From Nitratireductor alexandrii (GTDB lineage: Bacteria; Pseudomonadota; Alphaproteobacteria; Rhizobiales; Rhizobiaceae): a stretch of DNA of 64,000 nt. Below the pieces are notes generated by a model. The model was not told the origin of the DNA. It did no database searches and saw nothing but the letters and a program-made list of their open reading frames with translations. Positions 1-64,000 of the stretch are shown one piece after another. Each line of letters opens with the position of its first letter. The stretch's first letter is position 1. The DNA lies in assembly GCF_004000215.1 (NCBI RefSeq), contig NZ_RBVY01000010.1, positions 102,805-166,804 on the forward strand, given 5' to 3'. The translations under genes and the position numbers were made by a program.

Positions 1-326
1 TGGATCTTGGTGCGGTCGACGCCCGGCTCGCGGGCTGCCACCAGCTTGGCCTTGATCTCGTCGACGACCTCGATCGCCGCTTTCACGCCGGTATAGGCGG
101 TGTCGACCTTGGCGGCGCCGAGACCGAGCGCGTCCTGGACCGTGGACAGGGCCTTGTTGTCGGAGCGCATCGTGGTGGCGATCGACCAATAGGCGGCGTT
201 GTCGCTCGCCTCGCCGACGCGGTAGCCGGTGGAGATGCGGTTCTGGGTGGTTTCGAGAGCCTTGTTGGTGGCCTGGAGGGTCTTGAGCGCGGTCATCGCC
301 GACGCGTTGGTCATGATACTCGACAT
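1..326 (-). CDS. fla: Flagellin, 3' part cut off by window edge
   Basis: N-terminal 108 residues of a flagellin, the subunit of the extracellular filament. It opens with MSSIMTNASAMTALKTL, the polymerisation segment typical of rhizobial flagellins. The ATG at 326 follows AAGGGGA at good spacing. The stretch matches the N-terminal coding region of the next flagellin (1158-1483) at 323 of 326 bases. The only amino-acid change is Asn for Ala in TTQxRIST. The gene runs off the left end, so its central and C-terminal domains are unseen. Tandem flagellin copies are usual in Hyphomicrobiales. Confidence 0.95.
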   Translation of the reverse strand, partial: MSSIMTNASAMTALKTLQATNKALETTQNRISTGYRVGEASDNAAYWSIATTMRSDNKALSTVQDALGLGAAKVDTAYTGVKAAIEVVDEIKAKLVAAREPGVDRTKI

Positions 327-356
327 GGGTGTCCCCTTACAAAACGCAGATACTCG

Positions 357-398
357 ACATACCGGGCTTCACCGGTAAGACGGCTCGGCATCATGCCA
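357..398 (-). promoter_or_regulatory. Conserved flagellin leader element, copy 1
   Basis: This 42-bp block recurs upstream of the other flagellin (1527-1568) with one mismatch, while the sequence between block and start codon differs. On the coding strand it holds the palindrome GGCATGATGCC and a small hairpin with arms ACCGG and CCGGT. A second shared block (GATCCRTCCTG on the plus strand, 425-435 here and 1594-1604 there) lies about 26 bases further upstream. It may be promoter-proximal or a 5' UTR target of post-transcriptional flagellin control (FlbT acts that way in Caulobacter); the role is inferred. Confidence 0.5.
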
Positions 399-446
399 AT
401 CAAGCGACCCGAAACACGGGCTTTGATCCGTCCTGAAACGACTAAC

Positions 447-471
447 GTCCCGACCCTTTTAAGGCCGGGAC
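447..471 (-). terminator. Hairpin between flagellin genes
   Basis: Arms GTCCCGGCC and GGGTCGGGAC (one G-T pair) around a TTAAAA loop, 47 bases past the stop of the downstream-reading flagellin (518-1483). There is no strong T-run on the minus strand, and a short one (ATTTTGATT) on the plus strand. It would separate the two tandem flagellin transcripts. Confidence 0.45.
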
Positions 472-517
472 ATTTTGATTCAGTTAATGGGGTGGAGACG
501 GTCGGTTAACCGTAAGA

Positions 518-1483
518 CTAGCCGCGGAACAGCGACATGATCGACTGCGAGTTCTGGTTGGCGATCGACAGGGCCTGGATGCCGAGCTGCTGCTGGACCT
601 GGAGGGCCTGCAGGCGGGTCGATTCCTTGTTCATGTCGGCATCGACAAGCGTACCCACGCCGCGATCGATCGTGTCCATCAGGTCGGAGACGAAAGTTGT
701 CTGCAGGTCGATGCGCTTTTTCACCGCACCGAGATCGGAGGCGGCGGTGGTCATCTTGCTGAGCGCGTCGTCGACGCCCTTGATGTAGTTCTCCAGCGTC
801 GTCAGGTCGGCGGCGCTGTTGGTCAGGGCCGAGATGGTGAGGTCCATCACACGGAAACCGCCTGCCGACTGGTCGGCGAGCAACGCGCCGGTGGCGGCGT
901 CGTAGCGGCCGTCGAGAATGCCGGTGCCGGCCGCGGCCGCGTCGGCGCCGGCGTCGAACAGCTTGATGCTGAGCGTGTCGATCGCGATGGTGGAAACGGT
1001 CACGGTTCCGTCGGCGGCGCGATTGAAGGACGACACGACCGACTTGGTCGCATTGTAGTTGGCGGCGTCGGAATCGACCGACAGCCAGTTCTCGCCCGAG
1101 AAGGTCGAGGCGGCCGCGTTCGAGGACAGCTGGCCCTGCAGCGCGGTGATCTCGGCCTGGATCTTGGTGCGGTCGACGCCCGGCTCGCGGGCTGCCACCA
1201 GCTTGGCCTTGATCTCGTCGACGACCTCGATCGCCGCTTTCACGCCGGTATAGGCGGTGTCGACCTTGGCGGCGCCGAGACCGAGCGCGTCCTGGACCGT
1301 GGACAGGGCCTTGTTGTCGGAGCGCATCGTGGTGGCGATCGACCAATAGGCGGCGTTGTCGCTCGCCTCGCCGACGCGGTAGCCGGTGGAGATGCGGGCC
1401 TGGGTGGTTTCGAGAGCCTTGTTGGTGGCCTGGAGGGTCTTGAGCGCGGTCATCGCCGACGCGTTGGTCATAATACTCGACAT
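518..1483 (-). CDS. fla: Flagellin
   Basis: Complete 321-residue filament protein with conserved N- and C-terminal flagellin domains; the C-terminus ends ..NSQSIMSLFRG and packs with the N-terminus in the D0/D1 coiled core. The central variable region is short, as is typical of rhizobial flagellins. Start chosen at ATG 1483 because the AAGGGACAG ribosome-binding site falls inside a longer GTG-initiated frame. It has its own leader element (1527-1568) and a hairpin after the stop, so it is probably a single-gene transcript expressed late in flagellar assembly. It is a near-identical tandem copy of the gene at the left edge. Confidence 0.96.
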   Translation of the reverse strand: MSSIMTNASAMTALKTLQATNKALETTQARISTGYRVGEASDNAAYWSIATTMRSDNKALSTVQDALGLGAAKVDTAYTGVKAAIEVVDEIKAKLVAAREPGVDRTKIQAEITALQGQLSSNAAASTFSGENWLSVDSDAANYNATKSVVSSFNRAADGTVTVSTIAIDTLSIKLFDAGADAAAAGTGILDGRYDAATGALLADQSAGGFRVMDLTISALTNSAADLTTLENYIKGVDDALSKMTTAASDLGAVKKRIDLQTTFVSDLMDTIDRGVGTLVDADMNKESTRLQALQVQQQLGIQALSIANQNSQSIMSLFRG

Positions 1484-1526
1484 TGGGAACTGTCCCTTAC
1501 TGACTGTCACAAACTAACGAACAGGG

Positions 1527-1568
1527 ACATACCGGGCTTCACCGGTAAGACGGCTTGGCATCATGCCA
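1527..1568 (-). promoter_or_regulatory. Conserved flagellin leader element, copy 2
   Basis: Second copy of the 42-bp block described at 357-398, 44 bases before the ATG of the complete flagellin. The single difference is C/T at 1556. The shared upstream block GATCCATCCTG is at 1594-1604. I could not match a sigma-28 or sigma-54 consensus with correct spacing. Confidence 0.5.
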
Positions 1569-1705
1569 GTCGACATCCCTCGGTCAGGTCGCCGATCCAT
1601 CCTGCTTAACCATGTTGTGATGGAAAAAATTTACCAAACCGATAATTTTCGGTCGGGATTTCAAGAAAATGACTAACGCTTCCTTACCGCGGCCGCGGGC
1701 GGGCC

Positions 1706-1727
1706 CGAGACGGCGGCGCCGGTCTCG
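1706..1727 (-). terminator. Possible terminator after fliP
   Basis: Arms CGAGAC and GTCTCG around a GC-rich loop, 28-49 bases past the fliP stop at the end of the long minus-strand flagellar operon. No T-run follows, so intrinsic termination is doubtful. Confidence 0.3.
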
Positions 1728-1754
1728 AGCGCGGACGGATGCCGTGCGGCGACG

Positions 1755-2492
1755 TCAGTTGAAGGAGCGGACCAGACTGCCGACGAGCAGGTTCCAGCCG
1801 TCGATCAGTACGAAGAACAGGATCTTGAAGGGCAGCGATATGACGGTGGGCGGCAGCATCATCATGCCCATCGCCATCGTGACGGTGGCAACCACGAGGT
1901 CGATCACCAGGAACGGCAGCACGATCAGGAAGCCGATCTCGAAGCCGCGCCTGATCTCCGAGATCATGAAGGCCGGCACCAGGACGCGCAGATCGACCTG
2001 CTCGCCCTCGACCACGTTCTGGCCGCGTTCCCGGGCGAGGTCGGCGAACAGGTTGAAATCGGCGTCGCGGACATTGGCCAGCATGAAGTCGCGGAACGGA
2101 TCGGCGATGCGCTGCATGGCCTCGGTCTCGTCGATCTGGTTGTTGACCAGCGGGCGCACGCCGTTATTCCAGGCGCTGTCGAAAGTCGGGGTCATGACGT
2201 AGAAGGTCATGAACAGGGCGAGGCTGATCAGGATGATGTTGGCCGGCGTGGTCTGCAGGCCGATGCCGGCGCGCAGAATGGCGAACACGATCACGAAGCG
2301 GGTGAAGCTGGTGACCATGATCAACAGCCCGGGCGCCACCGAAAGCACGGTCAAAAGCCCGAAAATCTGGATGATGTAGCCGATCGTGGCACCGTCGGCC
2401 TGACCCGCGATCTGGCCGAGATCGAGTTGCTGGGCGTGTGCGGCCCCGGTCAGCGCGAGCAGGGCGGTTGCGGTGGCGAGTAGCGTTCTCAT
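1755..2492 (-). CDS. fliP: Flagellar type III export gate protein FliP
   Basis: Core subunit of the FliPQR export gate in the inner membrane at the base of the flagellum. 245 residues: cleavable signal peptide (cut near AHAQQ), a pair of membrane segments around 38-95, and a C-terminal pair around 180-235 (EIGFLIVLPFLVIDLVVA). The motif TSFTRFVIVFAILR is diagnostic of FliP. The ATG overlaps the fliL stop by 4 bases (ATGA type), implying translational coupling. fliQ and fliR are not adjacent; in rhizobia they lie elsewhere in the flagellar region. Confidence 0.97.
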   Translation of the reverse strand: MRTLLATATALLALTGAAHAQQLDLGQIAGQADGATIGYIIQIFGLLTVLSVAPGLLIMVTSFTRFVIVFAILRAGIGLQTTPANIILISLALFMTFYVMTPTFDSAWNNGVRPLVNNQIDETEAMQRIADPFRDFMLANVRDADFNLFADLARERGQNVVEGEQVDLRVLVPAFMISEIRRGFEIGFLIVLPFLVIDLVVATVTMAMGMMMLPPTVISLPFKILFFVLIDGWNLLVGSLVRSFN

Positions 2493-3031
2493 TCGAACAA
2501 AAGGGTCCTGATCACCAGTTCGCGCGCCAGGCCGTTGCTGCGAATGCGGGCGCGTTCTTCAAGATCGGTCTTGAGATGCTGGAAGCCGCTTGCGCCCTGG
2601 ACCTGCTGGAGGGTGACGGTGCGCATATAGGCGAGAATGTCCTGGTGGATGCTGCGGACCAGTTCGGGATCGGGCGTGGCGGCAAACACCATCGACAGTT
2701 CCATGCGCACCCAGATGTCGGCCGGCGCGCTCAAATTGGTGGTGATGGGCTCCAGCGGCACCAGGCGCGGGACGGGCCTCGCCTCGCCGTCGGCCTCCTG
2801 TTCGTCCTCGCCGCCATGGGCCTCGTCCGGCGTCTCCGGCACCACCGGTTCGACCGAGACTTTCTGGGTCGCGGGCTCGGCCTCGGACCCGGTCTTGAGA
2901 TACATGCCGGCAACCCAGCCGCCACCGACCGCCAGCAGGGTCAGCACCGCCATCACGCCGAGCTGGACGATCAGCGAGGGGCCCTTCTTGGCTTCGGCTT
3001 CGGCCTGGTCTTCGACGTTGGCGAGCGACAT
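2489..3031 (-). CDS. fliL: Flagellar basal body-associated protein FliL
   Basis: Inner-membrane protein that rings the MotAB stator and supports torque. 180 residues: short cytoplasmic N-terminus, one membrane helix near 22-43, an acidic Pro/Glu linker (about 50-85), then the periplasmic FliL domain (VRMELSMVFAAT..). It starts 17 bases after the flgH stop and overlaps fliP. The acidic linker is variable between species. Confidence 0.95.
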   Translation of the reverse strand: MSLANVEDQAEAEAKKGPSLIVQLGVMAVLTLLAVGGGWVAGMYLKTGSEAEPATQKVSVEPVVPETPDEAHGGEDEQEADGEARPVPRLVPLEPITTNLSAPADIWVRMELSMVFAATPDPELVRSIHQDILAYMRTVTLQQVQGASGFQHLKTDLEERARIRSNGLARELVIRTLLFE

Positions 3032-3047
3032 TGCCCCTTGTTAATCC

Positions 3048-3752
3048 TCAGAACGGAGAGATCAGATCCAGGATCTGATGGCCATAGGGAGGCTGCTGGA
3101 CCTCGGTCAGCCGGCCGCGGCCGCCGTAGGAAATCCGCGCCTCGGCGATGCGCTCGTAGGGGATGGTGTTGCTCGCGCTGATGTCGGCGGGCCGCACGAT
3201 GCCGGCGATGGTGAGGATGCGCAGCTCGGCGTTGACGCGCACCTCCTGGGAGCCCCGGATCATCAGATTGCCGTTGGGAAACACTTCGGTGACGACGGCG
3301 GCGACCGACAGGCGGATGTTTTCCGAGCGCGCCGTCGCCCCGGAGCCGGCGGCCGTCGAACGCGAATTGATGTCGAGATCGGCGGACGCGGATTTGCCGA
3401 CGCCCTCCGCCTCGAAGCCGCCGGACAGGCCCAGCGTGCGGTTGGTGGTGCGGCTGCGGTCGGATTCGTTGTTGAGGATCGCCTTGTCGTTGATCGAGAT
3501 GAACACGGTCAGGATATCGCCGACCACCAGGGCGCGCGCGTCTTCGTAAAGCTGGCTCTGGCGGTCGTCCCACAAGGAGAAGCGCTTGACCGGCGCGGCC
3601 GGCGCTTCGGGATAGGCCTGCACGGAGCCGGCCGCCGGGTCGAGACCCGAGCCGACCGGAGACAGGCTCGGGGCGCGGCCGATTTCGTTCAGCTCCCCGG
3701 CGCAGCCGGCCAGAAAGAGCCCCGTCGCCAGGATCGGCAGGCTGCGTTTCAT
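3048..3752 (-). CDS. flgH: Flagellar L-ring protein FlgH
   Basis: Outer-membrane lipoprotein forming the L-ring bushing around the rod. 234 residues with a lipobox FLAGC that places the lipidated cysteine at residue 17. The core contains LWDDRQSQLYEDARA and VGDILTVFI, typical of FlgH, and the end reads GHQILDLISPF. The start at ATG 3752 is preferred over a longer open frame because it begins the signal peptide and overlaps the motE stop by 4 bases. Confidence 0.96.
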   Translation of the reverse strand: MKRSLPILATGLFLAGCAGELNEIGRAPSLSPVGSGLDPAAGSVQAYPEAPAAPVKRFSLWDDRQSQLYEDARALVVGDILTVFISINDKAILNNESDRSRTTNRTLGLSGGFEAEGVGKSASADLDINSRSTAAGSGATARSENIRLSVAAVVTEVFPNGNLMIRGSQEVRVNAELRILTIAGIVRPADISASNTIPYERIAEARISYGGRGRLTEVQQPPYGHQILDLISPF

Positions 3753-4285
3753 GTCGGATCCTCGGCTTTGGCGACATCGGCGATGATGCCGGTGAGTTTC
3801 GCGGCCGCCTGCACGTCCATCTCGTTGAGGATGCCGCCGGCCTGGCGGCCCTTGAGCTTCAGGATGATCGCGGCGGCGAGCATGGCGTCCATCTTTTCCA
3901 GCCGCGCGGCGGCCGCGTCGGGGCGCATACGGGCATAGATGCCGACAATGCTGTCCTCGGCGCTGTTGATGACCTCGTCGCGCTTCTTCAGCCACGCCTC
4001 GTATTCGCTGCGCTTGGCTTCCAGCGCGACGATGCGCTCGTCGATCTCGGAGCGCAGTTTTTCAAGCTCCTGGGCCTGCACGGCGTAGCGGCGGTCGCGG
4101 GCGGCGTCGATGATGTTGGCGCAGAATTCGCGCACCTCGTCGGTCAGGCGGGACGGGACCTTGCGCGCCTGGGCGAAGGAATCGGAGACGGCAAAGGCGC
4201 CCGCGCCGAAACACAGCGCGGCGAGCGCGCCGATCGCCAACGCCCTGGGAAGGGCGCGTTTCGCGGTTCGCATCCTTGTCGCCAC
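3749..4285 (-). CDS. motE: Motility protein MotE (MgtE-N-like, MotC chaperone)
   Basis: 178 residues: signal peptide (about 1-40), a charged coiled-coil (about 70-115, EKLRSEIDERIVALEAKRSEY), then an MgtE-N-like repeat (ARMRPDAAAARLEKMD... LKGRQAGGILNEM). In Sinorhizobium a protein of this type between flgI and flgH acts as a periplasmic chaperone of the motor protein MotC. GTG 4285 has AGGAGA 8 bases upstream; ATG 4273 is a possible alternative. Function is inferred from family and gene order; motC is not in this window. Confidence 0.85.
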   Translation of the reverse strand: MATRMRTAKRALPRALAIGALAALCFGAGAFAVSDSFAQARKVPSRLTDEVREFCANIIDAARDRRYAVQAQELEKLRSEIDERIVALEAKRSEYEAWLKKRDEVINSAEDSIVGIYARMRPDAAAARLEKMDAMLAAAIILKLKGRQAGGILNEMDVQAAAKLTGIIADVAKAEDPT

Positions 4286-4296
4286 CTTTCCGTCTC

Positions 4297-5493
4297 CTAT
4301 TGCAGAACCAGCTCGGCCTGCAGCGCGCCGGCCGATTTGATGCCCTGCAGGATCGCGATGATGCCGTCCGGCTTGACGCCGATACGGTTGAGGCCGCCCA
4401 CCAGCGTCTGCAGGTCGGGGCCGTCGAGCAGCGCGACGCGCGCATCGTCCTGCTGGGCGTCGATGATCGTGGAAGGCTCCTCGGCGGTTTCGCCGCGCGA
4501 GAACGGCGCCGGCTGGACGATTTTCGGCTGCTCGGTGATGCGCACGGTCAAGGCGCCATAACTGACGGCGACCTGCGATATCTTCACGTCCTGGCCGATC
4601 ACGATCGTGCCGGTGCGCTCGTCGATGACCACGCGGGCCGGGGTGTCGGTCCGGATGATCAGGTTCTCGATCTCGGCGACAAAACGCGCGGCCGAGATGC
4701 CGCCCGGCCGGGTGATCAGGATCGTGCGCCCGTCCTGTTCGCTCGCCAGGCGCTTGCCGAAGCGGCTGGTGGTGTAGCGATTGATCTCGTCCGTGATCCT
4801 GACGGCGGTCGAAAAGTCGGGATTGCGCAACTGCATCGTCAACACGCTGTCGTCGTTGAAGCGGGCGGCGACCTGGCGTTCGACGATGGCCCCGTTGGGG
4901 ATGCGGCCGGACGTCGGCACACCCTTGGTCAGGGTTTCGGCCTCGCCCTGGGCGGTGAAGCCGGAGACGAAGACGGGCCCCTGGGCGACGGCGTAGATCT
5001 CGCCGTCGGGGGCGCGCAGCGGCGTCATGACCAGGGTGCCGCCGGCGAGCGAGGTCGCGTCGCCGAGCGAGGACACGTTGATGTCGATGCGCGATCCCGA
5101 TTGCACGAAAGCCGGCAGGTTGGCGGTGACGATCACGGCGGCGACGTTCTTGGCCCGTGCGCGCCCGTCCTCCATGGCGATGCCGAGATTGCGCAGCATG
5201 GCGCGGATCGATTGCTCGGTGAACGGCGAATTGCGCAGCCCGTCGCCGGTGCCCTGCAGGCCGATCACGAGGCCGTAGCCGATCAGCTGGTTGTCGCGCG
5301 CGGTCTGCAGCGTGGCGATATCCTTGATGCGCGATGCCGGCCCGGTGGGGGCGGGCAGGTTGGACGCCTGGCCGCTGGCGGAGACCCGCACGGCCTGCAC
5401 GCCGTCATACCCGTCATTGAGCTCGCCGCCGGAACTGGCCGGCGCTGCCAGGGTGAGGCCGAAACACAGGGCCAGGGCGAGGCGCTTGATCAT
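4297..5493 (-). CDS. flgI: Flagellar P-ring protein FlgI
   Basis: Periplasmic P-ring subunit assembled around the rod in the peptidoglycan layer. 398 residues with a signal peptide (about 1-22). The FlgI core begins at RIKDIATLQTARDNQLIGYGLVIGLQGTGDG and ends in the conserved ..LNRIGVKPDGIIAILQGIKSAGALQAELVLQ. There is an N-terminal extension of about 30 residues between signal peptide and core, making it somewhat longer than enterobacterial FlgI (about 365). Overlaps the flgA stop by 4 bases. Confidence 0.97.
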   Translation of the reverse strand: MIKRLALALCFGLTLAAPASSGGELNDGYDGVQAVRVSASGQASNLPAPTGPASRIKDIATLQTARDNQLIGYGLVIGLQGTGDGLRNSPFTEQSIRAMLRNLGIAMEDGRARAKNVAAVIVTANLPAFVQSGSRIDINVSSLGDATSLAGGTLVMTPLRAPDGEIYAVAQGPVFVSGFTAQGEAETLTKGVPTSGRIPNGAIVERQVAARFNDDSVLTMQLRNPDFSTAVRITDEINRYTTSRFGKRLASEQDGRTILITRPGGISAARFVAEIENLIIRTDTPARVVIDERTGTIVIGQDVKISQVAVSYGALTVRITEQPKIVQPAPFSRGETAEEPSTIIDAQQDDARVALLDGPDLQTLVGGLNRIGVKPDGIIAILQGIKSAGALQAELVLQ

Positions 5494-5960
5494 ATCGCGC
5501 CGACCCGGATCGATCCGTCCGCCATCACGATGCCGGTGAACACCGCGCCGGAATCGGCGTTCCTGACTTTGACCATGTCGCCGATCGCGCCCGGCTGGAG
5601 CGGGATGCCGATGGTGGAGATCTGAAGTCCGCCATGGACATAGCTGACGGCGACCGGCGCGCCGGCCTCAACCATATAGGCCTCGCGCAGGGCGTTGATC
5701 GGGATCAGCTTGCCCGGCAGGAGGGTCCGCTTGGCGACCTTGCCGGTGACTTGGTCGGCATATTGCGCGATCGAGGTCAGAATGCGGTTGTTGCCGCGCC
5801 TGAGCTTGACTTCGCTCAGAGCCCCGGCGTCGACGGTCTCGCCGGGATAGATGACGCGCTTCGCCACCACCGCCATCTCCTGCGCGACGGCCGCCCCGGC
5901 GAAGGCGGCGAGCGTCAGGGCGGCGCCGAGGACGAGTGAGGACAGGCGAAGCCGCAACAT
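5490..5960 (-). CDS. flgA: Flagella basal body P-ring formation protein FlgA
   Basis: Periplasmic chaperone for P-ring assembly. 156 residues: signal peptide (about 1-26) followed by the SAF-type domain (VVAKRVIYPGETVDAGAL) and C-terminal beta domain (GDMVKVRNADSGAVFTGIV). Short form of the family, as in other rhizobia. Sits immediately upstream of its client flgI, 4 bases after the flgG stop. Confidence 0.93.
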   Translation of the reverse strand: MLRLRLSSLVLGAALTLAAFAGAAVAQEMAVVAKRVIYPGETVDAGALSEVKLRRGNNRILTSIAQYADQVTGKVAKRTLLPGKLIPINALREAYMVEAGAPVAVSYVHGGLQISTIGIPLQPGAIGDMVKVRNADSGAVFTGIVMADGSIRVGAI

Positions 5961-5964
5961 CGAT

Positions 5965-6753
5965 CTACCGGATGCTCTGGGTGACGACGGACGCCATCTC
6001 GTCGGCCGCCTTGATAACCTTGGAGTTCATTTCGTAAGCGCGCTGGGCCGAGATCAGCTCGGTGATCTCCTTGACCGGATCGACGTTGGAATTCTCGAGA
6101 TAACCCTGCTCGATGGCGGCATAACCGGGGTCTCCCGGCACGCCGACATTGGCCGCGCCGGAGGCGGCGGTCTCTTGGAAGAGATTGTCGCCGAGCGGGG
6201 CGAGGCCGGCCTCGTTGGGGAAGGTGGCAAGCGTGATCTGGCCGAGATCCTGCAGGTCGACCTGGCCGTCCAGACGGGCGAAGACCTGACCCGACTTGTT
6301 GACGATCACCTCGACCGTCTCGGCCGGGAAGACGATGTCGGGCACGACGCGGAACCCGTCCACGGTGACCAGTTCGCCATTGGCGTTGGTGTTGAAGGCG
6401 CCGGCGCGGGTGTAGAGCGTCTGCCCGTCCGCGCCCTCGATCTGAAACCAGCCGGGGCCGGTGAGCGCCAGGTCGAATTTGTTGCCGGTGCTGTCGAGAG
6501 CGCCCTGCATATGCACGTTTCTCACCGCCGACGCCTTGACGCCGAGGCCGATGCTGGCGCCTTCCGGCACGATGCTCTGGTCGGCCCGGTTCGGCACGCC
6601 CTGCAGCCGCTCGACCTGGTAGAGAAGGTCGGAGAACTCGGCGCGCGCGCGCTTGAAGCCGGTCGTGTTGATGTTGGCGATGTTGTTGGCGATCACTTCC
6701 AGGTTGAGCTGCTGGGCGTTCATGCCGGTGGCGGCAATGGCTAGGGCTTTCAT
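5965..6753 (-). CDS. flgG: Flagellar distal rod protein FlgG
   Basis: Forms the distal rod crossing the outer membrane. 262 residues with the N-terminal rod motif [24 protein letters not shown], the central hook/rod domain ([19 protein letters not shown]), and the C-terminal ..[26 protein letters not shown] shared by axial proteins. Length equals the family norm. Confidence 0.97.
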
Positions 6754-6762
6754 CGCTGTTCC

Positions 6763-7089
6763 TCAGATCGCCATGCGGCTGATTTCGAGATAGGCGGTCA
6801 CGATCTTGTCGCGGATCGCGATCGCGGCTTGCAGGGTCTGCTCGGCGCTCATCACGGCGTCGACGACGTCGCGCGCCTGGATGTCGCCGCCTTTCAAGGC
6901 ATGCATGGACGCGCTCTCGGCGCGCTCCAGCGTGGCGACCGACTGGCTGGCCGCCGCCTCCAGCGCCGCTTCGAACGAGGTCGGCGCGATCGCGGGGGCT
7001 ACGGGCGGGGCGACCGTCCCGGCGCCGGCCAGGCCGTTGCCCAGAGACGTCTGGTTGAGGCGGTCGACAAGTCCCAGTCCGGCGATCAT
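6763..7089 (-). CDS. fliE: Flagellar hook-basal body complex protein FliE
   Basis: Joins the MS-ring to the proximal rod and is the first axial export substrate. 108 residues, with the C-terminal family signature [33 protein letters not shown]. Overlaps flgC by 4 bases and precedes flgG, as in other rhizobia. Confidence 0.94.
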
Positions 7090-7511
7090 GTTTGCGACCT
7101 CAACAAATCGATGGTCATGGAGATCAGCTGGCGCGCCTGCTTGATCACCTGAAGGTTGGCCTCGTAGGAGCGATTGGCCTCGCGCATGTCGGCCATCTCG
7201 ATGATCGGATTGACGTTGGGCATCTTCACGAAGCCGCCATCGTCGGCGGCCTGGTGGCTTGGCAGATATTCGACCGGGAATTCGCTGCGGTCGAGATCGA
7301 CCGACTGAACGCGTACGAAGGAGCCGCCATTGTCGCGGTCGAGCGCGGTGGCGAAGGTCACAGTCTTGCGCTGATATGGATCGGCGCCCGGTGTGTTGCC
7401 GGTCGACTGGGCGTTGGCCAGGTTCTCGGAGACGACGCGCAGGCGTTCGGACTGCACGCCGAGACCCGAGGCGGCGATCTTGAGGGCGGCGGAAAGCGGA
7501 TCGATCGCCAT
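7086..7511 (-). CDS. flgC: Flagellar proximal rod protein FlgC
   Basis: Proximal rod subunit, 141 residues. N-terminal axial motif [24 protein letters not shown] and C-terminal [27 protein letters not shown]. Its start codon and the flgB stop share one base, so FlgB, FlgC and FliE are likely made from one coupled message. Confidence 0.96.
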
Positions 7512-7888
7512 CAGCCCCTCGTCGCCATCATCATCATGCGGTGAAAGGATTTCACGATCGCCGTGTTCAGTTCGAAGGCGTGGCGAACCTCGCCGGCTTT
7601 CACCAGCTCCTGCTCGACGGTGACCGAATTGCCGGAGGGCGACGTGGTTTCGATCGCGTCCTGACGCACGTTGAAGGTTTCGCGGCCGGCGCCGAGCGGA
7701 ATGTGGCCGGCCCGGGTCGGCGCGAAGGCGAGCTTGGCGCTGTCGAGGACCTGCTCGAACGGCACGACGTCGATCGCCTGGTAGCCGGGCGTGTTGATGT
7801 TGGCGATGTTGCCCGCCACGGCCGACTGACGCACGGACAGCCAGCGCGCCTGCTGCGCGGCGAGATCGAACAGACTTACCGGTTGCAT
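7511..7888 (-). CDS. flgB: Flagellar proximal rod protein FlgB
   Basis: Proximal rod subunit of 125 residues. Start at ATG 7888, preceded by GAGGGAAAG, chosen because an axial-protein N-terminus follows ([22 protein letters not shown]). The C-terminal [17 protein letters not shown] is usual for FlgB. A longer open frame to 8371 overlaps the next gene and is not coding. Heads the flgB-flgC-fliE-flgG block. Confidence 0.95.
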
Positions 7889-8055
7889 GATCTTTCCCTC
7901 GGTCAGGGTCAGATTAGAAACACAGTCTTGCGCGGACCTTGCGTGGCCGCGCCGCCGTTCGTCTTGAGAGGTCTCGTCGAAGGCCGCATGCGGGATCGCC
8001 GGTCGCTGCCGGCCGTTTTCCGGGTCGGGACGGTGGCGCCCCGAACGGCCCGGCC

Positions 8056-8661
8056 CTAGGGCGTCATTTCGATCACGTCGTCGTTGCTGGTGCGCAGGAT
8101 CCAGGCTCCGGAGCGTTTTTCGATTGCCATGACCCGCGAATTGTCCGGCAGGATCGAGCCGCGCTCGACCACCCAGAAACCGTTCGCGTCCTGGATCATG
8201 GCCCGCCCCTTGGCGACGTGGACCAGCGCGTAGGCGGGCTTGCGAGCCGGAAAGGGCTGCACGCTTCCCGTGGTGTCGGGCGCTGTCCTGTCCGGCAGGA
8301 CCGTGCCGGTCGGAGCGAAATCCAGTGGCAGTTCGGCGATCTCTTCCTGCGTGAGGCGCTGCGGCGCCCAATTGACCCGCGGCGTGTAGAATGGGCCGGA
8401 CAGGTCGGATTCGATCTCCGTGCCGTCGAAATCGACGACACGCACCCCGAACTGTTCCTGATGGAAAAAAACATACCAGGGGAAGGTGAAGCTTGCCGCG
8501 CCGATGCCGAGCCCGAGGCCGGCGAGGATGGCGTCGGACAGGCTGTAGCGTCCCTTGCGCCGGGGACGGACGCCCGTGGGCCCGGGGGTCGACGGCGTGC
8601 CGGCGAGGGCGGGTTCGTGCCGCTTGCCGCGTTTTTGGCCGAAGATACGCCAGTTAGCCAT
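8056..8661 (-). CDS. Uncharacterised membrane protein of the flagellar cluster
   Basis: 201 residues: basic, Pro-rich cytoplasmic N-terminus (1-40), one membrane helix (about 45-66, ending FPWYVFFHQEQFG), then a soluble domain of about 130 residues ending in a compact beta segment (ANGFWVVERGSILPDNSRVMAIEKRSGAWIL). No catalytic motif recognised. Its ATG overlaps the fliI stop and it lies 167 bases before flgB. A gene of unknown function in this slot is, from memory, kept in rhizobial flagellar clusters, so a basal-body role is likely but unproven. Confidence 0.85.
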   Translation of the reverse strand: MANWRIFGQKRGKRHEPALAGTPSTPGPTGVRPRRKGRYSLSDAILAGLGLGIGAASFTFPWYVFFHQEQFGVRVVDFDGTEIESDLSGPFYTPRVNWAPQRLTQEEIAELPLDFAPTGTVLPDRTAPDTTGSVQPFPARKPAYALVHVAKGRAMIQDANGFWVVERGSILPDNSRVMAIEKRSGAWILRTSNDDVIEMTP

Positions 8662-10072
8662 CCGTTGCCTCCTGAGCCTTGAGATGCCGGGCCAGTTCGG
8701 CGAAGGGATCGGGGATCGCGCCGTCTTGCGGCGATTGCATCAGCGCCTGATAGATCGCGGGGACCTGGCGTACCGCATTGTCGAGTTCGCCATCGCCGCC
8801 CGGCTTGTAGGCGCCGAGAATGCGGATGTCGCGCGTTTCCTCGAAACGGGAGACCATCGCCTTGAGCCGCGTCACCAGCGTGCGCTCGCCATCGCTCCAG
8901 GCGCGGTTGGCCAGCCGCGACACCGACGCCAGCGGGTCGACGGCGGGGTAGCGGCCCTGTTCGGCGATCGCGCGGTCGAGCACGACGTGGCCGTCGAGGA
9001 TGCCGCGAACCGAATCGGCCACAGGGTCGTTGTGGTCGTCGCCGTCGACCAGGACCGAGATGATCGCGGTGATCGAGCCGGTGCCTTCGCTGCCGGGACC
9101 GGCGCGCTCGAGCAGTTTCGGCAGATCTGTGAAGACGGAGGCCGGATAGCCGCGCGCGACCGGCGGCTCGCCGGCGCCGATCGCGACCTCGCGCAGGGCG
9201 TGCGCGAACCGGGTCACCGAATCCAGGATCAGAAGCACCTTGTCGCCGCGATCGCGGAAATATTCGGCCACCGACATCGCGGTACCGGAGGCGCGCTTGC
9301 GCATCATCGCGCTTTCGTCGCTGGTCGCCACCACCGCGACGGTCTTTTTCATGCTTTCGGTGCCGATCGTGTCTTCGAGAAACTCGCGCACCTCGCGGCC
9401 GCGCTCGCCGACCAGCGCGATGACGACCGTATCGAAGGCCTCGGCGGCGGCGAGCATGGCAAGCAGCGTCGACTTGCCGACGCCGGAGCCGGCGAACACG
9501 CCCATGCGCTGGCCGAAACATAGCGGCGTGAAGATGTCGATCACCTTCACGCCGGTGCGGAACGAGGCGTCGACCCGCTGCCGGGACAGGGCCGGCGGGG
9601 TCACGGATGTCGCCGGATTGGCGGTGTCGGGCACCAGCGGCGCGCCGCCGTCGACGGGGCGTGCGAGCGCGTCGACCACCCGTCCCTTCCAAGAGATGTC
9701 CGGGCGGATGCGGAACGGGCCGCGCAGAAAGACCGGGTCGGAAATGCCGGCGTCGAAGGTGGTCTCGAACGGTGCGACGAGCACGCTTTCGGCGCTGATC
9801 TGCACCACTTCCCCGGTTTTCGGTCCGTGGCGGCCGCGATGTTCGACGATGTCGCCCAGCCTGGCCGCCGCCGACAGTCCGCCGACCCTGTAATGGGTGG
9901 CGGAGACTTCGCGCACGTGGCCGCCGCGGCGCACGAGCGCCTCGTCCTCGACCAGGCCACGGTGGAGGCGCCCCAGGGCCTCCAGAGCGTCGAGCCCCTT
10001 GCCGCCGGCGTCCGGGGCCGGGGCGGGCGCCGACGAGGCGGCGTATTCCTGCAATGGTCCGCTCGGTTCCAC
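8654..10072 (-). CDS. fliI: Flagellar export ATPase FliI
   Basis: Cytoplasmic ATPase energising the flagellar type III export apparatus. 472 residues: beta-barrel N-domain, then F1-beta-like ATPase domain with Walker A AGSGVGKST (194-202), catalytic GER (about 222), Walker B LILD (281-284) and C-terminal domain with the RYPAVDPLASVSRL motif. GTG start at 10072, 4 bases after the flgF stop. No fliH homologue is next to it in this window. Confidence 0.97.
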   Translation of the reverse strand: MEPSGPLQEYAASSAPAPAPDAGGKGLDALEALGRLHRGLVEDEALVRRGGHVREVSATHYRVGGLSAAARLGDIVEHRGRHGPKTGEVVQISAESVLVAPFETTFDAGISDPVFLRGPFRIRPDISWKGRVVDALARPVDGGAPLVPDTANPATSVTPPALSRQRVDASFRTGVKVIDIFTPLCFGQRMGVFAGSGVGKSTLLAMLAAAEAFDTVVIALVGERGREVREFLEDTIGTESMKKTVAVVATSDESAMMRKRASGTAMSVAEYFRDRGDKVLLILDSVTRFAHALREVAIGAGEPPVARGYPASVFTDLPKLLERAGPGSEGTGSITAIISVLVDGDDHNDPVADSVRGILDGHVVLDRAIAEQGRYPAVDPLASVSRLANRAWSDGERTLVTRLKAMVSRFEETRDIRILGAYKPGGDGELDNAVRQVPAIYQALMQSPQDGAIPDPFAELARHLKAQEATDG

Positions 10073-10076
10073 GGCG

Positions 10077-10796
10077 CTAGCCGCCGAGCGCCTTGACGGC
10101 GCCGTCGAGCGACTTGTCGCTCTCGCGGATCGCGGCGGCGGCGTTCTCGAAGGCGCGCTGGACCATGATCAGCCGGGTCATTTCCTTGACCGGATTGACG
10201 TTGGACTCCTCGACGAAGCCCTGCATCACACCGACCTCGAGATTGTCGACCACCGCCTCGGGCGGGGTCGCCGGGATGACGCCGGAATTGCCGTAGCGCG
10301 CGAATTCCGCGCCGGGGGTGAACGTGAACAGGCCGATCGCGCCGACCGGTTGGCCGTTCTGGCGCAGCATGCCGTCGCTGCCGGCGGTCGGGGCGCCCTC
10401 GAACGGATCGAGCTGGATCGGCGCGCCGCCGGCGTCCAGAACGGGGTAACCTTCGGTCGAGACCAGTTCGCCGGTTTCCAGCATGGTGAAGCGGCCGTCG
10501 CGTGTCATCACCGGGCCGACGGGCGTGTCGATGGCGAACCAAGCCTCGCCGCGCACGGCGAAATCGAGCGGATTGCCGGTCTGCTTGAGCGGGCCGGACG
10601 TGGCCGACAGGAAGGTCGAGCCCGGCGAGACATAAGCGACCGAATCCGAGCCGGATTGCGACACCACGTCCTCGAATTTCACTTCCGTCGCCCGGAAGCC
10701 GACCGTGTTGGCATTGGCGACGTTGTCGGCGATCGTTCGCAGCCGCTTTTCGAGCGCGACCTGGGAGGAAAGGGCGACATAAAGACCGGTCTGCAC
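10077..10796 (-). CDS. flgF: Flagellar rod protein FlgF
   Basis: Proximal rod subunit of 239 residues, starting at GTG. N-terminal axial segment (KRLRTIADNVANANTVGFRATEVKFEDV), central domain (WFAIDTPVGPVMTRDGRF) and C-terminal SNVNPVKEMTRLIMVQRAFEN. Similar in plan to FlgG but shorter, and in the rhizobial position next to fliI. Confidence 0.95.
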   Translation of the reverse strand: MQTGLYVALSSQVALEKRLRTIADNVANANTVGFRATEVKFEDVVSQSGSDSVAYVSPGSTFLSATSGPLKQTGNPLDFAVRGEAWFAIDTPVGPVMTRDGRFTMLETGELVSTEGYPVLDAGGAPIQLDPFEGAPTAGSDGMLRQNGQPVGAIGLFTFTPGAEFARYGNSGVIPATPPEAVVDNLEVGVMQGFVEESNVNPVKEMTRLIMVQRAFENAAAAIRESDKSLDGAVKALGG

Positions 10797-10806
10797 GGGC
10801 GCGTCC

Positions 10807-11583
10807 TCAGAATTTCAGCTTCTGCATGGTCAAAAGCAGGTCGGTGGAGATCCCCAGCTCGGCCGGCTGGCCGAACAGGATGGCCGTGTTGGGCACGTTG
10901 GCCGAGGTCGGATTGGAGATTTCCCACATGCTCGTGAACCGCGTCAGGAATTTCGACAGGGCCTCGGGGTCCTTGAAATCCTCGATGTCGAGCGAGCGCT
11001 CGAAAATCTCGACCTGCTTGTCGACGTCGAGAAGGGCGAAGGAATCGGGCAGGCTCAGCGAGGTGCGCACCACCTTGGCGAGCGCGCTGTCGGCGAGGAT
11101 GGAATAGAAACTCTCGATATCGGGCGCCTTGCGCTCGAAATAAAGCGCCAGCCTGACGCCTTCGTTCTGGTCGCCGGCGTTTTCCTCCAGCGTCTGGCGC
11201 AGATAGCGGTCGACGGTGCCCTGGCGGGTGCGCTCGAAGAGCGTGGCGTCTTCGCCGAAGCGGGCGAAGTTGAAGGTCTCGGCGAACTCGCGATAGCGCT
11301 GGTCGTTGAGCGAATTGGCGAAACTGTCGTTGTCGTCGATGCCTCCCTCCAGCACCTTGACCATGAACGCCTTGGCATAGGCCATGTCCTCCAGGCCGAA
11401 GGCCTTCATGGCATAACGGTACAGGCGGTCATTGCCGATGAACTCCTCGACCGAGTTCACCTTCTCGATGTTTTCCAGATAATAGTCGCTCTCGCGCTGA
11501 ACCATCGGCTGGGTCTGAACCCGCTCGAGCGATCGATCGAGATCGCGCGCGATCGCGTTGTAGCTGACAAAGGTGCTGACCAA
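10807..11583 (-). CDS. DUF1217 family protein of the flagellar cluster
   Basis: 258 residues, mostly helical, no signal peptide or membrane segment. The repeated phrasing VEEFIGNDRLYRYAMKAFGLEDMAYAKAFMVKVLEGG and SFALLDVDKQVEIFERSLDIEDFKDPEALSKFLTRF is typical of DUF1217, a family found almost only in alphaproteobacterial flagellar loci. The start is TTG with GGAG seven bases upstream. It is the first gene of the minus-strand operon, diverging from motA. Molecular role unknown. Confidence 0.88.
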   Translation of the reverse strand: MVSTFVSYNAIARDLDRSLERVQTQPMVQRESDYYLENIEKVNSVEEFIGNDRLYRYAMKAFGLEDMAYAKAFMVKVLEGGIDDNDSFANSLNDQRYREFAETFNFARFGEDATLFERTRQGTVDRYLRQTLEENAGDQNEGVRLALYFERKAPDIESFYSILADSALAKVVRTSLSLPDSFALLDVDKQVEIFERSLDIEDFKDPEALSKFLTRFTSMWEISNPTSANVPNTAILFGQPAELGISTDLLLTMQKLKF

Positions 11584-11730
11584 GCGGGTGCTCCGATACG
11601 GGTTCGACCGCCCTCACACTAGGCGCAATTGCTTGCGTGAACCTTTCCGGGGCCGCGCGGCGCGCGGTCAAGCCTCACACAAGCAAGCCGCGCTAGGGGA
11701 AACCTTCAAGCGAATTGCGGAGGCGCCGCT
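11584..11730. promoter_or_regulatory. Divergent promoter region between DUF1217 gene and motA
   Basis: 147 bases separate two divergent flagellar operons, both opening with TTG start codons. Contains a direct repeat CCTCACAC at 11612-11619 and 11673-11680. No clear sigma-70, sigma-28 or sigma-54 consensus is visible. By analogy with Sinorhizobium these class II operons should answer to VisNR through Rem, but I see no defined operator. Confidence 0.5.
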
Positions 11731-12609
11731 TTGGGCATTCTCATCGGTCTGGTCGTCACGTTCGGCTGCGTTCTGGGTGGCTTCATGGCCATGGGCGGGC
11801 ACATCGATGTGCTTATCCAGCCCTGGGAGTTCGTCATCATCGCCGGCGCGGCGCTCGGCATTTTCCTGATCGGCAATCCGATGTCGACGGTCAAGGACGC
11901 CGGCCGGGCGATCGTGGAGGCGTTCAAGCACGCCGTTCCCAACGAGAACGACTATCTGGAAACGCTCGGCGTGCTGCACAGCCTGATGCGGGAGCTGAAG
12001 ACCAAATCGCGCAGCGAGGTCGAAGGCCATATCGACAATCCCGACGAATCGCCGATTTTCCAATCCTATCCGCTGGTGCTGAAAAACAAGGACCTCACCC
12101 ATTTCATCTGCGACTATTGCCGGTTGATCATCATCGGCAATGCCCGCTCGCACGAGATCGAGGCGCTGATGGACGAGGAAATCCACACCATCCGCCACGA
12201 CAAGCTGAAATCCTACCACGCGCTGGTCGCCATCGGCGACGGCCTGCCGGCGATCGGCATCGTCGCCGCCGTGCTCGGCGTCATCAAGGCGATGGGCGCG
12301 CTCGACCAGTCGCCCGAAGTCTTGGGCGCGCTGATCGGCGCCGCGCTGGTGGGCACGTTTTTGGGCATCTTTTTGTCCTACGGCGTGGTCGGGCCGATCG
12401 CGGCCAAGATCAAGGTCGTGCGCGAAAAGCGCAACCGGCTCTACATCATCGTCAAGCAGACCCTGCTGGCCTACATGAACGGCGCCCTGCCGCAGGTCGC
12501 GCTCGAATTCGGCCGCAAGACGATCTCCTCCTACGACCGGCCCTCGATCGACGCGGTCGAGCAGCACACGCTGAACCCGGGCGGCGGCGAAGCGAAAAAG
12601 GCGGCCTGA
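11731..12609 (+). CDS. motA: Flagellar motor stator protein MotA
   Basis: Inner-membrane stator subunit that, with MotB, conducts protons to drive rotation. 292 residues with four membrane segments (about 2-22, 30-50, 170-190, 203-223), the large cytoplasmic loop contacting FliG between segments 2 and 3, and the conserved proline region [24 protein letters not shown] start supported by GGAGG six bases upstream. motB is not in the window; in rhizobia it sits in a separate operon. Confidence 0.96.
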
Positions 12610-12610
12610 C

Positions 12611-13546
12611 ATGGCGGATGGCGCCCCCGTCTCCGAGCGCGGCGGAAACGACATTCTCGAACGTCTGCTCGGCGATACCGGCGAGCCGGATCTGATCCTC
12701 GAAAGCGCGCGCACGCTGGGCGAGCGGACGCTGAAGCCGCTGCGCGCGGCGATGGGCGAAGGCATGAGCCACCCGGTCTCGATCGATCTGGGCGAGGTCG
12801 ACATGGCGCGCATGAAGCAGGCGATCGGCGATGCGGGACCGCACGACGCGGTCGTGGTGGCGGCGTCGGCGAATTCGCCCGACGCTTTGGTCATCCGCGT
12901 CGACCCTTTGGCGATCGCGGTGTTCATCAACGCGCTGTTCGGCGCCGAACCCGACGCCGCGCCGCAGGCGATCGACCGCGATCTGTCGTCGCTGGAGCGC
13001 GACGTCGCCGGGCTGATCGTCCAACAGGTCGCCACCGCCTTCAACGGGTTCGGCCAGCGCGCTCTGCAGGTCCGGTTTCCGTTGCCGCCTGTGCAGTCGG
13101 GCGAGGGGCTGCACAAGATCGTGCTGCGGGACGGGCCGGCGGTCAAAATCGAGTTTCTCGTCGAGACCGACCCCCAACCCGGTCGTGTCGTGGTGACGAT
13201 GCCGCAGCGCATCCTGCTGCGTCCGCGCGAGGAGGCAGGCGCGGACGAGACGGCGCAGCCGGGCGGACGGGGCGACGACTGGTCGGCGCGTTTCAGCGAG
13301 GAGGTGATGCGCTCGAAGGTCACGCTGCAGGCGACGATGCCGCTCGCGCGCATGAGCCTGGGGGCGATCGCGCAGCTGAAGCAGGGCCAGACGATCGCGC
13401 TGGCCGCGGACGCGACCGCGCAGGCCACGCTTGCCAGCAAGAACAAGACGCTGTTCGTTTGCGAGTTCGGCCGGCTTGGACAACACTACACCGTACGAAT
13501 CAAAAGCCCCTGGAATACCGAAGAGGAACTGATCGATGGGCTTTAA
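12611..13546 (+). CDS. fliM: Flagellar motor switch protein FliM
   Basis: C-ring protein that binds CheY-P and sets rotation direction. 311 residues. The N-terminus lacks an obvious enterobacterial LSQxEIDALL CheY-binding peptide; NDILERLLG is the nearest counterpart. The middle domain (VDPLAIAVFINALFGAEPD) and the C-terminal SpoA domain (LKQGQTIALAADATAQATLASKNKTLFVCEFGR) are clear. Starts 1 base after the motA stop. Divergent, short FliM is usual in rhizobia. Confidence 0.93.
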   Translation: MADGAPVSERGGNDILERLLGDTGEPDLILESARTLGERTLKPLRAAMGEGMSHPVSIDLGEVDMARMKQAIGDAGPHDAVVVAASANSPDALVIRVDPLAIAVFINALFGAEPDAAPQAIDRDLSSLERDVAGLIVQQVATAFNGFGQRALQVRFPLPPVQSGEGLHKIVLRDGPAVKIEFLVETDPQPGRVVVTMPQRILLRPREEAGADETAQPGGRGDDWSARFSEEVMRSKVTLQATMPLARMSLGAIAQLKQGQTIALAADATAQATLASKNKTLFVCEFGRLGQHYTVRIKSPWNTEEELIDGL

Positions 13547-13597
13547 CCTGCCTGACCTGACCCGTCCCGTCATGGTCGCGGGACCAGGAGCTGGACG

Positions 13598-14047
13598 ATG
13601 AACCAAGTCAACGCCCCGGCCGGGACCGGGGACGAGGAAGAGGACCTGAACCGGGCGATCGACGAATTGCGCGGTGTCCTGCACGAAGGCGAGGAGGCGG
13701 CCGGCAAACCCGAGCCCACGCCCGATTTTGCCGTTGGGGAAGGGGCGGCTCCGGACTTCACGCTGGGCGCGGCGAGCGACGACACGGACGCGGCCGGTTC
13801 GGGCGTCATCATGGGGATCCCCGTCGACGTGCAGATCGTTCTGGGCAGCACGGAAATGCAGGTCTCGGAACTGATGTCGCTGCGCAAGGGCGCAACCGTG
13901 GCTCTCGATCGCCGGATCGGCGAGCCGGTCGACGTGGTCGTCAACGGCCGCAAGATCGCGCGCGGGGAGATCACCGTTCTGGAAAGCGATTCGTCGCGTT
14001 TCGGAATCCGGCTGACGGAAATCATCAGCAACTCGAAGGCATCCTGA
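13598..14047 (+). CDS. fliN: Flagellar motor switch protein FliN
   Basis: C-ring subunit, 149 residues: an acidic disordered N-terminal half (about 1-70) and a C-terminal SpoA/FliN domain ([54 protein letters not shown]). Longer N-terminal tail than enterobacterial FliN (137 residues in total). Lies between fliM and fliG. Confidence 0.95.
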
Positions 14048-14054
14048 CCGTTTC

Positions 14055-15098
14055 ATGGATTTCGACGCGCACACATCGACCACGTCGCAGGGGATAACGG
14101 CCGAAAGCCTGACGCGGGCGCAAAAGGCGGCGGCGATCCTGGTGGCGATGGGCAAGCCGGCGGCGGGTCGGCTCTTGAAGTTCTTCAGCCATGAGGAACT
14201 CAAGTCGCTGATCGAGGCGGCGCGGATGCTCAAGACGATCCCGCAGGGCGAGCTGGAAAAGATCATCGCCGAGTTCGAGGACGAGTTCGCCGAGGGGGCG
14301 GGGCTGATGGATTCGGCCGCGACCATGGACAAGATCCTGAGCGAGTCTTTGTCGCCCGAGGAGGTCAGCGCGATCATGAACCACGGCGCGGAGACGGGCG
14401 GCGAGGTGCCGGTGGCGGTCTGGCCGCAGGTCGAAAAACTCGAGCCCGAACGCGTCGGCGCCTTTCTGGCCGGCGAGCATCCCCAGACCGCGGCGCTGGT
14501 TTTGACCAAACTGTCCTCCACCGCCACGGCCAACGTCTTGCTGGCCATGCCCAAGCAGCTGCGCGGCGAAGTCGCCAAACGCATGGTGACGATGGGCAAC
14601 GTCAAGCCCGGCGCGTTGCGGATCGTGGAAAACCAGGTGCGGGCGACGCTTCTCGGCGACAGTGCGAAAAAATCGTCGAGCGAAGGCCAGGCGCGCGTCG
14701 CCACCGTTCTCAACGAGCTGGAAAAAGCACAGCTCGACGAGATCCTGTCGGATATGGAAACGGCCGGATCGCAGGACGTGCATGCCATCCGCGCGCAACT
14801 GTTCTCGTTCGAGGATCTGCCGCTGCTCAGCCAGAAGGCGCGGCTGATGCTCTTCGATGGGCTGTCGACGGAAATCGTCACCCTGGCGCTGCGCAACGCA
14901 AGCAAGGAACTGACGGAAGTGGTGTTGTCGGCGCTCGGCGTGCGCTCGCGCCGCATGATCGAGGCCGAGTTGGCGATGGAGCTCGACGGCCTTCCGGCGG
15001 CCGAAATCGCCAAGGCCCGCCGCGCCATCGCCGCCACCGCCATCCGGTTGTCCAAGGACGGCAAGATCGAGCTGCCGTCCACCCAGGCCGCCGCTTAG
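14055..15098 (+). CDS. fliG: Flagellar motor switch protein FliG
   Basis: Rotor protein linking MS-ring to C-ring and contacting MotA. 347 residues with N, middle and C domains; the middle domain carries the EHPQT motif (GEHPQTAALVLTKLSS, about 140-155) and the C domain the torque helix region (LPLLSQKARLMLFDGL). The Shine-Dalgarno sequence is weak, so translation may depend on coupling with fliN, which ends 7 bases upstream. Confidence 0.96.
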   Translation: MDFDAHTSTTSQGITAESLTRAQKAAAILVAMGKPAAGRLLKFFSHEELKSLIEAARMLKTIPQGELEKIIAEFEDEFAEGAGLMDSAATMDKILSESLSPEEVSAIMNHGAETGGEVPVAVWPQVEKLEPERVGAFLAGEHPQTAALVLTKLSSTATANVLLAMPKQLRGEVAKRMVTMGNVKPGALRIVENQVRATLLGDSAKKSSSEGQARVATVLNELEKAQLDEILSDMETAGSQDVHAIRAQLFSFEDLPLLSQKARLMLFDGLSTEIVTLALRNASKELTEVVLSALGVRSRRMIEAELAMELDGLPAAEIAKARRAIAATAIRLSKDGKIELPSTQAAA

Positions 15099-15156
15099 CC
15101 GAGACGCGTCGGCACTCGCCATGCGGCGGCCATGGCGATGAAAGGACGGCTCCTTC

Positions 15157-16248
15157 ATGTCCGAAGATCAGGACAAGGACAGCAAAACCGAACCGGCCAC
15201 GGAAAAGAAGATCCGTGACAGTATCGAGAAGGGCAACCAGCCGTTTTCGCGCGAGACGCCGATCCTGGCCTCCTTTGCCGCGATCGCCATTTTTTTGCTG
15301 TTCTTCGCCTACGATACCAGCATCCGCCTGGCCGGTTTCCTGTCGACATTTCTGGAACGGCCCGAGGAATGGCGGCTGGAGACCGAGCTCGACGCGATCT
15401 CGCTCTACCAGACCGTCTTCATGGAGATCGGACGGGCCGTCATGGTGGTGATGTTCCTGCTGGTGGCGGCCGGGCTCGCGGCGTCGGTTTTCCAGAACAT
15501 GCCGCGTTTCGTCGGCAAGCGCGTGATGCCGAAATTCTCCCGCATCTCGCTGATCGGCGGCTGGAAGCGGGTGTTCGGGGTCAAGGGGTTCGTGGAGTTC
15601 CTGAAGTCTCTCGGCAAAGTGCTGTTTGCGATGGTGTTCTTGTATTTCGTCATGCACGACGTCGATGTGCGGCTGCTGCAGGGCATGGTCACACACCCGC
15701 TGGGCTTCGGCCTCGTCATCCGGGACCTGGCCGTGGAGCTGGTGGTGACCATCACCATCGTCATGGTCCTCATCGCCGCGGCGGACCTGTTGTGGTCGCG
15801 CTATCACTGGCTTGAGGAACTGCGCATGACCAAGCAGGAGGTCAAGGACGAGGTCAAGCAGGCCGAGGGCGATCCGATCCTGAAGTCGCGGATGCGCTCG
15901 CTTGCCCGCGATCGCGCGCGCCAGCGCATGATGGCGGCGGTCCCGCGCGCGACGCTGGTGGTCGCCAATCCGACCCACTATGCGGTGGCGCTGCGTTACG
16001 TGCGCGAGGAAAGCGCAGCACCCGTCGTGGTGGCCAAGGGACAGGATCTGATCGCGCTCAAGATCCGCGAGATCGCGGAGGAGCACAATGTGCCGGTTTT
16101 CGAGGACGTGGCGCTCGCCCGTTCCATCTTCAAACAAGTTTCGGTCGATAGCATGATCCCGCCTCATTTCTACGAGGCGGTCGCGGAACTGGTCCGCATC
16201 ATTCACAGCAGCCGCAACGGCGCGAAGACAGGCAAGTCGCATTCATGA
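15157..16248 (+). CDS. flhB: Flagellar type III export protein FlhB
   Basis: Inner-membrane export-gate component and substrate-specificity switch. 363 residues: N-terminal KTEPATEKKIRDSIEKG, four membrane segments between about 30 and 210, then a cytoplasmic domain with the autocleavage motif NPTH at 271-274. The C-terminal tail is Ser/Asn/Lys rich. Last base of TGA is overlapped by the next gene. flhA is not in the window. Confidence 0.96.
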   Translation: MSEDQDKDSKTEPATEKKIRDSIEKGNQPFSRETPILASFAAIAIFLLFFAYDTSIRLAGFLSTFLERPEEWRLETELDAISLYQTVFMEIGRAVMVVMFLLVAAGLAASVFQNMPRFVGKRVMPKFSRISLIGGWKRVFGVKGFVEFLKSLGKVLFAMVFLYFVMHDVDVRLLQGMVTHPLGFGLVIRDLAVELVVTITIVMVLIAAADLLWSRYHWLEELRMTKQEVKDEVKQAEGDPILKSRMRSLARDRARQRMMAAVPRATLVVANPTHYAVALRYVREESAAPVVVAKGQDLIALKIREIAEEHNVPVFEDVALARSIFKQVSVDSMIPPHFYEAVAELVRIIHSSRNGAKTGKSHS

Positions 16249-16679
16249 ATCGCCAGCCGCACACTTCTGCACGCGAAATCATCGTAGCCGATGCGATCCG
16301 TGAGGTCGTATCGGAACTGCGGCTGGTCGATGTCGCCGATTACGTGGCCTATATCCGGCTGGAATATTTCGCCAATCTGGCCGATATCGTGGAATCGGCG
16401 GCCGAACTCTATTTCATGCCCGACACGCTGCGTTTCGGCCATGGCGGCGATGTCGACATCGGCTGGTCGGGGGAGCCGACCGTCAATCTCGACCTGCAAT
16501 TGCGGCCGAAGGGGGCGACGGTCTATTTCACGCTCAACATGACCGCGCTCAAGGCCGGGGTCGAGATCGGCTATGTCGCGCTCGACGATCCCTCGCCCGA
16601 TCCGATGGAAAACACGCGGTTTCTGGCAAACGCGCTCGATGCGTCCAAGATCCGCCGAACGGTGCCGCTGGACATCTGA
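16245..16679 (+). CDS. Small unknown protein coupled to flhB
   Basis: 144 residues, soluble, no signal peptide. N-terminal helix (AREIIVADAIREVVSELRLVDVADYVAYIRLEYFANLADIVESAAELYF) followed by a beta-rich segment (DIGWSGEPTVNLDLQLRPKGATVYFTLNM). Overlaps the flhB stop by 4 bases, so it is co-translated with the export protein. A similar short gene in this place is, from memory, present in other rhizobial flagellar clusters. I do not recognise a function. Confidence 0.82.
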   Translation: MNRQPHTSAREIIVADAIREVVSELRLVDVADYVAYIRLEYFANLADIVESAAELYFMPDTLRFGHGGDVDIGWSGEPTVNLDLQLRPKGATVYFTLNMTALKAGVEIGYVALDDPSPDPMENTRFLANALDASKIRRTVPLDI

Positions 16680-16694
16680 GGGCCGGCCTGGAAC

Positions 16695-17459
16695 CTATTC
16701 GATCAGCCCGAGCCGCAGCGCCTTGGCCACCGCGTGGGTGCGGCTCATCGCGTTGAGCTTGTGGGTGGTGGTGGCGAGATATTGGTTGGCGGTGTGGACC
16801 GACAGGCCGAGTGCCGCCGCGATATCCTCGCTGGTTTTGCCTTCGGCGGTCATGGTCAGGCATTCGAGCTCGCGTTTCGACATTGGCGGCGTGCCGTCGA
16901 GCTGCGACAGGCGCAGCCGGGCGAGCGACCGGAACAGCGAAAAGGCGCGGATGTGCAGGTCGCACACCAGGCCGTCGTCGACGGCCATGTCGCGTCCGGC
17001 CAGCACGAAGAAGCCGCCGATGCCGCCCTCGGCGAAAACCGGCAGGGCGAGACCCGGCAGGTTGGGCGTCAGGGCGGGAACCTTGTGGCCGAGCGAAACC
17101 AGTGGAAAGGCCGGGCATTGCTGGGCGCCGGTTTCGCAGTACCACCAGGCCGGCGCGAGCGATTCGGCGCGCGTGGCCATCCAGGCCATGCCGGCGGGGC
17201 CGCAGATCGCCCGCGACAGGTCGGACGTGCGCGGGAATTCCCGGTCGAAGACGGTGGCCAATCCGGGTATGCGGCGGTGGCGGGTCTCGACATAAAGGCC
17301 GTAGAAGGATGCCGCCGCGCTGGCGGCCAGGCGCCGAGCCTGACGCACCGTGTCGAGCACGACCGCCACGTTCTCCTGGGTGACGTCGAGACCGTCGGCG
17401 GCGGCTTTCGCCTTGGCGGGGCTGGCCGGACCGTCCTGGGCCGTGCGGTGCTTCATCAC
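16695..17459 (-). CDS. visR: LuxR-family motility regulator VisR
   Basis: 254 residues: N-terminal GAF-like sensing region (about 30-185) and C-terminal LuxR helix-turn-helix (about 188-254: SKRELECLTMTAEGKTSEDIAAALGLSVHTANQYL). In Sinorhizobium VisN and VisR form a heterodimer at the top of the motility hierarchy, activating rem. Identity rests on this paired arrangement beside the flagellar genes. It starts directly after the visN stop (GTG 17459 or ATG 17456). Its stop faces the flhB operon convergently. Confidence 0.85.
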   Translation of the reverse strand: MMKHRTAQDGPASPAKAKAAADGLDVTQENVAVVLDTVRQARRLAASAAASFYGLYVETRHRRIPGLATVFDREFPRTSDLSRAICGPAGMAWMATRAESLAPAWWYCETGAQQCPAFPLVSLGHKVPALTPNLPGLALPVFAEGGIGGFFVLAGRDMAVDDGLVCDLHIRAFSLFRSLARLRLSQLDGTPPMSKRELECLTMTAEGKTSEDIAAALGLSVHTANQYLATTTHKLNAMSRTHAVAKALRLGLIE

Positions 17460-18149
17460 TCAGATGGTCCCGCTGCGGATCGCGGTGGCGATCGCCATGG
17501 CGCGGTTGCTGGCGCCGTATTTGCGTATCGCATGGGCGAGATAGCTGTTGACGGTGTTGGCGGTGACCCCGAGGATCATCGCGACCTCGCCGGTGGTCTT
17601 GCCCTCTGAAACCCAGCGCAGACATTCGCGCTCGCGCACCGAGAGCGAATTGGGCGGCGGGGTGCCCAGAAGGTCGGCCGGTACCCGCGACAGCAAATAG
17701 CAACAGGCGAGTTGCGCCTGCGGCAGCATCTGGTCGTCGATTGCGCCGACCCGGCCGGACGAAAACAGCGCCTTGCAGCGCTGTGCGGTGGCGTTGAGAC
17801 CGACACAGTAGATTTCCGCGTGCCCGTGGCGGGCGAGCAGGCGCAGCGCGTCGTCGCCGTCGGTGGCGATCGGTTTCGCCGGCTCGCCGATCGCGCAGGT
17901 GCGCGGCCCGGCCGAAAGCCGGGCGAGCCGCTCCAGGCCGAGAATGTGGACGGTGTCGTAGACCCAGTTCGAGGCGATGATGTAGGGCCGCTCGCCGCCA
18001 TGATCGATCAGGGTGCCCAACAGAAGAAACCGTTCCGCGCCCGCTTCGGCGCAGATGCGGCCGAGACAGTCGGAAAGGTCGCTGCGGGTGGTGACGGCCG
18101 GTATCGCGGCCAGGGTCTCGCGCGAGAGCGTTTGCCGCGCGCCGTTCAT
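17460..18149 (-). CDS. visN: LuxR-family motility regulator VisN
   Basis: 229 residues: ligand-binding-like N-terminal region (about 15-160, with RFLLLGTLIDHGGERPYIIASNW, resembling autoinducer-type domains) and LuxR-type DNA-binding domain (about 165-229: SVRERECLRWVSEGKTTGEVAMILGVTANTVNSYL). First gene of a two-gene operon with visR. In Sinorhizobium the pair controls all flagellar classes; ligand unknown. The 150 bases upstream show no recognisable operator. Confidence 0.85.
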   Translation of the reverse strand: MNGARQTLSRETLAAIPAVTTRSDLSDCLGRICAEAGAERFLLLGTLIDHGGERPYIIASNWVYDTVHILGLERLARLSAGPRTCAIGEPAKPIATDGDDALRLLARHGHAEIYCVGLNATAQRCKALFSSGRVGAIDDQMLPQAQLACCYLLSRVPADLLGTPPPNSLSVRERECLRWVSEGKTTGEVAMILGVTANTVNSYLAHAIRKYGASNRAMAIATAIRSGTI

Positions 18150-18299
18150 GACCGCCGGCCCGGGAAGGGCGGCGCGTCGCCGCCACAGGGGCGGGTCGCG
18201 GAATTTGGCGAATCACTCGACATGTCCAACGATTTCCACGCAGCGCGAATCGGGTCAACCGCCAAATCTTGCTGCGGATGCCGAAACCGGCCGGCGCGG

Positions 18300-19712
18300 C
18301 TATCGCGGCTTCATCAGGCCGAGCCGTCCGCGCGCCAGCCAGCGCGCCAGCAGCAGCACACCCACCACGGCCAGGCCGGAGGAGAGGCCGAGCCAGATGC
18401 CGGCGCCGCCCAGGTCGGCCCGGAAGGCCAAGAGCGCGCCGACCGGCAGGCCGACGCCCCAATAGCCGAGCGCGGCGTAAAGCATGGGCACGCGGGTGTC
18501 GTGAAGGCCGCGCAGCATGCCGCCGGCCACCGCCTGGGCGCCGTCGAAGATCTGGAACAGGGCGGCGAAGGCCAGAAAACCGACCGCCAGTTGCGCAACC
18601 GCTCTGTTTTCGGGCGTGGAGGCGTCGATGAAGACCCCGATCAGAAGCTCGGGCACCGCGATCATGACCAGCGCCATCAGCGCCATGAAGCCGACGCCGA
18701 GCGCGAAGGATGTCCAGCCGGCGCGCGCGATGCCCTCGGGATCGCCGGCGCCGTAGGCGCGGCCGACGCGCACGGTGACCGCCTGGGAGATGCCCATCGG
18801 CACCATGAAGGACAGCGAGGCGACCTGCATGGCGATCGCGTGGGCGGCGAGCGCGGTCGTGCCGATCAGTCCCATCAGCATGGCCGCGACATTGAAGATC
18901 GAGACCTCGAAGAGCACGATCGCGCCGATCGGCAGGCCGAGGCGGGCAAGGGCGACGAAGCGCGGCCAGTCGGGGCGCCAGAAGCGCCCGAACAGCCGAT
19001 AGCGGCGAAACTGCTTGTCCACGGTCACGACCAGGGTGACACCGGCGAACATCAACAGGCTCGACAGGGTCGTCGCCAGCCCGGAACCGGCGATGCCCAT
19101 CGCCGGAAAGCCGAGATTGCCGAACATCAGGCACCAATTGGCCAGAACGTTGAAGGCGACGGCGCAAAAGGTGACCGCCAGCGCCCAGCCCGGCCGCTCC
19201 AACGCGGCCATGAAACAGCGCAGCACGATATACCAGAAGAAGGGCAGGATCGCCCATTGCAGCCAGATCATGTAGCGGCCGGCTTCGCGGGCCAGTTCCG
19301 TCTGCTGGCCCATCATCAGCAGCAGCGGTTCGGCGAACCACAAAAACAGCCAGATCGGCAGCGCGGCCAGCGTCGCGATCCACAGGCCCTGGCGCACCGT
19401 GCGGCGCACATCGCGCACCGAATGGCGGCGGCGCCCGAGTTCGCTGGCGATCATCGGCGCGGTCGCCAGGATCAGGCCGAGGCCGAAGATCATCGGCGCG
19501 AAGTAGAGCGACCAGCCGAGCGTGCCGGCGCCCAGCGTGACCGGGCCGAGCCGCCCCATCATGATGATGTCGGTGGCCGTCATGGCGTTCTGGCCGAGAT
19601 TGGTCATGACCATCGGCCAGGCGAGCGCCAGGGTGGCGCGGATTTCCCGCCGCCAAACCGTCATCCGTGCCGGCGCCGGGGGCGCGGCCGGGTAGGCTGC
19701 CGTTCTGCTCAT
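18300..19712 (-). CDS. MATE family efflux transporter (NorM-like)
   Basis: 470 residues with about 12 membrane segments in two similar halves, the MATE fold. The N-terminal half holds ALAWPMVMTNLGQNAMTATDIIMMGRLGPVTLGAG, characteristic of cation-driven MATE exporters that expel cationic drugs and organic compounds. ATG 19712 is chosen over a longer open frame because GAGG precedes it and membrane segment 1 follows. It stands alone, divergent from the copper genes. Substrate cannot be told from sequence. In Sinorhizobium the gene upstream of visN is fliF, so this transporter marks a rearrangement point. Confidence 0.9.
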   Translation of the reverse strand: MSRTAAYPAAPPAPARMTVWRREIRATLALAWPMVMTNLGQNAMTATDIIMMGRLGPVTLGAGTLGWSLYFAPMIFGLGLILATAPMIASELGRRRHSVRDVRRTVRQGLWIATLAALPIWLFLWFAEPLLLMMGQQTELAREAGRYMIWLQWAILPFFWYIVLRCFMAALERPGWALAVTFCAVAFNVLANWCLMFGNLGFPAMGIAGSGLATTLSSLLMFAGVTLVVTVDKQFRRYRLFGRFWRPDWPRFVALARLGLPIGAIVLFEVSIFNVAAMLMGLIGTTALAAHAIAMQVASLSFMVPMGISQAVTVRVGRAYGAGDPEGIARAGWTSFALGVGFMALMALVMIAVPELLIGVFIDASTPENRAVAQLAVGFLAFAALFQIFDGAQAVAGGMLRGLHDTRVPMLYAALGYWGVGLPVGALLAFRADLGGAGIWLGLSSGLAVVGVLLLARWLARGRLGLMKPR

Positions 19713-19941
19713 TGTGGCCTCTTGATACGCGGTCGCGCGGAGCTTTCGCGGGCGTCCGTGCCATGCATCGATCCGGCTCTTGGGACAAGCGGCGCGGCAA
19801 GGCAAGCGGCTGCGCGCCTTAATCGATTGGTACAGCGGCGCCGTTTTACGGCGCGGTCCGAATTGCCGCAGGCGGGTTTTTGCGATTTGCGCGAAACCGC
19901 CGCGCTGTTATGACGGGGCTCGAAACAAAAAGGCGGACAGC

Positions 19942-20322
19942 GTGCAAGGACGGCTTCACCGGACACGATCGTGGATCGCCATCGTCGCGACCGCCTTCCT
20001 CGTCCTGCAGTCCGTGCTCGCCGGCTTTGTCGGCGGCGCCAATGCCGCTCCACCGGCGCTCGACGCGTTCGGCAATCCGCTGTGCATCGGCAACAGCGTC
20101 GGCGATCCGGGCGAAAACGGCGGCGGCGGCCACCAAGTGCCGGCTTGCTGTGCGGCGGCCTGTTCGATGTTCGCGCCGGTCATGGCGACCGCCGCGCACG
20201 AAACCGCGCCATTTCCCGCCCTTTTCGACGACGCCTCCGTTCGCGTATCCCATCGCGCCCTCCCGACGACACGCGGGCGCGGCGAACCGGGCCGGCCGCG
20301 CGCGCCTCCGCTTTCGGGCTGA
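19942..20322 (+). CDS. DUF2946-like small exported protein, copper context
   Basis: 126 residues from GTG 19942 (AAGGCGGA upstream). N-terminal signal/membrane segment (TRSWIAIVATAFLVLQSVLAGFVGGANAAP), then a Cys-containing stretch (GNPLCIGNSVGDPG... VPACCAAACSMFAPVMA) resembling DUF2946 proteins, which commonly accompany copper uptake or chaperone genes. The Cys/His residues could bind metal. The PCuAC chaperone gene follows 78 bases downstream, so the two probably form an operon. Family assignment is tentative. Confidence 0.7.
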   Translation: MQGRLHRTRSWIAIVATAFLVLQSVLAGFVGGANAAPPALDAFGNPLCIGNSVGDPGENGGGGHQVPACCAAACSMFAPVMATAAHETAPFPALFDDASVRVSHRALPTTRGRGEPGRPRAPPLSG

Positions 20323-20400
20323 TCCGGACCGTTCTCGACGGTTCCGTTTTGGATTTGTCGCCGGGCAGGCCCCGGCTCCCGACTGTTCTTGGAGATTATC

Positions 20401-20949
20401 ATGTCGACTGTTTTCGGCGCGGCTTTCGCGCGTTTCTTCCGTCCGCAACCGTCCTTCCTCGCCAGCGTCGAGGAAAGGCTCGGCCTTGCCGTTCTCGCCT
20501 TCGCGCTGCTCCTGGCGAGCGCATTGTCACTGATGGCGTCCGAAGCCAGGGTCGGCGACATCGTCGTCGAGCATGGCTGGTCGCGCGCCGCGCCCGCCGG
20601 CGCCAAGGTGGCGGGCGGCTTCGTCGTCATCCGCAACCAGGGCAGCGCCGACGACCGGCTGGTCGCGGCGGAGACCGACATCGCCGCGCGCGGCGAGATC
20701 CACGAGATGGCGATCGACGACAAGGGCGTGATGACCATGCGCCCGCTGGCGGACGGGCTGGTTGTCCCGGCCGGCGAAACCGTCGAATTGAAGCCGGGCT
20801 CCTTCCACCTCATGTTCATGGGGCTCACTGCCCAGCCGGAGGAAGGCGGGACCTTCGCCGTGCGGCTGATTTTCGAAAAGGCGGGGCCGGTCGACCTGAC
20901 CTTCGAGGTCACCGGCATGGGCGGCGGCCACAAGAAGCACGGCGACTGA
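20401..20949 (+). CDS. Periplasmic copper chaperone PCu(A)C
   Basis: 182 residues: N-terminal signal anchor (about 22-48, LGLAVLAFALLLASALSLMA) and a PCuAC (DUF461) domain with the copper ligands His/Met in IHEM, GVMTM and FHLMFMG. The family delivers Cu(I) to the CuA centre of cytochrome oxidase in the periplasm. Ends with a His-rich tail GGGHKKHGD. ATG 20401 is preceded by GGAG; an in-frame TTG at 20389 is part of that site and not a start. Spacing of the Met/His ligands is near but not exactly the textbook pattern. Confidence 0.88.
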   Translation: MSTVFGAAFARFFRPQPSFLASVEERLGLAVLAFALLLASALSLMASEARVGDIVVEHGWSRAAPAGAKVAGGFVVIRNQGSADDRLVAAETDIAARGEIHEMAIDDKGVMTMRPLADGLVVPAGETVELKPGSFHLMFMGLTAQPEEGGTFAVRLIFEKAGPVDLTFEVTGMGGGHKKHGD

Positions 20950-21093
20950 CCCCGCCGGCTTGGCCGTGATCGGCGTCCGGCGCTTCGGGCAGAACCCGAC
21001 TGCGCCGGACCTTGCCCGGCTCATGCGCGGTCGGAATCCGGCGCCATATTCGCGAATGCGACACATGCCGCACCCGATTGCGACGTCATGTTG

Positions 21094-21113
21094 ACATAAA
21101 GATATCCTTATGT
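21094..21113. promoter_or_regulatory. Palindromic operator candidate upstream of metH
   Basis: ACATAAAGATATCCTTATGT is a 20-bp inverted repeat with one mismatched pair, 45 bases before the metH start. Such A/T-rich palindromes in GC-rich DNA stand out. From memory it resembles operators of SahR-type ArsR regulators that control methionine-cycle genes in proteobacteria. The regulator is not encoded in this window. Confidence 0.6.
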
Positions 21114-21157
21114 GACCATGGAAGGAATTCTAGAACACGATCACGCGAGTATATTTT

Positions 21158-24100
21158 ATGGCTTCCAGCCTTGATGAGCTGTTCGGCCCGGTTGCGGAAA
21201 AGCCGGACGGCAAGGAAATTCGCGCCGCGCTCGAACAGGCGGCGCGCGAACGCATTCTCGTTCTCGACGGCGCGATGGGCACGCGCATTCAGGCCCTCGG
21301 CTTCGGCGAGGACGATTATCGCGGCGACAAGTTCGCCGGCTGCGCCTGCCACCAGCAGGGCAACAACGATCTCCTGATCCTGTCGCAGCCCAAGGCGATC
21401 GAGGACATCCACCTCGAATACGCGCTCGCCGGCGCCGACATCCTGGAGACCAACACGTTTTCCTCGACCTCGATCGCCCAGGCCGATTACGGCATGGAGG
21501 CGATGGTCTACGAGCTGAACCGCGACGGCGCCCGGCTGGCGCGCCGCGCCGCGATCCGCGCCCAGCAGAAGGACGGCCGCCGCCGCTTCGTCGCCGGCGC
21601 GCTCGGACCGACCAACCGCACGGCCTCGATCTCGCCCGACGTCAACAATCCCGGCTTTCGCGCGGTCACCTTCGACGACCTCAGGATCGCCTATGCCGAC
21701 CAGCTGCGCGGCCTGATCGACGGCGGCGCCGACATCGTGCTGATCGAGACGATCTTCGATACGCTGAACGCCAAGGCGGCGATCTTCGCCGCGCTGGAAG
21801 TGTTCGCCGAAAAGGAGATCGAGCTGCCGATCATGATGTCGGGCACGATCACCGACCTTTCGGGGCGCACCCTGTCCGGCCAGACGCCGACGGCGTTCTG
21901 GCACTCGATCTGCCATGCCAAGCCGTTCACGGTCGGGCTCAACTGCGCGCTCGGCGCCGAGCAGATGCGTCCGCATCTGGCCGAGATTTCGAGCGTCGCC
22001 GACACCTTTACCTGCGCCTATCCCAATGCCGGCCTGCCGAATGCGTTCGGCGAATATGACGAAAGCCCGGAATTCATGGCCGAGCAGGTCGAGGCCTTCG
22101 CGCGCGAGGGGCTTGTCAATGTCGTCGGCGGCTGTTGCGGGTCGACGCCGGAGCATATTCGCGCCATCGCCGAGGCGGTTTCCAAATACGCGCCGCGCGC
22201 GCTGCCCGACATCGAGCCGCGCATGCGCCTTTCCGGGCTGGAGCCGTTCGTGCTGACCGACGACATTCCGTTCGTCAATGTCGGCGAGCGCACCAACGTC
22301 ACCGGCTCGGCGCGCTTCCGCAAGCTGATCACCGCCGGCGATTACGCCGCCGCCCTCGAGGTCGCCCGCGACCAGGTCGAAAACGGCGCCCAGGTGATCG
22401 ACATCAACATGGACGAGGGCCTGATCGATTCGAAGGCCGTCATCGTCGACTATCTCAATCTGGTCGCTTCCGAGCCCGACATCGCGCGGGTGCCGGTGAT
22501 GATCGATTCCTCCAAATGGGAGGTGATCGAGGCCGGCCTGCAATGCGTGCAGGGCAAGGCGGTGGTCAACTCGATCTCGCTCAAGGAAGGCGAGGAGGCC
22601 TTCCTGAAGCAGGCGCGGCTGTGCCGGGCCTATGGCGCGGCGGTCGTGGTGATGGCCTTCGACGAGACCGGCCAGGCCGATACCAAAGAGCGCAAGGTCG
22701 AGATCTGCACCCGCGCTTACAAGATTTTGACCGAAAAGGTCGGCTTCCCGCCGCAGGACATCATCTTCGATCCGAATATTTTCGCGGTCGCCACCGGCAT
22801 CGAGGAGCACGACAATTACGGCGTCGACTTCATCGAGGCGACGCGCGAGATCACCAGCACCCTGCCGCACGCCCACGTGTCGGGCGGGGTGTCGAACCTG
22901 TCGTTCTCCTTCCGCGGCAACGAGCCGGTGCGCGAGGCGATGCATGCGGTCTTCCTCTATCACGCCATCCAGGCGGGCATGGATATGGGCATCGTCAATG
23001 CCGGCCAGCTCGCCGTCTACGACACGATCGACGCCGAACTGCGCGAGGCCTGCGAGGACGTGGTGCTGAACCGGACGCCGAAAGGCGAGGGGAGCGCGAC
23101 GGAGCGCCTGCTCGACCTTGCCGAGCGCTTCCGCGGAACCGGCGGCAAGGCGGCCCGGGAAAAGGACCTGTCGTGGCGCGAATGGCCGGTTGAAAAGCGG
23201 CTCGAACACGCGCTCGTCAACGGCATCACCGAATATGTGGTGGACGACACCGAAGAGGCCAGGACCAAGGCGGAAAGGCCGCTGCACGTCATCGAGGGGC
23301 CGCTGATGGCCGGCATGAACGTGGTCGGCGACCTGTTCGGCGCCGGCAAGATGTTCCTGCCGCAGGTGGTCAAGTCGGCCCGCGTCATGAAGCAGGCGGT
23401 GGCCCATCTGCTGCCCTATATGGAGGCCGAGAAGCGCGAGAGCGGCGACGACACCAAGAATGCCGGCAAGGTGCTTTTGGCTACCGTCAAGGGCGACGTG
23501 CACGATATCGGCAAGAACATCGTCGGCGTGGTGCTGGCCTGCAACAATTACGAGATCATCGATCTCGGCGTGATGGTGCCGGCAACCAAGATTTTGCAGA
23601 CCGCGCGCGAGGAAAAGGTCGACATTATCGGGCTTTCCGGCCTGATCACGCCGTCGCTGGACGAGATGGCGCATGTCGCGGCGGAGATGGAGCGCGAAGG
23701 TTTCGACGTTCCGCTGCTGATCGGCGGCGCCACGACCAGCCGCGTGCACACGGCGGTCAAGATCCATCCGCAATATGAGCGCGGACAGGCGGTCTACGTC
23801 ACCGATGCCAGCCGCGCCGTGGGCGTGGTGTCGAGCCTGCTGTCGCCGGAAACCCGCGCCTCCTATGTCGAGACCGTCCAGGCCGAATACAAGAAGGTGG
23901 CGGCCGCGCACGAGCGCAACGAGGCCGAAAAGCGCCGGCTGCCGCTGGCGGCGGCGCGCGCCAACACGTTCAAGCCCGACTGGGCCGGCTACGAGCCGCC
24001 GGCGCCGTCCTTCACCGGCACGCGCGTCTTCGACAACTGGGACCTGGAGGAGCTGTCGCGTTATATCGACTGGACGCCGTTCTTCCAGACCTGGGAGATG

Positions 24101-24940
24101 AAGGGGCGCTATCCCAAGATCCTGCAGGACGAAAAGCAGGGCGAGGCCGCGCGCCAGCTCTTCGACGACGCCCAGCAAATGCTGAAAAAGATCATCGACG
24201 AAAAATGGTTCGTGCCCAAGGCGACGATCGGTTTCTGGCCCGCCAACGCGGTCGGCGACGACATCCGCCTTTTCGCCGACGACAGCCGCGACAAGGAGCT
24301 GGCGACGTTCTACACGTTGCGCCAGCAACTGACCCGCCGCGACGGCAAGCCGAACCTGGCGCTTGCCGATTTTGTCGCACCGGTCGAAAGCGGCAAACCG
24401 GACTATATCGGCGGCTTCGTGGTGACGGCCGGCATCGAGGAGATCGCGATCGCCGAGCGTTTCGAGCGGGCCAATGACGATTACGCCTCGATCATGGTCA
24501 AGGCGCTGGCCGATCGCTTCGCCGAGGCCTTCGCCGAGTGTATGCACGAGCGCGTGCGCAAGGACTATTGGGGCTATGGCGCCGACGAGGCGTTTACGCC
24601 GGAAGAGCTGATCGGCGAGCCCTATCACGGCATCCGTCCGGCGCCCGGCTATCCGGCCCAGCCCGACCATACCGAAAAGGCCACTTTGTTCGGCCTGCTC
24701 GACGCCGAGGCGACAATCGGGGTGAAGCTCACCGAAAGCTATGCGATGTGGCCGGGCTCGTCCGTGTCCGGGCTCTATTTCTCGCATCCCGAAAGCTATT
24801 ATTTCGGCGTCGCCAAGGTCGAGCGCGATCAGGTCGAGGATTACGCCGCCCGCAAGGGCATGGAGGTCGCGGCGGTGGAGCGGTGGCTCGGGCCGGTGCT
24901 CAACTATACTCCGAAGAAATATGCCGAGGCGGCGGAATAA
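21158..24940 (+). CDS. metH: Cobalamin-dependent methionine synthase MetH
   Basis: Transfers a methyl group from 5-methyltetrahydrofolate to homocysteine via methylcobalamin. 1260 residues with all four modules: homocysteine domain (about 15-345) with zinc ligands Cys263, Cys326 and Cys327, the same 63-residue spacing as in E. coli; folate domain (about 370-630, [15 protein letters not shown]); cobalamin domain with the cap and DVHDIG motif (780-785, axial His782); and SAM-binding activation domain (about 940-1250, [19 protein letters not shown]). Length is normal. The ribosome-binding site is weak (CGCGAG). No SAM or SAH riboswitch was recognised in the 208-base leader, but a palindromic operator lies at 21094-21113. 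Confidence 0.98.
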
Positions 24941-24956
24941 GCCGCCTCGCGGACGA

Positions 24957-24979
24957 TCCCGGCGCCTCGGGCGCCGGGA
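24957..24979 (+). terminator. Terminator hairpin after metH
   Basis: Perfect 10-bp stem (TCCCGGCGCC / GGCGCCGGGA) with loop TCG, 17 bases past the metH stop, followed by CCGGTTTC. The T-run is short, but stem strength suggests it separates metH from the next gene. Confidence 0.6.
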
Positions 24980-25061
24980 CCGGTTTCATGCCGAACGATG
25001 ATCGGGTAAGGACTGGAGGTCGGATCGCCGCCGTCTCGTTCTCCCGCAGTTCGGAGCTTTC

Positions 25062-26621
25062 ATGAAAATCTTTGCCTACAAGCCTGGCCATGACGGCCAT
25101 GTCGCGCTGTTGGAGGACGCTCGGCTCGCCTTCTCGATCGAGGCGGAAAAGGATTCCGGCCCGCGCTACGGGCCGATCACGCCGGAACTGATGCTGCACG
25201 GACTGTCGCTGGCCGACAACGTACCCGACGTCTTGGCCGTATCCGGCTGGCTGCGCTCGTTCCGGCCGATGGCCGATCCGATCGGGGCGGGCTATTTCGG
25301 CGAAACGGAGGCCGGCATCATCGACCGGCCGCATCGTTTCCAGGGCCGCGACGTTCGCTATTTCTCTTCCTCGCACGAACGCTCCCATATTGTCGGCAGC
25401 TATGCGATGTCGCCCTTTCCGCAGGGCCAGCCCTGCTACGCGCTGGTCTGGGAAGGCGTGATCGGCAGCTTCTACCGGATCGACGAAAAGCTCGGCGTGA
25501 GAAGGCTCGGCACGCCGATGTCTGGCCCCGGCCACAAATACGGCTTTCTCTACGGGCTCGCCGATCCGAAACTGCCGGTCGAGGCGCGCAAATCGCGGCG
25601 CGAGGATGCCGGCAAGCTGATGGCGATCGCCGGGTACGGACACGACACGCCGGAGACGCCCGAGGAGCGCGCGCTGATGGAACGGCTGATCGCCTGGGAC
25701 GCGGTCGCCGCGCCGTTGCGCAAGGCCGATTTCACCGACACGCCGTTTTTCGATATCGGCCTCGACAGCCAGGCGTTCCGCAATCTCGCCCGCCGGTTTC
25801 AGGATGCCGTGTTCGAGCGTTTCGCCGCGTTTGCGCGCCGCGAGATGACCGAGGGCCTGCCGCTGCTGGTGTCGGGCGGCTGTGGGCTCAATTGCGACTG
25901 GAACAGCGCCTGGATCGGCTCGGGCCTGTTCGCCGACGTCTTCGTCCAGCCTTGCACCAACGATTCCGGGTCCGCGATCGGCACCGCCGCCGACGCCCAG
26001 TATCGCTACACCGGCAACGCCAAGATCGCCTGGGACGCCTATGCCGGCGAGGATTTCGTGCATGACGAGGCCGACCTGTCCGGTTTCGAGGCCGTCGCCC
26101 GCGACGATGGTGAACTCGCCGCGCGGCTGAAGGCGGGGGCGGTGTTTGCCTGGGTGCAGGGACGCTACGAGATCGGACCGCGCGCGCTCGGCAACCGCTC
26201 GCTGATCGCGGCACCGTTTTCGGCCGAGACCCACACGCGTCTCAACGCCATCAAGCAGCGCGAGGGTTTTCGGCCGATCGCGCCGATCCTTCTCGAAGAA
26301 GAGCTCGACCGGTATTTCGGTCATCACGGGCCGAGCCCGCACATGCTGTTCTTCCAGACGGTGACCACCGACGCTTTGAAGGCGGTGACGCATGTCGACG
26401 GCTCGGCGCGCGCCCAGACGGTGACGCAGGCCCAGAACCCTCAGATCCATGCGCTGCTGTCGGCGTTCAAGGACGCGACCGGCTACGGGGTGTTGTGCAA
26501 CACCTCGCTCAATTTTTCCGGCAAGGGCTTCATCAACCGGATGAGCGATCTGGTGCGGTATGCCCGCGACACGGGGCTGGACGGCTTTGTCGTCGGCGAC
26601 GTGTTTTATCGCAAGGCCTGA
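25062..26621 (+). CDS. NodU/CmcH-family carbamoyltransferase
   Basis: 519 residues. O-carbamoyltransferases of this family use carbamoyl phosphate and ATP to carbamoylate sugars, antibiotics or Nod factors. The N-terminal Kae1-like domain carries metal-binding His105 and His109 (SHERSH, in place of the more common HHxxHA). The C-terminal domain has GPRALGNRS (from 372), QREGFRPIAP, HVDGSARAQTV and NTSLNFSGKGFINR. Stands alone after the metH terminator; convergent with an FkbM methyltransferase 14 bases away. The acceptor is unknown. No nod genes are present, so a surface-sugar or secondary-metabolite substrate is as likely as a signalling oligosaccharide. Confidence 0.9.
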   Translation: MKIFAYKPGHDGHVALLEDARLAFSIEAEKDSGPRYGPITPELMLHGLSLADNVPDVLAVSGWLRSFRPMADPIGAGYFGETEAGIIDRPHRFQGRDVRYFSSSHERSHIVGSYAMSPFPQGQPCYALVWEGVIGSFYRIDEKLGVRRLGTPMSGPGHKYGFLYGLADPKLPVEARKSRREDAGKLMAIAGYGHDTPETPEERALMERLIAWDAVAAPLRKADFTDTPFFDIGLDSQAFRNLARRFQDAVFERFAAFARREMTEGLPLLVSGGCGLNCDWNSAWIGSGLFADVFVQPCTNDSGSAIGTAADAQYRYTGNAKIAWDAYAGEDFVHDEADLSGFEAVARDDGELAARLKAGAVFAWVQGRYEIGPRALGNRSLIAAPFSAETHTRLNAIKQREGFRPIAPILLEEELDRYFGHHGPSPHMLFFQTVTTDALKAVTHVDGSARAQTVTQAQNPQIHALLSAFKDATGYGVLCNTSLNFSGKGFINRMSDLVRYARDTGLDGFVVGDVFYRKA

Positions 26622-26635
26622 GGCAAACGGGACCT

Positions 26636-27475
26636 CTACCGGACGAGCAGCAGGTTTTCCGCCGTCTCGCCGGCCACGGCATAGCCGCGCCGTGCCAACG
26701 CGGCGCGGCAGTCCGTGCGCCACAATTGGGACAAGACGGTCTCGATCAGGATCGCGGCCGGCCATAGCGACGGTTCGGCCTGGTCGAAAAACGACAACAG
26801 GGCCCGATCCTCGAAACCCTCGACGTCGATCTTCAGGAGATCGATCCGCGTAAGCCCCTGGTCGGCGATTTCGGCGGCGAGCGGCCGGACCGCGACCTCG
26901 TGTCCGGCGCGCACCGTGCCGGCGGCTTCGGCCAGCAGCGAGGCATGGCCGATATTGCCGCCGCCGTCGCTGTGCAGCGTCATCGTGCCGGCCGTTTCGG
27001 CGATCGCGAGGTTTCGGGCGGCGATGGTGTGGTTGGCGTTGGCCGCGACATTGAAGGCGAGCTTGGCGAAGGTGCGCGGATGCGGCTCGAAGGCGACCAC
27101 CCGCCCGGCCGGTCCGGCGGTTCCTGCCACGAACAGCGCATAGGTGCCGATATTGGCGCCGATGTCGACGAACACCATGCCCGGCGCGAGCCGGGGGGCG
27201 ATCAGCGCCAGCTCGGCCGGCTCCGGCATCGTTGCGCGACCGAGCAGGATGCGGTCGTCGCGGTTTTCGGTCGGATAGGCGCGCAGCTTCAGCCCCGCCA
27301 CCTCGACATCGAACGGGCCGGCAAAGCGGCCGGCGAGACGCTTGCGCACGAGGCGCCGGGAAGCGGGCGAAAGCAGGCCGGCTGTGGCCAGACGCCACGC
27401 CGCCGCCGGCGCGAAGCCGGGCCGGCGCTGGCCAAACGGGGTCGTCGTGTCGAGCGGCGGGCGGGGCGTGGTCAT
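26636..27475 (-). CDS. FkbM-family SAM-dependent methyltransferase
   Basis: 279 residues. SAM-binding motif FVDIGANIGTYALF (about 100-113), acidic loop VVAFEPHPRTFAKLAFN and the FkbM signature IDLLKIDVEGFEDRAL. Members O-methylate sugars, polyketides or peptides. The N-terminal 60 residues are basic and probably disordered. It lies 19 bases after the MscS-type gene on the same strand and faces the carbamoyltransferase. Both being small-molecule or sugar-modifying enzymes, they might decorate the same glycan, but that is inference. Confidence 0.88.
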   Translation of the reverse strand: MTTPRPPLDTTTPFGQRRPGFAPAAAWRLATAGLLSPASRRLVRKRLAGRFAGPFDVEVAGLKLRAYPTENRDDRILLGRATMPEPAELALIAPRLAPGMVFVDIGANIGTYALFVAGTAGPAGRVVAFEPHPRTFAKLAFNVAANANHTIAARNLAIAETAGTMTLHSDGGGNIGHASLLAEAAGTVRAGHEVAVRPLAAEIADQGLTRIDLLKIDVEGFEDRALLSFFDQAEPSLWPAAILIETVLSQLWRTDCRAALARRGYAVAGETAENLLLVR

Positions 27476-27494
27476 GGCGTCGTGCGCTTGCCGG

Positions 27495-29972
27495 TCAGAG
27501 CGCCGGCGTGGTCGATTTGCCGGCGCTCTTGTCGCCGGTGTCTTCCTCGTCGATTGCCGAGCGTACCGACCCCGCGATCGCCTCCTTCTGCGCCGGGCTC
27601 AGTTCGCTTGCCTTTTCGCCGTCGGCAAGCCGCACGGTGACCTCGCGATGGGCGAAGCGCACGCCTTCCTTCTCGAACAGATCGCGGATCGCGGCATAGA
27701 CGACCTTGCGGGTGACGAACTGGTCGCCCGGCCGGGTCATGAACTTGACCCGCACGATCATCGCCGAATCCTCCATCTTGTAGACGCCCTGCGATTTCAG
27801 CGGTTGCAGGAAGAGCGGCCCGACCACCTCGTCCTCGAGCAATTGCTGGCCGAGCTTCTTGATCAGCTTGCGGACCTTTTCGACATCGGTGTCGTAGGTC
27901 AGCCGCAGCGGCAGCTTCATCATCACCCAGTCGCGGGAATAGTTGGTGAGCTGGTGGATCTCGCCGAACGGCACCGTGTGGACGGCACCGAGATGATGGC
28001 GCAGCTGGAAGGAGCGCATCGAGATCTTTTCCACCACGCCCTTCACATTGTCGATCTCGATATATTCGCCTTTGCGGAAGGCGTCGTCGATCAGGAAGAA
28101 GGCGCCGGAGAAAATATCGCGGATCAGGGTCTGGGCGCCGAAGCCGATCGCAATGCCGATCACGCCCGCACCGGCGAAGAGCGGGCCGATATCGACGCCG
28201 AGATTGGCCAGCACCACCATCGCGCCGATGGCGATGATGGCCGAGATCAGCACGTTGCGGAAGATCGGCAACAGGGTCGCGAGCCGCGACTGGCCCTTGC
28301 CGCCTTCGCTGTCGCCTTCGCCGGGATTGCTCGGCTGGTCGTCGAGCGTGCCGCCCTCCTCGACGATGCGGTGATCGATGTAGCCGTTGACGGTCCGGTA
28401 GGCCGAGGCCGCGACGATGACGGCAAGCAGGATGTCGAGGGCGGCGGCGAGCGGATGCCCGCCCTCGCGGCCGATATCGATGCCCCACAGCCGGGCGAGC
28501 TCGCCGGCAGAGACCACCAGGATCGTGGCCTGGACGACGTTTTCGAAAAACGGCTTGAAGGCGGGAAAATAGGGCCTTATCGCGGTCGAGGGCTCCGGCG
28601 TGGTGCGCATGACGGTCATCTCGCCCCCCTCCTCGATCATGTCGCGCATGTCTTCGCTCATCTCCGACATCATCTCGTCGGCGGCCTGCGCGCGCTCCCA
28701 GGCCTGCTTTTCGGCCTGCAGCTTCATCTCCTCGCGCCTGAGATGTGCGGCCGCGCGCCGTTCGTAGACGATCTCGATCAGATAGGAGGCGACGGCGTAG
28801 GCGAAGATCGCGGCCACGAAGACGATGATCGGGGCGAGGACGGGAATATAACCGCCGGGCAGGCCGAGCGTGAGGCGCACCGAACTGACGAACCAGGCCA
28901 GCGCCAGATATAGAAGCAGCAGCGGCACCGCCAGAAAGGCGATGGTTTTCAGCCAGGCCGGTTTCTGCGCGGGGTCGCCCTTGCCCAGGATGATGATGCG
29001 CAGATCCTGCTTGTGGACGACGGCGAGAAGAGCCAGCATGGCCGCGCAGATCAGCAGGCCGACGATGAAAGCGAGGCTGTGGGCGTCGGCGTTGACGATG
29101 TCCATCGAGGCGCCGGAAGGACCGTCTTTCAAGGCCAGGATCTGGATCCAGCGGCACAGCCCGATGATGAGGGCGCCGATCGCCAGCGCGACCGCCCAGT
29201 GCCTGAACACGCGCTGCGCCTGGGCGTCGTCGAGTTCGACCAGGCGGTGCGCCGGCGAGGTGGGGGCGAAGAAATTCCAGAACACGACGCCGCGCAGCAC
29301 GCGGTAGCCGATATAGGTCGACACGACGATGAAAATCGTCGCCCGGGTCGGTTCGTGGCCGGTGTCGAAGATCACCGCGACCAGGATCGCCGTGGCGAAC
29401 ATGATGCCGGCGCTCAAGAGCATCCAGCCCGCCCGCGCCAGCAGATAGGCGAGCTTTCCGGAGCGTTTCTGCTCGTTTTCGTCGTAGAGCGCGCGGAAAT
29501 GATCGCGTCCCCAGCGCGTCACCAGACGGAACATGTAATGACCGGCAATCAGGCCGCCGACCGCCGTGACCAGCGCGATGACCAGCCACCAGGCGGTGCC
29601 GTCCGGGCTCGCCGCCTTCAGCGATTTCGGCAGGTCGTCGAGGAAAACCATCGCGTTGGCGATCATGCGGCGCATGTTGGCGCGCGCCTCGAGCAGATTC
29701 TTGTTCGAAAACGCCATCGTCATCGGCGGGGCGGCGGCCTGCTTGTCGTCGCCGCCGGGCTGGACGACGATCACCGTGGAGCCGTCCTTGCGGGCCGCTT
29801 CCAGAAACGCTTCCAGGGCAGCGCCGTCCCGGGGTTGCGCCTGGGGCGCCTGTGCCAACGCCGCGCCGGCATGAAGCAGGGCTTGCAACACGAGGACGCT
29901 CAGGACAAACAGGGTCGGGCGCAAAAGCCGCAATTTTTGAACGATCGGCCCGAAAAGGGATTGGTTTTTCAT
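27495..29972 (-). CDS. Large MscS-family mechanosensitive channel
   Basis: 825 residues. Signal peptide (about 1-40), periplasmic region, some ten membrane segments, then the MscS core near 590-700 (GVIGIAIGFGAQTLIRDIFSGAFFLIDDAFRKGEYIEI) and cytoplasmic beta and C-terminal domains. A charged coiled-coil (RREEMKLQAEKQAWERAQAADEMMSEMSEDMRDM) interrupts the membrane part near 400-440. Such channels release solutes upon hypo-osmotic shock. ATG 29972 is chosen because it begins the signal peptide; an upstream ATG at 30050 would overlap the divergent phosphatase gene. Paralogous to the channel at 42562-44901. Confidence 0.92.
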   Translation of the reverse strand: MKNQSLFGPIVQKLRLLRPTLFVLSVLVLQALLHAGAALAQAPQAQPRDGAALEAFLEAARKDGSTVIVVQPGGDDKQAAAPPMTMAFSNKNLLEARANMRRMIANAMVFLDDLPKSLKAASPDGTAWWLVIALVTAVGGLIAGHYMFRLVTRWGRDHFRALYDENEQKRSGKLAYLLARAGWMLLSAGIMFATAILVAVIFDTGHEPTRATIFIVVSTYIGYRVLRGVVFWNFFAPTSPAHRLVELDDAQAQRVFRHWAVALAIGALIIGLCRWIQILALKDGPSGASMDIVNADAHSLAFIVGLLICAAMLALLAVVHKQDLRIIILGKGDPAQKPAWLKTIAFLAVPLLLLYLALAWFVSSVRLTLGLPGGYIPVLAPIIVFVAAIFAYAVASYLIEIVYERRAAAHLRREEMKLQAEKQAWERAQAADEMMSEMSEDMRDMIEEGGEMTVMRTTPEPSTAIRPYFPAFKPFFENVVQATILVVSAGELARLWGIDIGREGGHPLAAALDILLAVIVAASAYRTVNGYIDHRIVEEGGTLDDQPSNPGEGDSEGGKGQSRLATLLPIFRNVLISAIIAIGAMVVLANLGVDIGPLFAGAGVIGIAIGFGAQTLIRDIFSGAFFLIDDAFRKGEYIEIDNVKGVVEKISMRSFQLRHHLGAVHTVPFGEIHQLTNYSRDWVMMKLPLRLTYDTDVEKVRKLIKKLGQQLLEDEVVGPLFLQPLKSQGVYKMEDSAMIVRVKFMTRPGDQFVTRKVVYAAIRDLFEKEGVRFAHREVTVRLADGEKASELSPAQKEAIAGSVRSAIDEEDTGDKSAGKSTTPAL

Positions 29973-30042
29973 GAAATCTGCGCCGAAAATGCCAATCTTT
30001 TCGGATTTAATGCCACAAAACGGCGCCCAATCAGAGTAAATT

Positions 30043-30645
30043 ATGGTCAAAATCGCGTTTTACGCAATGCGTCACGGCGAGACGGCGTGGAATGCGCAAG
30101 GCCGTTTCCAGGGGCACAGCGATATCGCGCTTTCGCCCGCAGGCCGCGCGCAGGCCAGGGCGGGTGCTGCGGGTCTTCGGGCGATGCTGGCGAACGAGCC
30201 GCGATTGTCCGCGCCGGAACGCATCGTGACCTCGCCGCTCGCACGCGCCCGCGAGACGGCCGAGATCGTGCGCGACGCGCTCGGCCTGCCGGAGGCGGCG
30301 CTGTGCGTGGACGTGCGACTGCGCGAGGCGGGATTCGGGAACTGGGAGGGGCTGACGACGCTGGAGGTCAAGGCGCGCTTTCCCCAGGAGCGCCGGCGGC
30401 GCAAGGCCGAGCGCTGGTCCTACGCCCCGCCCGGCGGCGAAAGCTATGCCGATATCGACCGCGCGATGCGCGGGCTGATCGACGAGCTGGATCGGGCGCC
30501 CCTGTCGCTTTTGGTCACCCATGCCGGCAATCTGCGCATCCTGATGATGCGCGCGGCGGGCCGCGACCCGGCCGAGGCGCTGCGCGACCCGGTCGGCCAT
30601 GGCACGGTGCATTTTTTCGACGGGCGGCAAGCGCGGCCGGCGTGA
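30043..30645 (+). CDS. Histidine phosphatase family protein
   Basis: 200 residues of the phosphoglycerate mutase-like superfamily. Catalytic MRHGETAWN with nucleophile His11, conserved SPLARARETAEI, and second catalytic His160 in VTHAGN. Could be a phosphoglycerate mutase-like, alpha-ribazole phosphatase (CobC-like) or broad-range phosphatase; cobalamin use by metH nearby is suggestive but the 5 kb gap gives no operon link. Divergent from the MscS gene with 70 bases between starts. Confidence 0.85.
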   Translation: MVKIAFYAMRHGETAWNAQGRFQGHSDIALSPAGRAQARAGAAGLRAMLANEPRLSAPERIVTSPLARARETAEIVRDALGLPEAALCVDVRLREAGFGNWEGLTTLEVKARFPQERRRRKAERWSYAPPGGESYADIDRAMRGLIDELDRAPLSLLVTHAGNLRILMMRAAGRDPAEALRDPVGHGTVHFFDGRQARPA

Positions 30646-30776
30646 CGGCCGCCTGGTGAAATACACGCGTCATGCAGCCCTGCCAGAACTGCGGCGACGG
30701 GACGTATTGCAAAAATCGAAGGCGCGTCTACCCTGCCGCGACTACGGCGAAGACAGCGCGATCGGGGGAATCGGGC

Positions 30777-32669
30777 GTGAGCGCGAACAAAGACCTGCTG
30801 CGCGTCGAGAACCTCAGCATCTCGATCGCGATCCAGGATACCAGTCTGGAGGTGGTGAAGAATGCGAGCTTTCGCATCCCCGCCGGCAAGACGGTTGCGC
30901 TCGTCGGCGAGTCCGGATCGGGCAAGTCGATCATCGCCCAATCCATTCTGGGCATTCTGCCGCGCGTGGCCCGCATCACCGGCGGGCATATCCGGTTTCG
31001 CGATCCGCTGAGACCGGACGACGAGTGCGACATCGCCGCGCTCGACGCCGACAGCGCGGAGATGCGGGCCTTGCGCGGCGGGCGTATCGCCATCGTCTTC
31101 CAGGAACCGATGACGTCGCTGTCGCCGCTGCACAAGGTCGGCCATCAGGTCGAGGAGGCGCTTGTCCTGCATCGCCAAATCGCCGGCACCGAGGCGCGCG
31201 CGACGACGCAGGAAATGCTGCACCTGGTCGGATTTCCCGATCCGGAGCGCGCCTACGACATGTATCCGATGGAGCTTTCGGGCGGGCTGCGCCAGCGCGC
31301 CATGATCGCGATGGCGCTGATCTGCCGGCCGGCCCTGCTGATCGCCGACGAGCCGACGACCGCGCTCGACGTCACGGTGCAGGCCCAGGTGCTCGGGCTT
31401 TTGAAGTCGCTGCAGGCCAAACTCGGCATGTCGCTGCTTCTGATCACCCACGATCTGGGCGTGGTCGCCAACATGGCCGACGAGGTGGTGGTGATCTATC
31501 ACGGCGAAGTCGTGGAGGCCGGGCCGCTGGAGGCGATCTTCAAGGCGCCCGGCCATGCCTATACACGCGCGCTGATGAAGGCGGTGCCGGACCTGGATAT
31601 GGACCGCGACCAGAAGCTCGTCGCCCTGCGCGACAGTACCCCGGTGATCCCGAGCTCGATGAAGGGCCAGACCCGCGATTTTTCGCGCATCGACGGACCC
31701 TTGCTGCGCGTGCGCAACCTGTCGAAGAGCTATGTCGGCAAGGCGGGGCGCTGGTTCGGCGGCGCGAGCACGCGCACGCTCGCCGTCGACGATGTCAGCT
31801 TCGACGTGATGCCTGGCGAGTGTTTCGGCATCGTGGGCGAAAGCGGTTGCGGCAAGTCGACCATCAGCAAGCTGATCATGCGGGCGATCGAAGCCGATAG
31901 CGGCACGATCCGGTTCGACAACGGAACCGACGCCTGCGACGTGCTGGACCTTGAAGGGCACGCGCTGAAGGCGTTCCGCAAGCGCATCCAGATCGTTTTC
32001 CAGGACCCGTTCGGTTCACTCAGCCCGCGCTCGACGATCCTCAACACGCTGAGCGAGCCGCTGGAAATCCACGGCGTCGCGAGCGGCAAGGCCAACAGCC
32101 GCAACGCGGCGGAGCTGATGGCGCTGGTCGGGCTGCAGACCAGCCAGCTGAACCGCTATCCGCACAGTTTTTCCGGCGGCCAGCGCCAGCGGATCGGCAT
32201 TGCGCGCGCGCTCGCATTGTCGCCCGACCTTTTGATCTGCGACGAGCCGGTCTCGGCGCTGGATGTCTCCGTGCAAGCGCAAATCCTCAATCTTTTGAAG
32301 GATCTGCAGAAAAATCTCGGCCTGACGATGATCTTCATCTCCCACAATCTGGCGGTGGTCAAATATATCGCCGACCGGATCGCGGTGATGCGACGGGGCC
32401 GCATCGTCGAGGTCGCGGATGTCGAGACGCTGTTTGCGCGGCCCGTCCACCCCTACACCAAAAGCCTGCTTGCGGCCGTACCCACCATTCGCCTCGATCG
32501 CAAGCTCGACTTCTCACATCACGACGGCGACACCCATGACCCCGCGCGGGACTGGCCGGACGAGTTCAAGCCGGGCGTAAACGGCGACCCGCTGCGGCTC
32601 GTGCCGGTTGCCCAGGACCATTGGGTGCTTGCCCGTTCGCTGCCATCCCGGGAGAGGATATCAGCATGA
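30777..32669 (+). CDS. Peptide-type ABC importer, fused double ATP-binding protein
   Basis: 630 residues holding two ABC ATPase domains, like a DppD-DppF or YejF fusion. Walker A motifs at 44-51 (GESGSGKS) and 354-361 (GESGCGKS), signatures LSGGLRQR and FSGGQRQR, Walker B LLIADEP and LLICDEP, and the oligopeptide C-terminal extensions (HAYTRALMKAVP, HPYTKSLLAAVP). GTG 30777 is preceded by GGGGGA. First gene of a four-gene operon with short overlaps. Energises uptake of peptides or related solutes. Confidence 0.94.
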   Translation: MSANKDLLRVENLSISIAIQDTSLEVVKNASFRIPAGKTVALVGESGSGKSIIAQSILGILPRVARITGGHIRFRDPLRPDDECDIAALDADSAEMRALRGGRIAIVFQEPMTSLSPLHKVGHQVEEALVLHRQIAGTEARATTQEMLHLVGFPDPERAYDMYPMELSGGLRQRAMIAMALICRPALLIADEPTTALDVTVQAQVLGLLKSLQAKLGMSLLLITHDLGVVANMADEVVVIYHGEVVEAGPLEAIFKAPGHAYTRALMKAVPDLDMDRDQKLVALRDSTPVIPSSMKGQTRDFSRIDGPLLRVRNLSKSYVGKAGRWFGGASTRTLAVDDVSFDVMPGECFGIVGESGCGKSTISKLIMRAIEADSGTIRFDNGTDACDVLDLEGHALKAFRKRIQIVFQDPFGSLSPRSTILNTLSEPLEIHGVASGKANSRNAAELMALVGLQTSQLNRYPHSFSGGQRQRIGIARALALSPDLLICDEPVSALDVSVQAQILNLLKDLQKNLGLTMIFISHNLAVVKYIADRIAVMRRGRIVEVADVETLFARPVHPYTKSLLAAVPTIRLDRKLDFSHHDGDTHDPARDWPDEFKPGVNGDPLRLVPVAQDHWVLARSLPSRERISA

Positions 32670-34585
32670 CCGTTTCAGCTCTCGTCCGCCGCATGGGCCT
32701 GTCGGCCTGCATGGCCGGCCTGATCGTCGCGTGCGCGCTTGCTGGTGCGCCGGTGCTGGCGCAGGAGCCTCCGGCGCTTAAACAGGCGGTGGAAAGCGGC
32801 GCCCTGCCGCCGATGGCCGAAAGGCTGCCGGACACGCCGCGCGTGATCGACCTTGCCGCGCTCGGCCGCAGCGAAGGGCGTTACGGCGGCACGCTGACCA
32901 TGCTGATGGCCCAGTCCAAGGACATCCGCATGATGACGATCTACGGCTATGCGCGGCTGGTCGGCTTCGACGAGAAGCTGGATCTCGTGCCGGACATCCT
33001 GGAGAGCTTCGAAGTCGAGGAAGGCCGCATCTTCACCTTGAAGCTGCGGCCGGGCCACCGCTGGTCCGACGGCCATCCGTTCACGGCCGAGGACTTTCGC
33101 TATTCCTGGGAGGATGTCGAGACCAACGAGGATCTGTCGCGGGCAGGGCCCTCGCAGGTCATGCTGGTCGACGGGGAGCCGCCGGAATTCGAGGTGATCG
33201 ACGAGCAGACGGTTCGCTACACCTGGTCGAAACCCAACCCGCAATTCCTGCCGTCGCTCGCCGGCGGCAGCCCGAACTACATCGCCGTGCCGGCGCATTA
33301 TCTGAAACAGTTCCACCAAAAATATACAGACAAGGCCGAACTCGATGCCAAGGTCGCCGAGGCCGGCGTACGCGACTGGGTGGCGCTGCACACGATCCGG
33401 GCGCGCGCCTACCGGCCGGAAAACCCGGACCTGCCGTCGCTGGAACCCTGGGTCAACACCACGCCGCCGCCGGCCGAACGCTTCATCTTCAAGCGCAATC
33501 CCTATTATCACCGGGTGGACAAGTCCGGCCGGCAACTGCCCTATATCGACGAAATCTTCATGGGCATCAGCTCGGCCGACATCATTCCGGCCAAGACCGG
33601 CAGCGGCGACAGCGACCTGCAGGCCCGCTATCTGCGCTTCGACAACTACACCTTCCTCAAACAGGCCAGCCAGTCGCACGGCTACGAGGTGAAGCTGTGG
33701 CGCGACGGCGACGGTTCGCAGGTCGCCTACCTGCCCAACCTCAACGTCAACGATCCGGTCTGGCGCACGCTCTTTCGCGACGTGCGGTTCCGCCGCGCGC
33801 TGTCGGTGGCGATCCACCGCGAGGAGATCAACCAGCAGTTCTATTTCGGCCTGGCGCATCCGGCCGCCAACACGGTGCTCGACACCTCGCCGCTGTTCCG
33901 GCCGGAATACGACCAGGCCTGGGCGCAATACGATCCCGACCTCGCCAACCGGCTGCTCGACGAGATCGGGCTGGAGCGCGGCGGCGACGGCGTGCGCCGG
34001 CTGCCGGACGGCCGCCCGGCCGAACTGATCGTGGAACTGGCGGGCGGCACCGAGGAATCCGACGTCACCCAGCTCGTCGGCGAATATTGGGGCAAGATCG
34101 GCATCAAGGTGTTCCCGCGCTCCATGCAGCTCGACAATCTGCGCCGCCGGTTCCTGGCCGGCGACACGCAGATGTCGGTATGGAGCGGCCTGAATGTCGG
34201 GCTCGCCACCGCCGACATGCCGCCGGAGGAACTGGCGCCGGTTTCGTCGGTGCAAGGCATCTGGCCGCAATGGGGCCAATATGTCGAGACCGGCGGCAAG
34301 GCGGGGGAGATGGTCGACGAACCGAAGGCGCTGCGCCTGCACGAGCTGTTCCAGTCCTGGCGGGTGTCGTCGACGACCGAGGAGCGCCGGGCGATCTGGC
34401 ACGAGATGCTGGAGATCTATACCGACCAGGTCTACACGATCGGCACGGTCAACGGGGTGCTGCAGCCGGTGGTGGTGCGCGACACGTTGCAGAACGTGCC
34501 CGACAAGGGCATTTACGCGTTTTCTCCGGTCGCCTATTTCGGGGTCTACATGCCGGACGCGTTCTGGTTCTCGGCAGGGGATTAG
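32666..34585 (+). CDS. ABC importer substrate-binding protein (SBP family 5)
   Basis: 639 residues: signal peptide (about 1-32) and an extracellular solute-binding family 5 domain (RYGGTLTMLM.. FTLKLRPGHRWSDGHPFTAEDFRYSWEDV, RFRRALSVAIHREEIN). This family binds peptides, opines or nickel; the large size (over 600 residues) is of the YejA/cluster C kind. ATG overlaps the ATPase stop by 4 bases. The ligand cannot be predicted. Confidence 0.93.
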   Translation: MTVSALVRRMGLSACMAGLIVACALAGAPVLAQEPPALKQAVESGALPPMAERLPDTPRVIDLAALGRSEGRYGGTLTMLMAQSKDIRMMTIYGYARLVGFDEKLDLVPDILESFEVEEGRIFTLKLRPGHRWSDGHPFTAEDFRYSWEDVETNEDLSRAGPSQVMLVDGEPPEFEVIDEQTVRYTWSKPNPQFLPSLAGGSPNYIAVPAHYLKQFHQKYTDKAELDAKVAEAGVRDWVALHTIRARAYRPENPDLPSLEPWVNTTPPPAERFIFKRNPYYHRVDKSGRQLPYIDEIFMGISSADIIPAKTGSGDSDLQARYLRFDNYTFLKQASQSHGYEVKLWRDGDGSQVAYLPNLNVNDPVWRTLFRDVRFRRALSVAIHREEINQQFYFGLAHPAANTVLDTSPLFRPEYDQAWAQYDPDLANRLLDEIGLERGGDGVRRLPDGRPAELIVELAGGTEESDVTQLVGEYWGKIGIKVFPRSMQLDNLRRRFLAGDTQMSVWSGLNVGLATADMPPEELAPVSSVQGIWPQWGQYVETGGKAGEMVDEPKALRLHELFQSWRVSSTTEERRAIWHEMLEIYTDQVYTIGTVNGVLQPVVVRDTLQNVPDKGIYAFSPVAYFGVYMPDAFWFSAGD

Positions 34586-34590
34586 GCCGG

Positions 34591-35589
34591 TTGCTGCGTT
34601 ACATCGTCTACCGACTGCTGGCCGCGATCCCGACGCTGTTCTTGATCAGCGCGCTGGTGTTCCTGATCATCGAACTGCCGCCGGGCGACTATTTCGAGAC
34701 CTATGTCGCCGAACTGCAGGCGCAGGGCGAGACGGTCGATCCGAAGAAGATCGAATATCTCAAGGAACAATACGGTTTCGACAAGCCGCTGCTCGAACGC
34801 TACTTCACCTGGGTCGGCGGCATGCTGCAGGGCGATTTCGGCTATTCGTTCGAATATGAGCTTCCGGTCAGCGACGTGGTCGGAAACCGGCTCTATCTCA
34901 CCATCGTGGTCTCGATGGTGACGATCATCTTCACCTGGTTGATCGCGTTTCCGATCGGCATCTATTCGGCGACGCACCAATATTCCTGGGGCGATTACGG
35001 GCTGACCTTCATCGGCCTTCTGGGCCTGGCGACACCGAACTTCCTGCTGGCGCTGATCCTGCTTTACCTCGCCAATGTGTGGTTCGGCACCTCGATCGGC
35101 CATCTGATGGACGCCCGCTTCATCGACCAGCCGATGAGCTGGGCCAAATTCCGGTCGATGGCCGAGCATATGGTGATCCCGGTGATCGTCATCGGCACGG
35201 CGGGTACGGCCGGCATGATCCGCCGGCTGCGGGCAAACCTGCTCGACGAGCTGCAGAAGCAATATGTCGTGACCGCCCGCGCCAAGGGCGTGCCGCCGCT
35301 GCGGGCGCTGCTGAAATATCCGCTGCGCATGTCGCTCAACTTCTTCATCGCCGACATCGGCAGTATCCTGCCGGCGGTGATCTCCGGCGCGGAGGTGGTG
35401 GCGATCGTGCTGTCGCTGGAGACGACCGGGCCGCTGCTGATCCGCGCCCTGCAGAGCCAGGACATGTATCTGGCCGGATCGTTCCTGATGTTCCTGGCGA
35501 CGTTGACGGTGATCGGCGTGCTGATCTCCGACATCGCGCTTGCCATTCTCGATCCGCGGATCAGGCTGCAGGAGGGACGCCGGCGATGA
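34591..35589 (+). CDS. ABC importer permease (DppB/YejB-like)
   Basis: 332 residues, six membrane segments, starting at TTG five bases after the binding-protein stop; the N-terminus LLRYIVYRLLAAIPTLFLISALVFLIIELPPGDY is typical of DppB. The EAA-like loop VVTARAKGVPPLRALLKYPLRMSLNFF docks the ATPase. Forms the pore with the next gene. Confidence 0.93.
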   Translation: MLRYIVYRLLAAIPTLFLISALVFLIIELPPGDYFETYVAELQAQGETVDPKKIEYLKEQYGFDKPLLERYFTWVGGMLQGDFGYSFEYELPVSDVVGNRLYLTIVVSMVTIIFTWLIAFPIGIYSATHQYSWGDYGLTFIGLLGLATPNFLLALILLYLANVWFGTSIGHLMDARFIDQPMSWAKFRSMAEHMVIPVIVIGTAGTAGMIRRLRANLLDELQKQYVVTARAKGVPPLRALLKYPLRMSLNFFIADIGSILPAVISGAEVVAIVLSLETTGPLLIRALQSQDMYLAGSFLMFLATLTVIGVLISDIALAILDPRIRLQEGRRR

Positions 35590-36761
35590 CGTCTCCCCTG
35601 CCGCCGGACGGCGGACCGCTCGAGCATTTCGTTTCGCAGACCGCCTTCGACCCCGAGGTGACGGAGAAACTGACGCCGGCGCAGGAGCGCATCTATCTGG
35701 CCTCGCAACTGCGCCTGATGTGGTGGAAGTTCCGCCGCCACCGCGCGGCGGTCGTCTCGGGCATCTTTCTGGTGCTGCTTTACGCCTCGATCCTGATCAG
35801 CGAGTTTCTGGCGCCCTACAATCTGGAAAGCCGCAACGTCAACGCGATCTACATGCCGCCTCAGAGCGTGCATCTGTTCCATGAGGGCGCGTTTGTCGGT
35901 CCGTTCGTCTACGGCACCAAATTCGAGCTCAACATGGAGACGCTGAAGCGCGAATACACCGCCGACACGTCCCAGGTTCAGAAATTGCGCTTCTTCTGCC
36001 GCGGCGACCGCTACCGCTTCTGGGGCATGTGGGAGAGCGACGTACACCTGTTTTGCCCGGCCGAGGGGGGCGATGTGTTCCTGCTCGGCACGGACAGGCT
36101 CGGACGCGACGTGCTGTCGCGCATGATCTACGGCACGCGTATCTCGCTGACCATCGGCCTGATCGGCATCACCGTCAGCTTCGTCCTCGGCATTTCGATC
36201 GGCGGCGCGGCCGGCTATTACGGCGGCTGGGTCGACCATATCGTGCAGCGCGTGATCGAGGTGCTGCAAAGCCTGCCGAGCATTCCGCTGTGGCTGGCGC
36301 TGGCGGCGATCATGCCGGTGACCTGGAGTCCGATCCTGGTCTATTTCGGCATCACCATCATTTTGGGCCTGATCGACTGGACGGGGCTGGCGCGCGCCGT
36401 GCGCTCCAAGCTGCTGTCGCTGCGCGAGGAGGAATATGTGGTGGCGGCGGAGCTGATGGGGGCGAGCCCGACGCGGGTGATCTTCCGCCACCTGATCCCC
36501 GGCTTCATGAGCCATCTGATCGCCTCGGCGACCATCACCATCCCGACCATGATCCTGGGCGAAACGGCGTTGAGCTTTCTCGGCCTCGGCCTGCGCCCGC
36601 CGGTGACGAGCTGGGGCGTGCTGCTCAACGAGGCCCAAAACATCAACGTGGTCGCGCTCTATCCGTGGCTGATCCTGCCGGTCGTGCCGGTGATCCTGGT
36701 GATCCTGGCCTTCAACTTCCTCGGCGACGGCCTGCGCGACGCCGCCGACCCCTATCACTGA
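35586..36761 (+). CDS. ABC importer permease (DppC/YejE-like)
   Basis: 391 residues. An N-terminal cytoplasmic stretch and first membrane segment (about 55-75) are followed by a long periplasmic insertion (about 80-160, including FFCRGDRYRFWGMWESDVHLFCPAEGG), then GTDRLGRDVLSRMIYGTRISL and five further segments. The insertion is like that of YejE proteins. EAA loop: YVVAAELMGASPTRVIFRHLIPG. Overlaps the previous permease by 4 bases. Its end overlaps the convergent deacetylase-like gene by 7 bases. Confidence 0.93.
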   Translation: MTSPLPPDGGPLEHFVSQTAFDPEVTEKLTPAQERIYLASQLRLMWWKFRRHRAAVVSGIFLVLLYASILISEFLAPYNLESRNVNAIYMPPQSVHLFHEGAFVGPFVYGTKFELNMETLKREYTADTSQVQKLRFFCRGDRYRFWGMWESDVHLFCPAEGGDVFLLGTDRLGRDVLSRMIYGTRISLTIGLIGITVSFVLGISIGGAAGYYGGWVDHIVQRVIEVLQSLPSIPLWLALAAIMPVTWSPILVYFGITIILGLIDWTGLARAVRSKLLSLREEEYVVAAELMGASPTRVIFRHLIPGFMSHLIASATITIPTMILGETALSFLGLGLRPPVTSWGVLLNEAQNINVVALYPWLILPVVPVILVILAFNFLGDGLRDAADPYH

Positions 36762-37516
36762 GCGGGGGGAGGCAGCGCGGCGGCGAGATCGTCGGCGTTG
36801 CGGAAAGCCAGTCCCTTGTCGCCGGTGAGGTAGGACAGCAGGCCGTCGAGCGTCGCCCAGGCGTCGTCGTCATGGACGAGATGATGCGACAGGATGCCGA
36901 CCGGCAGGCCGCCGCGCGCGCGCGCCTCGCCGAGCCGGCGGCGCGTCTCGGCGATCGTCCAGTCGAGCGGGCGCCCCTTGCGGCCGCCATGCCAGTCGAC
37001 GATGTCGACATGGGTGTTGAGTTCGGGCAAGCGCGTGCCTGTCGGGCGCCAGGCATGGGTCGAGAGCGCGCGAAATCCGGCTTCGTGGACGCGGGCGGCC
37101 ACCGCCGGCGCGATCCGGTTCCAGGGCGGCACCAGAATGCCGGAGAGACGGGAACCGAACAGCTCTTGCAGCCGGGCGCGCCCGGCGCGCAACTCGGCCA
37201 GCACCTCGTCGACGTCGCGGTCGCCGCCGAGTTCGACCGCCTTTTCGGTGTCGGGCGTGTGGCGGCGATGGGCATAACCGTGGACGCAGGGCGTCACCAG
37301 GGGTTCCATGGCGATGCGCTCGGCGAGCGCCGGCGTCGCGTCGGCCGGAATGATTGCGAGCAGGACCGGCGCCCGGTGCCGCCTGGCAAGCGCGATCAGC
37401 CGGTCGAGCGCCGGGGAGGGACGGGTGGCGTCGTCGTCGCGCAAGAACAGGCGCGGCGCGAGCCCCTCGCCGGCCCAGCGCGCCAGTTCGCGGTCGAGCT
37501 CGGCGAAGGGGCTCAT
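36755..37516 (-). CDS. Polysaccharide deacetylase-like protein
   Basis: 253 residues related to NodB-type deacetylases. Candidate metal site: Asp pair in LFLRDDDATRP (about 24-34) and His in VTPCVHGYAHRRH, with VPPWNRIAPAV and ILSHHLVHDDDAW as further motifs. Such enzymes remove acetyl groups from GlcNAc-containing polysaccharide or the lipid-linked precursor. No signal peptide, so it likely acts in the cytoplasm. Last gene of the five-gene glycosyltransferase operon, overlapping the upstream gene by 4 bases. Confidence 0.82.
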   Translation of the reverse strand: MSPFAELDRELARWAGEGLAPRLFLRDDDATRPSPALDRLIALARRHRAPVLLAIIPADATPALAERIAMEPLVTPCVHGYAHRRHTPDTEKAVELGGDRDVDEVLAELRAGRARLQELFGSRLSGILVPPWNRIAPAVAARVHEAGFRALSTHAWRPTGTRLPELNTHVDIVDWHGGRKGRPLDWTIAETRRRLGEARARGGLPVGILSHHLVHDDDAWATLDGLLSYLTGDKGLAFRNADDLAAALPPPAQ

Positions 37517-38658
37517 CGTTGTCGCCTCGATTGCCTGGCGCGCTCGAGCAGCGGGTCGAGCGTGTGTTTGAACAGCCGCGCGGCCGCTTCGATCGAATGG
37601 TGGTCGGCGACGTTGGTGCGCCCGGCGGCGCCGATCGCCTGCCGGAGCGCGGGCGTGTCGATGAGGCGGGCGAGATTGGCGCGAAAGGCCTCGACGTCGC
37701 CTTCGGGGGCGAGCAGACCGCTTGCGGGCGTGACAACGACCGGCACGCCGGCGGCGGCGTAGGCGGCGACCGGCAGGCCGAGCGCCTGTGCCTCGAGATA
37801 GGACATGCCGAACGCCTCGCCGAGCCCCGGCCAGACGAAAATGTCGGCCGCGCCCATCCAGCCGGCGACTTCGGGTTTCGGCAGCGCGCCGGCGAAAAAA
37901 ACGCGGCCGGCGGGCAGCTCGGAAAACATCGCCTCGACATCGGCGCGGCCGGGACCGTCTCCGACGACGACGAGGGTCCAGCGGCGCGCGGCGAGGCCCG
38001 ACAGGATCGTGGCCAGGGCCCGGTAGGAGGCCATCTTGGCGCCGGGCCGCATCATGCCGACGGCCAGAAGCAGCGGCGCGTCGTTGTCGAAGGGAACGGG
38101 CGGCGGTGCCTGCGGTGCCGGCGCGGCCGTGTCGATGAAGGGGGGCAGGGGGACGATCATGCCGGGATCGTCGAGAAAACTCTCCAGATAGGCCCGGTCC
38201 GAGGGTTTGAGGCAGAAATTCGCGGCGGCGCCCGCAACGGCGGCCTGGACGGCGGCGCGTGCCTCTGCCCAGTCGGCGTCGGTTGCCTGGCGGGTGCGGC
38301 AGGCTTCGGCCGTCACGTAGGGAATGCCGAACGCCTGGGACACGGCCGGCCCGATCCAGTCCGGGGCCTTGCAATAGGGGTGATAGGTGAACCACAGATC
38401 GGGCGCGGTCGCCGGCGTGTGCGACCAGGCACCGAGCAGCCGGTCGCGCTCGGCCTCGCACGCGGCCCGGCGTTCGCAAAACAGCGTGGACGAGGGGCGC
38501 TTTTGATAGGAGATCGTTTCCGTGGCGAGCGTCACCTGGTAGCCGGCCAGGCGCAGCGCCTTCATCATCGCGCGGGCGATCTCGCGATCGCCCGACGGGA
38601 TCGGGTGATCGGGCGATTTCAAGGGCGCGTAAAAGGCGATTTTTGCGGGCATCGGCAT
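37513..38658 (-). CDS. Glycosyltransferase family 4
   Basis: 381 residues, GT-B fold: N-terminal acceptor domain (KIAFYAPLKSPDHPIPSGDREIARAMMKALRLAGYQVTLAT) and C-terminal nucleotide-sugar domain (LLLAVGMMRPGAKMASYRAL, WTLVVVGDGPGRADVEA) with the EX7E motif in GLGEAFGMSYLEAQALG. Start at ATG 38658, with a second ATG at 38652; neither has a strong ribosome-binding site. It is the one gene in the operon not overlapping its upstream neighbour (46-base gap). Sugar and acceptor unknown. Confidence 0.88.
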   Translation of the reverse strand: MPMPAKIAFYAPLKSPDHPIPSGDREIARAMMKALRLAGYQVTLATETISYQKRPSSTLFCERRAACEAERDRLLGAWSHTPATAPDLWFTYHPYCKAPDWIGPAVSQAFGIPYVTAEACRTRQATDADWAEARAAVQAAVAGAAANFCLKPSDRAYLESFLDDPGMIVPLPPFIDTAAPAPQAPPPVPFDNDAPLLLAVGMMRPGAKMASYRALATILSGLAARRWTLVVVGDGPGRADVEAMFSELPAGRVFFAGALPKPEVAGWMGAADIFVWPGLGEAFGMSYLEAQALGLPVAAYAAAGVPVVVTPASGLLAPEGDVEAFRANLARLIDTPALRQAIGAAGRTNVADHHSIEAAARLFKHTLDPLLERARQSRRQR

Positions 38659-38704
38659 CGACGCTAGAGAGAACGCGGCGGCGCGGTCAAGCCGTGTGGC
38701 CGTG

Positions 38705-39856
38705 TCACGCCGGCGCGGGCGCGGCGGCGAAGCGGGCAAGGAGCCGCGCCGTTTCCGCGGCGCCGTCAAGGCGGATCGCGGCCCGGTCGGGCACAGGCGC
38801 TTCAATCGCACGGTCGATGGCGGCCGCGATCCCGTCCGGCGTTTCGTCGGTATGGGCGACGGCTTCGGCGAGCCCGGAGCGCCCCATCAGCGCGGCGCGG
38901 GTGATCTGTTCGGTCTCGATGCCGTCCGACAAGGGCACCACCACCGCCCGGCAGCCGGCGGCATAGATGTCGGCCACGGTGTTGTAGCCGACCCGCGAGA
39001 TCGACAGCCTGGCGGCGGCGAGAAGGGCGGGCAGGTCGGGCACGAAGGACAGGAATTCGAGCCTTCCGGAGGCGAGCGCGCTCAATTCCGCCTTCTGGGC
39101 CTCGCTGGTCCTCAGGCCGGTGATCACCGTCCATTGCTCGTCGCGCAGGCTGCACAGCGGCTTGGCCTGCAGCGCGGTCCTGAGAAGGGTGTGGCCGAGC
39201 GCGCCGCCGCCGACCGAAACCACAACCCCGGCGCGCCGGCGCGCGGGGGGCGGCGGTTCGGGCGCGACGAGGCCTGTATAGAAGACCTTGTCGGCGATCT
39301 CGCCGGTCAGGCGGAACGTGTCGTCGAGACGCGTGAAGGCCGGGTCGCCGTGAACCAGGACATGGTCGAAATAGGACTGGATAATCTCGACCACCTCGTG
39401 GTCGCGTTCCGGCTTCTTGGTGTTGGCCTGGAGAATATCGCGGATCGAGGCGGCGATCAGCGGCCGTGGCCTGCGCGCGCGTGCGGCTTCCATCAGCGGC
39501 AGCAGCTCGAAGCGCATCTGGCGCCGGCCGAACGGAAACGCCTCGGTGAGCACGATGTCGGGCCGGGTTCGCTCGAACAGGTCGAGCAGGATGTCGCGCC
39601 GCCGGTCCTTCCAGGCGTCGTCGACCGGCGTGCCGTCCGGCAGTTCCAGCTTGTTGAAAACGGCCTCGCCGGCGCGCACCGGCGGCAGAAAATGGGTCCG
39701 CGTCGCGCCGCTGTCGAAATCGGGGATGGGCACGCCGCCGAAGACGAGATCGACCTCGAAGCCGGCCGCGACCAGGGCGCGCACAATGCGCGCGGCCCGG
39801 AAGACATGGCCAACGCCCATCAGGTGCTGGACGTAGAAGAAGACCTTTTTGGTCAC
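38705..39856 (-). CDS. MurG/GT28-like glycosyltransferase
   Basis: 383 residues, GT-B fold of the predicted glycosyltransferase group COG4671. N-terminus VFFYVQHLMGVGHVFRAARIVRALVAAGFEVDLVFGG, C-terminal VVSVGGGALGHTLLRTAL and ISRVGYNTVADIYAAGCRAVVVPLSDGIETEQITRA, like the UDP-sugar site of MurG. GTG start overlapping the upstream stop. Related to the first gene of the operon (41118-42338), so the pair may add adjacent sugars. Confidence 0.85.
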   Translation of the reverse strand: MTKKVFFYVQHLMGVGHVFRAARIVRALVAAGFEVDLVFGGVPIPDFDSGATRTHFLPPVRAGEAVFNKLELPDGTPVDDAWKDRRRDILLDLFERTRPDIVLTEAFPFGRRQMRFELLPLMEAARARRPRPLIAASIRDILQANTKKPERDHEVVEIIQSYFDHVLVHGDPAFTRLDDTFRLTGEIADKVFYTGLVAPEPPPPARRRAGVVVSVGGGALGHTLLRTALQAKPLCSLRDEQWTVITGLRTSEAQKAELSALASGRLEFLSFVPDLPALLAAARLSISRVGYNTVADIYAAGCRAVVVPLSDGIETEQITRAALMGRSGLAEAVAHTDETPDGIAAAIDRAIEAPVPDRAAIRLDGAAETARLLARFAAAPAPA

Positions 39857-41121
39857 GAGGCGATTTTCTCCGCGGACGGTTTGGCCGGCGCGACGCCGGA
39901 GGCCACGAAACGTGCGATCAGGCGTCCGATCGCCCCGCGATGGTCGAACGCCGTGCGCACGCGGTGCTCGGCCGCCTCGCCGATGCGTCGGCGCAGGCCC
40001 GGGTCGCGAATGAGGGTTTCGATCGTGACGGCGAGCGGCTCCGGCTCGTCGGGGGCGACCAGAAAGCCGGTTTCGCCGTCGAGGATCAGTTCGGGAATGC
40101 CGGAGACGGGCGTCGAAACGCAGACCAGGCCCTGGCTTTGCGCCTCCACCAGCACGTTGGGCAGTCCGTCGCGGTCGCCGTTCGGCGCGATCCGGCAGGG
40201 CAGCACGAACAGGTCCGCCTTGCGGTACTCGGCCAGCACCTCGCGTTGCGGCATCGAGCCGTGCAGGCTGACCCGCCCGGCAAGCCCGAGTTCGGCCACC
40301 TGCGCCTTCAGCGCCTCGCTCAATTCGCCGCCGCCAATATGGGTCCAGTGCCAGTTCAAGTCGGCGGGCAGGCGGGCGAGCGCGGCGGCGAGCGTGTCGA
40401 GCCCCTTCTTGGTCACCGCCCGGCCGACGGACAGGATGCGCGCGGGGTCTCGCGGGTCGGAGCCGTCGCGGGCGTAGGCGGGCGCCGCTGGCGGCGAAAA
40501 GCGCGACAGATCGATGCCGTGATAGACGAGGCTCACCTTGTCGGGGTCGTCGGCGAGGCTTTTGAGGTGGCGCGCGCCGCCCGCCGTGCAGGTGACGGTC
40601 CAGTCGCTGGCGGCGAGCTTTTCCTGGATCTCCCAATCCGGCGAGGTCCAGATATCCTTGGCGTGAGCCGAGGCGCTCCAGCGCATTTGCCGCATCTCGG
40701 CCGCATACCGGGCGACCGAGGACGGGGTGTGCAGGAAATGGCTGTAGATCCAGGCCGCGTCCTGCGGAAACTCGGCGGCGAAGACCAGTGCCTGGCCGAA
40801 GCGACGAATGCGGTTGGCGCTCGGATCGCGGCGCAGGTCGCGCAGCCAATTGTTGCGCGCCTGCCGATAGCCCGGAAGGCGGCGTACCTTGCGCCAGGCC
40901 GCCAACACGCGGCCGGGCTCGTGGTGGAGATATTCGGGCAAATAGAGGGTCCGCGCGCGGATCTCGTCGTTGATCGGGTGGGTCTTCTTGTCGGTCGGGT
41001 GGCGCAGCGAAACCAGCGTGAGACGGAAGCCGGCGCGCTCGAGTTCGAGCAATTCCTGCGCCACGAACGTCTCCGACAGGCGCGGATAGCATTTCAGGAC
41101 GACGGCGATGTGTGAATTCAT
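39853..41121 (-). CDS. Glycosyltransferase family 4
   Basis: 422 residues, GT-B fold. N-terminus VVLKCYPRLSETFVAQELLELERAGFRLTLVSLRHP, typical of colanic-acid or succinoglycan-type transferases; C-terminal RILSVGRAVTKKGLDTLAAAL, LHGSMPQREVLAEYRKADLFVLPC and NGDRDGLPNVLVEAQSQG. ATG 41121 overlaps the upstream stop by 4 bases. Likely cytoplasmic, adding a hexose to a lipid-linked chain. Confidence 0.9.
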   Translation of the reverse strand: MNSHIAVVLKCYPRLSETFVAQELLELERAGFRLTLVSLRHPTDKKTHPINDEIRARTLYLPEYLHHEPGRVLAAWRKVRRLPGYRQARNNWLRDLRRDPSANRIRRFGQALVFAAEFPQDAAWIYSHFLHTPSSVARYAAEMRQMRWSASAHAKDIWTSPDWEIQEKLAASDWTVTCTAGGARHLKSLADDPDKVSLVYHGIDLSRFSPPAAPAYARDGSDPRDPARILSVGRAVTKKGLDTLAAALARLPADLNWHWTHIGGGELSEALKAQVAELGLAGRVSLHGSMPQREVLAEYRKADLFVLPCRIAPNGDRDGLPNVLVEAQSQGLVCVSTPVSGIPELILDGETGFLVAPDEPEPLAVTIETLIRDPGLRRRIGEAAEHRVRTAFDHRGAIGRLIARFVASGVAPAKPSAEKIAS

Positions 41122-42338
41122 AGGCTGGCGGCCCTGAGCGAGGCCGTGGCGGTGGCGGCCTCGCGCCGGCGGTCGAGCAGGATTTCCGACAATGCACAGA
41201 TGCGGTTGAGGCCGTCCATGTCGGGGCGGGCAACGGCCGCCGATGGCGGCGCGCGCTCCAGCAGCCGGTCGATCGCGGCCAGGAAGCGGTGCGGGTTCTT
41301 GGCGCTGTCGATGTCGAGCACGTCGACCCAGCCGAATTCCTCGGCACGGTGGGCGCGGATCGACTGTTCGCGGCGCGGCGCGGTGCGCGGAACGAACAGC
41401 GCCGGCCTGTCGAACGACATCACCTCGCAAAACGTGTTGTAGCCGCACATGCCGATCACCGCGCGCGCATTGGCCACGATCTGTTCGAGATTGGCGTCGA
41501 AGTCGACGACGCGCACATTCGCAACGCCCGAGGCGCGCGCCATGATCTCGAAGCGCTGCCCGTCGGTCATGAACGGGCCGAGCACGAACAGGAAGGACAG
41601 GTGGCCGCAAAGCCCCTGCTTGATGACGTTGAGCGCGGCGGCCATCAGGTCGTAGCCGTCGCCGCCGCCGCCGGCGGTCACCAGCACGTAGCCGCTGCCA
41701 TAGTCGTTGGATGCGTCGCCGGTCTCGGGCAGCGCCCGCGGCAGGAAGCCGGTATAGCGCGTGCGCGAGAGCACGGCCTCGGACAGGTCGATGCCGGCGA
41801 GCGGATTGTAGAAGCTGCCCGGCCCGTAGATCCAGATCTCGTCGTAGAGGGCTTCGAGATGGTCGAGAATGTGCTTGCGGGCCCATTCCTCGCGCAAAAG
41901 CTCCGGCGCGTCGAGGACGTCGCGCAGGCCCAGCACCGTGGTGGCGCCGCGGTCTTTGAGCCGCTGCAAGGCCGGCAGCATCTCGCGTGCCAGGCCAAGC
42001 GGCTCCTTGTCGACGATGACCAGTTGCGGATCGATCCGGTCGGCCGCCTCGTCGATCAGCGCTTCGCGCTGGCGGATGGTGTCGTCGAAGGTGGAGGTGG
42101 TGCTGCCGGAGACGTAGGAGCCGTCGGAGAGTTTGTGCGCGGCCGGAATCTGCACGTAGTCGACGCGGTCCTCGAACGGATAGGCCGAAACCACCGGGGA
42201 CCCGGAAATAATCGACACTTCGACGTTGCGGAAATGGGAGACGAGTGCGTGCGCGATGGTCCGACTACGGCGCAAATGCCCCAGGCCGAAGGTGTCATGG
42301 CTGTACATGAGCACTTTGAACTTGTCGAACGGGTTCAT
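41118..42338 (-). CDS. COG4671-type glycosyltransferase
   Basis: 406 residues. N-terminus KVLMYSHDTFGLGHLRRSRTIAHAL resembles MurG-like proteins; C-terminal half has YVLVTAGGGGDGYDLM and VIGMCGYNTFCEVMSFDRPALFVPRTAPRREQSIRA. No membrane segment. Heads the operon; 223 bases separate it from the MscS gene upstream. Proteins of this kind occur widely but none is well characterised to my knowledge, so donor and acceptor are open. Confidence 0.85.
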   Translation of the reverse strand: MNPFDKFKVLMYSHDTFGLGHLRRSRTIAHALVSHFRNVEVSIISGSPVVSAYPFEDRVDYVQIPAAHKLSDGSYVSGSTTSTFDDTIRQREALIDEAADRIDPQLVIVDKEPLGLAREMLPALQRLKDRGATTVLGLRDVLDAPELLREEWARKHILDHLEALYDEIWIYGPGSFYNPLAGIDLSEAVLSRTRYTGFLPRALPETGDASNDYGSGYVLVTAGGGGDGYDLMAAALNVIKQGLCGHLSFLFVLGPFMTDGQRFEIMARASGVANVRVVDFDANLEQIVANARAVIGMCGYNTFCEVMSFDRPALFVPRTAPRREQSIRAHRAEEFGWVDVLDIDSAKNPHRFLAAIDRLLERAPPSAAVARPDMDGLNRICALSEILLDRRREAATATASLRAASL

Positions 42339-42485
42339 GCACAGCCCGGAAGGTTCGCCACCAACGATTAGCTGGTGATAGGCGATATAACTCTTAAGCG
42401 CAACGAAACGCTCGCGCGCTCGGCCAAACGAACCTTTTTTCCCGCTGCCGCGGACGCTTCGATCCGACCTGGTTCCCGCGCCAAG

Positions 42486-42543
42486 TGACCATTCGCAGCC
42501 GCCGTTTCAAGGTTTGGCATCGAGGTTTTTGTCCGAATGGTCA
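42486..42543. repeat. 10-bp inverted repeat with 38-base spacer
   Basis: TGACCATTCG (42486-42495) and CGAATGGTCA (42534-42543) are perfect inverted copies in the gap between the MscS stop (42562) and the glycosyltransferase operon start (42338). It could end the MscS transcript as a long hairpin or be a looping operator for the glycan operon. No target-site duplications suggest a mobile element. Confidence 0.5.
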
Positions 42544-42561
42544 AATCGACGCGTTTCGGGC

Positions 42562-44901
42562 TCATGGCTCGTCGGGGGTCGGCTGTTGCTGGCGGGGCGG
42601 GTCGATCGCGTCCTGCGCGGCGCCGGTGACGGCTTCCTTTTCCTCCGCCGACAGGGGACGATCGGACAACACCTCCACCTTGACGTTGCGTTGGGCGAAG
42701 TTGATGCCGTTGGCCTCGAACGTGTCGCGCAGTTTCTGGTAGGCGTCCCGGCGGATCACCCATTGCGCGCCGGGTTTGGCCATGAATTTGACGCCGACGA
42801 CCATGTTGAACTCTTCCATGCGGCGCACACCCTGGGATTTCAACGGTTCGATCAAATAGTGGCCGTAATTTTCGTCGGCCTGGAGCTCGGCACCGACCTT
42901 CTTGACCAGTTTCTTGACCAGTCTGAGGTCGGTGTCGAAGGGAACCCTGAACTCCAGCTTCATGATCACCCAGTCGCGGCTGTAATTGGTCAGCGATTTC
43001 AGTTCGCCGAACGGAATCGTATGCACGGCGCCGCGATGGTGACGCACGCGCATCGAGCGCAGCGACATCGATTCGACCGTGCCGCGCAGGTCGCCGATCT
43101 CGACATATTCGCCGACCCGGAAAGCATCGTCGATCAGGAAGAAGATGCCCGACACGATGTCGCGCACCAGCGATTGCGCGCCGAAGCCGATCGCGACGCC
43201 GAGAATGCCGGCCCCGGCGATCAGCGGCGCGATGTTGACGCCGAGCGAGGAGAGCGCCGTCAGGCCGACGAGCGCGATCAGGGCGACCAGAAGAATGTTG
43301 CGCGTCAAGGGCAGGAGCGTGGCCATGCGCGCTTCGGGGCCCGGCGGCTCGCCGGGCGGCGGGGCGACGTAACCCGCCATGCGGCGGTCGATCGCGGTCT
43401 TGGCCCAGCCCCAGACCAGATCGGCGATCAGCGCGGCGGCGGCGATGTCGATGGCGATTTTGACCAGACGCCCGGCGAAGCGCGGCGAGTCCGACAAGGC
43501 GGCGATATTGGTGTTCCAGGCGGCCGCCAGCACCAGCAGCGCCAGGCCTGCCAGGGCAAACCGGGCGACACGGTGGATCAGCGGCCGATAGATGGCGTAG
43601 CGCTCGTCTTCGGCCTGGGCCGGGTCGCGCGCGTCCGAGGGGGCGTCTGCGACCGCGCCGTCGGCGGGTTCTTCCGGTCTCGCGTCGTCTGGCCCGGCGG
43701 CGTCGGCCTGCTGCGCGACGGGTGCGTCTTCTCTTGCGCTTTGCTCGGCGCGGTCGACGAAATGGTCGGCCATCACCCGGATCAGCCGCGCGGCCGGCAC
43801 GAACATGCCGAGGACCAGCACGGTCCACATCAATTCGTGGGCGTCGAAGACCCACAACAGATAGGCGAGGAAGACGACAACGCTGATCACCGTCGGCTGG
43901 ACACGCAGGCGGGCCGTTTCGAAACGCCGCGCGGCCCCTGCCGGCGGTGCGTGGTCGCGGGCCAGCCCGCGCGACAACGTCCAAACCATGGCGATCACCG
44001 CCGCCGTGGCGCCGGCGCCGAGTACGACGGCGACGGCGAGCGCGGCATTGACGGCCTGCGGCGAGCCCGACGGGCCCTGCGCCAGGAAGGCGAACGTGTC
44101 GGACAGCATCATCGCGCTGGCGAACACGACGGCCACCACCAGGTGCCAGCGATGGATGCGCCCGGCCATCGGTGTTTCCAGAGGCACCAGCCGCAACTGG
44201 GCGTTGCGCGGGGCGAGGATGAAGCGCGACAGCATGGCGAGCGCGCGGATGCCGATCACCGTCAACAGCACGCTGACGACCACCCGCTCCAAAAAGGCCG
44301 GCCAGCCGAAGCTCAAAAACGTGCCGATGCTGCCGAGCGCGAACAGCAGCAGGCCGCTTGCCTGGAGCAGCAGGCGGCCGCCCGCCCCGCGCAGGCGCTG
44401 GGCAAGGCTGTGCGGCGGTGTGTGTTCGATGCGCAGCAGAACCGGATGGAAATATTGCCAGAACAGCCATTCCAGTCCGCCGCCGATAAACAGGAAGACG
44501 ATCACATAGGTGAGGCTGCGCAGCGCCGCGCCGCGCTCGAGCTGCGCGCGCCAGGCCTCTGCGAGCACATCGGGAAGATAAGGAAAATTGGACCAGGCCT
44601 CGCCCAATTCGGCGATGCGCCGGCGGGCCGCCTTCAGCCGGTCCTCGATCTCGGCGCGCAGCGACCGGTTCGCCGTTTCCGGCTGCGGCAGATCGGCAAG
44701 GCGGGTCTTGAGCCATTCGACGACGCGCGGATCGCCGAGAATGCGCAGCAATTCCTGGACATCGTTGGCGGAGGGCTCTCCGACGGCCTCGTCCTGGGCC
44801 TCAGTCTGCGCGGCCGGCTGAGCGACCTGGCCGGCCGCCGGCGCCATGCAGGCGAACCACATCAGCAAGGCGGCGAGGGCACGAGCCGAGCGCATCATCA
44901 T
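42562..44901 (-). CDS. Large MscS-family mechanosensitive channel, coupled to a redox protein
   Basis: 779 residues. Signal peptide (about 1-25), periplasmic helical region, multiple membrane segments, an acidic Ala/Asp/Glu-rich cytoplasmic insertion (about 390-440), then the MscS core (GILGVAIGFGAQSLVRDIVSGIFFLIDDAFRVGEYVEI) and cytoplasmic domain. It is a paralogue of the channel at 27495-29972, with closely similar C-terminal halves. Three consecutive ATG codons (44901, 44898, 44895) open the gene, overlapping the stop of the ferredoxin-domain gene, which implies translational coupling. Confidence 0.92.
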   Translation of the reverse strand: MMMRSARALAALLMWFACMAPAAGQVAQPAAQTEAQDEAVGEPSANDVQELLRILGDPRVVEWLKTRLADLPQPETANRSLRAEIEDRLKAARRRIAELGEAWSNFPYLPDVLAEAWRAQLERGAALRSLTYVIVFLFIGGGLEWLFWQYFHPVLLRIEHTPPHSLAQRLRGAGGRLLLQASGLLLFALGSIGTFLSFGWPAFLERVVVSVLLTVIGIRALAMLSRFILAPRNAQLRLVPLETPMAGRIHRWHLVVAVVFASAMMLSDTFAFLAQGPSGSPQAVNAALAVAVVLGAGATAAVIAMVWTLSRGLARDHAPPAGAARRFETARLRVQPTVISVVVFLAYLLWVFDAHELMWTVLVLGMFVPAARLIRVMADHFVDRAEQSAREDAPVAQQADAAGPDDARPEEPADGAVADAPSDARDPAQAEDERYAIYRPLIHRVARFALAGLALLVLAAAWNTNIAALSDSPRFAGRLVKIAIDIAAAALIADLVWGWAKTAIDRRMAGYVAPPPGEPPGPEARMATLLPLTRNILLVALIALVGLTALSSLGVNIAPLIAGAGILGVAIGFGAQSLVRDIVSGIFFLIDDAFRVGEYVEIGDLRGTVESMSLRSMRVRHHRGAVHTIPFGELKSLTNYSRDWVIMKLEFRVPFDTDLRLVKKLVKKVGAELQADENYGHYLIEPLKSQGVRRMEEFNMVVGVKFMAKPGAQWVIRRDAYQKLRDTFEANGINFAQRNVKVEVLSDRPLSAEEKEAVTGAAQDAIDPPRQQQPTPDEP

Positions 44902-46016
44902 GCCGTGCTCGGCTCGCCGTGGCGCGGCCCGTCCGCCGCCTCGGCTTCGAGGTCATGCATGTCGCGCGGCCGCAGGAACGGCGACAATACCCGCTCGACC
45001 GTCATCTCGCCGGCCGGAGGCTTAAGCTGGCAGGCAAGCCGGACGTCCGGCGGCGCGGCCAGCCTCGCAAGGGTTTTTTCCTCCGCCTCTGTGCGCTCGG
45101 GCAGTTTTTCCGTCGTCGCAAGCACGCGCACGCGACATGTTCCGCAACGCCCGCGACCGCGGCACAGATTGGCCATCGGCGTATGGTTCAGCCGGGCGAT
45201 TTCGAGCAGGTTCAGGCTGGTGGAGCCGGTCATGACCGGCCCGCCGGCAAGGGTGATGCGCGCGCGACCGTGACTGCCGGCGACGCGGAACTGGCGGGCG
45301 GCGAAAACGGCGGCCAGCAGGATCAGATAGAGGATGAAGACGGTCCAGTTGATCCGCTTCAAAAGGGCCAGGATCTCGTCGAAGGGGCGGGTCAGGACCG
45401 GGGGATCGAGCGGCGGTATGGCGCCCGGGAACGCGGCCGGGTCGTCGACATAGGCGATCGCCTGGTTTCCGGCCTCCACGAAACCGAGCAGGCCGAGCAC
45501 CGGGATGGCGACGGCGAGCGGGTAGAGGAAGCCCCCGATGCGCGGCCACCAGGGCTGGATGCGCGCCCAGGTGTAGACGCCGACGCAGCCATGGACCCAC
45601 AAAAAGGCGAGAAGCAGCACCTGCCTGAGACCCTCCTGGGGCTGGTCGATCCAGAAATAGGGGATCAGCAGGGCGAAGCTCGGCACGATGCCGAAACTGG
45701 CGGCGACGACCGTGCCGACGACATGCGGGGTCAGCAGCGGCACGATGGCCAGGCTCGCCACGAGCTGGACGCTGTCGGAGGCGGACAGGCGAAGCGTGTT
45801 GCGCTGGTAGACCGCGACAAGGCCCAATGCCGCGTGCGCGATCATCGACCCGGCCAATATGGCGGTACCGAGCGGGTTCGACCACAGGCCCATGAGAACC
45901 GGCCTGGCCCGGTCCATAAGCGCGATCGAATGCAGTCCGAGCGCCACGTTGAGGAGATGGATCGTCACGAAGACGAACAAGATCAGGCCGCTGATGATCC
46001 TGATCCGCCGTGCCAT
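44898..46016 (-). CDS. Membrane five-histidine domain fused to 2Fe-2S ferredoxin domain
   Basis: 372 residues. N-terminal membrane module of about six helices carrying five histidines in or beside helices (His20, 29, 61, 98, 142), a seventh helix near 223-241, then a plant-type 2Fe-2S domain with Cys285, Cys291, Cys294 and Cys329 (CRGRGRCGTC...C). From memory this matches the 6TM-5H diheme plus ferredoxin input module of CyaC-type adenylate cyclases in rhizobia, a quinone/redox sensor related to succinate dehydrogenase anchors. Here no cyclase domain follows. The stop overlaps the start of an MscS channel gene. ATG 46016 is preceded by AAGGGGGG. Confidence 0.8.
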   Translation of the reverse strand: MARRIRIISGLILFVFVTIHLLNVALGLHSIALMDRARPVLMGLWSNPLGTAILAGSMIAHAALGLVAVYQRNTLRLSASDSVQLVASLAIVPLLTPHVVGTVVAASFGIVPSFALLIPYFWIDQPQEGLRQVLLLAFLWVHGCVGVYTWARIQPWWPRIGGFLYPLAVAIPVLGLLGFVEAGNQAIAYVDDPAAFPGAIPPLDPPVLTRPFDEILALLKRINWTVFILYLILLAAVFAARQFRVAGSHGRARITLAGGPVMTGSTSLNLLEIARLNHTPMANLCRGRGRCGTCRVRVLATTEKLPERTEAEEKTLARLAAPPDVRLACQLKPPAGEMTVERVLSPFLRPRDMHDLEAEAADGPRHGEPSTA

Positions 46017-46093
46017 CGACCCCCCTTTCGTGCCCGCCGATCACCTTGCCGCAAATGACGGTGGCATGGCAACAGGCGCGGCGCGCGCCCGGT

Positions 46094-46864
46094 TCAATCG
46101 TCGTGACTAGCGTCGTGACCGGCGTCGTGCGCGCGGGTCGCGTCGGCGTGGGCGCTGTTGCGCAACCGCAAGAAGCTCATCGAGATGTGCGCGCGGCGGA
46201 TATGGCCGACGACTTCCAGGTCGCCGATCTCCACGGCGGCGACGATGTCGGCCATCTCGCGGTGAAAGATGGTGATCTCGGTGTTGAGCACCGCCTGGTA
46301 GCTTTCCAGCCGCGAGGCGGTCTTCAGCCAGATGCGGGTCGTTTGATAATAGAGCAACTCGCTGATGGCGCGCAGCGGCTCGTTCGCGGTCAGCGAGTTC
46401 AGCAGATGGAAAAAGTCCATGTTGATCTCGGCGAAGGCGCGCGCGTCGGGTCTCGCCACCAGCGCCTCGCATCGCGCCAGCAGGGCGCGAAAGGCATCGA
46501 TCTTGTCCGCGTCCGGCTGGACGGGGCTCAACTTGCCGATCAGCTCGGCGAGCTCGACGCGCAGCTGATAGACCTGCTCGAGCGCGTCGATGTCGATATC
46601 GGTGACGATGGTGCCGACGCCGTGGACGGAGCGCAGCAGGCCCTCGTCCTCGAGCCGGGCGAGCACCCGGCGGATCGGGGTGCGGCTGACGTCGAACTCG
46701 TCGGCCAGCGTTTCCTCGCGCAGGCGTTCGCCCGGCGCGTAGTCGAGCAGGCAGATCCGCTTGCGCAGCACCGCATAGATGCGCTCGATGCGTTCGCGCG
46801 ACCCTCCGGTCTGCATCGCGCCGTCTGCGGCCGGCAGGCTGCCCAGCGTCGGAACGGCGGTCAT
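46094..46864 (-). CDS. GntR-family regulator (FCD domain)
   Basis: 256 residues: winged helix-turn-helix (about 27-90, APGERLREETLADEFDVSRTPIRRVLARLEDEGLL) and an all-helical FCD ligand domain (about 95-235) with candidate metal histidines (DFFHLLNSL, FHREM, GHIRRAH). Last gene of the ectoine hydrolase operon, overlapping the deacetylase stop by 4 bases. It probably represses the divergent ectoine operons, with an ectoine breakdown product as inducer. The better-known regulator of this pathway is the MocR-type EnuR, which is not present here. Confidence 0.85.
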   Translation of the reverse strand: MTAVPTLGSLPAADGAMQTGGSRERIERIYAVLRKRICLLDYAPGERLREETLADEFDVSRTPIRRVLARLEDEGLLRSVHGVGTIVTDIDIDALEQVYQLRVELAELIGKLSPVQPDADKIDAFRALLARCEALVARPDARAFAEINMDFFHLLNSLTANEPLRAISELLYYQTTRIWLKTASRLESYQAVLNTEITIFHREMADIVAAVEIGDLEVVGHIRRAHISMSFLRLRNSAHADATRAHDAGHDASHDD

Positions 46865-48021
46865 CGGCTCATCTTCCGTCGCAACCGCTCCAGCATGCCC
46901 AGGCAGGCGTCGAGCTGGTCGAGTGCCACGAACTCGTCCGGCTTGTGGGCCTGGTCGATCGATCCCGGGCCGCAGATCACCGACGAGATGCCGGCGCTTT
47001 GAAACAGGCCCGCCTCGGTGCCGAACGGCACGACGCCGGCATGCGTCTCGCCGGTGAGTTCGAACACGATGCGGCGGGCCTCCGAATCGGGCACGGTGCG
47101 CAGGCCCTCGACCTCGCCGATCACATGGGTGACGATCTCGGCGTCGGCCGAGACCGCGCGCATGGCCGGGCGCAAAACCTGGTCGACATAGGCGCCGAGA
47201 TCGGCCTTCACGAAATCAGCGTCCTCGGTGCTGACCGGGCGCATTTCCCAGTCCACGGCGCATTGGCCGGCGATGATGTTGCGCGCCGCGCCGCCGGCGA
47301 TGCGGCCCACCTGGACGGTCGTCCAGGGCGGGTCGAAACGGCTTTGTTGCGGCGCGCGGCCTTTGAGTTGTTCGCCCAGATCGAGCAGGCGGGCGATGTA
47401 GCGGACGGCGTATTCGACGGCGTTGACGCCGCGTTCGGGCGCCGAGCCGTGGCCTTCGAGACCGGTGAACTCGGTCGTGTATTCGTAGCAGCCCTTGTGG
47501 CCTTCGATCACGCCCATGCCGGTCGGTTCGCCGATGATGGCCACGGCGGGCCGCAGGCCGGCGCCGGCGAGTTCGCGCACCAGCGCCCGGGCACCGAAGC
47601 AGCCGATTTCCTCGTCATAGGTGAAGGCGAAATGGACCGGACGGGCGAGTTCGGTTTCGGCGAAGGCGGGCGCCATGGCGAGCGCGCAGGCGATGAACCC
47701 CTTCATGTCGCAGGTGCCGCGGCCGTAGAGGCGGCCGTCGCGCTCTTCGAGCTGGAAGGGATCGCTCGACCAGTCCTGGCCCTCGACCGGGACGACGTCG
47801 GTGTGGCCCGAAAGCACGATGCCGCCATCGCCGGGCGGTCCGAGCGTGGCGAACAGATTGGCCTTGCCGCCGGTCTCGTCGCGCATGATCGACATGGTCG
47901 CCCCGGCGCTGCTCAACAGGTCGGCGGCGAAGGTGATCAGGTCGAGATTGCTGTCCGCCGAAACGGTGGCGAAGCCGACCAGGTCGGCCAGGATCGCGCG
48001 GGTGCGATCGAGATCGGCCAT
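46861..48021 (-). CDS. M20-family deacetylase (ArgE-like), probably N-acetyl-diaminobutyrate deacetylase
   Basis: 386 residues of the ArgE/DapE family of dinuclear zinc amidohydrolases. Metal and catalytic residues: His73 and Asp75 (GHTDVVP), Asp105 (CDMKGF), Glu137/138 (YDEEIG), Glu165 (GEPTG) and C-terminal His in AHKPDEF. Acetylornithine deacetylase is the nearest named function. It begins 5 bases after the ectoine hydrolase gene, whose product N-acetyl-2,4-diaminobutyrate differs from N-acetylornithine by one methylene, so it likely does the DoeB/EutE step. ATG 48021 chosen as the start of the family fold. Confidence 0.8.
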   Translation of the reverse strand: MADLDRTRAILADLVGFATVSADSNLDLITFAADLLSSAGATMSIMRDETGGKANLFATLGPPGDGGIVLSGHTDVVPVEGQDWSSDPFQLEERDGRLYGRGTCDMKGFIACALAMAPAFAETELARPVHFAFTYDEEIGCFGARALVRELAGAGLRPAVAIIGEPTGMGVIEGHKGCYEYTTEFTGLEGHGSAPERGVNAVEYAVRYIARLLDLGEQLKGRAPQQSRFDPPWTTVQVGRIAGGAARNIIAGQCAVDWEMRPVSTEDADFVKADLGAYVDQVLRPAMRAVSADAEIVTHVIGEVEGLRTVPDSEARRIVFELTGETHAGVVPFGTEAGLFQSAGISSVICGPGSIDQAHKPDEFVALDQLDACLGMLERLRRKMSR

Positions 48022-48026
48022 GGCGC

Positions 48027-49211
48027 TCAGTCCTTGACGAAGAGCTCGCGCGGCCGGACGCACAAGCACTCGGCCGGGCCGCCGTCGCGAATGAGGATGC
48101 TTTCGGTGATCTCGAGACCCCAGTCGCTCATCCACAGTCCGGGCATGAAGTGAAAGGTCATGCCGGCCTCGAGCACGGTCTCGTCCTCATGGCGGAAGGA
48201 GATCGTGCGCTCGCCCCAGTCGGGCGGATAGGAAAGCCCGATCGGATAGCCGCAGCGGCCCTCCTTCTTGATGCCGGCGCGTTCGAGCGACCCGAACAGG
48301 GCGCGGGCGACGTCGCCGGCCCGGTTGCCGGGCCGGGCCGCTTCCAGTCCCGCCTCCAACCCCTCGACCAGCGCCTTTTCGGCGTCCAGCATCTCCTGCG
48401 GCGGCTTGCCGAGGAAGACGGTACGGCAGAACGGCGCGTGATAGCGCCGATAACAGCCGGCGATCTCGAAAAAGGTCGCCTCGCCGGATGAAAAGGGCCG
48501 CCCGTCCCAGGTCAGGTGCGGGGCGGTGGCGTCGGCGCCGCTCGGCAGAAGCGGCACGATGGCGGCATAATCGCCCCAGGCTTCGCCGGTGCCGCGGATC
48601 GCGTCGGCGTAGATCTCGGCGACGAGTTCGTTCTTGGGAAGGCCGGGCTCGACGCGGGCGAGAATGCCGTCGACGATCTTTTCGGAGATCGAGGCGGCGC
48701 GGCGCATGAAGACGATCTCCTCCGGCGACTTGACCGCGCGCTGCCAGTTGACCAGCGCGGTGGCGTCGACAAAGGTCGCCTGCGGCAGGGTTTCGGTCAG
48801 CACGAGATGCGCCTTGGCGGAGTAATAATAATTCTCCATCTCGACGCCGATGCGCTTGCCGGCGTAACCGCGCGCGCGCAGCCGCTCGGCCAGGTCCTCC
48901 ATCGGGTGATAGCGCGTCGACTGGATGTAGCGGTCGGCATAGCCGGCCACGTCGCTGTCTGGCATCCATACCGTGCGCAGGGCGCCGTTGGCGTCCTGGG
49001 TGCGGCCCCACCACAGCGGATCGGCGTCGTGGAACACGACCACGCCCTGATGCACGTAAAACGACCAGCCCTCATAGCCGGTCAGCCAGGCCATGTTGGA
49101 CGGATCCTCGACGAAAAGCACGTCGATATCGGCCTTGGCCATCGCCGCGCGCACCTTGGTCAGGCGGCGCTGATATTCGGTCTGCGTGAACGGTAAGTCG
49201 GCGGCCGGCAT
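48027..49211 (-). CDS. doeA: Ectoine hydrolase (EutD/DoeA)
   Basis: 394 residues, M24 creatinase-like fold. Opens the ectoine ring to give N-acetyl-L-2,4-diaminobutyrate. The usual M24 metal-ligand Asp residues are replaced (Glu249 and the GCYRRYHAP segment 252-260), as in metal-free ring hydrolases of this kind. Family signatures RCGYPIGLSYPPDWGERTISFR and HFMPGLWMSDWGLEITES point to EutD/DoeA. GGGAGGAACC precedes ATG 49211. First gene of the minus-strand operon, divergent from ehuB with two candidate operators between them. Confidence 0.9.
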   Translation of the reverse strand: MPAADLPFTQTEYQRRLTKVRAAMAKADIDVLFVEDPSNMAWLTGYEGWSFYVHQGVVVFHDADPLWWGRTQDANGALRTVWMPDSDVAGYADRYIQSTRYHPMEDLAERLRARGYAGKRIGVEMENYYYSAKAHLVLTETLPQATFVDATALVNWQRAVKSPEEIVFMRRAASISEKIVDGILARVEPGLPKNELVAEIYADAIRGTGEAWGDYAAIVPLLPSGADATAPHLTWDGRPFSSGEATFFEIAGCYRRYHAPFCRTVFLGKPPQEMLDAEKALVEGLEAGLEAARPGNRAGDVARALFGSLERAGIKKEGRCGYPIGLSYPPDWGERTISFRHEDETVLEAGMTFHFMPGLWMSDWGLEITESILIRDGGPAECLCVRPRELFVKD

Positions 49212-49262
49212 GGTTCCTCCCTCGGCGACGGTTGCGCGGCGTCGCCCGATGTCGGACGATAA

Positions 49263-49270
49263 TGTGTACA
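49263..49270. promoter_or_regulatory. Candidate GntR operator, doeA side
   Basis: TGTGTACA, the reverse complement of the TGTACACA core found on the ehuB side, 52-59 bases before the doeA start. Assigned by recurrence and by GntR/FCD preference for short A/T-flanked GTAC-type palindromes. Confidence 0.4.
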
Positions 49271-49328
49271 TCTATTTGCGCGCAAGCAAAAAAACATACT
49301 CAAGACTATCGATAAGAGCAGAAATCCG

Positions 49329-49366
49329 TTGACATCCTGCGTTTGGGCGTGATGTTGTACACAACA
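49329..49366 (+). promoter_or_regulatory. ehuB promoter with overlapping operator
   Basis: TTGACA at 49329-49334 is a perfect -35 box. About 18 bases downstream, where a -10 box is expected, lies the palindrome TGTTGT-AC-ACAACA (49353-49366), a weak -10 itself. A repressor bound there would block RNA polymerase. The site is 39 bases from the ehuB ATG and shares TGTACACA with the site at 49263-49270. Suggested ligand: the GntR protein encoded at 46094-46864. Confidence 0.55.
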
Positions 49367-49404
49367 AAAGCATAATGGGTGAACCTCACAATGGGAGTAT
49401 CGTT

Positions 49405-50250
49405 ATGAGACGTGCAATCCTGAAAGGCGCCGTCGCGCTCGGTATCGCTGCGCTGACGGTCGGTTCGTGGGCCGGATCGGCCTCGGCGGGCGACCTGCTC
49501 GACAAGATCAAGGCCGGCGAGACGATCCGTGTCGGCTTCTCGAACGAAGTTCCCTGGGCGTATCCGGGCGACAACAACGAGCCGCTCGGTTTCGTCAACG
49601 CGATCACCATCGACATTCTGAAGAAGATGGGCACGACCAAGATCGAGCCGGTGGTGACCGAATGGGGCTCTCTGATCCCGGGCCTTCAGGCCGGCCGTTT
49701 CGACATCATCACCGGCGGCATGTATATTTTGCCGGAACGCTGCCGCAACGCGCTGTTCACCGAGCCGCTGGGCACGTTCGCCGACGCGCTGCTCGTGCCG
49801 ACGGGCAATCCCGAGGACCTGCATTCCTTCGACGACGTGCGCGACAAGGAGCTGATGTTCGTCACCGGCGCCGGCTACAACACCGTCAAGAACGCCAAGA
49901 ATGTCGGCATCGCCGACGACAAGATCATGCAGGTCGCCGGCCCGGCCGAGATCCTGCAGGCGGTCAAGGCCGGACGCGCGGCGGCCGGCAGCGGCACCTA
50001 CTTCACCATGAAGGAATTCGCCGACAAGGATGAGGCGGTCGAACTCGCCGACCCGTTCACCCCGCCGGTCATCGACGGCTATCCCGGTCTCGCCTTCCTG
50101 CCCAACCAGCAGGAAGAGGTCGACGCCTTCAATGCCGCGCTCAAGGAGTATGTCGGGTCCGAGGAGATGATGAAGTCGGTCGAGCCCTACGGCTATTCCA
50201 AGGCCAATCTGCCCGACGGAACCCCGACGGCGGAGCTCTGCAAGGGCTGA
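49405..50250 (+). CDS. ehuB: Ectoine/hydroxyectoine-binding protein EhuB
   Basis: 281 residues: signal peptide (about 1-29) and family 3 periplasmic binding domain (IRVGFSNEVPWAYPG.., RFDIITGGMYILPERC). Residues Glu48, Trp51, Trp87, Tyr107 and Arg112 fall at one constant offset (27) from the ligand residues I recall for Sinorhizobium EhuB (Glu21, Phe24, Tyr60, Phe80, Arg85), so the binding box is kept but all three aromatics differ. ATG 49405 preceded by GGGAG. Captures ectoine in the periplasm for EhuCDA. Confidence 0.88.
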   Translation: MRRAILKGAVALGIAALTVGSWAGSASAGDLLDKIKAGETIRVGFSNEVPWAYPGDNNEPLGFVNAITIDILKKMGTTKIEPVVTEWGSLIPGLQAGRFDIITGGMYILPERCRNALFTEPLGTFADALLVPTGNPEDLHSFDDVRDKELMFVTGAGYNTVKNAKNVGIADDKIMQVAGPAEILQAVKAGRAAAGSGTYFTMKEFADKDEAVELADPFTPPVIDGYPGLAFLPNQQEEVDAFNAALKEYVGSEEMMKSVEPYGYSKANLPDGTPTAELCKG

Positions 50251-50326
50251 GACGGCGCCGCGTTTGGCGTGTCGTATCCGATGTGAACCCGGGGCGTCTT
50301 CCGGCCGGTGAGCCGGAGGACGCGGG

Positions 50327-51013
50327 ATGGGAATCGGCTTCATGAACGAGTTCGCCCTCGGTTTCAGCGTCGCTGCCCTGGTCAAGGGCGCGGCGGTCAC
50401 GCTCCTCGTCACCACCGGCGCCTCGATCGTGGCCATCGTGCTCGGACTGGTGGTCGGTCTGGTCCGCGTGTCGACGCTGGCGCCGCTGCGCTGGCTGGCC
50501 GTGGCCTATATCGAGTTCTTCCGCGGCACCTCGATGCTGGTGCAGCTCTACTGGTGGTTCTTCGTGCTGCCGATTTTCGGTCTGTCGCTGTCGCCGTGGA
50601 CCGTGGCCATCGTCGGTGTCGGCATGAACGTTTCGGGATACGGGGCGGAGCTGGTGCGCGCGGCGATCCAAAGCGTCGATCGCGGCCAGTACGAGGCCTC
50701 GACAGCGCTCAACTTTCCGCGGCTGACCATGATGCGGCGCATCATCGTGCCGCAGGCGATCCGCGGCATGCTGCCGCCCTGGGGCAATCTCCTGATCGAA
50801 TTGCTGAAGGGCACGTCGCTGATCTTTTTCATCACCATTACCGAACTGACCACCGCCTCGAAGCTCGCCGCCGATGCCACCGGCAATTATCTCTTGTTCT
50901 TCGCCGTCGCGCTGTTCGGGTATTACCTGATCGCCCGCGCCATCATCACGCCGCTGGTGCGCTGGCTGGAGCGCCGCTTCTCGCGCGGCTTCATCCGGGA
51001 GGTGGTGGCATGA
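50327..51013 (+). CDS. ehuC: Ectoine ABC transporter permease EhuC
   Basis: 228 residues, polar amino-acid type permease with about five membrane segments. Conserved EFFRGTSMLVQLYWWFFVLP and the ATPase-docking loop YEASTALNFPRLTMMRRIIVPQAIRGMLPPWGN. GGAGG precedes ATG 50327. The 76-base gap after ehuB is the only sizeable spacer in the transporter operon. Overlaps ehuD by 4 bases. Confidence 0.88.
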   Translation: MGIGFMNEFALGFSVAALVKGAAVTLLVTTGASIVAIVLGLVVGLVRVSTLAPLRWLAVAYIEFFRGTSMLVQLYWWFFVLPIFGLSLSPWTVAIVGVGMNVSGYGAELVRAAIQSVDRGQYEASTALNFPRLTMMRRIIVPQAIRGMLPPWGNLLIELLKGTSLIFFITITELTTASKLAADATGNYLLFFAVALFGYYLIARAIITPLVRWLERRFSRGFIREVVA

Positions 51014-51678
51014 GCATCTGGGACTGGGAGTATGTCTGGGAGGCGATGCCCTATCTCCTTCAGGGCGCGATCGTCACCGTGCAGGCGACGTTTCTGGGCT
51101 TCGCGATCGCGCTGGTGCTGGGCCTGGTCTTCGCGCTGATCCGGCAATCGCAAAACCGGATCGTTTCCGGCACGATGGCCGAGATCGTCGAGTTCATCCG
51201 CTCGACGCCGCTGCTTTTGCAGATCTTCTTCGTCTATTTCGTCGGTCCGCAATTCGGTATCGTCATTCCGGCCTGGACGGCCGGCATCGGCATGTTGGGC
51301 ATCCATTACGCCGCCTATTGCTCGGAGTGCTACCGGGCCGGCATCGAGAATGTCGACGGCGGCCAGTGGGAGGCCTGCACCGCGCTCAACCTGTCGACGG
51401 CGCGGGCCTGGCGGGTGATCATCCTGCCGCAGGCGATCCCGCCGATCGTGCCCAGCCTCGGCAATTATTTCATCGGCATGTTCAAGGATACGCCGATCTT
51501 GGCGGCGATCGCGATCCTGGAAATGCTGCAGCGCGCCAAGAATTTCGGCGCCGAGAACTATCGCTATATCGAGGCGATCACCATGGCGGGCGCGCTTTAT
51601 CTGCTGTTCAGCCTCGTCGCGTCGGTGATCGTCCAGATGATCAGCCTGTGGCTCAACCGCCGCTACCATCTGCAGTAG
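51010..51678 (+). CDS. ehuD: Ectoine ABC transporter permease EhuD
   Basis: 222 residues, second polar amino-acid type permease. Motifs EFIRSTPLLLQIFFVYFVGPQFG and the docking loop WEACTALNLSTARAWRVIILPQAIPPIVPSLGNYFIGMFKDTP. Forms the membrane channel with EhuC. Coupled to ehuC by an ATGA overlap. Confidence 0.88.
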   Translation: MSIWDWEYVWEAMPYLLQGAIVTVQATFLGFAIALVLGLVFALIRQSQNRIVSGTMAEIVEFIRSTPLLLQIFFVYFVGPQFGIVIPAWTAGIGMLGIHYAAYCSECYRAGIENVDGGQWEACTALNLSTARAWRVIILPQAIPPIVPSLGNYFIGMFKDTPILAAIAILEMLQRAKNFGAENYRYIEAITMAGALYLLFSLVASVIVQMISLWLNRRYHLQ

Positions 51679-51688
51679 GAGCCTCGCC

Positions 51689-52465
51689 ATGAGCGATCCG
51701 ATGGTCCGTTTCGAAAACGTCACCAAGCGCTACGGGGCGCTGACCGTGCTCGACCAGCTCAATCTCGACATCGAGCGCAACGAGAAAGTGTCGATCATCG
51801 GGCCGTCGGGTTCCGGCAAGACGACGGTGCTTAGAATGCTGATGACGCTCGAGCGCATCAATGATGGCGTGATCTGGGTCGACGGCGAGCCGCTGACCCA
51901 TATGGACAGGAACGGCACGCTGGTGAAGGCCAGCGAGCGTCATTTGCGGCGCGTGCGCGGCAAGATCGGCATGGTGTTCCAGCACTTCAACCTGTTTCCG
52001 CACATGACCGCGCTGCAGAACTGCATGGAGGCGCCGGTGTCAGTCCTCGGCCTGCCCAGGGACGAGGCCGAGAGCCGCGCGGCCGAACTGCTCGACATGG
52101 TCGGCCTCGCCGACAAGAAAGGGCATTTCCCGATCCAGATGTCGGGCGGCCAGAAGCAGCGCGTGGCGATCGCCCGGGCGCTGGCGATGCGGCCGAAGGT
52201 GATGCTGTTCGACGAGGTGACCTCCGCGCTCGATCCAGAGCTTGTCGGCGAGGTGCTCAACGTCATCCGGCAACTGGGCGCCGAGCACGACCTCACCATG
52301 CTGATGGTCACCCACCAGATGGGTTTTGCCCGTGAATTCTCCGACCGGGTCTGCTTCTTCTACGGCGGCAAGATCGCCGAGCAGGGACCGCCCGACAAGC
52401 TGTTCAACGACCCCGACAGCGACCGCACGCGCCAGTTCCTGAGCGCCGTGCTGGAGGCGGGGTAG
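51689..52465 (+). CDS. ehuA: Ectoine ABC transporter ATP-binding protein EhuA
   Basis: 258 residues with Walker A GPSGSGKTT (38-46), Q-loop FQHFNLFPHMTALQN, signature MSGGQKQRVAIARALAM, Walker B VMLFDEVTSALDPE and switch His in MVTHQMGFA. Glutamine-transporter-type ATPase; a short insertion (EPLTHMDRNGTLVKASERHLRRVR) before the Q-loop is, from memory, usual in EhuA. AGGAG precedes the ATG. Confidence 0.9.
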   Translation: MSDPMVRFENVTKRYGALTVLDQLNLDIERNEKVSIIGPSGSGKTTVLRMLMTLERINDGVIWVDGEPLTHMDRNGTLVKASERHLRRVRGKIGMVFQHFNLFPHMTALQNCMEAPVSVLGLPRDEAESRAAELLDMVGLADKKGHFPIQMSGGQKQRVAIARALAMRPKVMLFDEVTSALDPELVGEVLNVIRQLGAEHDLTMLMVTHQMGFAREFSDRVCFFYGGKIAEQGPPDKLFNDPDSDRTRQFLSAVLEAG

Positions 52466-52521
52466 CGGGCAGGGTTTTGTTCGACAGCCGCTTTGTCTTT
52501 TCTGTTGCGATCGATCCTGAC

Positions 52522-53532
52522 ATGACTTCCCTGACCCTTTGCGATATTTTCGAGGCCCGGCGCACCATTGACGGCATCGCGAGCGACACGCCGCTGGTGC
52601 CGTCGCCGTATCTGGGCGCGCGCGCCGGCGGCGAATTCCTGCTCAAGCTGGAAACGACGCAGCCCGTCGGCGCCTTCAAGCTGCGCGGCGCGGTCAACGC
52701 CGTCTTCAAGCTGAAGGACGCCACGCGCGGCGTGACCTGCTGTTCGACCGGCAATCACGGGCGCGGGGTGGCTTTCGCGGCGCGGGCGCGCGGTATCAGG
52801 GCGGTGATCTGCATGTCCTCGCTGGTGCCGCAGACCAAGATCGACGGCATCAAGGCGCTGGGCGCGGAGGTGCGCATCGTCGGCCGGAGCCAGGACGAGG
52901 CGCTGGCGGAAAGCCAGCGCCTGTGCGCGGAGGAGGGACTGACGGAGATTTCGCCGTTCGACGACCCGCACGTGATCGCCGGCCAGGGCACGATCGGGCT
53001 GGAGATCATGCAGCGCCGCCCCGATATCGCGACGCTTTTGGTGCCGCTGTCGGGCGGCGGGCTTGCCGGCGGGGTGGCGCTGGCGGCCAAGACGATCAAG
53101 CCGTCGGTGCGGGTGGTGGGCATATCGATGGACCGCGGAGCCGCCATGCACGCCTCGCTGGCGGCGGGCCGTCCGGTCGAGGTCGAGGAGGTGGCGAGCC
53201 TGGCCGATTCGCTCGGCGGCGGCATCGGGCTCGACAACAAGCTGTCGTTCCGGCTTTGCCGCGATTTTCTCGACGATGTGATCCTGGTGACGGAGGAGGA
53301 CATCTACCGCGCCCTGCAGACGCATTATTTCGAGGACCGGCTGGTGTGCGAGGGCGCGAGCGCGGTCGGCGCCGCCGCCCTCCTCGCCGGAAGGCTGGGC
53401 GATCTCGCCGGCCCGGTCGCCACCATCATCACCGGCCGCAATGTCGACATGACGGTGTTCAGCGCCATCATTGGCGGCGCGGCTGTGACGCTTGGCGACT
53501 ATCGCATCACGGGAGCGCCTTATGCCGCATGA
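52522..53532 (+). CDS. eutB: Hydroxyectoine utilisation dehydratase EutB
   Basis: 336 residues, PLP-dependent threonine-dehydratase fold without a regulatory ACT domain. PLP lysine Lys53 in GAFKLRGA, substrate loop STGNHGRGVAFAAR and glycine-rich phosphate loop PLSGGGLAGGVALA. In ectoine loci EutB with EutC and EutA is thought to convert hydroxyectoine to ectoine-pathway intermediates. ATG 52522 fits the family start but lacks a good ribosome-binding site; a TTG at 52477 is the alternative. Overlaps eutC by 11 bases. Confidence 0.85.
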   Translation: MTSLTLCDIFEARRTIDGIASDTPLVPSPYLGARAGGEFLLKLETTQPVGAFKLRGAVNAVFKLKDATRGVTCCSTGNHGRGVAFAARARGIRAVICMSSLVPQTKIDGIKALGAEVRIVGRSQDEALAESQRLCAEEGLTEISPFDDPHVIAGQGTIGLEIMQRRPDIATLLVPLSGGGLAGGVALAAKTIKPSVRVVGISMDRGAAMHASLAAGRPVEVEEVASLADSLGGGIGLDNKLSFRLCRDFLDDVILVTEEDIYRALQTHYFEDRLVCEGASAVGAAALLAGRLGDLAGPVATIITGRNVDMTVFSAIIGGAAVTLGDYRITGAPYAA

Positions 53533-54514
53533 GATCACCATTCTGACCGAAACCGAGTTACGCGCGGCGGTGCGCCTCGATCTCGCCGCCGTCGACACGG
53601 TCGAGCGCGCTTTCGCAGCGCTCGCCTCGGGCAAGGTGGTGATGCCGCCGGTCCTGTCGATGGCGATCCCCGACGCCAATGGCGAGGTCGACGTCAAGAC
53701 CGCCTATATTCCGGGCTTCGACGGTTTCGCGATCAAGGTCAGCCCCGGCTTCTTCGACAATCCGGCGCTCGGCCTGCCGAGCCTGAACGGGCTGATGGTG
53801 CTGTTTTCGGCGAAGACCGGGCTGGTCGAGGCCGTGCTTCTGGACAATGGCTACCTGACCGACGTGCGCACCGCGGCCGCCGGCGCGGTCGCGGCCCGGC
53901 ATCTGGCGCCGGCGACGGTGACGACCGCCGGCGTCTACGGCGCCGGCGTGCAGGCGCGTCTGCAAATCCAGGCCGCTCACCTGGTGCGTCCGTTCCGGCG
54001 TGTGCTCGTGTGGGCGCGCGACGGCGCCAAGGCCGCGGCCTGTGCGGCCGACATTTCGGCCGCACTCGGCATCGAGGCCAGCGCCATCGCCGATCCGGCC
54101 GAATTGGCCGCGCAATCGCAGCTCGTGGTGACCACGACGCCGGCCGAGGAGCCGATCTTCCTCGCCGACTGGCTGCATCCCGGTCTACACGTGACGGCGA
54201 TGGGCTCCGACCAGGGCGGCAAGAACGAGATCGAGCCGCGCGTGCTGGTCGAGGCGGGGCTTTACGTCGCCGACCGGGTGAGCCAGTGCGAACGGCTCGG
54301 CGAGTTGCGCAGCGCGATCGAGGCCGGGCTTTGGCGCGGCGGCACGCCGGGCGAACTGGGCGACATCGTCACCGGTGCCAGGCCCGGCCGGGAAAGCGAG
54401 ATGCAGGTGACGGTGTGCGACCTGACCGGCACCGGCGCGCAGGATACCGCGATCGCCACCGTGGCGCTGGCGGCGGCGCGCGCCGGCGGGGCGGGCACGG
54501 TGATTTCGACCTGA
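53522..54514 (+). CDS. eutC: EutC, ornithine cyclodeaminase-like
   Basis: 330 residues of the ornithine cyclodeaminase/mu-crystallin family. NAD-binding region GVYGAGVQARLQIQAAHLV, preceded by LTDVRTAAAGAVAARHLAP; substrate region TAYIPGFDGFAIKVSPGFFDNPALGLPS. In hydroxyectoine use it probably acts after EutB as an imine or keto reductase. GGGAG precedes ATG 53522. A plain ornithine cyclodeaminase role is unlikely given the locus. Confidence 0.85.
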   Translation: MPHEITILTETELRAAVRLDLAAVDTVERAFAALASGKVVMPPVLSMAIPDANGEVDVKTAYIPGFDGFAIKVSPGFFDNPALGLPSLNGLMVLFSAKTGLVEAVLLDNGYLTDVRTAAAGAVAARHLAPATVTTAGVYGAGVQARLQIQAAHLVRPFRRVLVWARDGAKAAACAADISAALGIEASAIADPAELAAQSQLVVTTTPAEEPIFLADWLHPGLHVTAMGSDQGGKNEIEPRVLVEAGLYVADRVSQCERLGELRSAIEAGLWRGGTPGELGDIVTGARPGRESEMQVTVCDLTGTGAQDTAIATVALAAARAGGAGTVIST

Positions 54515-54525
54515 ATGGCGCGCGC

Positions 54526-55020
54526 ATGCTGAAACTCGACGATCGCGACATGAAGATCCTCGCCATACTGCGCGAGGAGGGGCGGATCTCGAAATCCGAG
54601 CTCGCCCGGCGCGTCAACCTGACCGCGGCGCCCTGCTGGGAGCGGCTGAAGCGGCTCGAAAACGCCGGCATCATCACCGGCTACCGGGCCGAGGTGGCGC
54701 TGAAGAAGATCGCGCCGCATGTCGTGATCTTCATGGCGGCCGAACTGGAAGGACACCGGGCCGAACATTTCCAGATTTTCGAGCGCGCGGTCGCCCGTCA
54801 CGATGAGATCGTTGCCTGCTGGGCGGTCGGCGGCGGTTTCGACTATATTCTGCAGGTGATCGCGCGCGACATCGACGCCTATCAGCGCCTGGTCGACGAG
54901 TTGCTGGAAAGCCAGGTCGGGCTGGCGCGCTATTTCACCTATGTCGTGACCAAGCCGGTCAAGATTTCGGCGCGGCTGCCCTTTGCCGCGCTGGTGCCGC
55001 CGGCCCCGGAAGACGAATGA
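54526..55020 (+). CDS. AsnC/Lrp-family regulator of the ectoine locus
   Basis: 164 residues: N-terminal helix-turn-helix (LDDRDMKILAILREEGRISKSELARRVNLTAAPCWERLKRLENAGIITGYRAEV) and C-terminal RAM effector domain. AsnC/Lrp proteins (AsnC or DoeX) accompany ectoine catabolic genes and respond to pathway amino acids such as diaminobutyrate. Lies 11 bases after eutC in the catabolic operon. No strong ribosome-binding site before ATG 54526, so coupling to eutC is likely. Confidence 0.88.
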   Translation: MLKLDDRDMKILAILREEGRISKSELARRVNLTAAPCWERLKRLENAGIITGYRAEVALKKIAPHVVIFMAAELEGHRAEHFQIFERAVARHDEIVACWAVGGGFDYILQVIARDIDAYQRLVDELLESQVGLARYFTYVVTKPVKISARLPFAALVPPAPEDE

Positions 55021-55136
55021 GCGCTCCCAGGGCGGGCAAAACGGAAAAACCGTCTGCGCGGGGCGGGGTCTTCAAGAAAAACTTCGCCGGCCGCCGGTCG
55101 ACACTTCAGGCGCAACCGGAACGGAGGAGCCCTGCC

Positions 55137-56621
55137 ATGAACGCGGTCGCCAAGCTGGAAAAGACATCCCTGTCCGCGCTGCGCGATCCGCGGCTTTTCC
55201 GCGAGTTCGCCTATGTCGACGGCGCGTGGGTCGCCGGGGCGTCGGGAACGGCGATCGACGTCACCGATCCCGCCGACGGCCGCAGGATCGGCGCGGTGCC
55301 GGCGCTGACGGCAGGCGATGTCGAGACGGCGATCGCGGCCGCGCATCGCGCCTTTTCCGCCTGGTCGGCGAAATTGCCGCAGGAGCGCGCCACCGTGTTG
55401 CGGCGCTGGTTCGAGCTGGTCTGCGCGGCGGGCGACGATCTCGCCCGGCTGATGGTGGAGGAGCAGGGCAAGCCGCTGTCGGAAGCGCGCGGCGAGATCG
55501 ACTACGCCGCCTCCTTCATCGAGTTCTACGCCGAGGAGGCGAAACGGCTCAACGTGGAAAGCGTGACCTCGCATCTTCCCGGGGCCGAGATGTCGGTGAT
55601 CCGCCAGCCGGCCGGTGTGGCGGCGCTGGTGACGCCGTGGAACTTTCCCGCCGCCATGCTGACGCGCAAGGCGGCCGCCGCGCTCGCCGCCGGCTGCACC
55701 GTGGTCGCCCATCCGTCGTCCGAGACGCCGTTTTCGGCGCTGGCGCTGGCCGAGCTGGCCGAACGGGCCGGGCTGCCGGCCGGCGTCTTCAACGTCCTGA
55801 CCGGACGCGCGGCCGAGGTGGTCGGCGCGATGACGGCCTCGCCGCTGGTGCGTGTCGTCTCCTTCACCGGCTCGACCGAGATCGGCCGGCTGCTCTACGC
55901 CCAATCGGCGCCGACGGTGAAGCGCCTGGTGATGGAGCTCGGCGGCCATGCGCCCTTCATCGCCTTCGCCGATTGCGATTTCGAACGCGCGGTGGAGCGC
56001 GCCGTCGCGGCCAAGTTCGCCACCTCGGGACAGGACTGCCTGGCCGCCAACCGCTTTTATGTCGAACGGCCGATCTATGCGCGCTTCGTGGCGGCTTTTG
56101 CCGAACGCGTGGCCCGCCTGACCGTTGGGCCGGGCCTTGCCGATCCCGATATCGGGCCGCTGATCAATGCCCGCGCGGTCGCCAAGCAGCGCGAGCAGGT
56201 GGCCGACGCGCTGGCGCGCGGCGCGCGGCTGATGGCCGGGGGCGAACCGCATCCGGCGGGCGAGAATTTCTTTGCGCCGACCGTGCTTGCCGATGTCGAC
56301 GACGACGCGCTGATCTTTCGCGAGGAAACGTTTGGCCCGGTGGCCGCCTTCGCCCCGTTCGATGCCGAGGACGAGGTTCTGGCCAGGGCCAACGCCACCG
56401 AGACCGGGCTGGTGGCCTATCTGCATACCGGCGATACCGGGCGCGCGGCGCGCCTGGCGCGGGCGCTCGAATTCGGCATGGTGGCGGTCAACCGCACCAA
56501 GATCACCGGCGCGCCGGTGCCGTTCGGCGGCGTCAAGCAGGCCGGCCTCGGGCGCGAGGGCTCGCGCCACGGCATGGAAGCCTATGCCGAGATCAAATAT
56601 ATCTGCCGCGAAACCGATTGA
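55137..56621 (+). CDS. doeC: Aldehyde dehydrogenase, probable aspartate-semialdehyde dehydrogenase (DoeC/Ssd)
   Basis: 494 residues, NAD(P)-dependent aldehyde dehydrogenase of the succinate-semialdehyde (GabD) type. Cofactor motifs VTPWNFPAAM and FTGSTEIGRLL, catalytic Glu267 (MELGGHAPF) and nucleophile Cys301 (SGQDCLAANR). In ectoine breakdown this slot oxidises L-aspartate-beta-semialdehyde to aspartate. GGAGGAG precedes ATG 55137; 116 bases separate it from the regulator gene, with no clear promoter. Confidence 0.85.
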   Translation: MNAVAKLEKTSLSALRDPRLFREFAYVDGAWVAGASGTAIDVTDPADGRRIGAVPALTAGDVETAIAAAHRAFSAWSAKLPQERATVLRRWFELVCAAGDDLARLMVEEQGKPLSEARGEIDYAASFIEFYAEEAKRLNVESVTSHLPGAEMSVIRQPAGVAALVTPWNFPAAMLTRKAAAALAAGCTVVAHPSSETPFSALALAELAERAGLPAGVFNVLTGRAAEVVGAMTASPLVRVVSFTGSTEIGRLLYAQSAPTVKRLVMELGGHAPFIAFADCDFERAVERAVAAKFATSGQDCLAANRFYVERPIYARFVAAFAERVARLTVGPGLADPDIGPLINARAVAKQREQVADALARGARLMAGGEPHPAGENFFAPTVLADVDDDALIFREETFGPVAAFAPFDAEDEVLARANATETGLVAYLHTGDTGRAARLARALEFGMVAVNRTKITGAPVPFGGVKQAGLGREGSRHGMEAYAEIKYICRETD

Positions 56622-56628
56622 GGCGCCG

Positions 56629-57780
56629 ATGCACCGCAACCCGTTTTCCGACGCGGAACTGGCCGGGCGCGTGGCGCGGCTGCGTGAGGCGCTTGCGGCG
56701 CTCGCCCTGGACGCGGCGCTGATCTCCACGCCGGAAAACATCTTCTATCTGACCGGTCTCGACCATTGGGGCTATTTCGCCCCGCATATCCTGATCGTGC
56801 CGGCCGATGGCGAGTTGGTGCTGGTCACGCGGGCGATGGAAAGGGTTTCGATCGAGACCTATGTGCGCAATGCCCGCTTCGAGGGGCATGCCGACACCGA
56901 GACGGCGGCCGATCTGGCGGTCCGGATCCTGCGCGGCCGGTTCGCCGCCCGGGCGCGGCTGGGGCTCGAGCACTGGTCGGGGGGGCTGAGCCTCGGCCTC
57001 GGCCAGGCGCTCAGTGCGGGGCTGGCGGATGTCGACTGGCACGATATGACCGGGCTGGTGGATGCCATGCGGCTGGTCAAGTCGCCGGCCGAGCAGGCGC
57101 TGATGCGCCAGGCCGCCGGAGTGACCGACGCGGCGGTGGCGGCGGCGATGGCGGCGATCGGCGCGGGGGCGGACGAACGCGAGGTGGCCGCGGAATGCCA
57201 CGCGGCGATGATCCGCGCCGGCGGCGACACGCCGGGCTTCGGTCCCTTCATCCGGCCGGGCGCGCGGCTCGGCGAGGAGCACGCGACCTGGGGCGACGGG
57301 CGCTACCCGGCCGGCGAGCCGGTGTTTCTGGAACTGTCGGGCTGCGTGGCGCGCTATCATGCGCCGATCGGCCGGCTGGTCCATGTCGGCGGGATCGAAG
57401 CCGACGACGCGGCGATGGCGGAGACGGCAAAGGCGGGCTTCGACGCGGTTCTGGCCGCGCTCAGACCGGGACGGACGGCCGGTGCGGTCTATAGGGCCTG
57501 GCAGGACGTGGTCGATGCGGCCGGGCTTTCGCATTACCGCCGCCATCATTGCGGCTACGCGGTCGGCATCGGCGTGCCGCCATCGTGGACCGGCGGCAAC
57601 CGCGTGACCGGGTTGCGCGCCGGCAGCGACATGGAAATCAAGACCGGGATGAGTTTTCACGTACTCTCCTGGCTGATGGGTACGGGCCGGGGCGACTATT
57701 TCGTGTCGAACCCCGTGCTGTTGACCGAAAACGGCGCCGAGATACTGACCGAGACGGATCTCGGCCCGACCGTGACATAG
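56629..57780 (+). CDS. Second M24-family hydrolase, EutD/DoeA paralogue
   Basis: 383 residues, creatinase-like M24 fold. Shares with the ectoine hydrolase at 48027-49211 the altered active-site segment: Glu235 and GCVARYHAP (238-246), against Glu249 and GCYRRYHAP there, plus the equivalent CGYAVGIGVPPSWTGGNRVTGLR and SFHVLSWLMGTGRGDYF. So it too probably lacks metal and hydrolyses a cyclic amidine or amide. Placed between the aldehyde dehydrogenase (7 bases) and the aminotransferase. Possible substrates are hydroxyectoine, its N-gamma-acetyl product or a related cyclic compound; this is inference. Confidence 0.85.
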   Translation: MHRNPFSDAELAGRVARLREALAALALDAALISTPENIFYLTGLDHWGYFAPHILIVPADGELVLVTRAMERVSIETYVRNARFEGHADTETAADLAVRILRGRFAARARLGLEHWSGGLSLGLGQALSAGLADVDWHDMTGLVDAMRLVKSPAEQALMRQAAGVTDAAVAAAMAAIGAGADEREVAAECHAAMIRAGGDTPGFGPFIRPGARLGEEHATWGDGRYPAGEPVFLELSGCVARYHAPIGRLVHVGGIEADDAAMAETAKAGFDAVLAALRPGRTAGAVYRAWQDVVDAAGLSHYRRHHCGYAVGIGVPPSWTGGNRVTGLRAGSDMEIKTGMSFHVLSWLMGTGRGDYFVSNPVLLTENGAEILTETDLGPTVT

Positions 57781-57789
57781 GAGGAAGCC

Positions 57790-59160
57790 ATGCTCAGAAA
57801 CGATCTGCTCGACCAGTGGGACCGGGAGAATTTCTTCCATCCCTCCACGCATCTCGCCCAGCACGCGCGCGGCGAAGCGCCGAACCGCATCGTGTCGGGC
57901 GGCAAGGGCGTGTTCATCGAGGATCGCGACGGCAACAGGTTGCTCGACGCCTTCGCCGGCCTTTATTGCGTCAATGTCGGCTATGGGCGGCCGGAAATCG
58001 CCGAGGCGATCGCCGAACAGGCCAAGGAACTCGCCTATTATCACGCCTATGTCGGCCACGGCACGGAGGCCTCGATCACGCTCGCCAAAATGGTGCTGGA
58101 GCGTGCGCCGCAGGGCATGTCGAAGGTCTATTTCGGCCTTGGCGGTTCCGATGCCAACGAGACCAACGTCAAGCTTACCTGGTACTACAACAATATTCTC
58201 GGCCGGCCGGAAAAGAAGAAGATCATCTCGCGCTGGCGCGGCTATCATGGTTCGGGCCTGGTGACCGGATCGTTGACCGGGCTGGAGCTCTTCCACAAGA
58301 AGTTCGATCTGCCGCTCGAGCGCATCCTGCACACCGAAGCCCCCTATTATTTCCGCCGGCCCGACCTGGCGATGAGCGAGGCCGATTTCGTCGCCCATTG
58401 CGTGGCCGAGCTCGAAGCGCTGATCGCGCGCGAGGGGGCGGACACCATCGCCGCCTTCATCGGCGAGCCGGTGCTCGGCACCGGCGGCATCGTGCCGCCG
58501 CCGCAAGGCTATTGGCAGGCGATCCAGACGGTGCTGGAAAAGCATGACATCTTGCTGATTGCCGACGAGGTGGTGACCGGTTTCGGTCGGCTGGGCACGA
58601 TGATGGGCTCGGACCATTACGGCATGAAGCCCGACATCATCACCATCGCCAAGGGGCTGACCTCGGCCTATGCGCCGCTGTCGGGCTCGATCATCGGCGA
58701 CCGGGTGTGGACGGTGCTGGAGCAGGGGACCGACGAGAACGGGCCGATCGGCCATGGCTGGACCTATTCCGCGCACCCGATCGGTGCTGCGGCCGGTGTC
58801 GCCAATCTGAAGCTGATCGACAGTCTCGGCCTGGTCGAAAACGCCGCCGAAACCGGCGCCTATCTCAACGCGGCGATGAGCGACGCGCTCGCCGGCCACG
58901 TTCATGTCGGCGAGGTGCGCGGCGAGGGCATGTTGGCCGCTGTCGAATTCGTGGACGACAAGGACAAGCGGACATTTCTCGATCCCTCCAGGAAGGTCGG
59001 CCCGGCCGTTGCGGCCGCGCTCCTGAAACGCGGCGTGATCGCCCGCGCGATGCCGCAGGGCGACATACTGGGTTTTGCGCCGCCGCTCTGCCTGACGCCG
59101 GCCGAGGCCGACGAGATCGTTGCCAAGACGGCCGAGGCCGTCGCCGAAGTGCTGGGCTGA
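57790..59160 (+). CDS. doeD: Class III aminotransferase, probable diaminobutyrate transaminase (DoeD/Atf)
   Basis: 456 residues, PLP fold type I. PLP lysine Lys288 in TIAKGLTSAYAPLSG, cofactor Asp in LLIADEVVTGFGRLG, and phosphate contacts in GSDANETNVK. In this pathway it would move the terminal amino group of L-2,4-diaminobutyrate to give aspartate semialdehyde. GAGGAAGCC precedes the ATG. Last gene of the operon; a hairpin follows. Sequence alone would also fit other omega-aminotransferases. Confidence 0.85.
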   Translation: MLRNDLLDQWDRENFFHPSTHLAQHARGEAPNRIVSGGKGVFIEDRDGNRLLDAFAGLYCVNVGYGRPEIAEAIAEQAKELAYYHAYVGHGTEASITLAKMVLERAPQGMSKVYFGLGGSDANETNVKLTWYYNNILGRPEKKKIISRWRGYHGSGLVTGSLTGLELFHKKFDLPLERILHTEAPYYFRRPDLAMSEADFVAHCVAELEALIAREGADTIAAFIGEPVLGTGGIVPPPQGYWQAIQTVLEKHDILLIADEVVTGFGRLGTMMGSDHYGMKPDIITIAKGLTSAYAPLSGSIIGDRVWTVLEQGTDENGPIGHGWTYSAHPIGAAAGVANLKLIDSLGLVENAAETGAYLNAAMSDALAGHVHVGEVRGEGMLAAVEFVDDKDKRTFLDPSRKVGPAVAAALLKRGVIARAMPQGDILGFAPPLCLTPAEADEIVAKTAEAVAEVLG

Positions 59161-59179
59161 ACGGCCGGCTGCGCGCGAT

Positions 59180-59210
59180 CCGGCAAGTGGAATGAAATGC
59201 CGCTTGCCGG
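59180..59210 (+). terminator. Hairpin after the ectoine operon
   Basis: Arms CCGGCAAGTGG and CCGCTTGCCGG (11 pairs, one G-T) with a 9-base loop, 20 bases past the aminotransferase stop. No T-run follows. Likely end of the ehu/eut operon. Confidence 0.5.
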
Positions 59211-59321
59211 CAAAACCGCGCAAAGCCGTTCCGCAAGCCGGGTTCCGGTGAGAGGACGGTTTCCTGCTAATCCGCCCCGGATGGCTTATTTTGCAGCCAG
59301 TGTCATCCGGAGCCTCGAGCC

Positions 59322-60419
59322 ATGGATTTCGTCCCCCTGATCGATCAATTGGGCGAGCGCGGAACCGCGATCGCCGGCGGCGCGCTGATCGGCGCGCTTT
59401 TTGGCGTTTTCGCTCAGCGCAGCGCCTTTTGCACCCGTTCGGCCGTGCTCGACCTGACGCGGGGGCGCGATCCGAAGGCGCTCGCCGTCTGGGCGGCCGG
59501 TTTCGCCGCTGCCGTGCTCGGCGTGCAATATCTACTCGCAAGCGGCCGTCTCGACGTCCTGGAAACGCGCTTCTTTTCCACCGCGCAGAGCCTGTCGGGC
59601 GCGCTGATCGGCGGCGCCCTGTTCGGCGTCGGCATGGTGCTGGCGCGCGGCTGCGTATCGCGACTGATCGTGCTGTCGGCCTCGGGCAATCTGCGCGCCC
59701 TCTACACATCCGTGGTGATCGCGGTGGTGGGACTGGCCACCTATAGCGGCGTGCTGGTGCCGGCGCGCGACGCAATCGGCGGCCTGTGGAGCACGGCGCA
59801 GCTTGGCGGCAACGACGTTCTCGCCCATGCCGGTCTCGGCCAGCAGGCCGGTGTCGTCATCGGCGCGGCGCTGGCGATTGCGGCGCTGCTGCTGGCGGTG
59901 AAGGCGCGGCCGTCGCCCTGGCGGGTCGTCGGCGGGATCGGCGTCGGCCTGTCCGTGGTCGCCGGCTGGTGGTTCACCTACACGCTGTCGCTGCAGGTGT
60001 TCGACCCGATCCAGGCCGAGAGCCTGTCCTATATCCGCCCACTCGCCACGACGGGCGGGCTGGCGGCAGCCGGCAGCGACGGACCCGGTCTCGACCAGGG
60101 CGTGCTGGTCGGCACGCTCGCCGGCGCCTTCGCGGCGGCACTGCTGTTCCGCGAGTTCCGGATCGCCCGTTTTTCCGAACCCGGAACGCCTTCGGTCCTG
60201 CGCTACACGCTCGGCGCGGCGCTGATGGGGTTCGGCGGCATCCTGGCCGTCGGCTGCACCATCGGCGCCGGTTTCACCGGCGGCGCGGTGCTGGCGCTGT
60301 CGTCGCTGCTCGGCCTAGCCGCCATGATCGGCGGCGCGGCGGCGGCCGACAGGCTGATCGACGCCCGCCCGGCGGCGGCTGCCGTGGCGTCGCGTTCGCA
60401 CGCGGTGCCGGCCGAATAA
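59322..60419 (+). CDS. YeeE/YedE (TsuA/SoxT-like) sulfur compound transporter
   Basis: 365 residues with about nine to ten membrane segments and two YeeE/YedE half-repeats. Three conserved cysteines thought to relay thiosulfate through the membrane: Cys37 (RSAFCTRS), Cys111 (ARGCVSR) and Cys312 (VGCTIGAGFTGG). GGAG precedes the ATG. It converges on the sox-type genes, which suggests import of thiosulfate or another sulfur species for, or in response to, sulfur oxidation. Confidence 0.88.
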   Translation: MDFVPLIDQLGERGTAIAGGALIGALFGVFAQRSAFCTRSAVLDLTRGRDPKALAVWAAGFAAAVLGVQYLLASGRLDVLETRFFSTAQSLSGALIGGALFGVGMVLARGCVSRLIVLSASGNLRALYTSVVIAVVGLATYSGVLVPARDAIGGLWSTAQLGGNDVLAHAGLGQQAGVVIGAALAIAALLLAVKARPSPWRVVGGIGVGLSVVAGWWFTYTLSLQVFDPIQAESLSYIRPLATTGGLAAAGSDGPGLDQGVLVGTLAGAFAAALLFREFRIARFSEPGTPSVLRYTLGAALMGFGGILAVGCTIGAGFTGGAVLALSSLLGLAAMIGGAAAADRLIDARPAAAAVASRSHAVPAE

Positions 60420-60448
60420 AGCCCGTAGGCGGCGCAGCGGCCCCGAGG

Positions 60449-60479
60449 CGGGATGGCGTTTCAAAGGGCCGCCATCCCG
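60449..60479. terminator. Bidirectional terminator between yeeE and soxF
   Basis: Perfect 10-bp inverted repeat CGGGATGGCG / CGCCATCCCG with an 11-base loop, centred in the 107-base gap between two convergent genes. Symmetry and location fit termination from both sides. Confidence 0.7.
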
Positions 60480-60526
60480 GTTGTCTGCGCCACGGAGCCG
60501 ATCCTTTTCCGACAAGCGGCGTGCGC

Positions 60527-61795
60527 TCAGCCGAACATGTCGGAGACGATGCCGGAATACCAGCCGATCGATTCCTCGTAGGTGGCCTTGCGCAGCGCGG
60601 CGTCCTCGCCGGTCTGACTGATGAAACTCGCCACCGAGGTGATCTTGCCATCCTTGGGCTCGTACTGGGCGCCGACCTTGACGCCGTCGTCGGTCTCGAT
60701 CAGCGACCAGCAGGTGTTGGAATATTTCGCCGGAAAGACCCTGGAATCCGTCAGGTCGCCGCGGACATTCATGGCCGCGATCTTGGCCTGGCTGTTGGCC
60801 GAGAAGCCGGATTTGGGCATGTCGCCGGCGATCGAGGCATCGCCGATCACGAACACCGCCTCGTCCATCGTCGAGCGCATCGAGGCCGCGTCGATCGGGC
60901 AGAAGCCGCTGTCGTCGGCAAAGCCGTCGGCGATGGCGCCGGCCTTCTGGGCCGGGATGACGTTTAAGAGCACGCCCTTGAAGGTGTCGAAATCGGTCTC
61001 GACCGTGCCGGCAGCGGCGTCGACGGTCTTGATGCCACCATGGATGTCGGGCCCGTACCACTCGACCATGCCGGGATAGTGTTTTTCCCAGCCGGCCTGG
61101 AACAGGCCCTGTTTGGAGAATTTCGCCTTCGGATCGAGGACGACGATCTTGGCGCCGGTGTAACCCTTGGCTTTGAGCACATGCGCCATCATCGAGACGC
61201 GCTCGTAAGGCCCGGGCGGGCAGCGATAGGGGTTGGGCGGGGCGACCATGACGATCGTCTCGCCGTCGGCGACGGCGTCGAGCCTGGCTTTCAAAAGCTC
61301 GGTCTGCGGGCCGGCCTGCCAGGCATGCGGGGCGATCTCGGCCGAGGCCTGGGAATAGCCGGGCACGGAATCCCAGATCATATCGATGCCGGGCGACAGG
61401 ATCAGCCGGTCATAGGCAAGCGTGGCGCCGTCGGCCATGGTCACGGTCTTGGCGGCGCGGTCGACCGCGCTCGCGCGGCCCGTGACCTTGGTGATGCCGT
61501 AGGCCGAGACCAGCTGGTCGTAGCTGTGGGTGATCGACTGCAAGTCGCGGAAGCCGCCCAGATAGAGATTGGAGAAGAAACAGGTGGTGAAACTGTCGCC
61601 GTCCTCCACCAGGGTGACGTCGATCGCCCCGTTGGAATCCTTGGCGACATATTTCGCCGCCGTCGCGCCGCCCGCGCCGCCGCCGATCACGACCACGCGC
61701 GGCTTGCCCTGGGCGCGCAGATATGTGGGCGCGGCGAGGCTGGCCGCGCCGGCGCCGACCAGTGTTGTAAATTGCCTTCTCGTCAATCCGGTCAT
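60527..61795 (-). CDS. soxF: Flavocytochrome c sulfide dehydrogenase flavoprotein (FccB/SoxF)
   Basis: 422 residues. Tat-type signal (LTRRQFTTLVGAGAASLAAP), FAD-binding VVVIGGGAGGATAAKYV, probable covalent-FAD Cys72 (FTTCFFSNLYLGG), and redox-active Cys192 (YRCPPGPYERV) and Cys362 (NTCWSLI), placed like the known FccB cysteines. Oxidises sulfide or sulfane sulfur in the periplasm, passing electrons to a cytochrome c. AGGA precedes ATG 61795. The cytochrome gene lies upstream, separated by 162 bases with a strong hairpin. Confidence 0.93.
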   Translation of the reverse strand: MTGLTRRQFTTLVGAGAASLAAPTYLRAQGKPRVVVIGGGAGGATAAKYVAKDSNGAIDVTLVEDGDSFTTCFFSNLYLGGFRDLQSITHSYDQLVSAYGITKVTGRASAVDRAAKTVTMADGATLAYDRLILSPGIDMIWDSVPGYSQASAEIAPHAWQAGPQTELLKARLDAVADGETIVMVAPPNPYRCPPGPYERVSMMAHVLKAKGYTGAKIVVLDPKAKFSKQGLFQAGWEKHYPGMVEWYGPDIHGGIKTVDAAAGTVETDFDTFKGVLLNVIPAQKAGAIADGFADDSGFCPIDAASMRSTMDEAVFVIGDASIAGDMPKSGFSANSQAKIAAMNVRGDLTDSRVFPAKYSNTCWSLIETDDGVKVGAQYEPKDGKITSVASFISQTGEDAALRKATYEESIGWYSGIVSDMFG

Positions 61796-61912
61796 GGCAT
61801 CCTCCCGAGTACCGGTTTTCAGTGAAAGACGTTCTTGCGCGTCATGCTCCAAATCCAAGTGCCGTTCTGCTTGTCACGAAATCGCAGGCCGGCTTCACCT
61901 TCTCGTTTCGAT

Positions 61913-61956
61913 GCGTTTCCGGACGGCGAACCGGCATCCCCTTCGCCCGGAAACGC
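61913..61956 (-). other. Strong intra-operon hairpin between soxE and soxF
   Basis: Perfect 10-bp arms GCGTTTCCGG and CCGGAAACGC, with inner complementary GGCGAA and TTCGCC, beginning one base after the soxE stop. No T-run follows on the minus strand, and the next gene is co-directional. It may protect the upstream mRNA from 3' decay or lower soxF expression. Confidence 0.55.
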
Positions 61957-61957
61957 T

Positions 61958-62428
61958 CTAAGGCGACAGCTCGGCGAAATAGGCGGCTAGGGCGGCGATT
62001 TCGTCGGCTTCCAGCCGCGCCGTCATCAATCGCATGACCTCGTTGGCGCGCAGGCCGAGCTTGTATTCCACCAGCGCGCGCACCGTGTGATCGACCGGCA
62101 GGCCGGCGATCGGCGGTATGGTGCCGCCGGCGCCGGACGACTGGTGGCAGGTCACGCATTCGCCGCCGAGATATTCGCCGAAAGCGGGGTCGCCGTCGAG
62201 GGACAGAATTTCGGTCTCCAGATGCTCGGCCCGCAGCAGGTCTTCGGCCGATGGCGGCGGCGGGCCGGCCTCGCTGGCCAGGACGGGGGAGCCCATGGAT
62301 AGGGCAACGGCACCGAGCATCAGGCCCAAGAGCGGGCCCAGTATCGGGCTCGGTGTCGGGCGCCGCGACACGATACCGGCATTCTTCGGCACGTCGTTCC
62401 TCCCGCGCTGCGTCATTGGCGCTGGCAT
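61958..62428 (-). CDS. Monohaem cytochrome c, SoxE/FccA-like
   Basis: 156 residues: signal or anchor helix (about 28-50) and one class I cytochrome c domain with haem motif CVTCH (91-95) and likely Met axial ligand in NEVMRLMTARL. Located between soxD and soxF, it is the probable electron acceptor of the flavoprotein. The SoxE of Paracoccus has two haems, so this is closer to a one-domain FccA. The start is uncertain: ATG 62428, or ATG 62416; neither has a clear ribosome-binding site. Stop of soxD is 6 bases upstream. Confidence 0.85.
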   Translation of the reverse strand: MPAPMTQRGRNDVPKNAGIVSRRPTPSPILGPLLGLMLGAVALSMGSPVLASEAGPPPPSAEDLLRAEHLETEILSLDGDPAFGEYLGGECVTCHQSSGAGGTIPPIAGLPVDHTVRALVEYKLGLRANEVMRLMTARLEADEIAALAAYFAELSP

Positions 62429-62434
62429 TGCCGG

Positions 62435-63574
62435 TCAGTCGATGCCGCCGCCGGAGCCGTCCTCGTCGCTGTCGCCGTCCGGCGTCACGTCGAGCACGGC
62501 GGCGTGCTGGGCGATCTCGGCCTTGCCCGGCTTGCACTCGCGCATGCAGGGCTCGGCCCCGGCCGCATAATGCGGTTCCTCATACCGGTCGTCGGCGACG
62601 AAGCCGTCCTCGTTCGGCAGCCGGATCGTGGCCAGATTATCCTGGTTCAACTCGAATGCCTCGTCGGTGACGATGTCGTTCAAATATAGCACATAGGCGG
62701 TCAAGGCGTAGACGTCGTCGTCCGACAGCGAGCGGGCGTTGCCGAAGGGCATGGCGCGGCGCACATAGTCGTAGACCGTCGACAGATAGGGCCAGTAGGA
62801 GCCGATCGTCTTGACCGGACGCTCGCGGGTCAGCGTATCGTAGCCGCCCGCCAGCACCGGCCAGCGCCCGATCGCCTCGCCGAAATCGCCGTGGCAGACC
62901 GCGCATTGCTCGGTATAGACCGTCTCGCCCTCCAGAACCGTGCCGCTGCCGACCGGCAGGCCGGCGCCGTCGGGACGGATGTCGATGTCCCAGGCCGCGA
63001 CCTCCGCCTCGGTGGCGGGGCGGCCGAGATGGAAGACGCCATGGGCGGGCGGCTCGGCCGCAGCTTCCGCCTCCACCACGGCCCCTTCGGGCTCGCCGGC
63101 TTTGGGTTCGGCTGCCGCGCCATCCTCGGTCGCCGTGTCGGGCGCGTCGGCCGGCGCCGGTTCGGCGGAGGCCGCGTCGTCGTCGCCCGATTGCGAGAAC
63201 GTCGCCAGATAGGCGAGGACATCGTCGATTTCGGCGTCCTTCTTCAGACCGGCGAAGGCCATCCGGTTGCCCTTGATGAAGGCGCGCGGGGCGGTGAGAT
63301 AGGCCGTCAGCGTCTCCTCGTTCCAGACCAGCCCGTCCTCGCCGGCCTTCATCATGGCGGGCGAATAGCGGAAGCCCTCGGCCGTGCCGGCGATACGGCC
63401 GAACACGTCGTTCAGTTGCGGGCCGACCCGGTTCTTGGCGCCATCGCCGACGGCGTGACAGGCCTTGCATTTGGCGAAGACCCTTTCGCCGGCGTCAACG
63501 TCGCCTTCGGCCAGGGCCGCTGCCGGCAGCAGCGACAGGGCAAGCGCGGCGGCGAGCCTAGGAAATCTCGACAT
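62435..63574 (-). CDS. soxD: Dihaem cytochrome c SoxD, sulfur dehydrogenase subunit
   Basis: 379 residues, periplasmic. Signal peptide (about 1-22), first haem domain with CKACH (36-40), an Ala/Pro/Glu-rich acidic linker (about 131-176), second haem domain with CAVCH (224-228), and a C-terminal tail with CMRECK. SoxCD oxidises the sulfane sulfur carried on SoxYZ in the Sox thiosulfate pathway. The ATG overlaps the end of soxC by 17 bases, implying coupled translation of the two subunits. Confidence 0.92.
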   Translation of the reverse strand: MSRFPRLAAALALSLLPAAALAEGDVDAGERVFAKCKACHAVGDGAKNRVGPQLNDVFGRIAGTAEGFRYSPAMMKAGEDGLVWNEETLTAYLTAPRAFIKGNRMAFAGLKKDAEIDDVLAYLATFSQSGDDDAASAEPAPADAPDTATEDGAAAEPKAGEPEGAVVEAEAAAEPPAHGVFHLGRPATEAEVAAWDIDIRPDGAGLPVGSGTVLEGETVYTEQCAVCHGDFGEAIGRWPVLAGGYDTLTRERPVKTIGSYWPYLSTVYDYVRRAMPFGNARSLSDDDVYALTAYVLYLNDIVTDEAFELNQDNLATIRLPNEDGFVADDRYEEPHYAAGAEPCMRECKPGKAEIAQHAAVLDVTPDGDSDEDGSGGGID

Positions 63575-64000
63575 TCTCGACCACTCCGTCTTTCGCCACA
63601 TGCCAGGTCTGGATGCCGTTATTGTGGTAGATGGAATTCTCCCCGCGCGCGGCGCGCAGATCGTTCTTGGTCGGCTGCACGAAGCCGTTTTCGTCGATGG
63701 CGCGCGACTGCAGGAAGAGCTCGGAACCGTCCCAGTCGAAGGCATGGTAGAAGCGGTGCAGCGCCTTGGGCAGGCTCGGCCCGTCGAGACGCGCCGTCGT
63801 CCAGTTGCGGCCGCCGTCGATCGAGACGTCGACCCGGCTGATGCGCCCGCCGCCCGACCAGGCAAGCCCGGCCAGAACCAGCCGGCCGCGGCCGTGGGTG
63901 ACCGGCGCCTGCGGGCTCGGATTGGTGATGACGGATTTGACGTCCATCTGCCAGGTGAAGCGCCTGGCTTTGCCATTGGCGAGCAGGTCGGTATATTTCG
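63558..64000 (-). CDS. soxC: Sulfur dehydrogenase molybdenum subunit SoxC, C-terminal part
   Basis: The last 147 residues or so, running off the right edge. The visible part is the sulfite-oxidase-type dimerisation domain (MDVKSVITNPSPQ.., GLAWSGGGRISRVDVSIDGGRNWTTARL, RAIDENGFVQPTK). The molybdopterin-binding domain lies outside. Paired with SoxD immediately downstream; the remainder of a sox operon (soxXYZAB) is expected beyond the window. Confidence 0.92.
   Translation of the reverse strand, partial: KYTDLLANGKARRFTWQMDVKSVITNPSPQAPVTHGRGRLVLAGLAWSGGGRISRVDVSIDGGRNWTTARLDGPSLPKALHRFYHAFDWDGSELFLQSRAIDENGFVQPTKNDLRAARGENSIYHNNGIQTWHVAKDGVVENVEIS

Follow-up and report, generated by a model that had tools for sequence, protein, structure and literature searches.

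An overlapping gene pair in many proteobacteria, encoding a CyaC-type redox protein and an MscS channel, suggests that respiration may control a pressure valve

Introduction

Mechanosensitive channels of bacteria are generally portrayed as valves responding to tension in the membrane. For YbiO, one of the large channels of the MscS superfamily, we know of no redox partner.

A membrane-bound redox sensor has been described in CyaC, the adenylate cyclase of Sinorhizobium meliloti and its relatives. According to PMC10463352, CyaC contains two haems b and responds to ubiquinone; quinones oxidise or reduce the haem and change the cyclase activity, which is activated after oxidation. The same paper describes a membrane fold like that of subunit C of the di-haem succinate/fumarate:quinone reductases (QFR). 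A redox protein that serves an ion efflux system is found in KefF, which another paper presents as the ancillary subunit that activates the K+ efflux system KefC (PMC2920069).

The gene pair presented here lies in a stretch of 64,000 nucleotides of Nitratireductor alexandrii DNA, hereafter the window. Its redox protein is like CyaC in having the same membrane and 2Fe-2S module, with four histidines and four cysteines, but CyaC carries a fused class III adenylate cyclase, whereas the window protein lacks a cyclase, belongs to a sister clade, stands beside an MscS gene and has Gly292. It shares with QFR subunit C the fold over residues 1-207 and differs from it by a covalent C-terminal ferredoxin domain, and no catalytic subunit genes are shared. 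The channel has the MscS core domains, the size and the 11-helix layout of YbiO and other large MscS-superfamily channels, but it falls below the equivalog cut-off and belongs to a clade, or clades, of its own tied to the redox gene. The likeness to KefF-KefC, in which a redox protein assists an ion efflux system as its ancillary subunit, is one of analogy and not of kinship: KefF is a soluble protein of the flavin type, KefC is an exchanger with a KTN domain, and neither is homologous to the pair. A first-pass annotation of the window, made from the sequence alone, had described a CyaC-type input module without a cyclase, paired with an MscS channel, and was aware of no published system with this composition. 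The literature search, covering open-licence papers only and therefore a weak negative, found no description of such a pair.

Results and discussion

The redox gene (44898..46016, minus strand) encodes a stand-alone CyaC-like protein of 372 amino acids, with six helices, a C-terminal 2Fe-2S domain and no cyclase. The closest record in the named genomes was from Nitratireductor arenosus (94% identity). In the predicted structure (mean pLDDT 92.7, 71-row alignment) six long helices and one short helix are followed by a ferredoxin-like C-terminal part. Residues 1-207 matched the di-haem b protein that forms subunit C of the Wolinella fumarate reductase, at 18% identity and an rmsd of 3.5-4.0. The Z value of 13.9 (1qlb_C, 2bs3_C and 2bs4_C; 13.6 for 5xmj_C) is at the level where the comparison tool warns of helical-bundle matches, and the top helical matches were still di-haem QFRs. 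When the membrane part alone was submitted to Foldseek, a weak match to 2bs4_C was obtained (E-value 0.074). Residues 250-348 of the model matched 2Fe-2S ferredoxins. In Pfam, Fer2 was the sole domain (33.6 bits, cut-off 21, residues 269-333); the cyclase domain PF00211 was not found in the gene. The model, the fold and the Fer2 score are in agreement with the six-helix module, the 2Fe-2S domain and the missing cyclase that the first-pass annotation had read from the sequence. A flavin quinone-reductase-like fold of the KefF type was not encountered, the matches being those to QFR subunit C and ferredoxins.

The same annotation had counted five membrane histidines. All five are present (H20, H29, H61, H98 and H142), but only four are conserved, as H29 occurs in just 18 of 71 stand-alone rows. 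H20, H61, H98 and H142, in the membrane part (45420..46016, minus strand), are kept in 71/71 stand-alone and 47/47 cyclase-fused rows, which makes them candidates for the axial ligation of two haems b. Three of them, H20, H61 and H98, correspond to histidines in QFR subunit C of Desulfovibrio gigas, in a profile match that is weak (E 0.11). The four cysteines of the ferredoxin domain (C285, C291, C294 and C329; 44985..45270, minus strand) are likewise invariant in all 71 and 47 rows. The stand-alone rows come from the window and 70 of the 75 stand-alone loci described below; loci L131, L137, L155, L164 and L166, which are fragments or carry an insertion, were omitted. In its four histidines, its 2Fe-2S domain and its QFR-C-like fold the protein resembles the CyaC-type redox input modules. 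H20, H61, H98 and H142 would bind two haems b, and the protein may respond to quinones. In the redox proteins, the loops facing the same side as the ferredoxin domain are rich in K/R and those on the opposite side of the membrane are acidic. This fits a location of the ferredoxin domain in the cytoplasm, close to the cytoplasmic part of MscS.

The second gene (42562..44901, minus strand) encodes a large MscS-superfamily channel of 779 amino acids. Its start codon shares four nucleotides, ATGA, with the stop codon of the redox gene (44898..44901, minus strand), an overlap that the first-pass annotation had placed correctly. A signal-like N-terminal stretch, about 11 predicted membrane helices and an intact MscS core were recognised. 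The pore helices and the beta domain of MscS are present: MS_channel_2nd (PF00924) scored 64.2 bits (cut-off 20.2) and MS_channel_1st (PF21088) 36.8 bits (cut-off 23.1), while MS_channel_3rd (PF21082), with 20.1 bits, fell slightly below its cut-off of 21. The best matches among solved structures were those of YbiO (9go3/7a46, E about 1e-36), and the predicted structure (pLDDT 80.7) has the 11-helix layout. Against the YbiO equivalog NF008542 the channel reached 169.3 bits, below the cut-off of 596. Only seven matches to MscS domains were found in the 4.87 Mb of the window's genome.

In order to evaluate how far the two genes occur together, named genomes were scanned with the motif CxGRGRCGTC. 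This motif favours the stand-alone clade, a bias that the homology searches by family, class, phylum and Rhodobacteraceae do not have; Gly292 is present in all 20 rows of an alignment whose sequences came from a homology search. The scan gave 79 loci, 76 of them with a match to the redox protein. Seventy-five of these are stand-alone and the remaining one, from Methylobacterium (L168), is a cyclase-fused protein of 624 amino acids; loci L167, L169 and L170 match weakly and in the ferredoxin part only. In 75/75 stand-alone loci the next gene downstream, in the same orientation, is MscS; one of these loci (L166) ends at a contig end. With no more than seven MscS domain matches in the whole genome of the window, so constant a neighbour exceeds what chance would give. 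The open frame of the channel overlaps the redox stop codon in 74 of the 75, by the 4-nt NTGA in 61. A natural fusion of the redox protein with the channel was not found among the frames of the 79 loci.

A homology search with the redox protein covered 61 relatives first and was then extended to 394 genomes of the family. The matches were of two kinds, frames of about 376-440 amino acids and longer ones, most of which have 550-700. Among the matches listed, 26/26 stand-alone frames have MscS directly downstream on the same strand; these loci overlap with the 75 of the named genomes, and the two counts are not additive. The seven long frames examined all lack a neighbouring MscS and have a cyclase as their C-terminal part. 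A genome search for the gene pair had been set beforehand as a test able to refute the first reading, and the pairing was kept in the named genomes and in the family loci listed. The paired channels are of two types. At least 23 of the 394 genomes carry the type-1 stand-alone redox gene, and the same 23 carry a full-length type-1 channel: with the window channel as query, 23 full-length matches reached at least 682 bits, the next MscS among the matches listed having 319. Neither type-1 partner was found alone among the matches listed in these genomes. Because type-2 channels score like unpaired ones against the window channel, this two-way comparison covers type 1 only.

In 228 Rhodobacteraceae genomes the module was found in 30 and its stand-alone form in two; the same two hold the paired channel type directly downstream (at least 765 bits, the next 311). 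The class search (385 genomes) confirmed three stand-alone genes, all with MscS, and the phylum search (299 genomes) gave 34 genomes with matches and two stand-alone genes (G000 and G571, counted before). According to the record titles, the pair loci belong to Rhizobiales, Rhodobacterales, Geminicoccaceae, betaproteobacteria (e.g. Burkholderiales) and gammaproteobacteria (Chromatiales, Granulosicoccaceae).

Two kinds of control loci were evaluated. MscS was absent from the flanks of all 78 cyclase-fused loci, some of which come from one genome and most of which were seen with 1.5 kb flanks; the cyclase itself was visible in 77, and the one locus without it (L188) sits at a contig end. Conversely, the redox protein stood beside none of 35 unpaired MscS frames within 1.5 kb flanks. 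Five short frames of the class search looked stand-alone and were without MscS (G496, G704, G765, G634 and G648). Three of these five were rejected as stand-alone, since a cyclase was found for L203 and L205 in a neighbouring frame and for L207 in the same frame, where it is cut by the contig end. Loci L204 and L206 are at contig ends and gave no cyclase match by BLAST, although on visual inspection L204 resembles the beginning of a cyclase; these two are the only possible exceptions to the pairing that were encountered. A further candidate, G783, proved to be a fused frame of 876 amino acids.

Plain linkage, in which the two genes would be inherited or transferred jointly and make no functional contact, could be proposed, as the loci are not independent: most are in Alphaproteobacteria. 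This explanation is very improbable, given that the surroundings vary and the pair is nonetheless unbroken across deep branches and also in records from beta- and gammaproteobacteria, that neither type-1 partner occurs alone among the matches listed in the 394 genomes, and that MscS is missing from every cyclase-fused control. Judged from the sequences, the pairing is exclusive and old, and the first-pass proposal of a CyaC-type input module paired with MscS in place of a cyclase is supported by the stand-alone loci of the named genomes and of the family search.

The neighbourhood of the pair was then considered. Any third gene family is confined to seven of the 75 loci at most, and those seven are one group of relatives; the unit is therefore taken as two genes. 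Genes for the flavoprotein and iron-sulphur subunits of QFR are not shared among the 75 loci. The window neighbours doeA and ehuB had raised a link to ectoine metabolism, which was rejected since only a single further genome, from the same genus, has them beside the pair (101 pair loci checked, some being one genome twice). A promoter scan gave no hit.

The domains of the redox protein are those of an electron carrier and exclusive pairing gives no direction of coupling, so the protein could be an electron-transfer enzyme, with the quinone pool on one side and an acceptor in the cytoplasm on the other, or the coupling could be reversed, with the channel serving the redox protein. The channel would then give ion or charge balance, or tension would control electron transfer. 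We consider this unlikely: no acceptor or reductase gene is common to the loci, and in the cyclase-fused sister clade the module serves as the input to a signalling output.

A different target of the redox protein was also considered, namely a separate cyclase or a transcription factor, with the channel merely co-expressed in one stress response. Four class III cyclase domains exist elsewhere in the window's genome, all on other contigs (C1, C38, C36 and C1), and for CyaC a complex with regulators has been described (PMC10463352). On the other hand, a CyaC-type query found no cyclase domain at any of the 75 pair loci, nor is a regulator common to them; the partner is always from what may be a single MscS clade, and the gene order is fixed and overlapping. 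A second copy of the redox module was not found in the window's genome, where the second match to it turned out to be NqrF (494 bits, cut-off 295). Such a target elsewhere is thus quite improbable, and the separate cyclase that the first-pass annotation had named as a potential real partner was not encountered beside the pair.

Phylogenetic analysis of 118 sequences divided the 71 stand-alone from the 47 cyclase-fused proteins by one branch with an SH-aLRT support of 100. The stand-alone clade consists of two subclades (49 + 22), to which the two types of paired channels correspond. In a quick channel tree the paired channels did not form one clade (three changes), and a tree that holds them together was 19.2 log units better, with a p-AU of 0.84. 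A single origin of the paired channels is allowed by these results. The 12 rows taken as unpaired in this tree include L004, which is the window's own channel from a truncated locus, and L240_127, which, with a branch length of 10, is probably not MscS. Pairwise distances in the redox proteins and in their channels show a correlation of r 0.86 (60 loci; none of 2000 permutations as high), which is equally expected from the common descent of any linked gene pair. For the channel alignment, the window and these 60 loci were used, and 11 further loci were omitted for unsure starts.

The reading preferred here is that both genes form one unit, in which a quinone-responsive di-haem b/2Fe-2S protein is the dedicated regulator of what may be a single clade of large MscS channels; a rough probability of 0.6 is assigned to it. 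The sequences themselves show the domains, the invariant histidines and cysteines, the overlap and the pairing, whereas we infer the haem, the quinone response, the complex and the gating. Two haems b held by H20, H61, H98 and H142 would exchange electrons with quinone or quinol, and these electrons would then, as in CyaC, go on to the cytoplasmic 2Fe-2S domain. The redox state would alter the contact of the 2Fe-2S domain or of the helices with the channel, and the altered contact would shift the tension at which MscS opens. The output of the module would thus be a channel in trans, versus a cyclase in cis in CyaC; the pair may be a sensor module of known type whose output is new. That the oxidised form favours opening is a guess by analogy with CyaC, towards which we lean only marginally. 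The full version of this model, to which we give slightly less than even odds, is that a separate di-haem b/2Fe-2S subunit senses the state of the quinone pool and, touching a heptameric MscS directly, determines the tension at which it opens, joining respiration and turgor in one machine across alpha-, beta- and gammaproteobacteria.

If true, a conserved and exclusive partner that carries respiratory cofactors would imply that a pressure valve can be set by the energy state of the cell, and the CyaC sensor would be a module with a swappable output, from cAMP to ion flux. The pair offers a direct two-gene experimental system for a question otherwise difficult to address, namely the reason for which bacteria retain numerous large MscS paralogues whose role is unclear.

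Residues specific for the pair are few. Only three sites separate the stand-alone from the cyclase-fused redox proteins, among them position 292, which is Gly in the former versus Ser in 47/47 of the latter, and 11 pair-specific channel residues are common to both channel types; the contact surface is thus not pinned down by them. A lead is provided by the stretch RRMEEFN (residues 693-699; 42790..42825, minus strand) in the cytoplasmic C-terminal part of the channel, in which R693, R694, E697, F698 and N699 are conserved in at least 95% of 50 type-1 paired channels and in at most 3% of 35 unpaired ones. From this conservation, the stretch is a candidate contact site for the redox protein.

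In the alignment of the redox protein, residue 292, which is located between the cluster cysteines, was found to be glycine in all 71 stand-alone rows and serine in the 47 cyclase-fused (CyaC-type) rows without exception. This single residue marks which kind of output the protein has, and it might tune the cluster potential.

The second clade of the redox protein is accompanied by a second, shorter channel type, with frames of about 620-790 aa. It was observed at loci L127, L130, L133, L139, L142-L147, L149-L154, L156, L158, L159 and L161-L163, and betaproteobacterial records are included among them.

Large MscS genes were also detected outside the pair. A second one in the window (27495-30059, 854 aa) has no redox partner, and its product displays 41% identity to the paired channel across the C-terminal part. 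In Mesorhizobium sp. L-8-3 (L093, 3599-9395; the same locus as L064), the gene order is MscS - redox - MscS, the extra large MscS frame lying on the same strand as the redox gene and ending just upstream of it.

The pair adjoins an ectoine gene group (window 48027-52465). It comprises doeA (TIGR02993, 619.7 bits; cut-off 613), ehuB, ehuC, ehuD and ehuA, each above its NCBIfam cut-off. The group also encodes a GntR regulator and an M20 deacetylase-like protein. Since ectoine is an osmolyte, the genomic context of the pair is osmotic. Among the 101 pair loci searched, which include some genomes twice, doeA and ehuB were detected next to the pair elsewhere only in G002, a genome of the same genus.

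Two metagenome bins carry titles (L100, Blastopirellula; L133, Bordetella parapertussis) at odds with the positions of their genes in the tree, where they group with relatives from the alpha- and betaproteobacteria; mistakes in binning or naming are probable. The CyaC-type cyclase genes of L203 and L205 are each split across reading frames, reflecting either sequencing error or decay.
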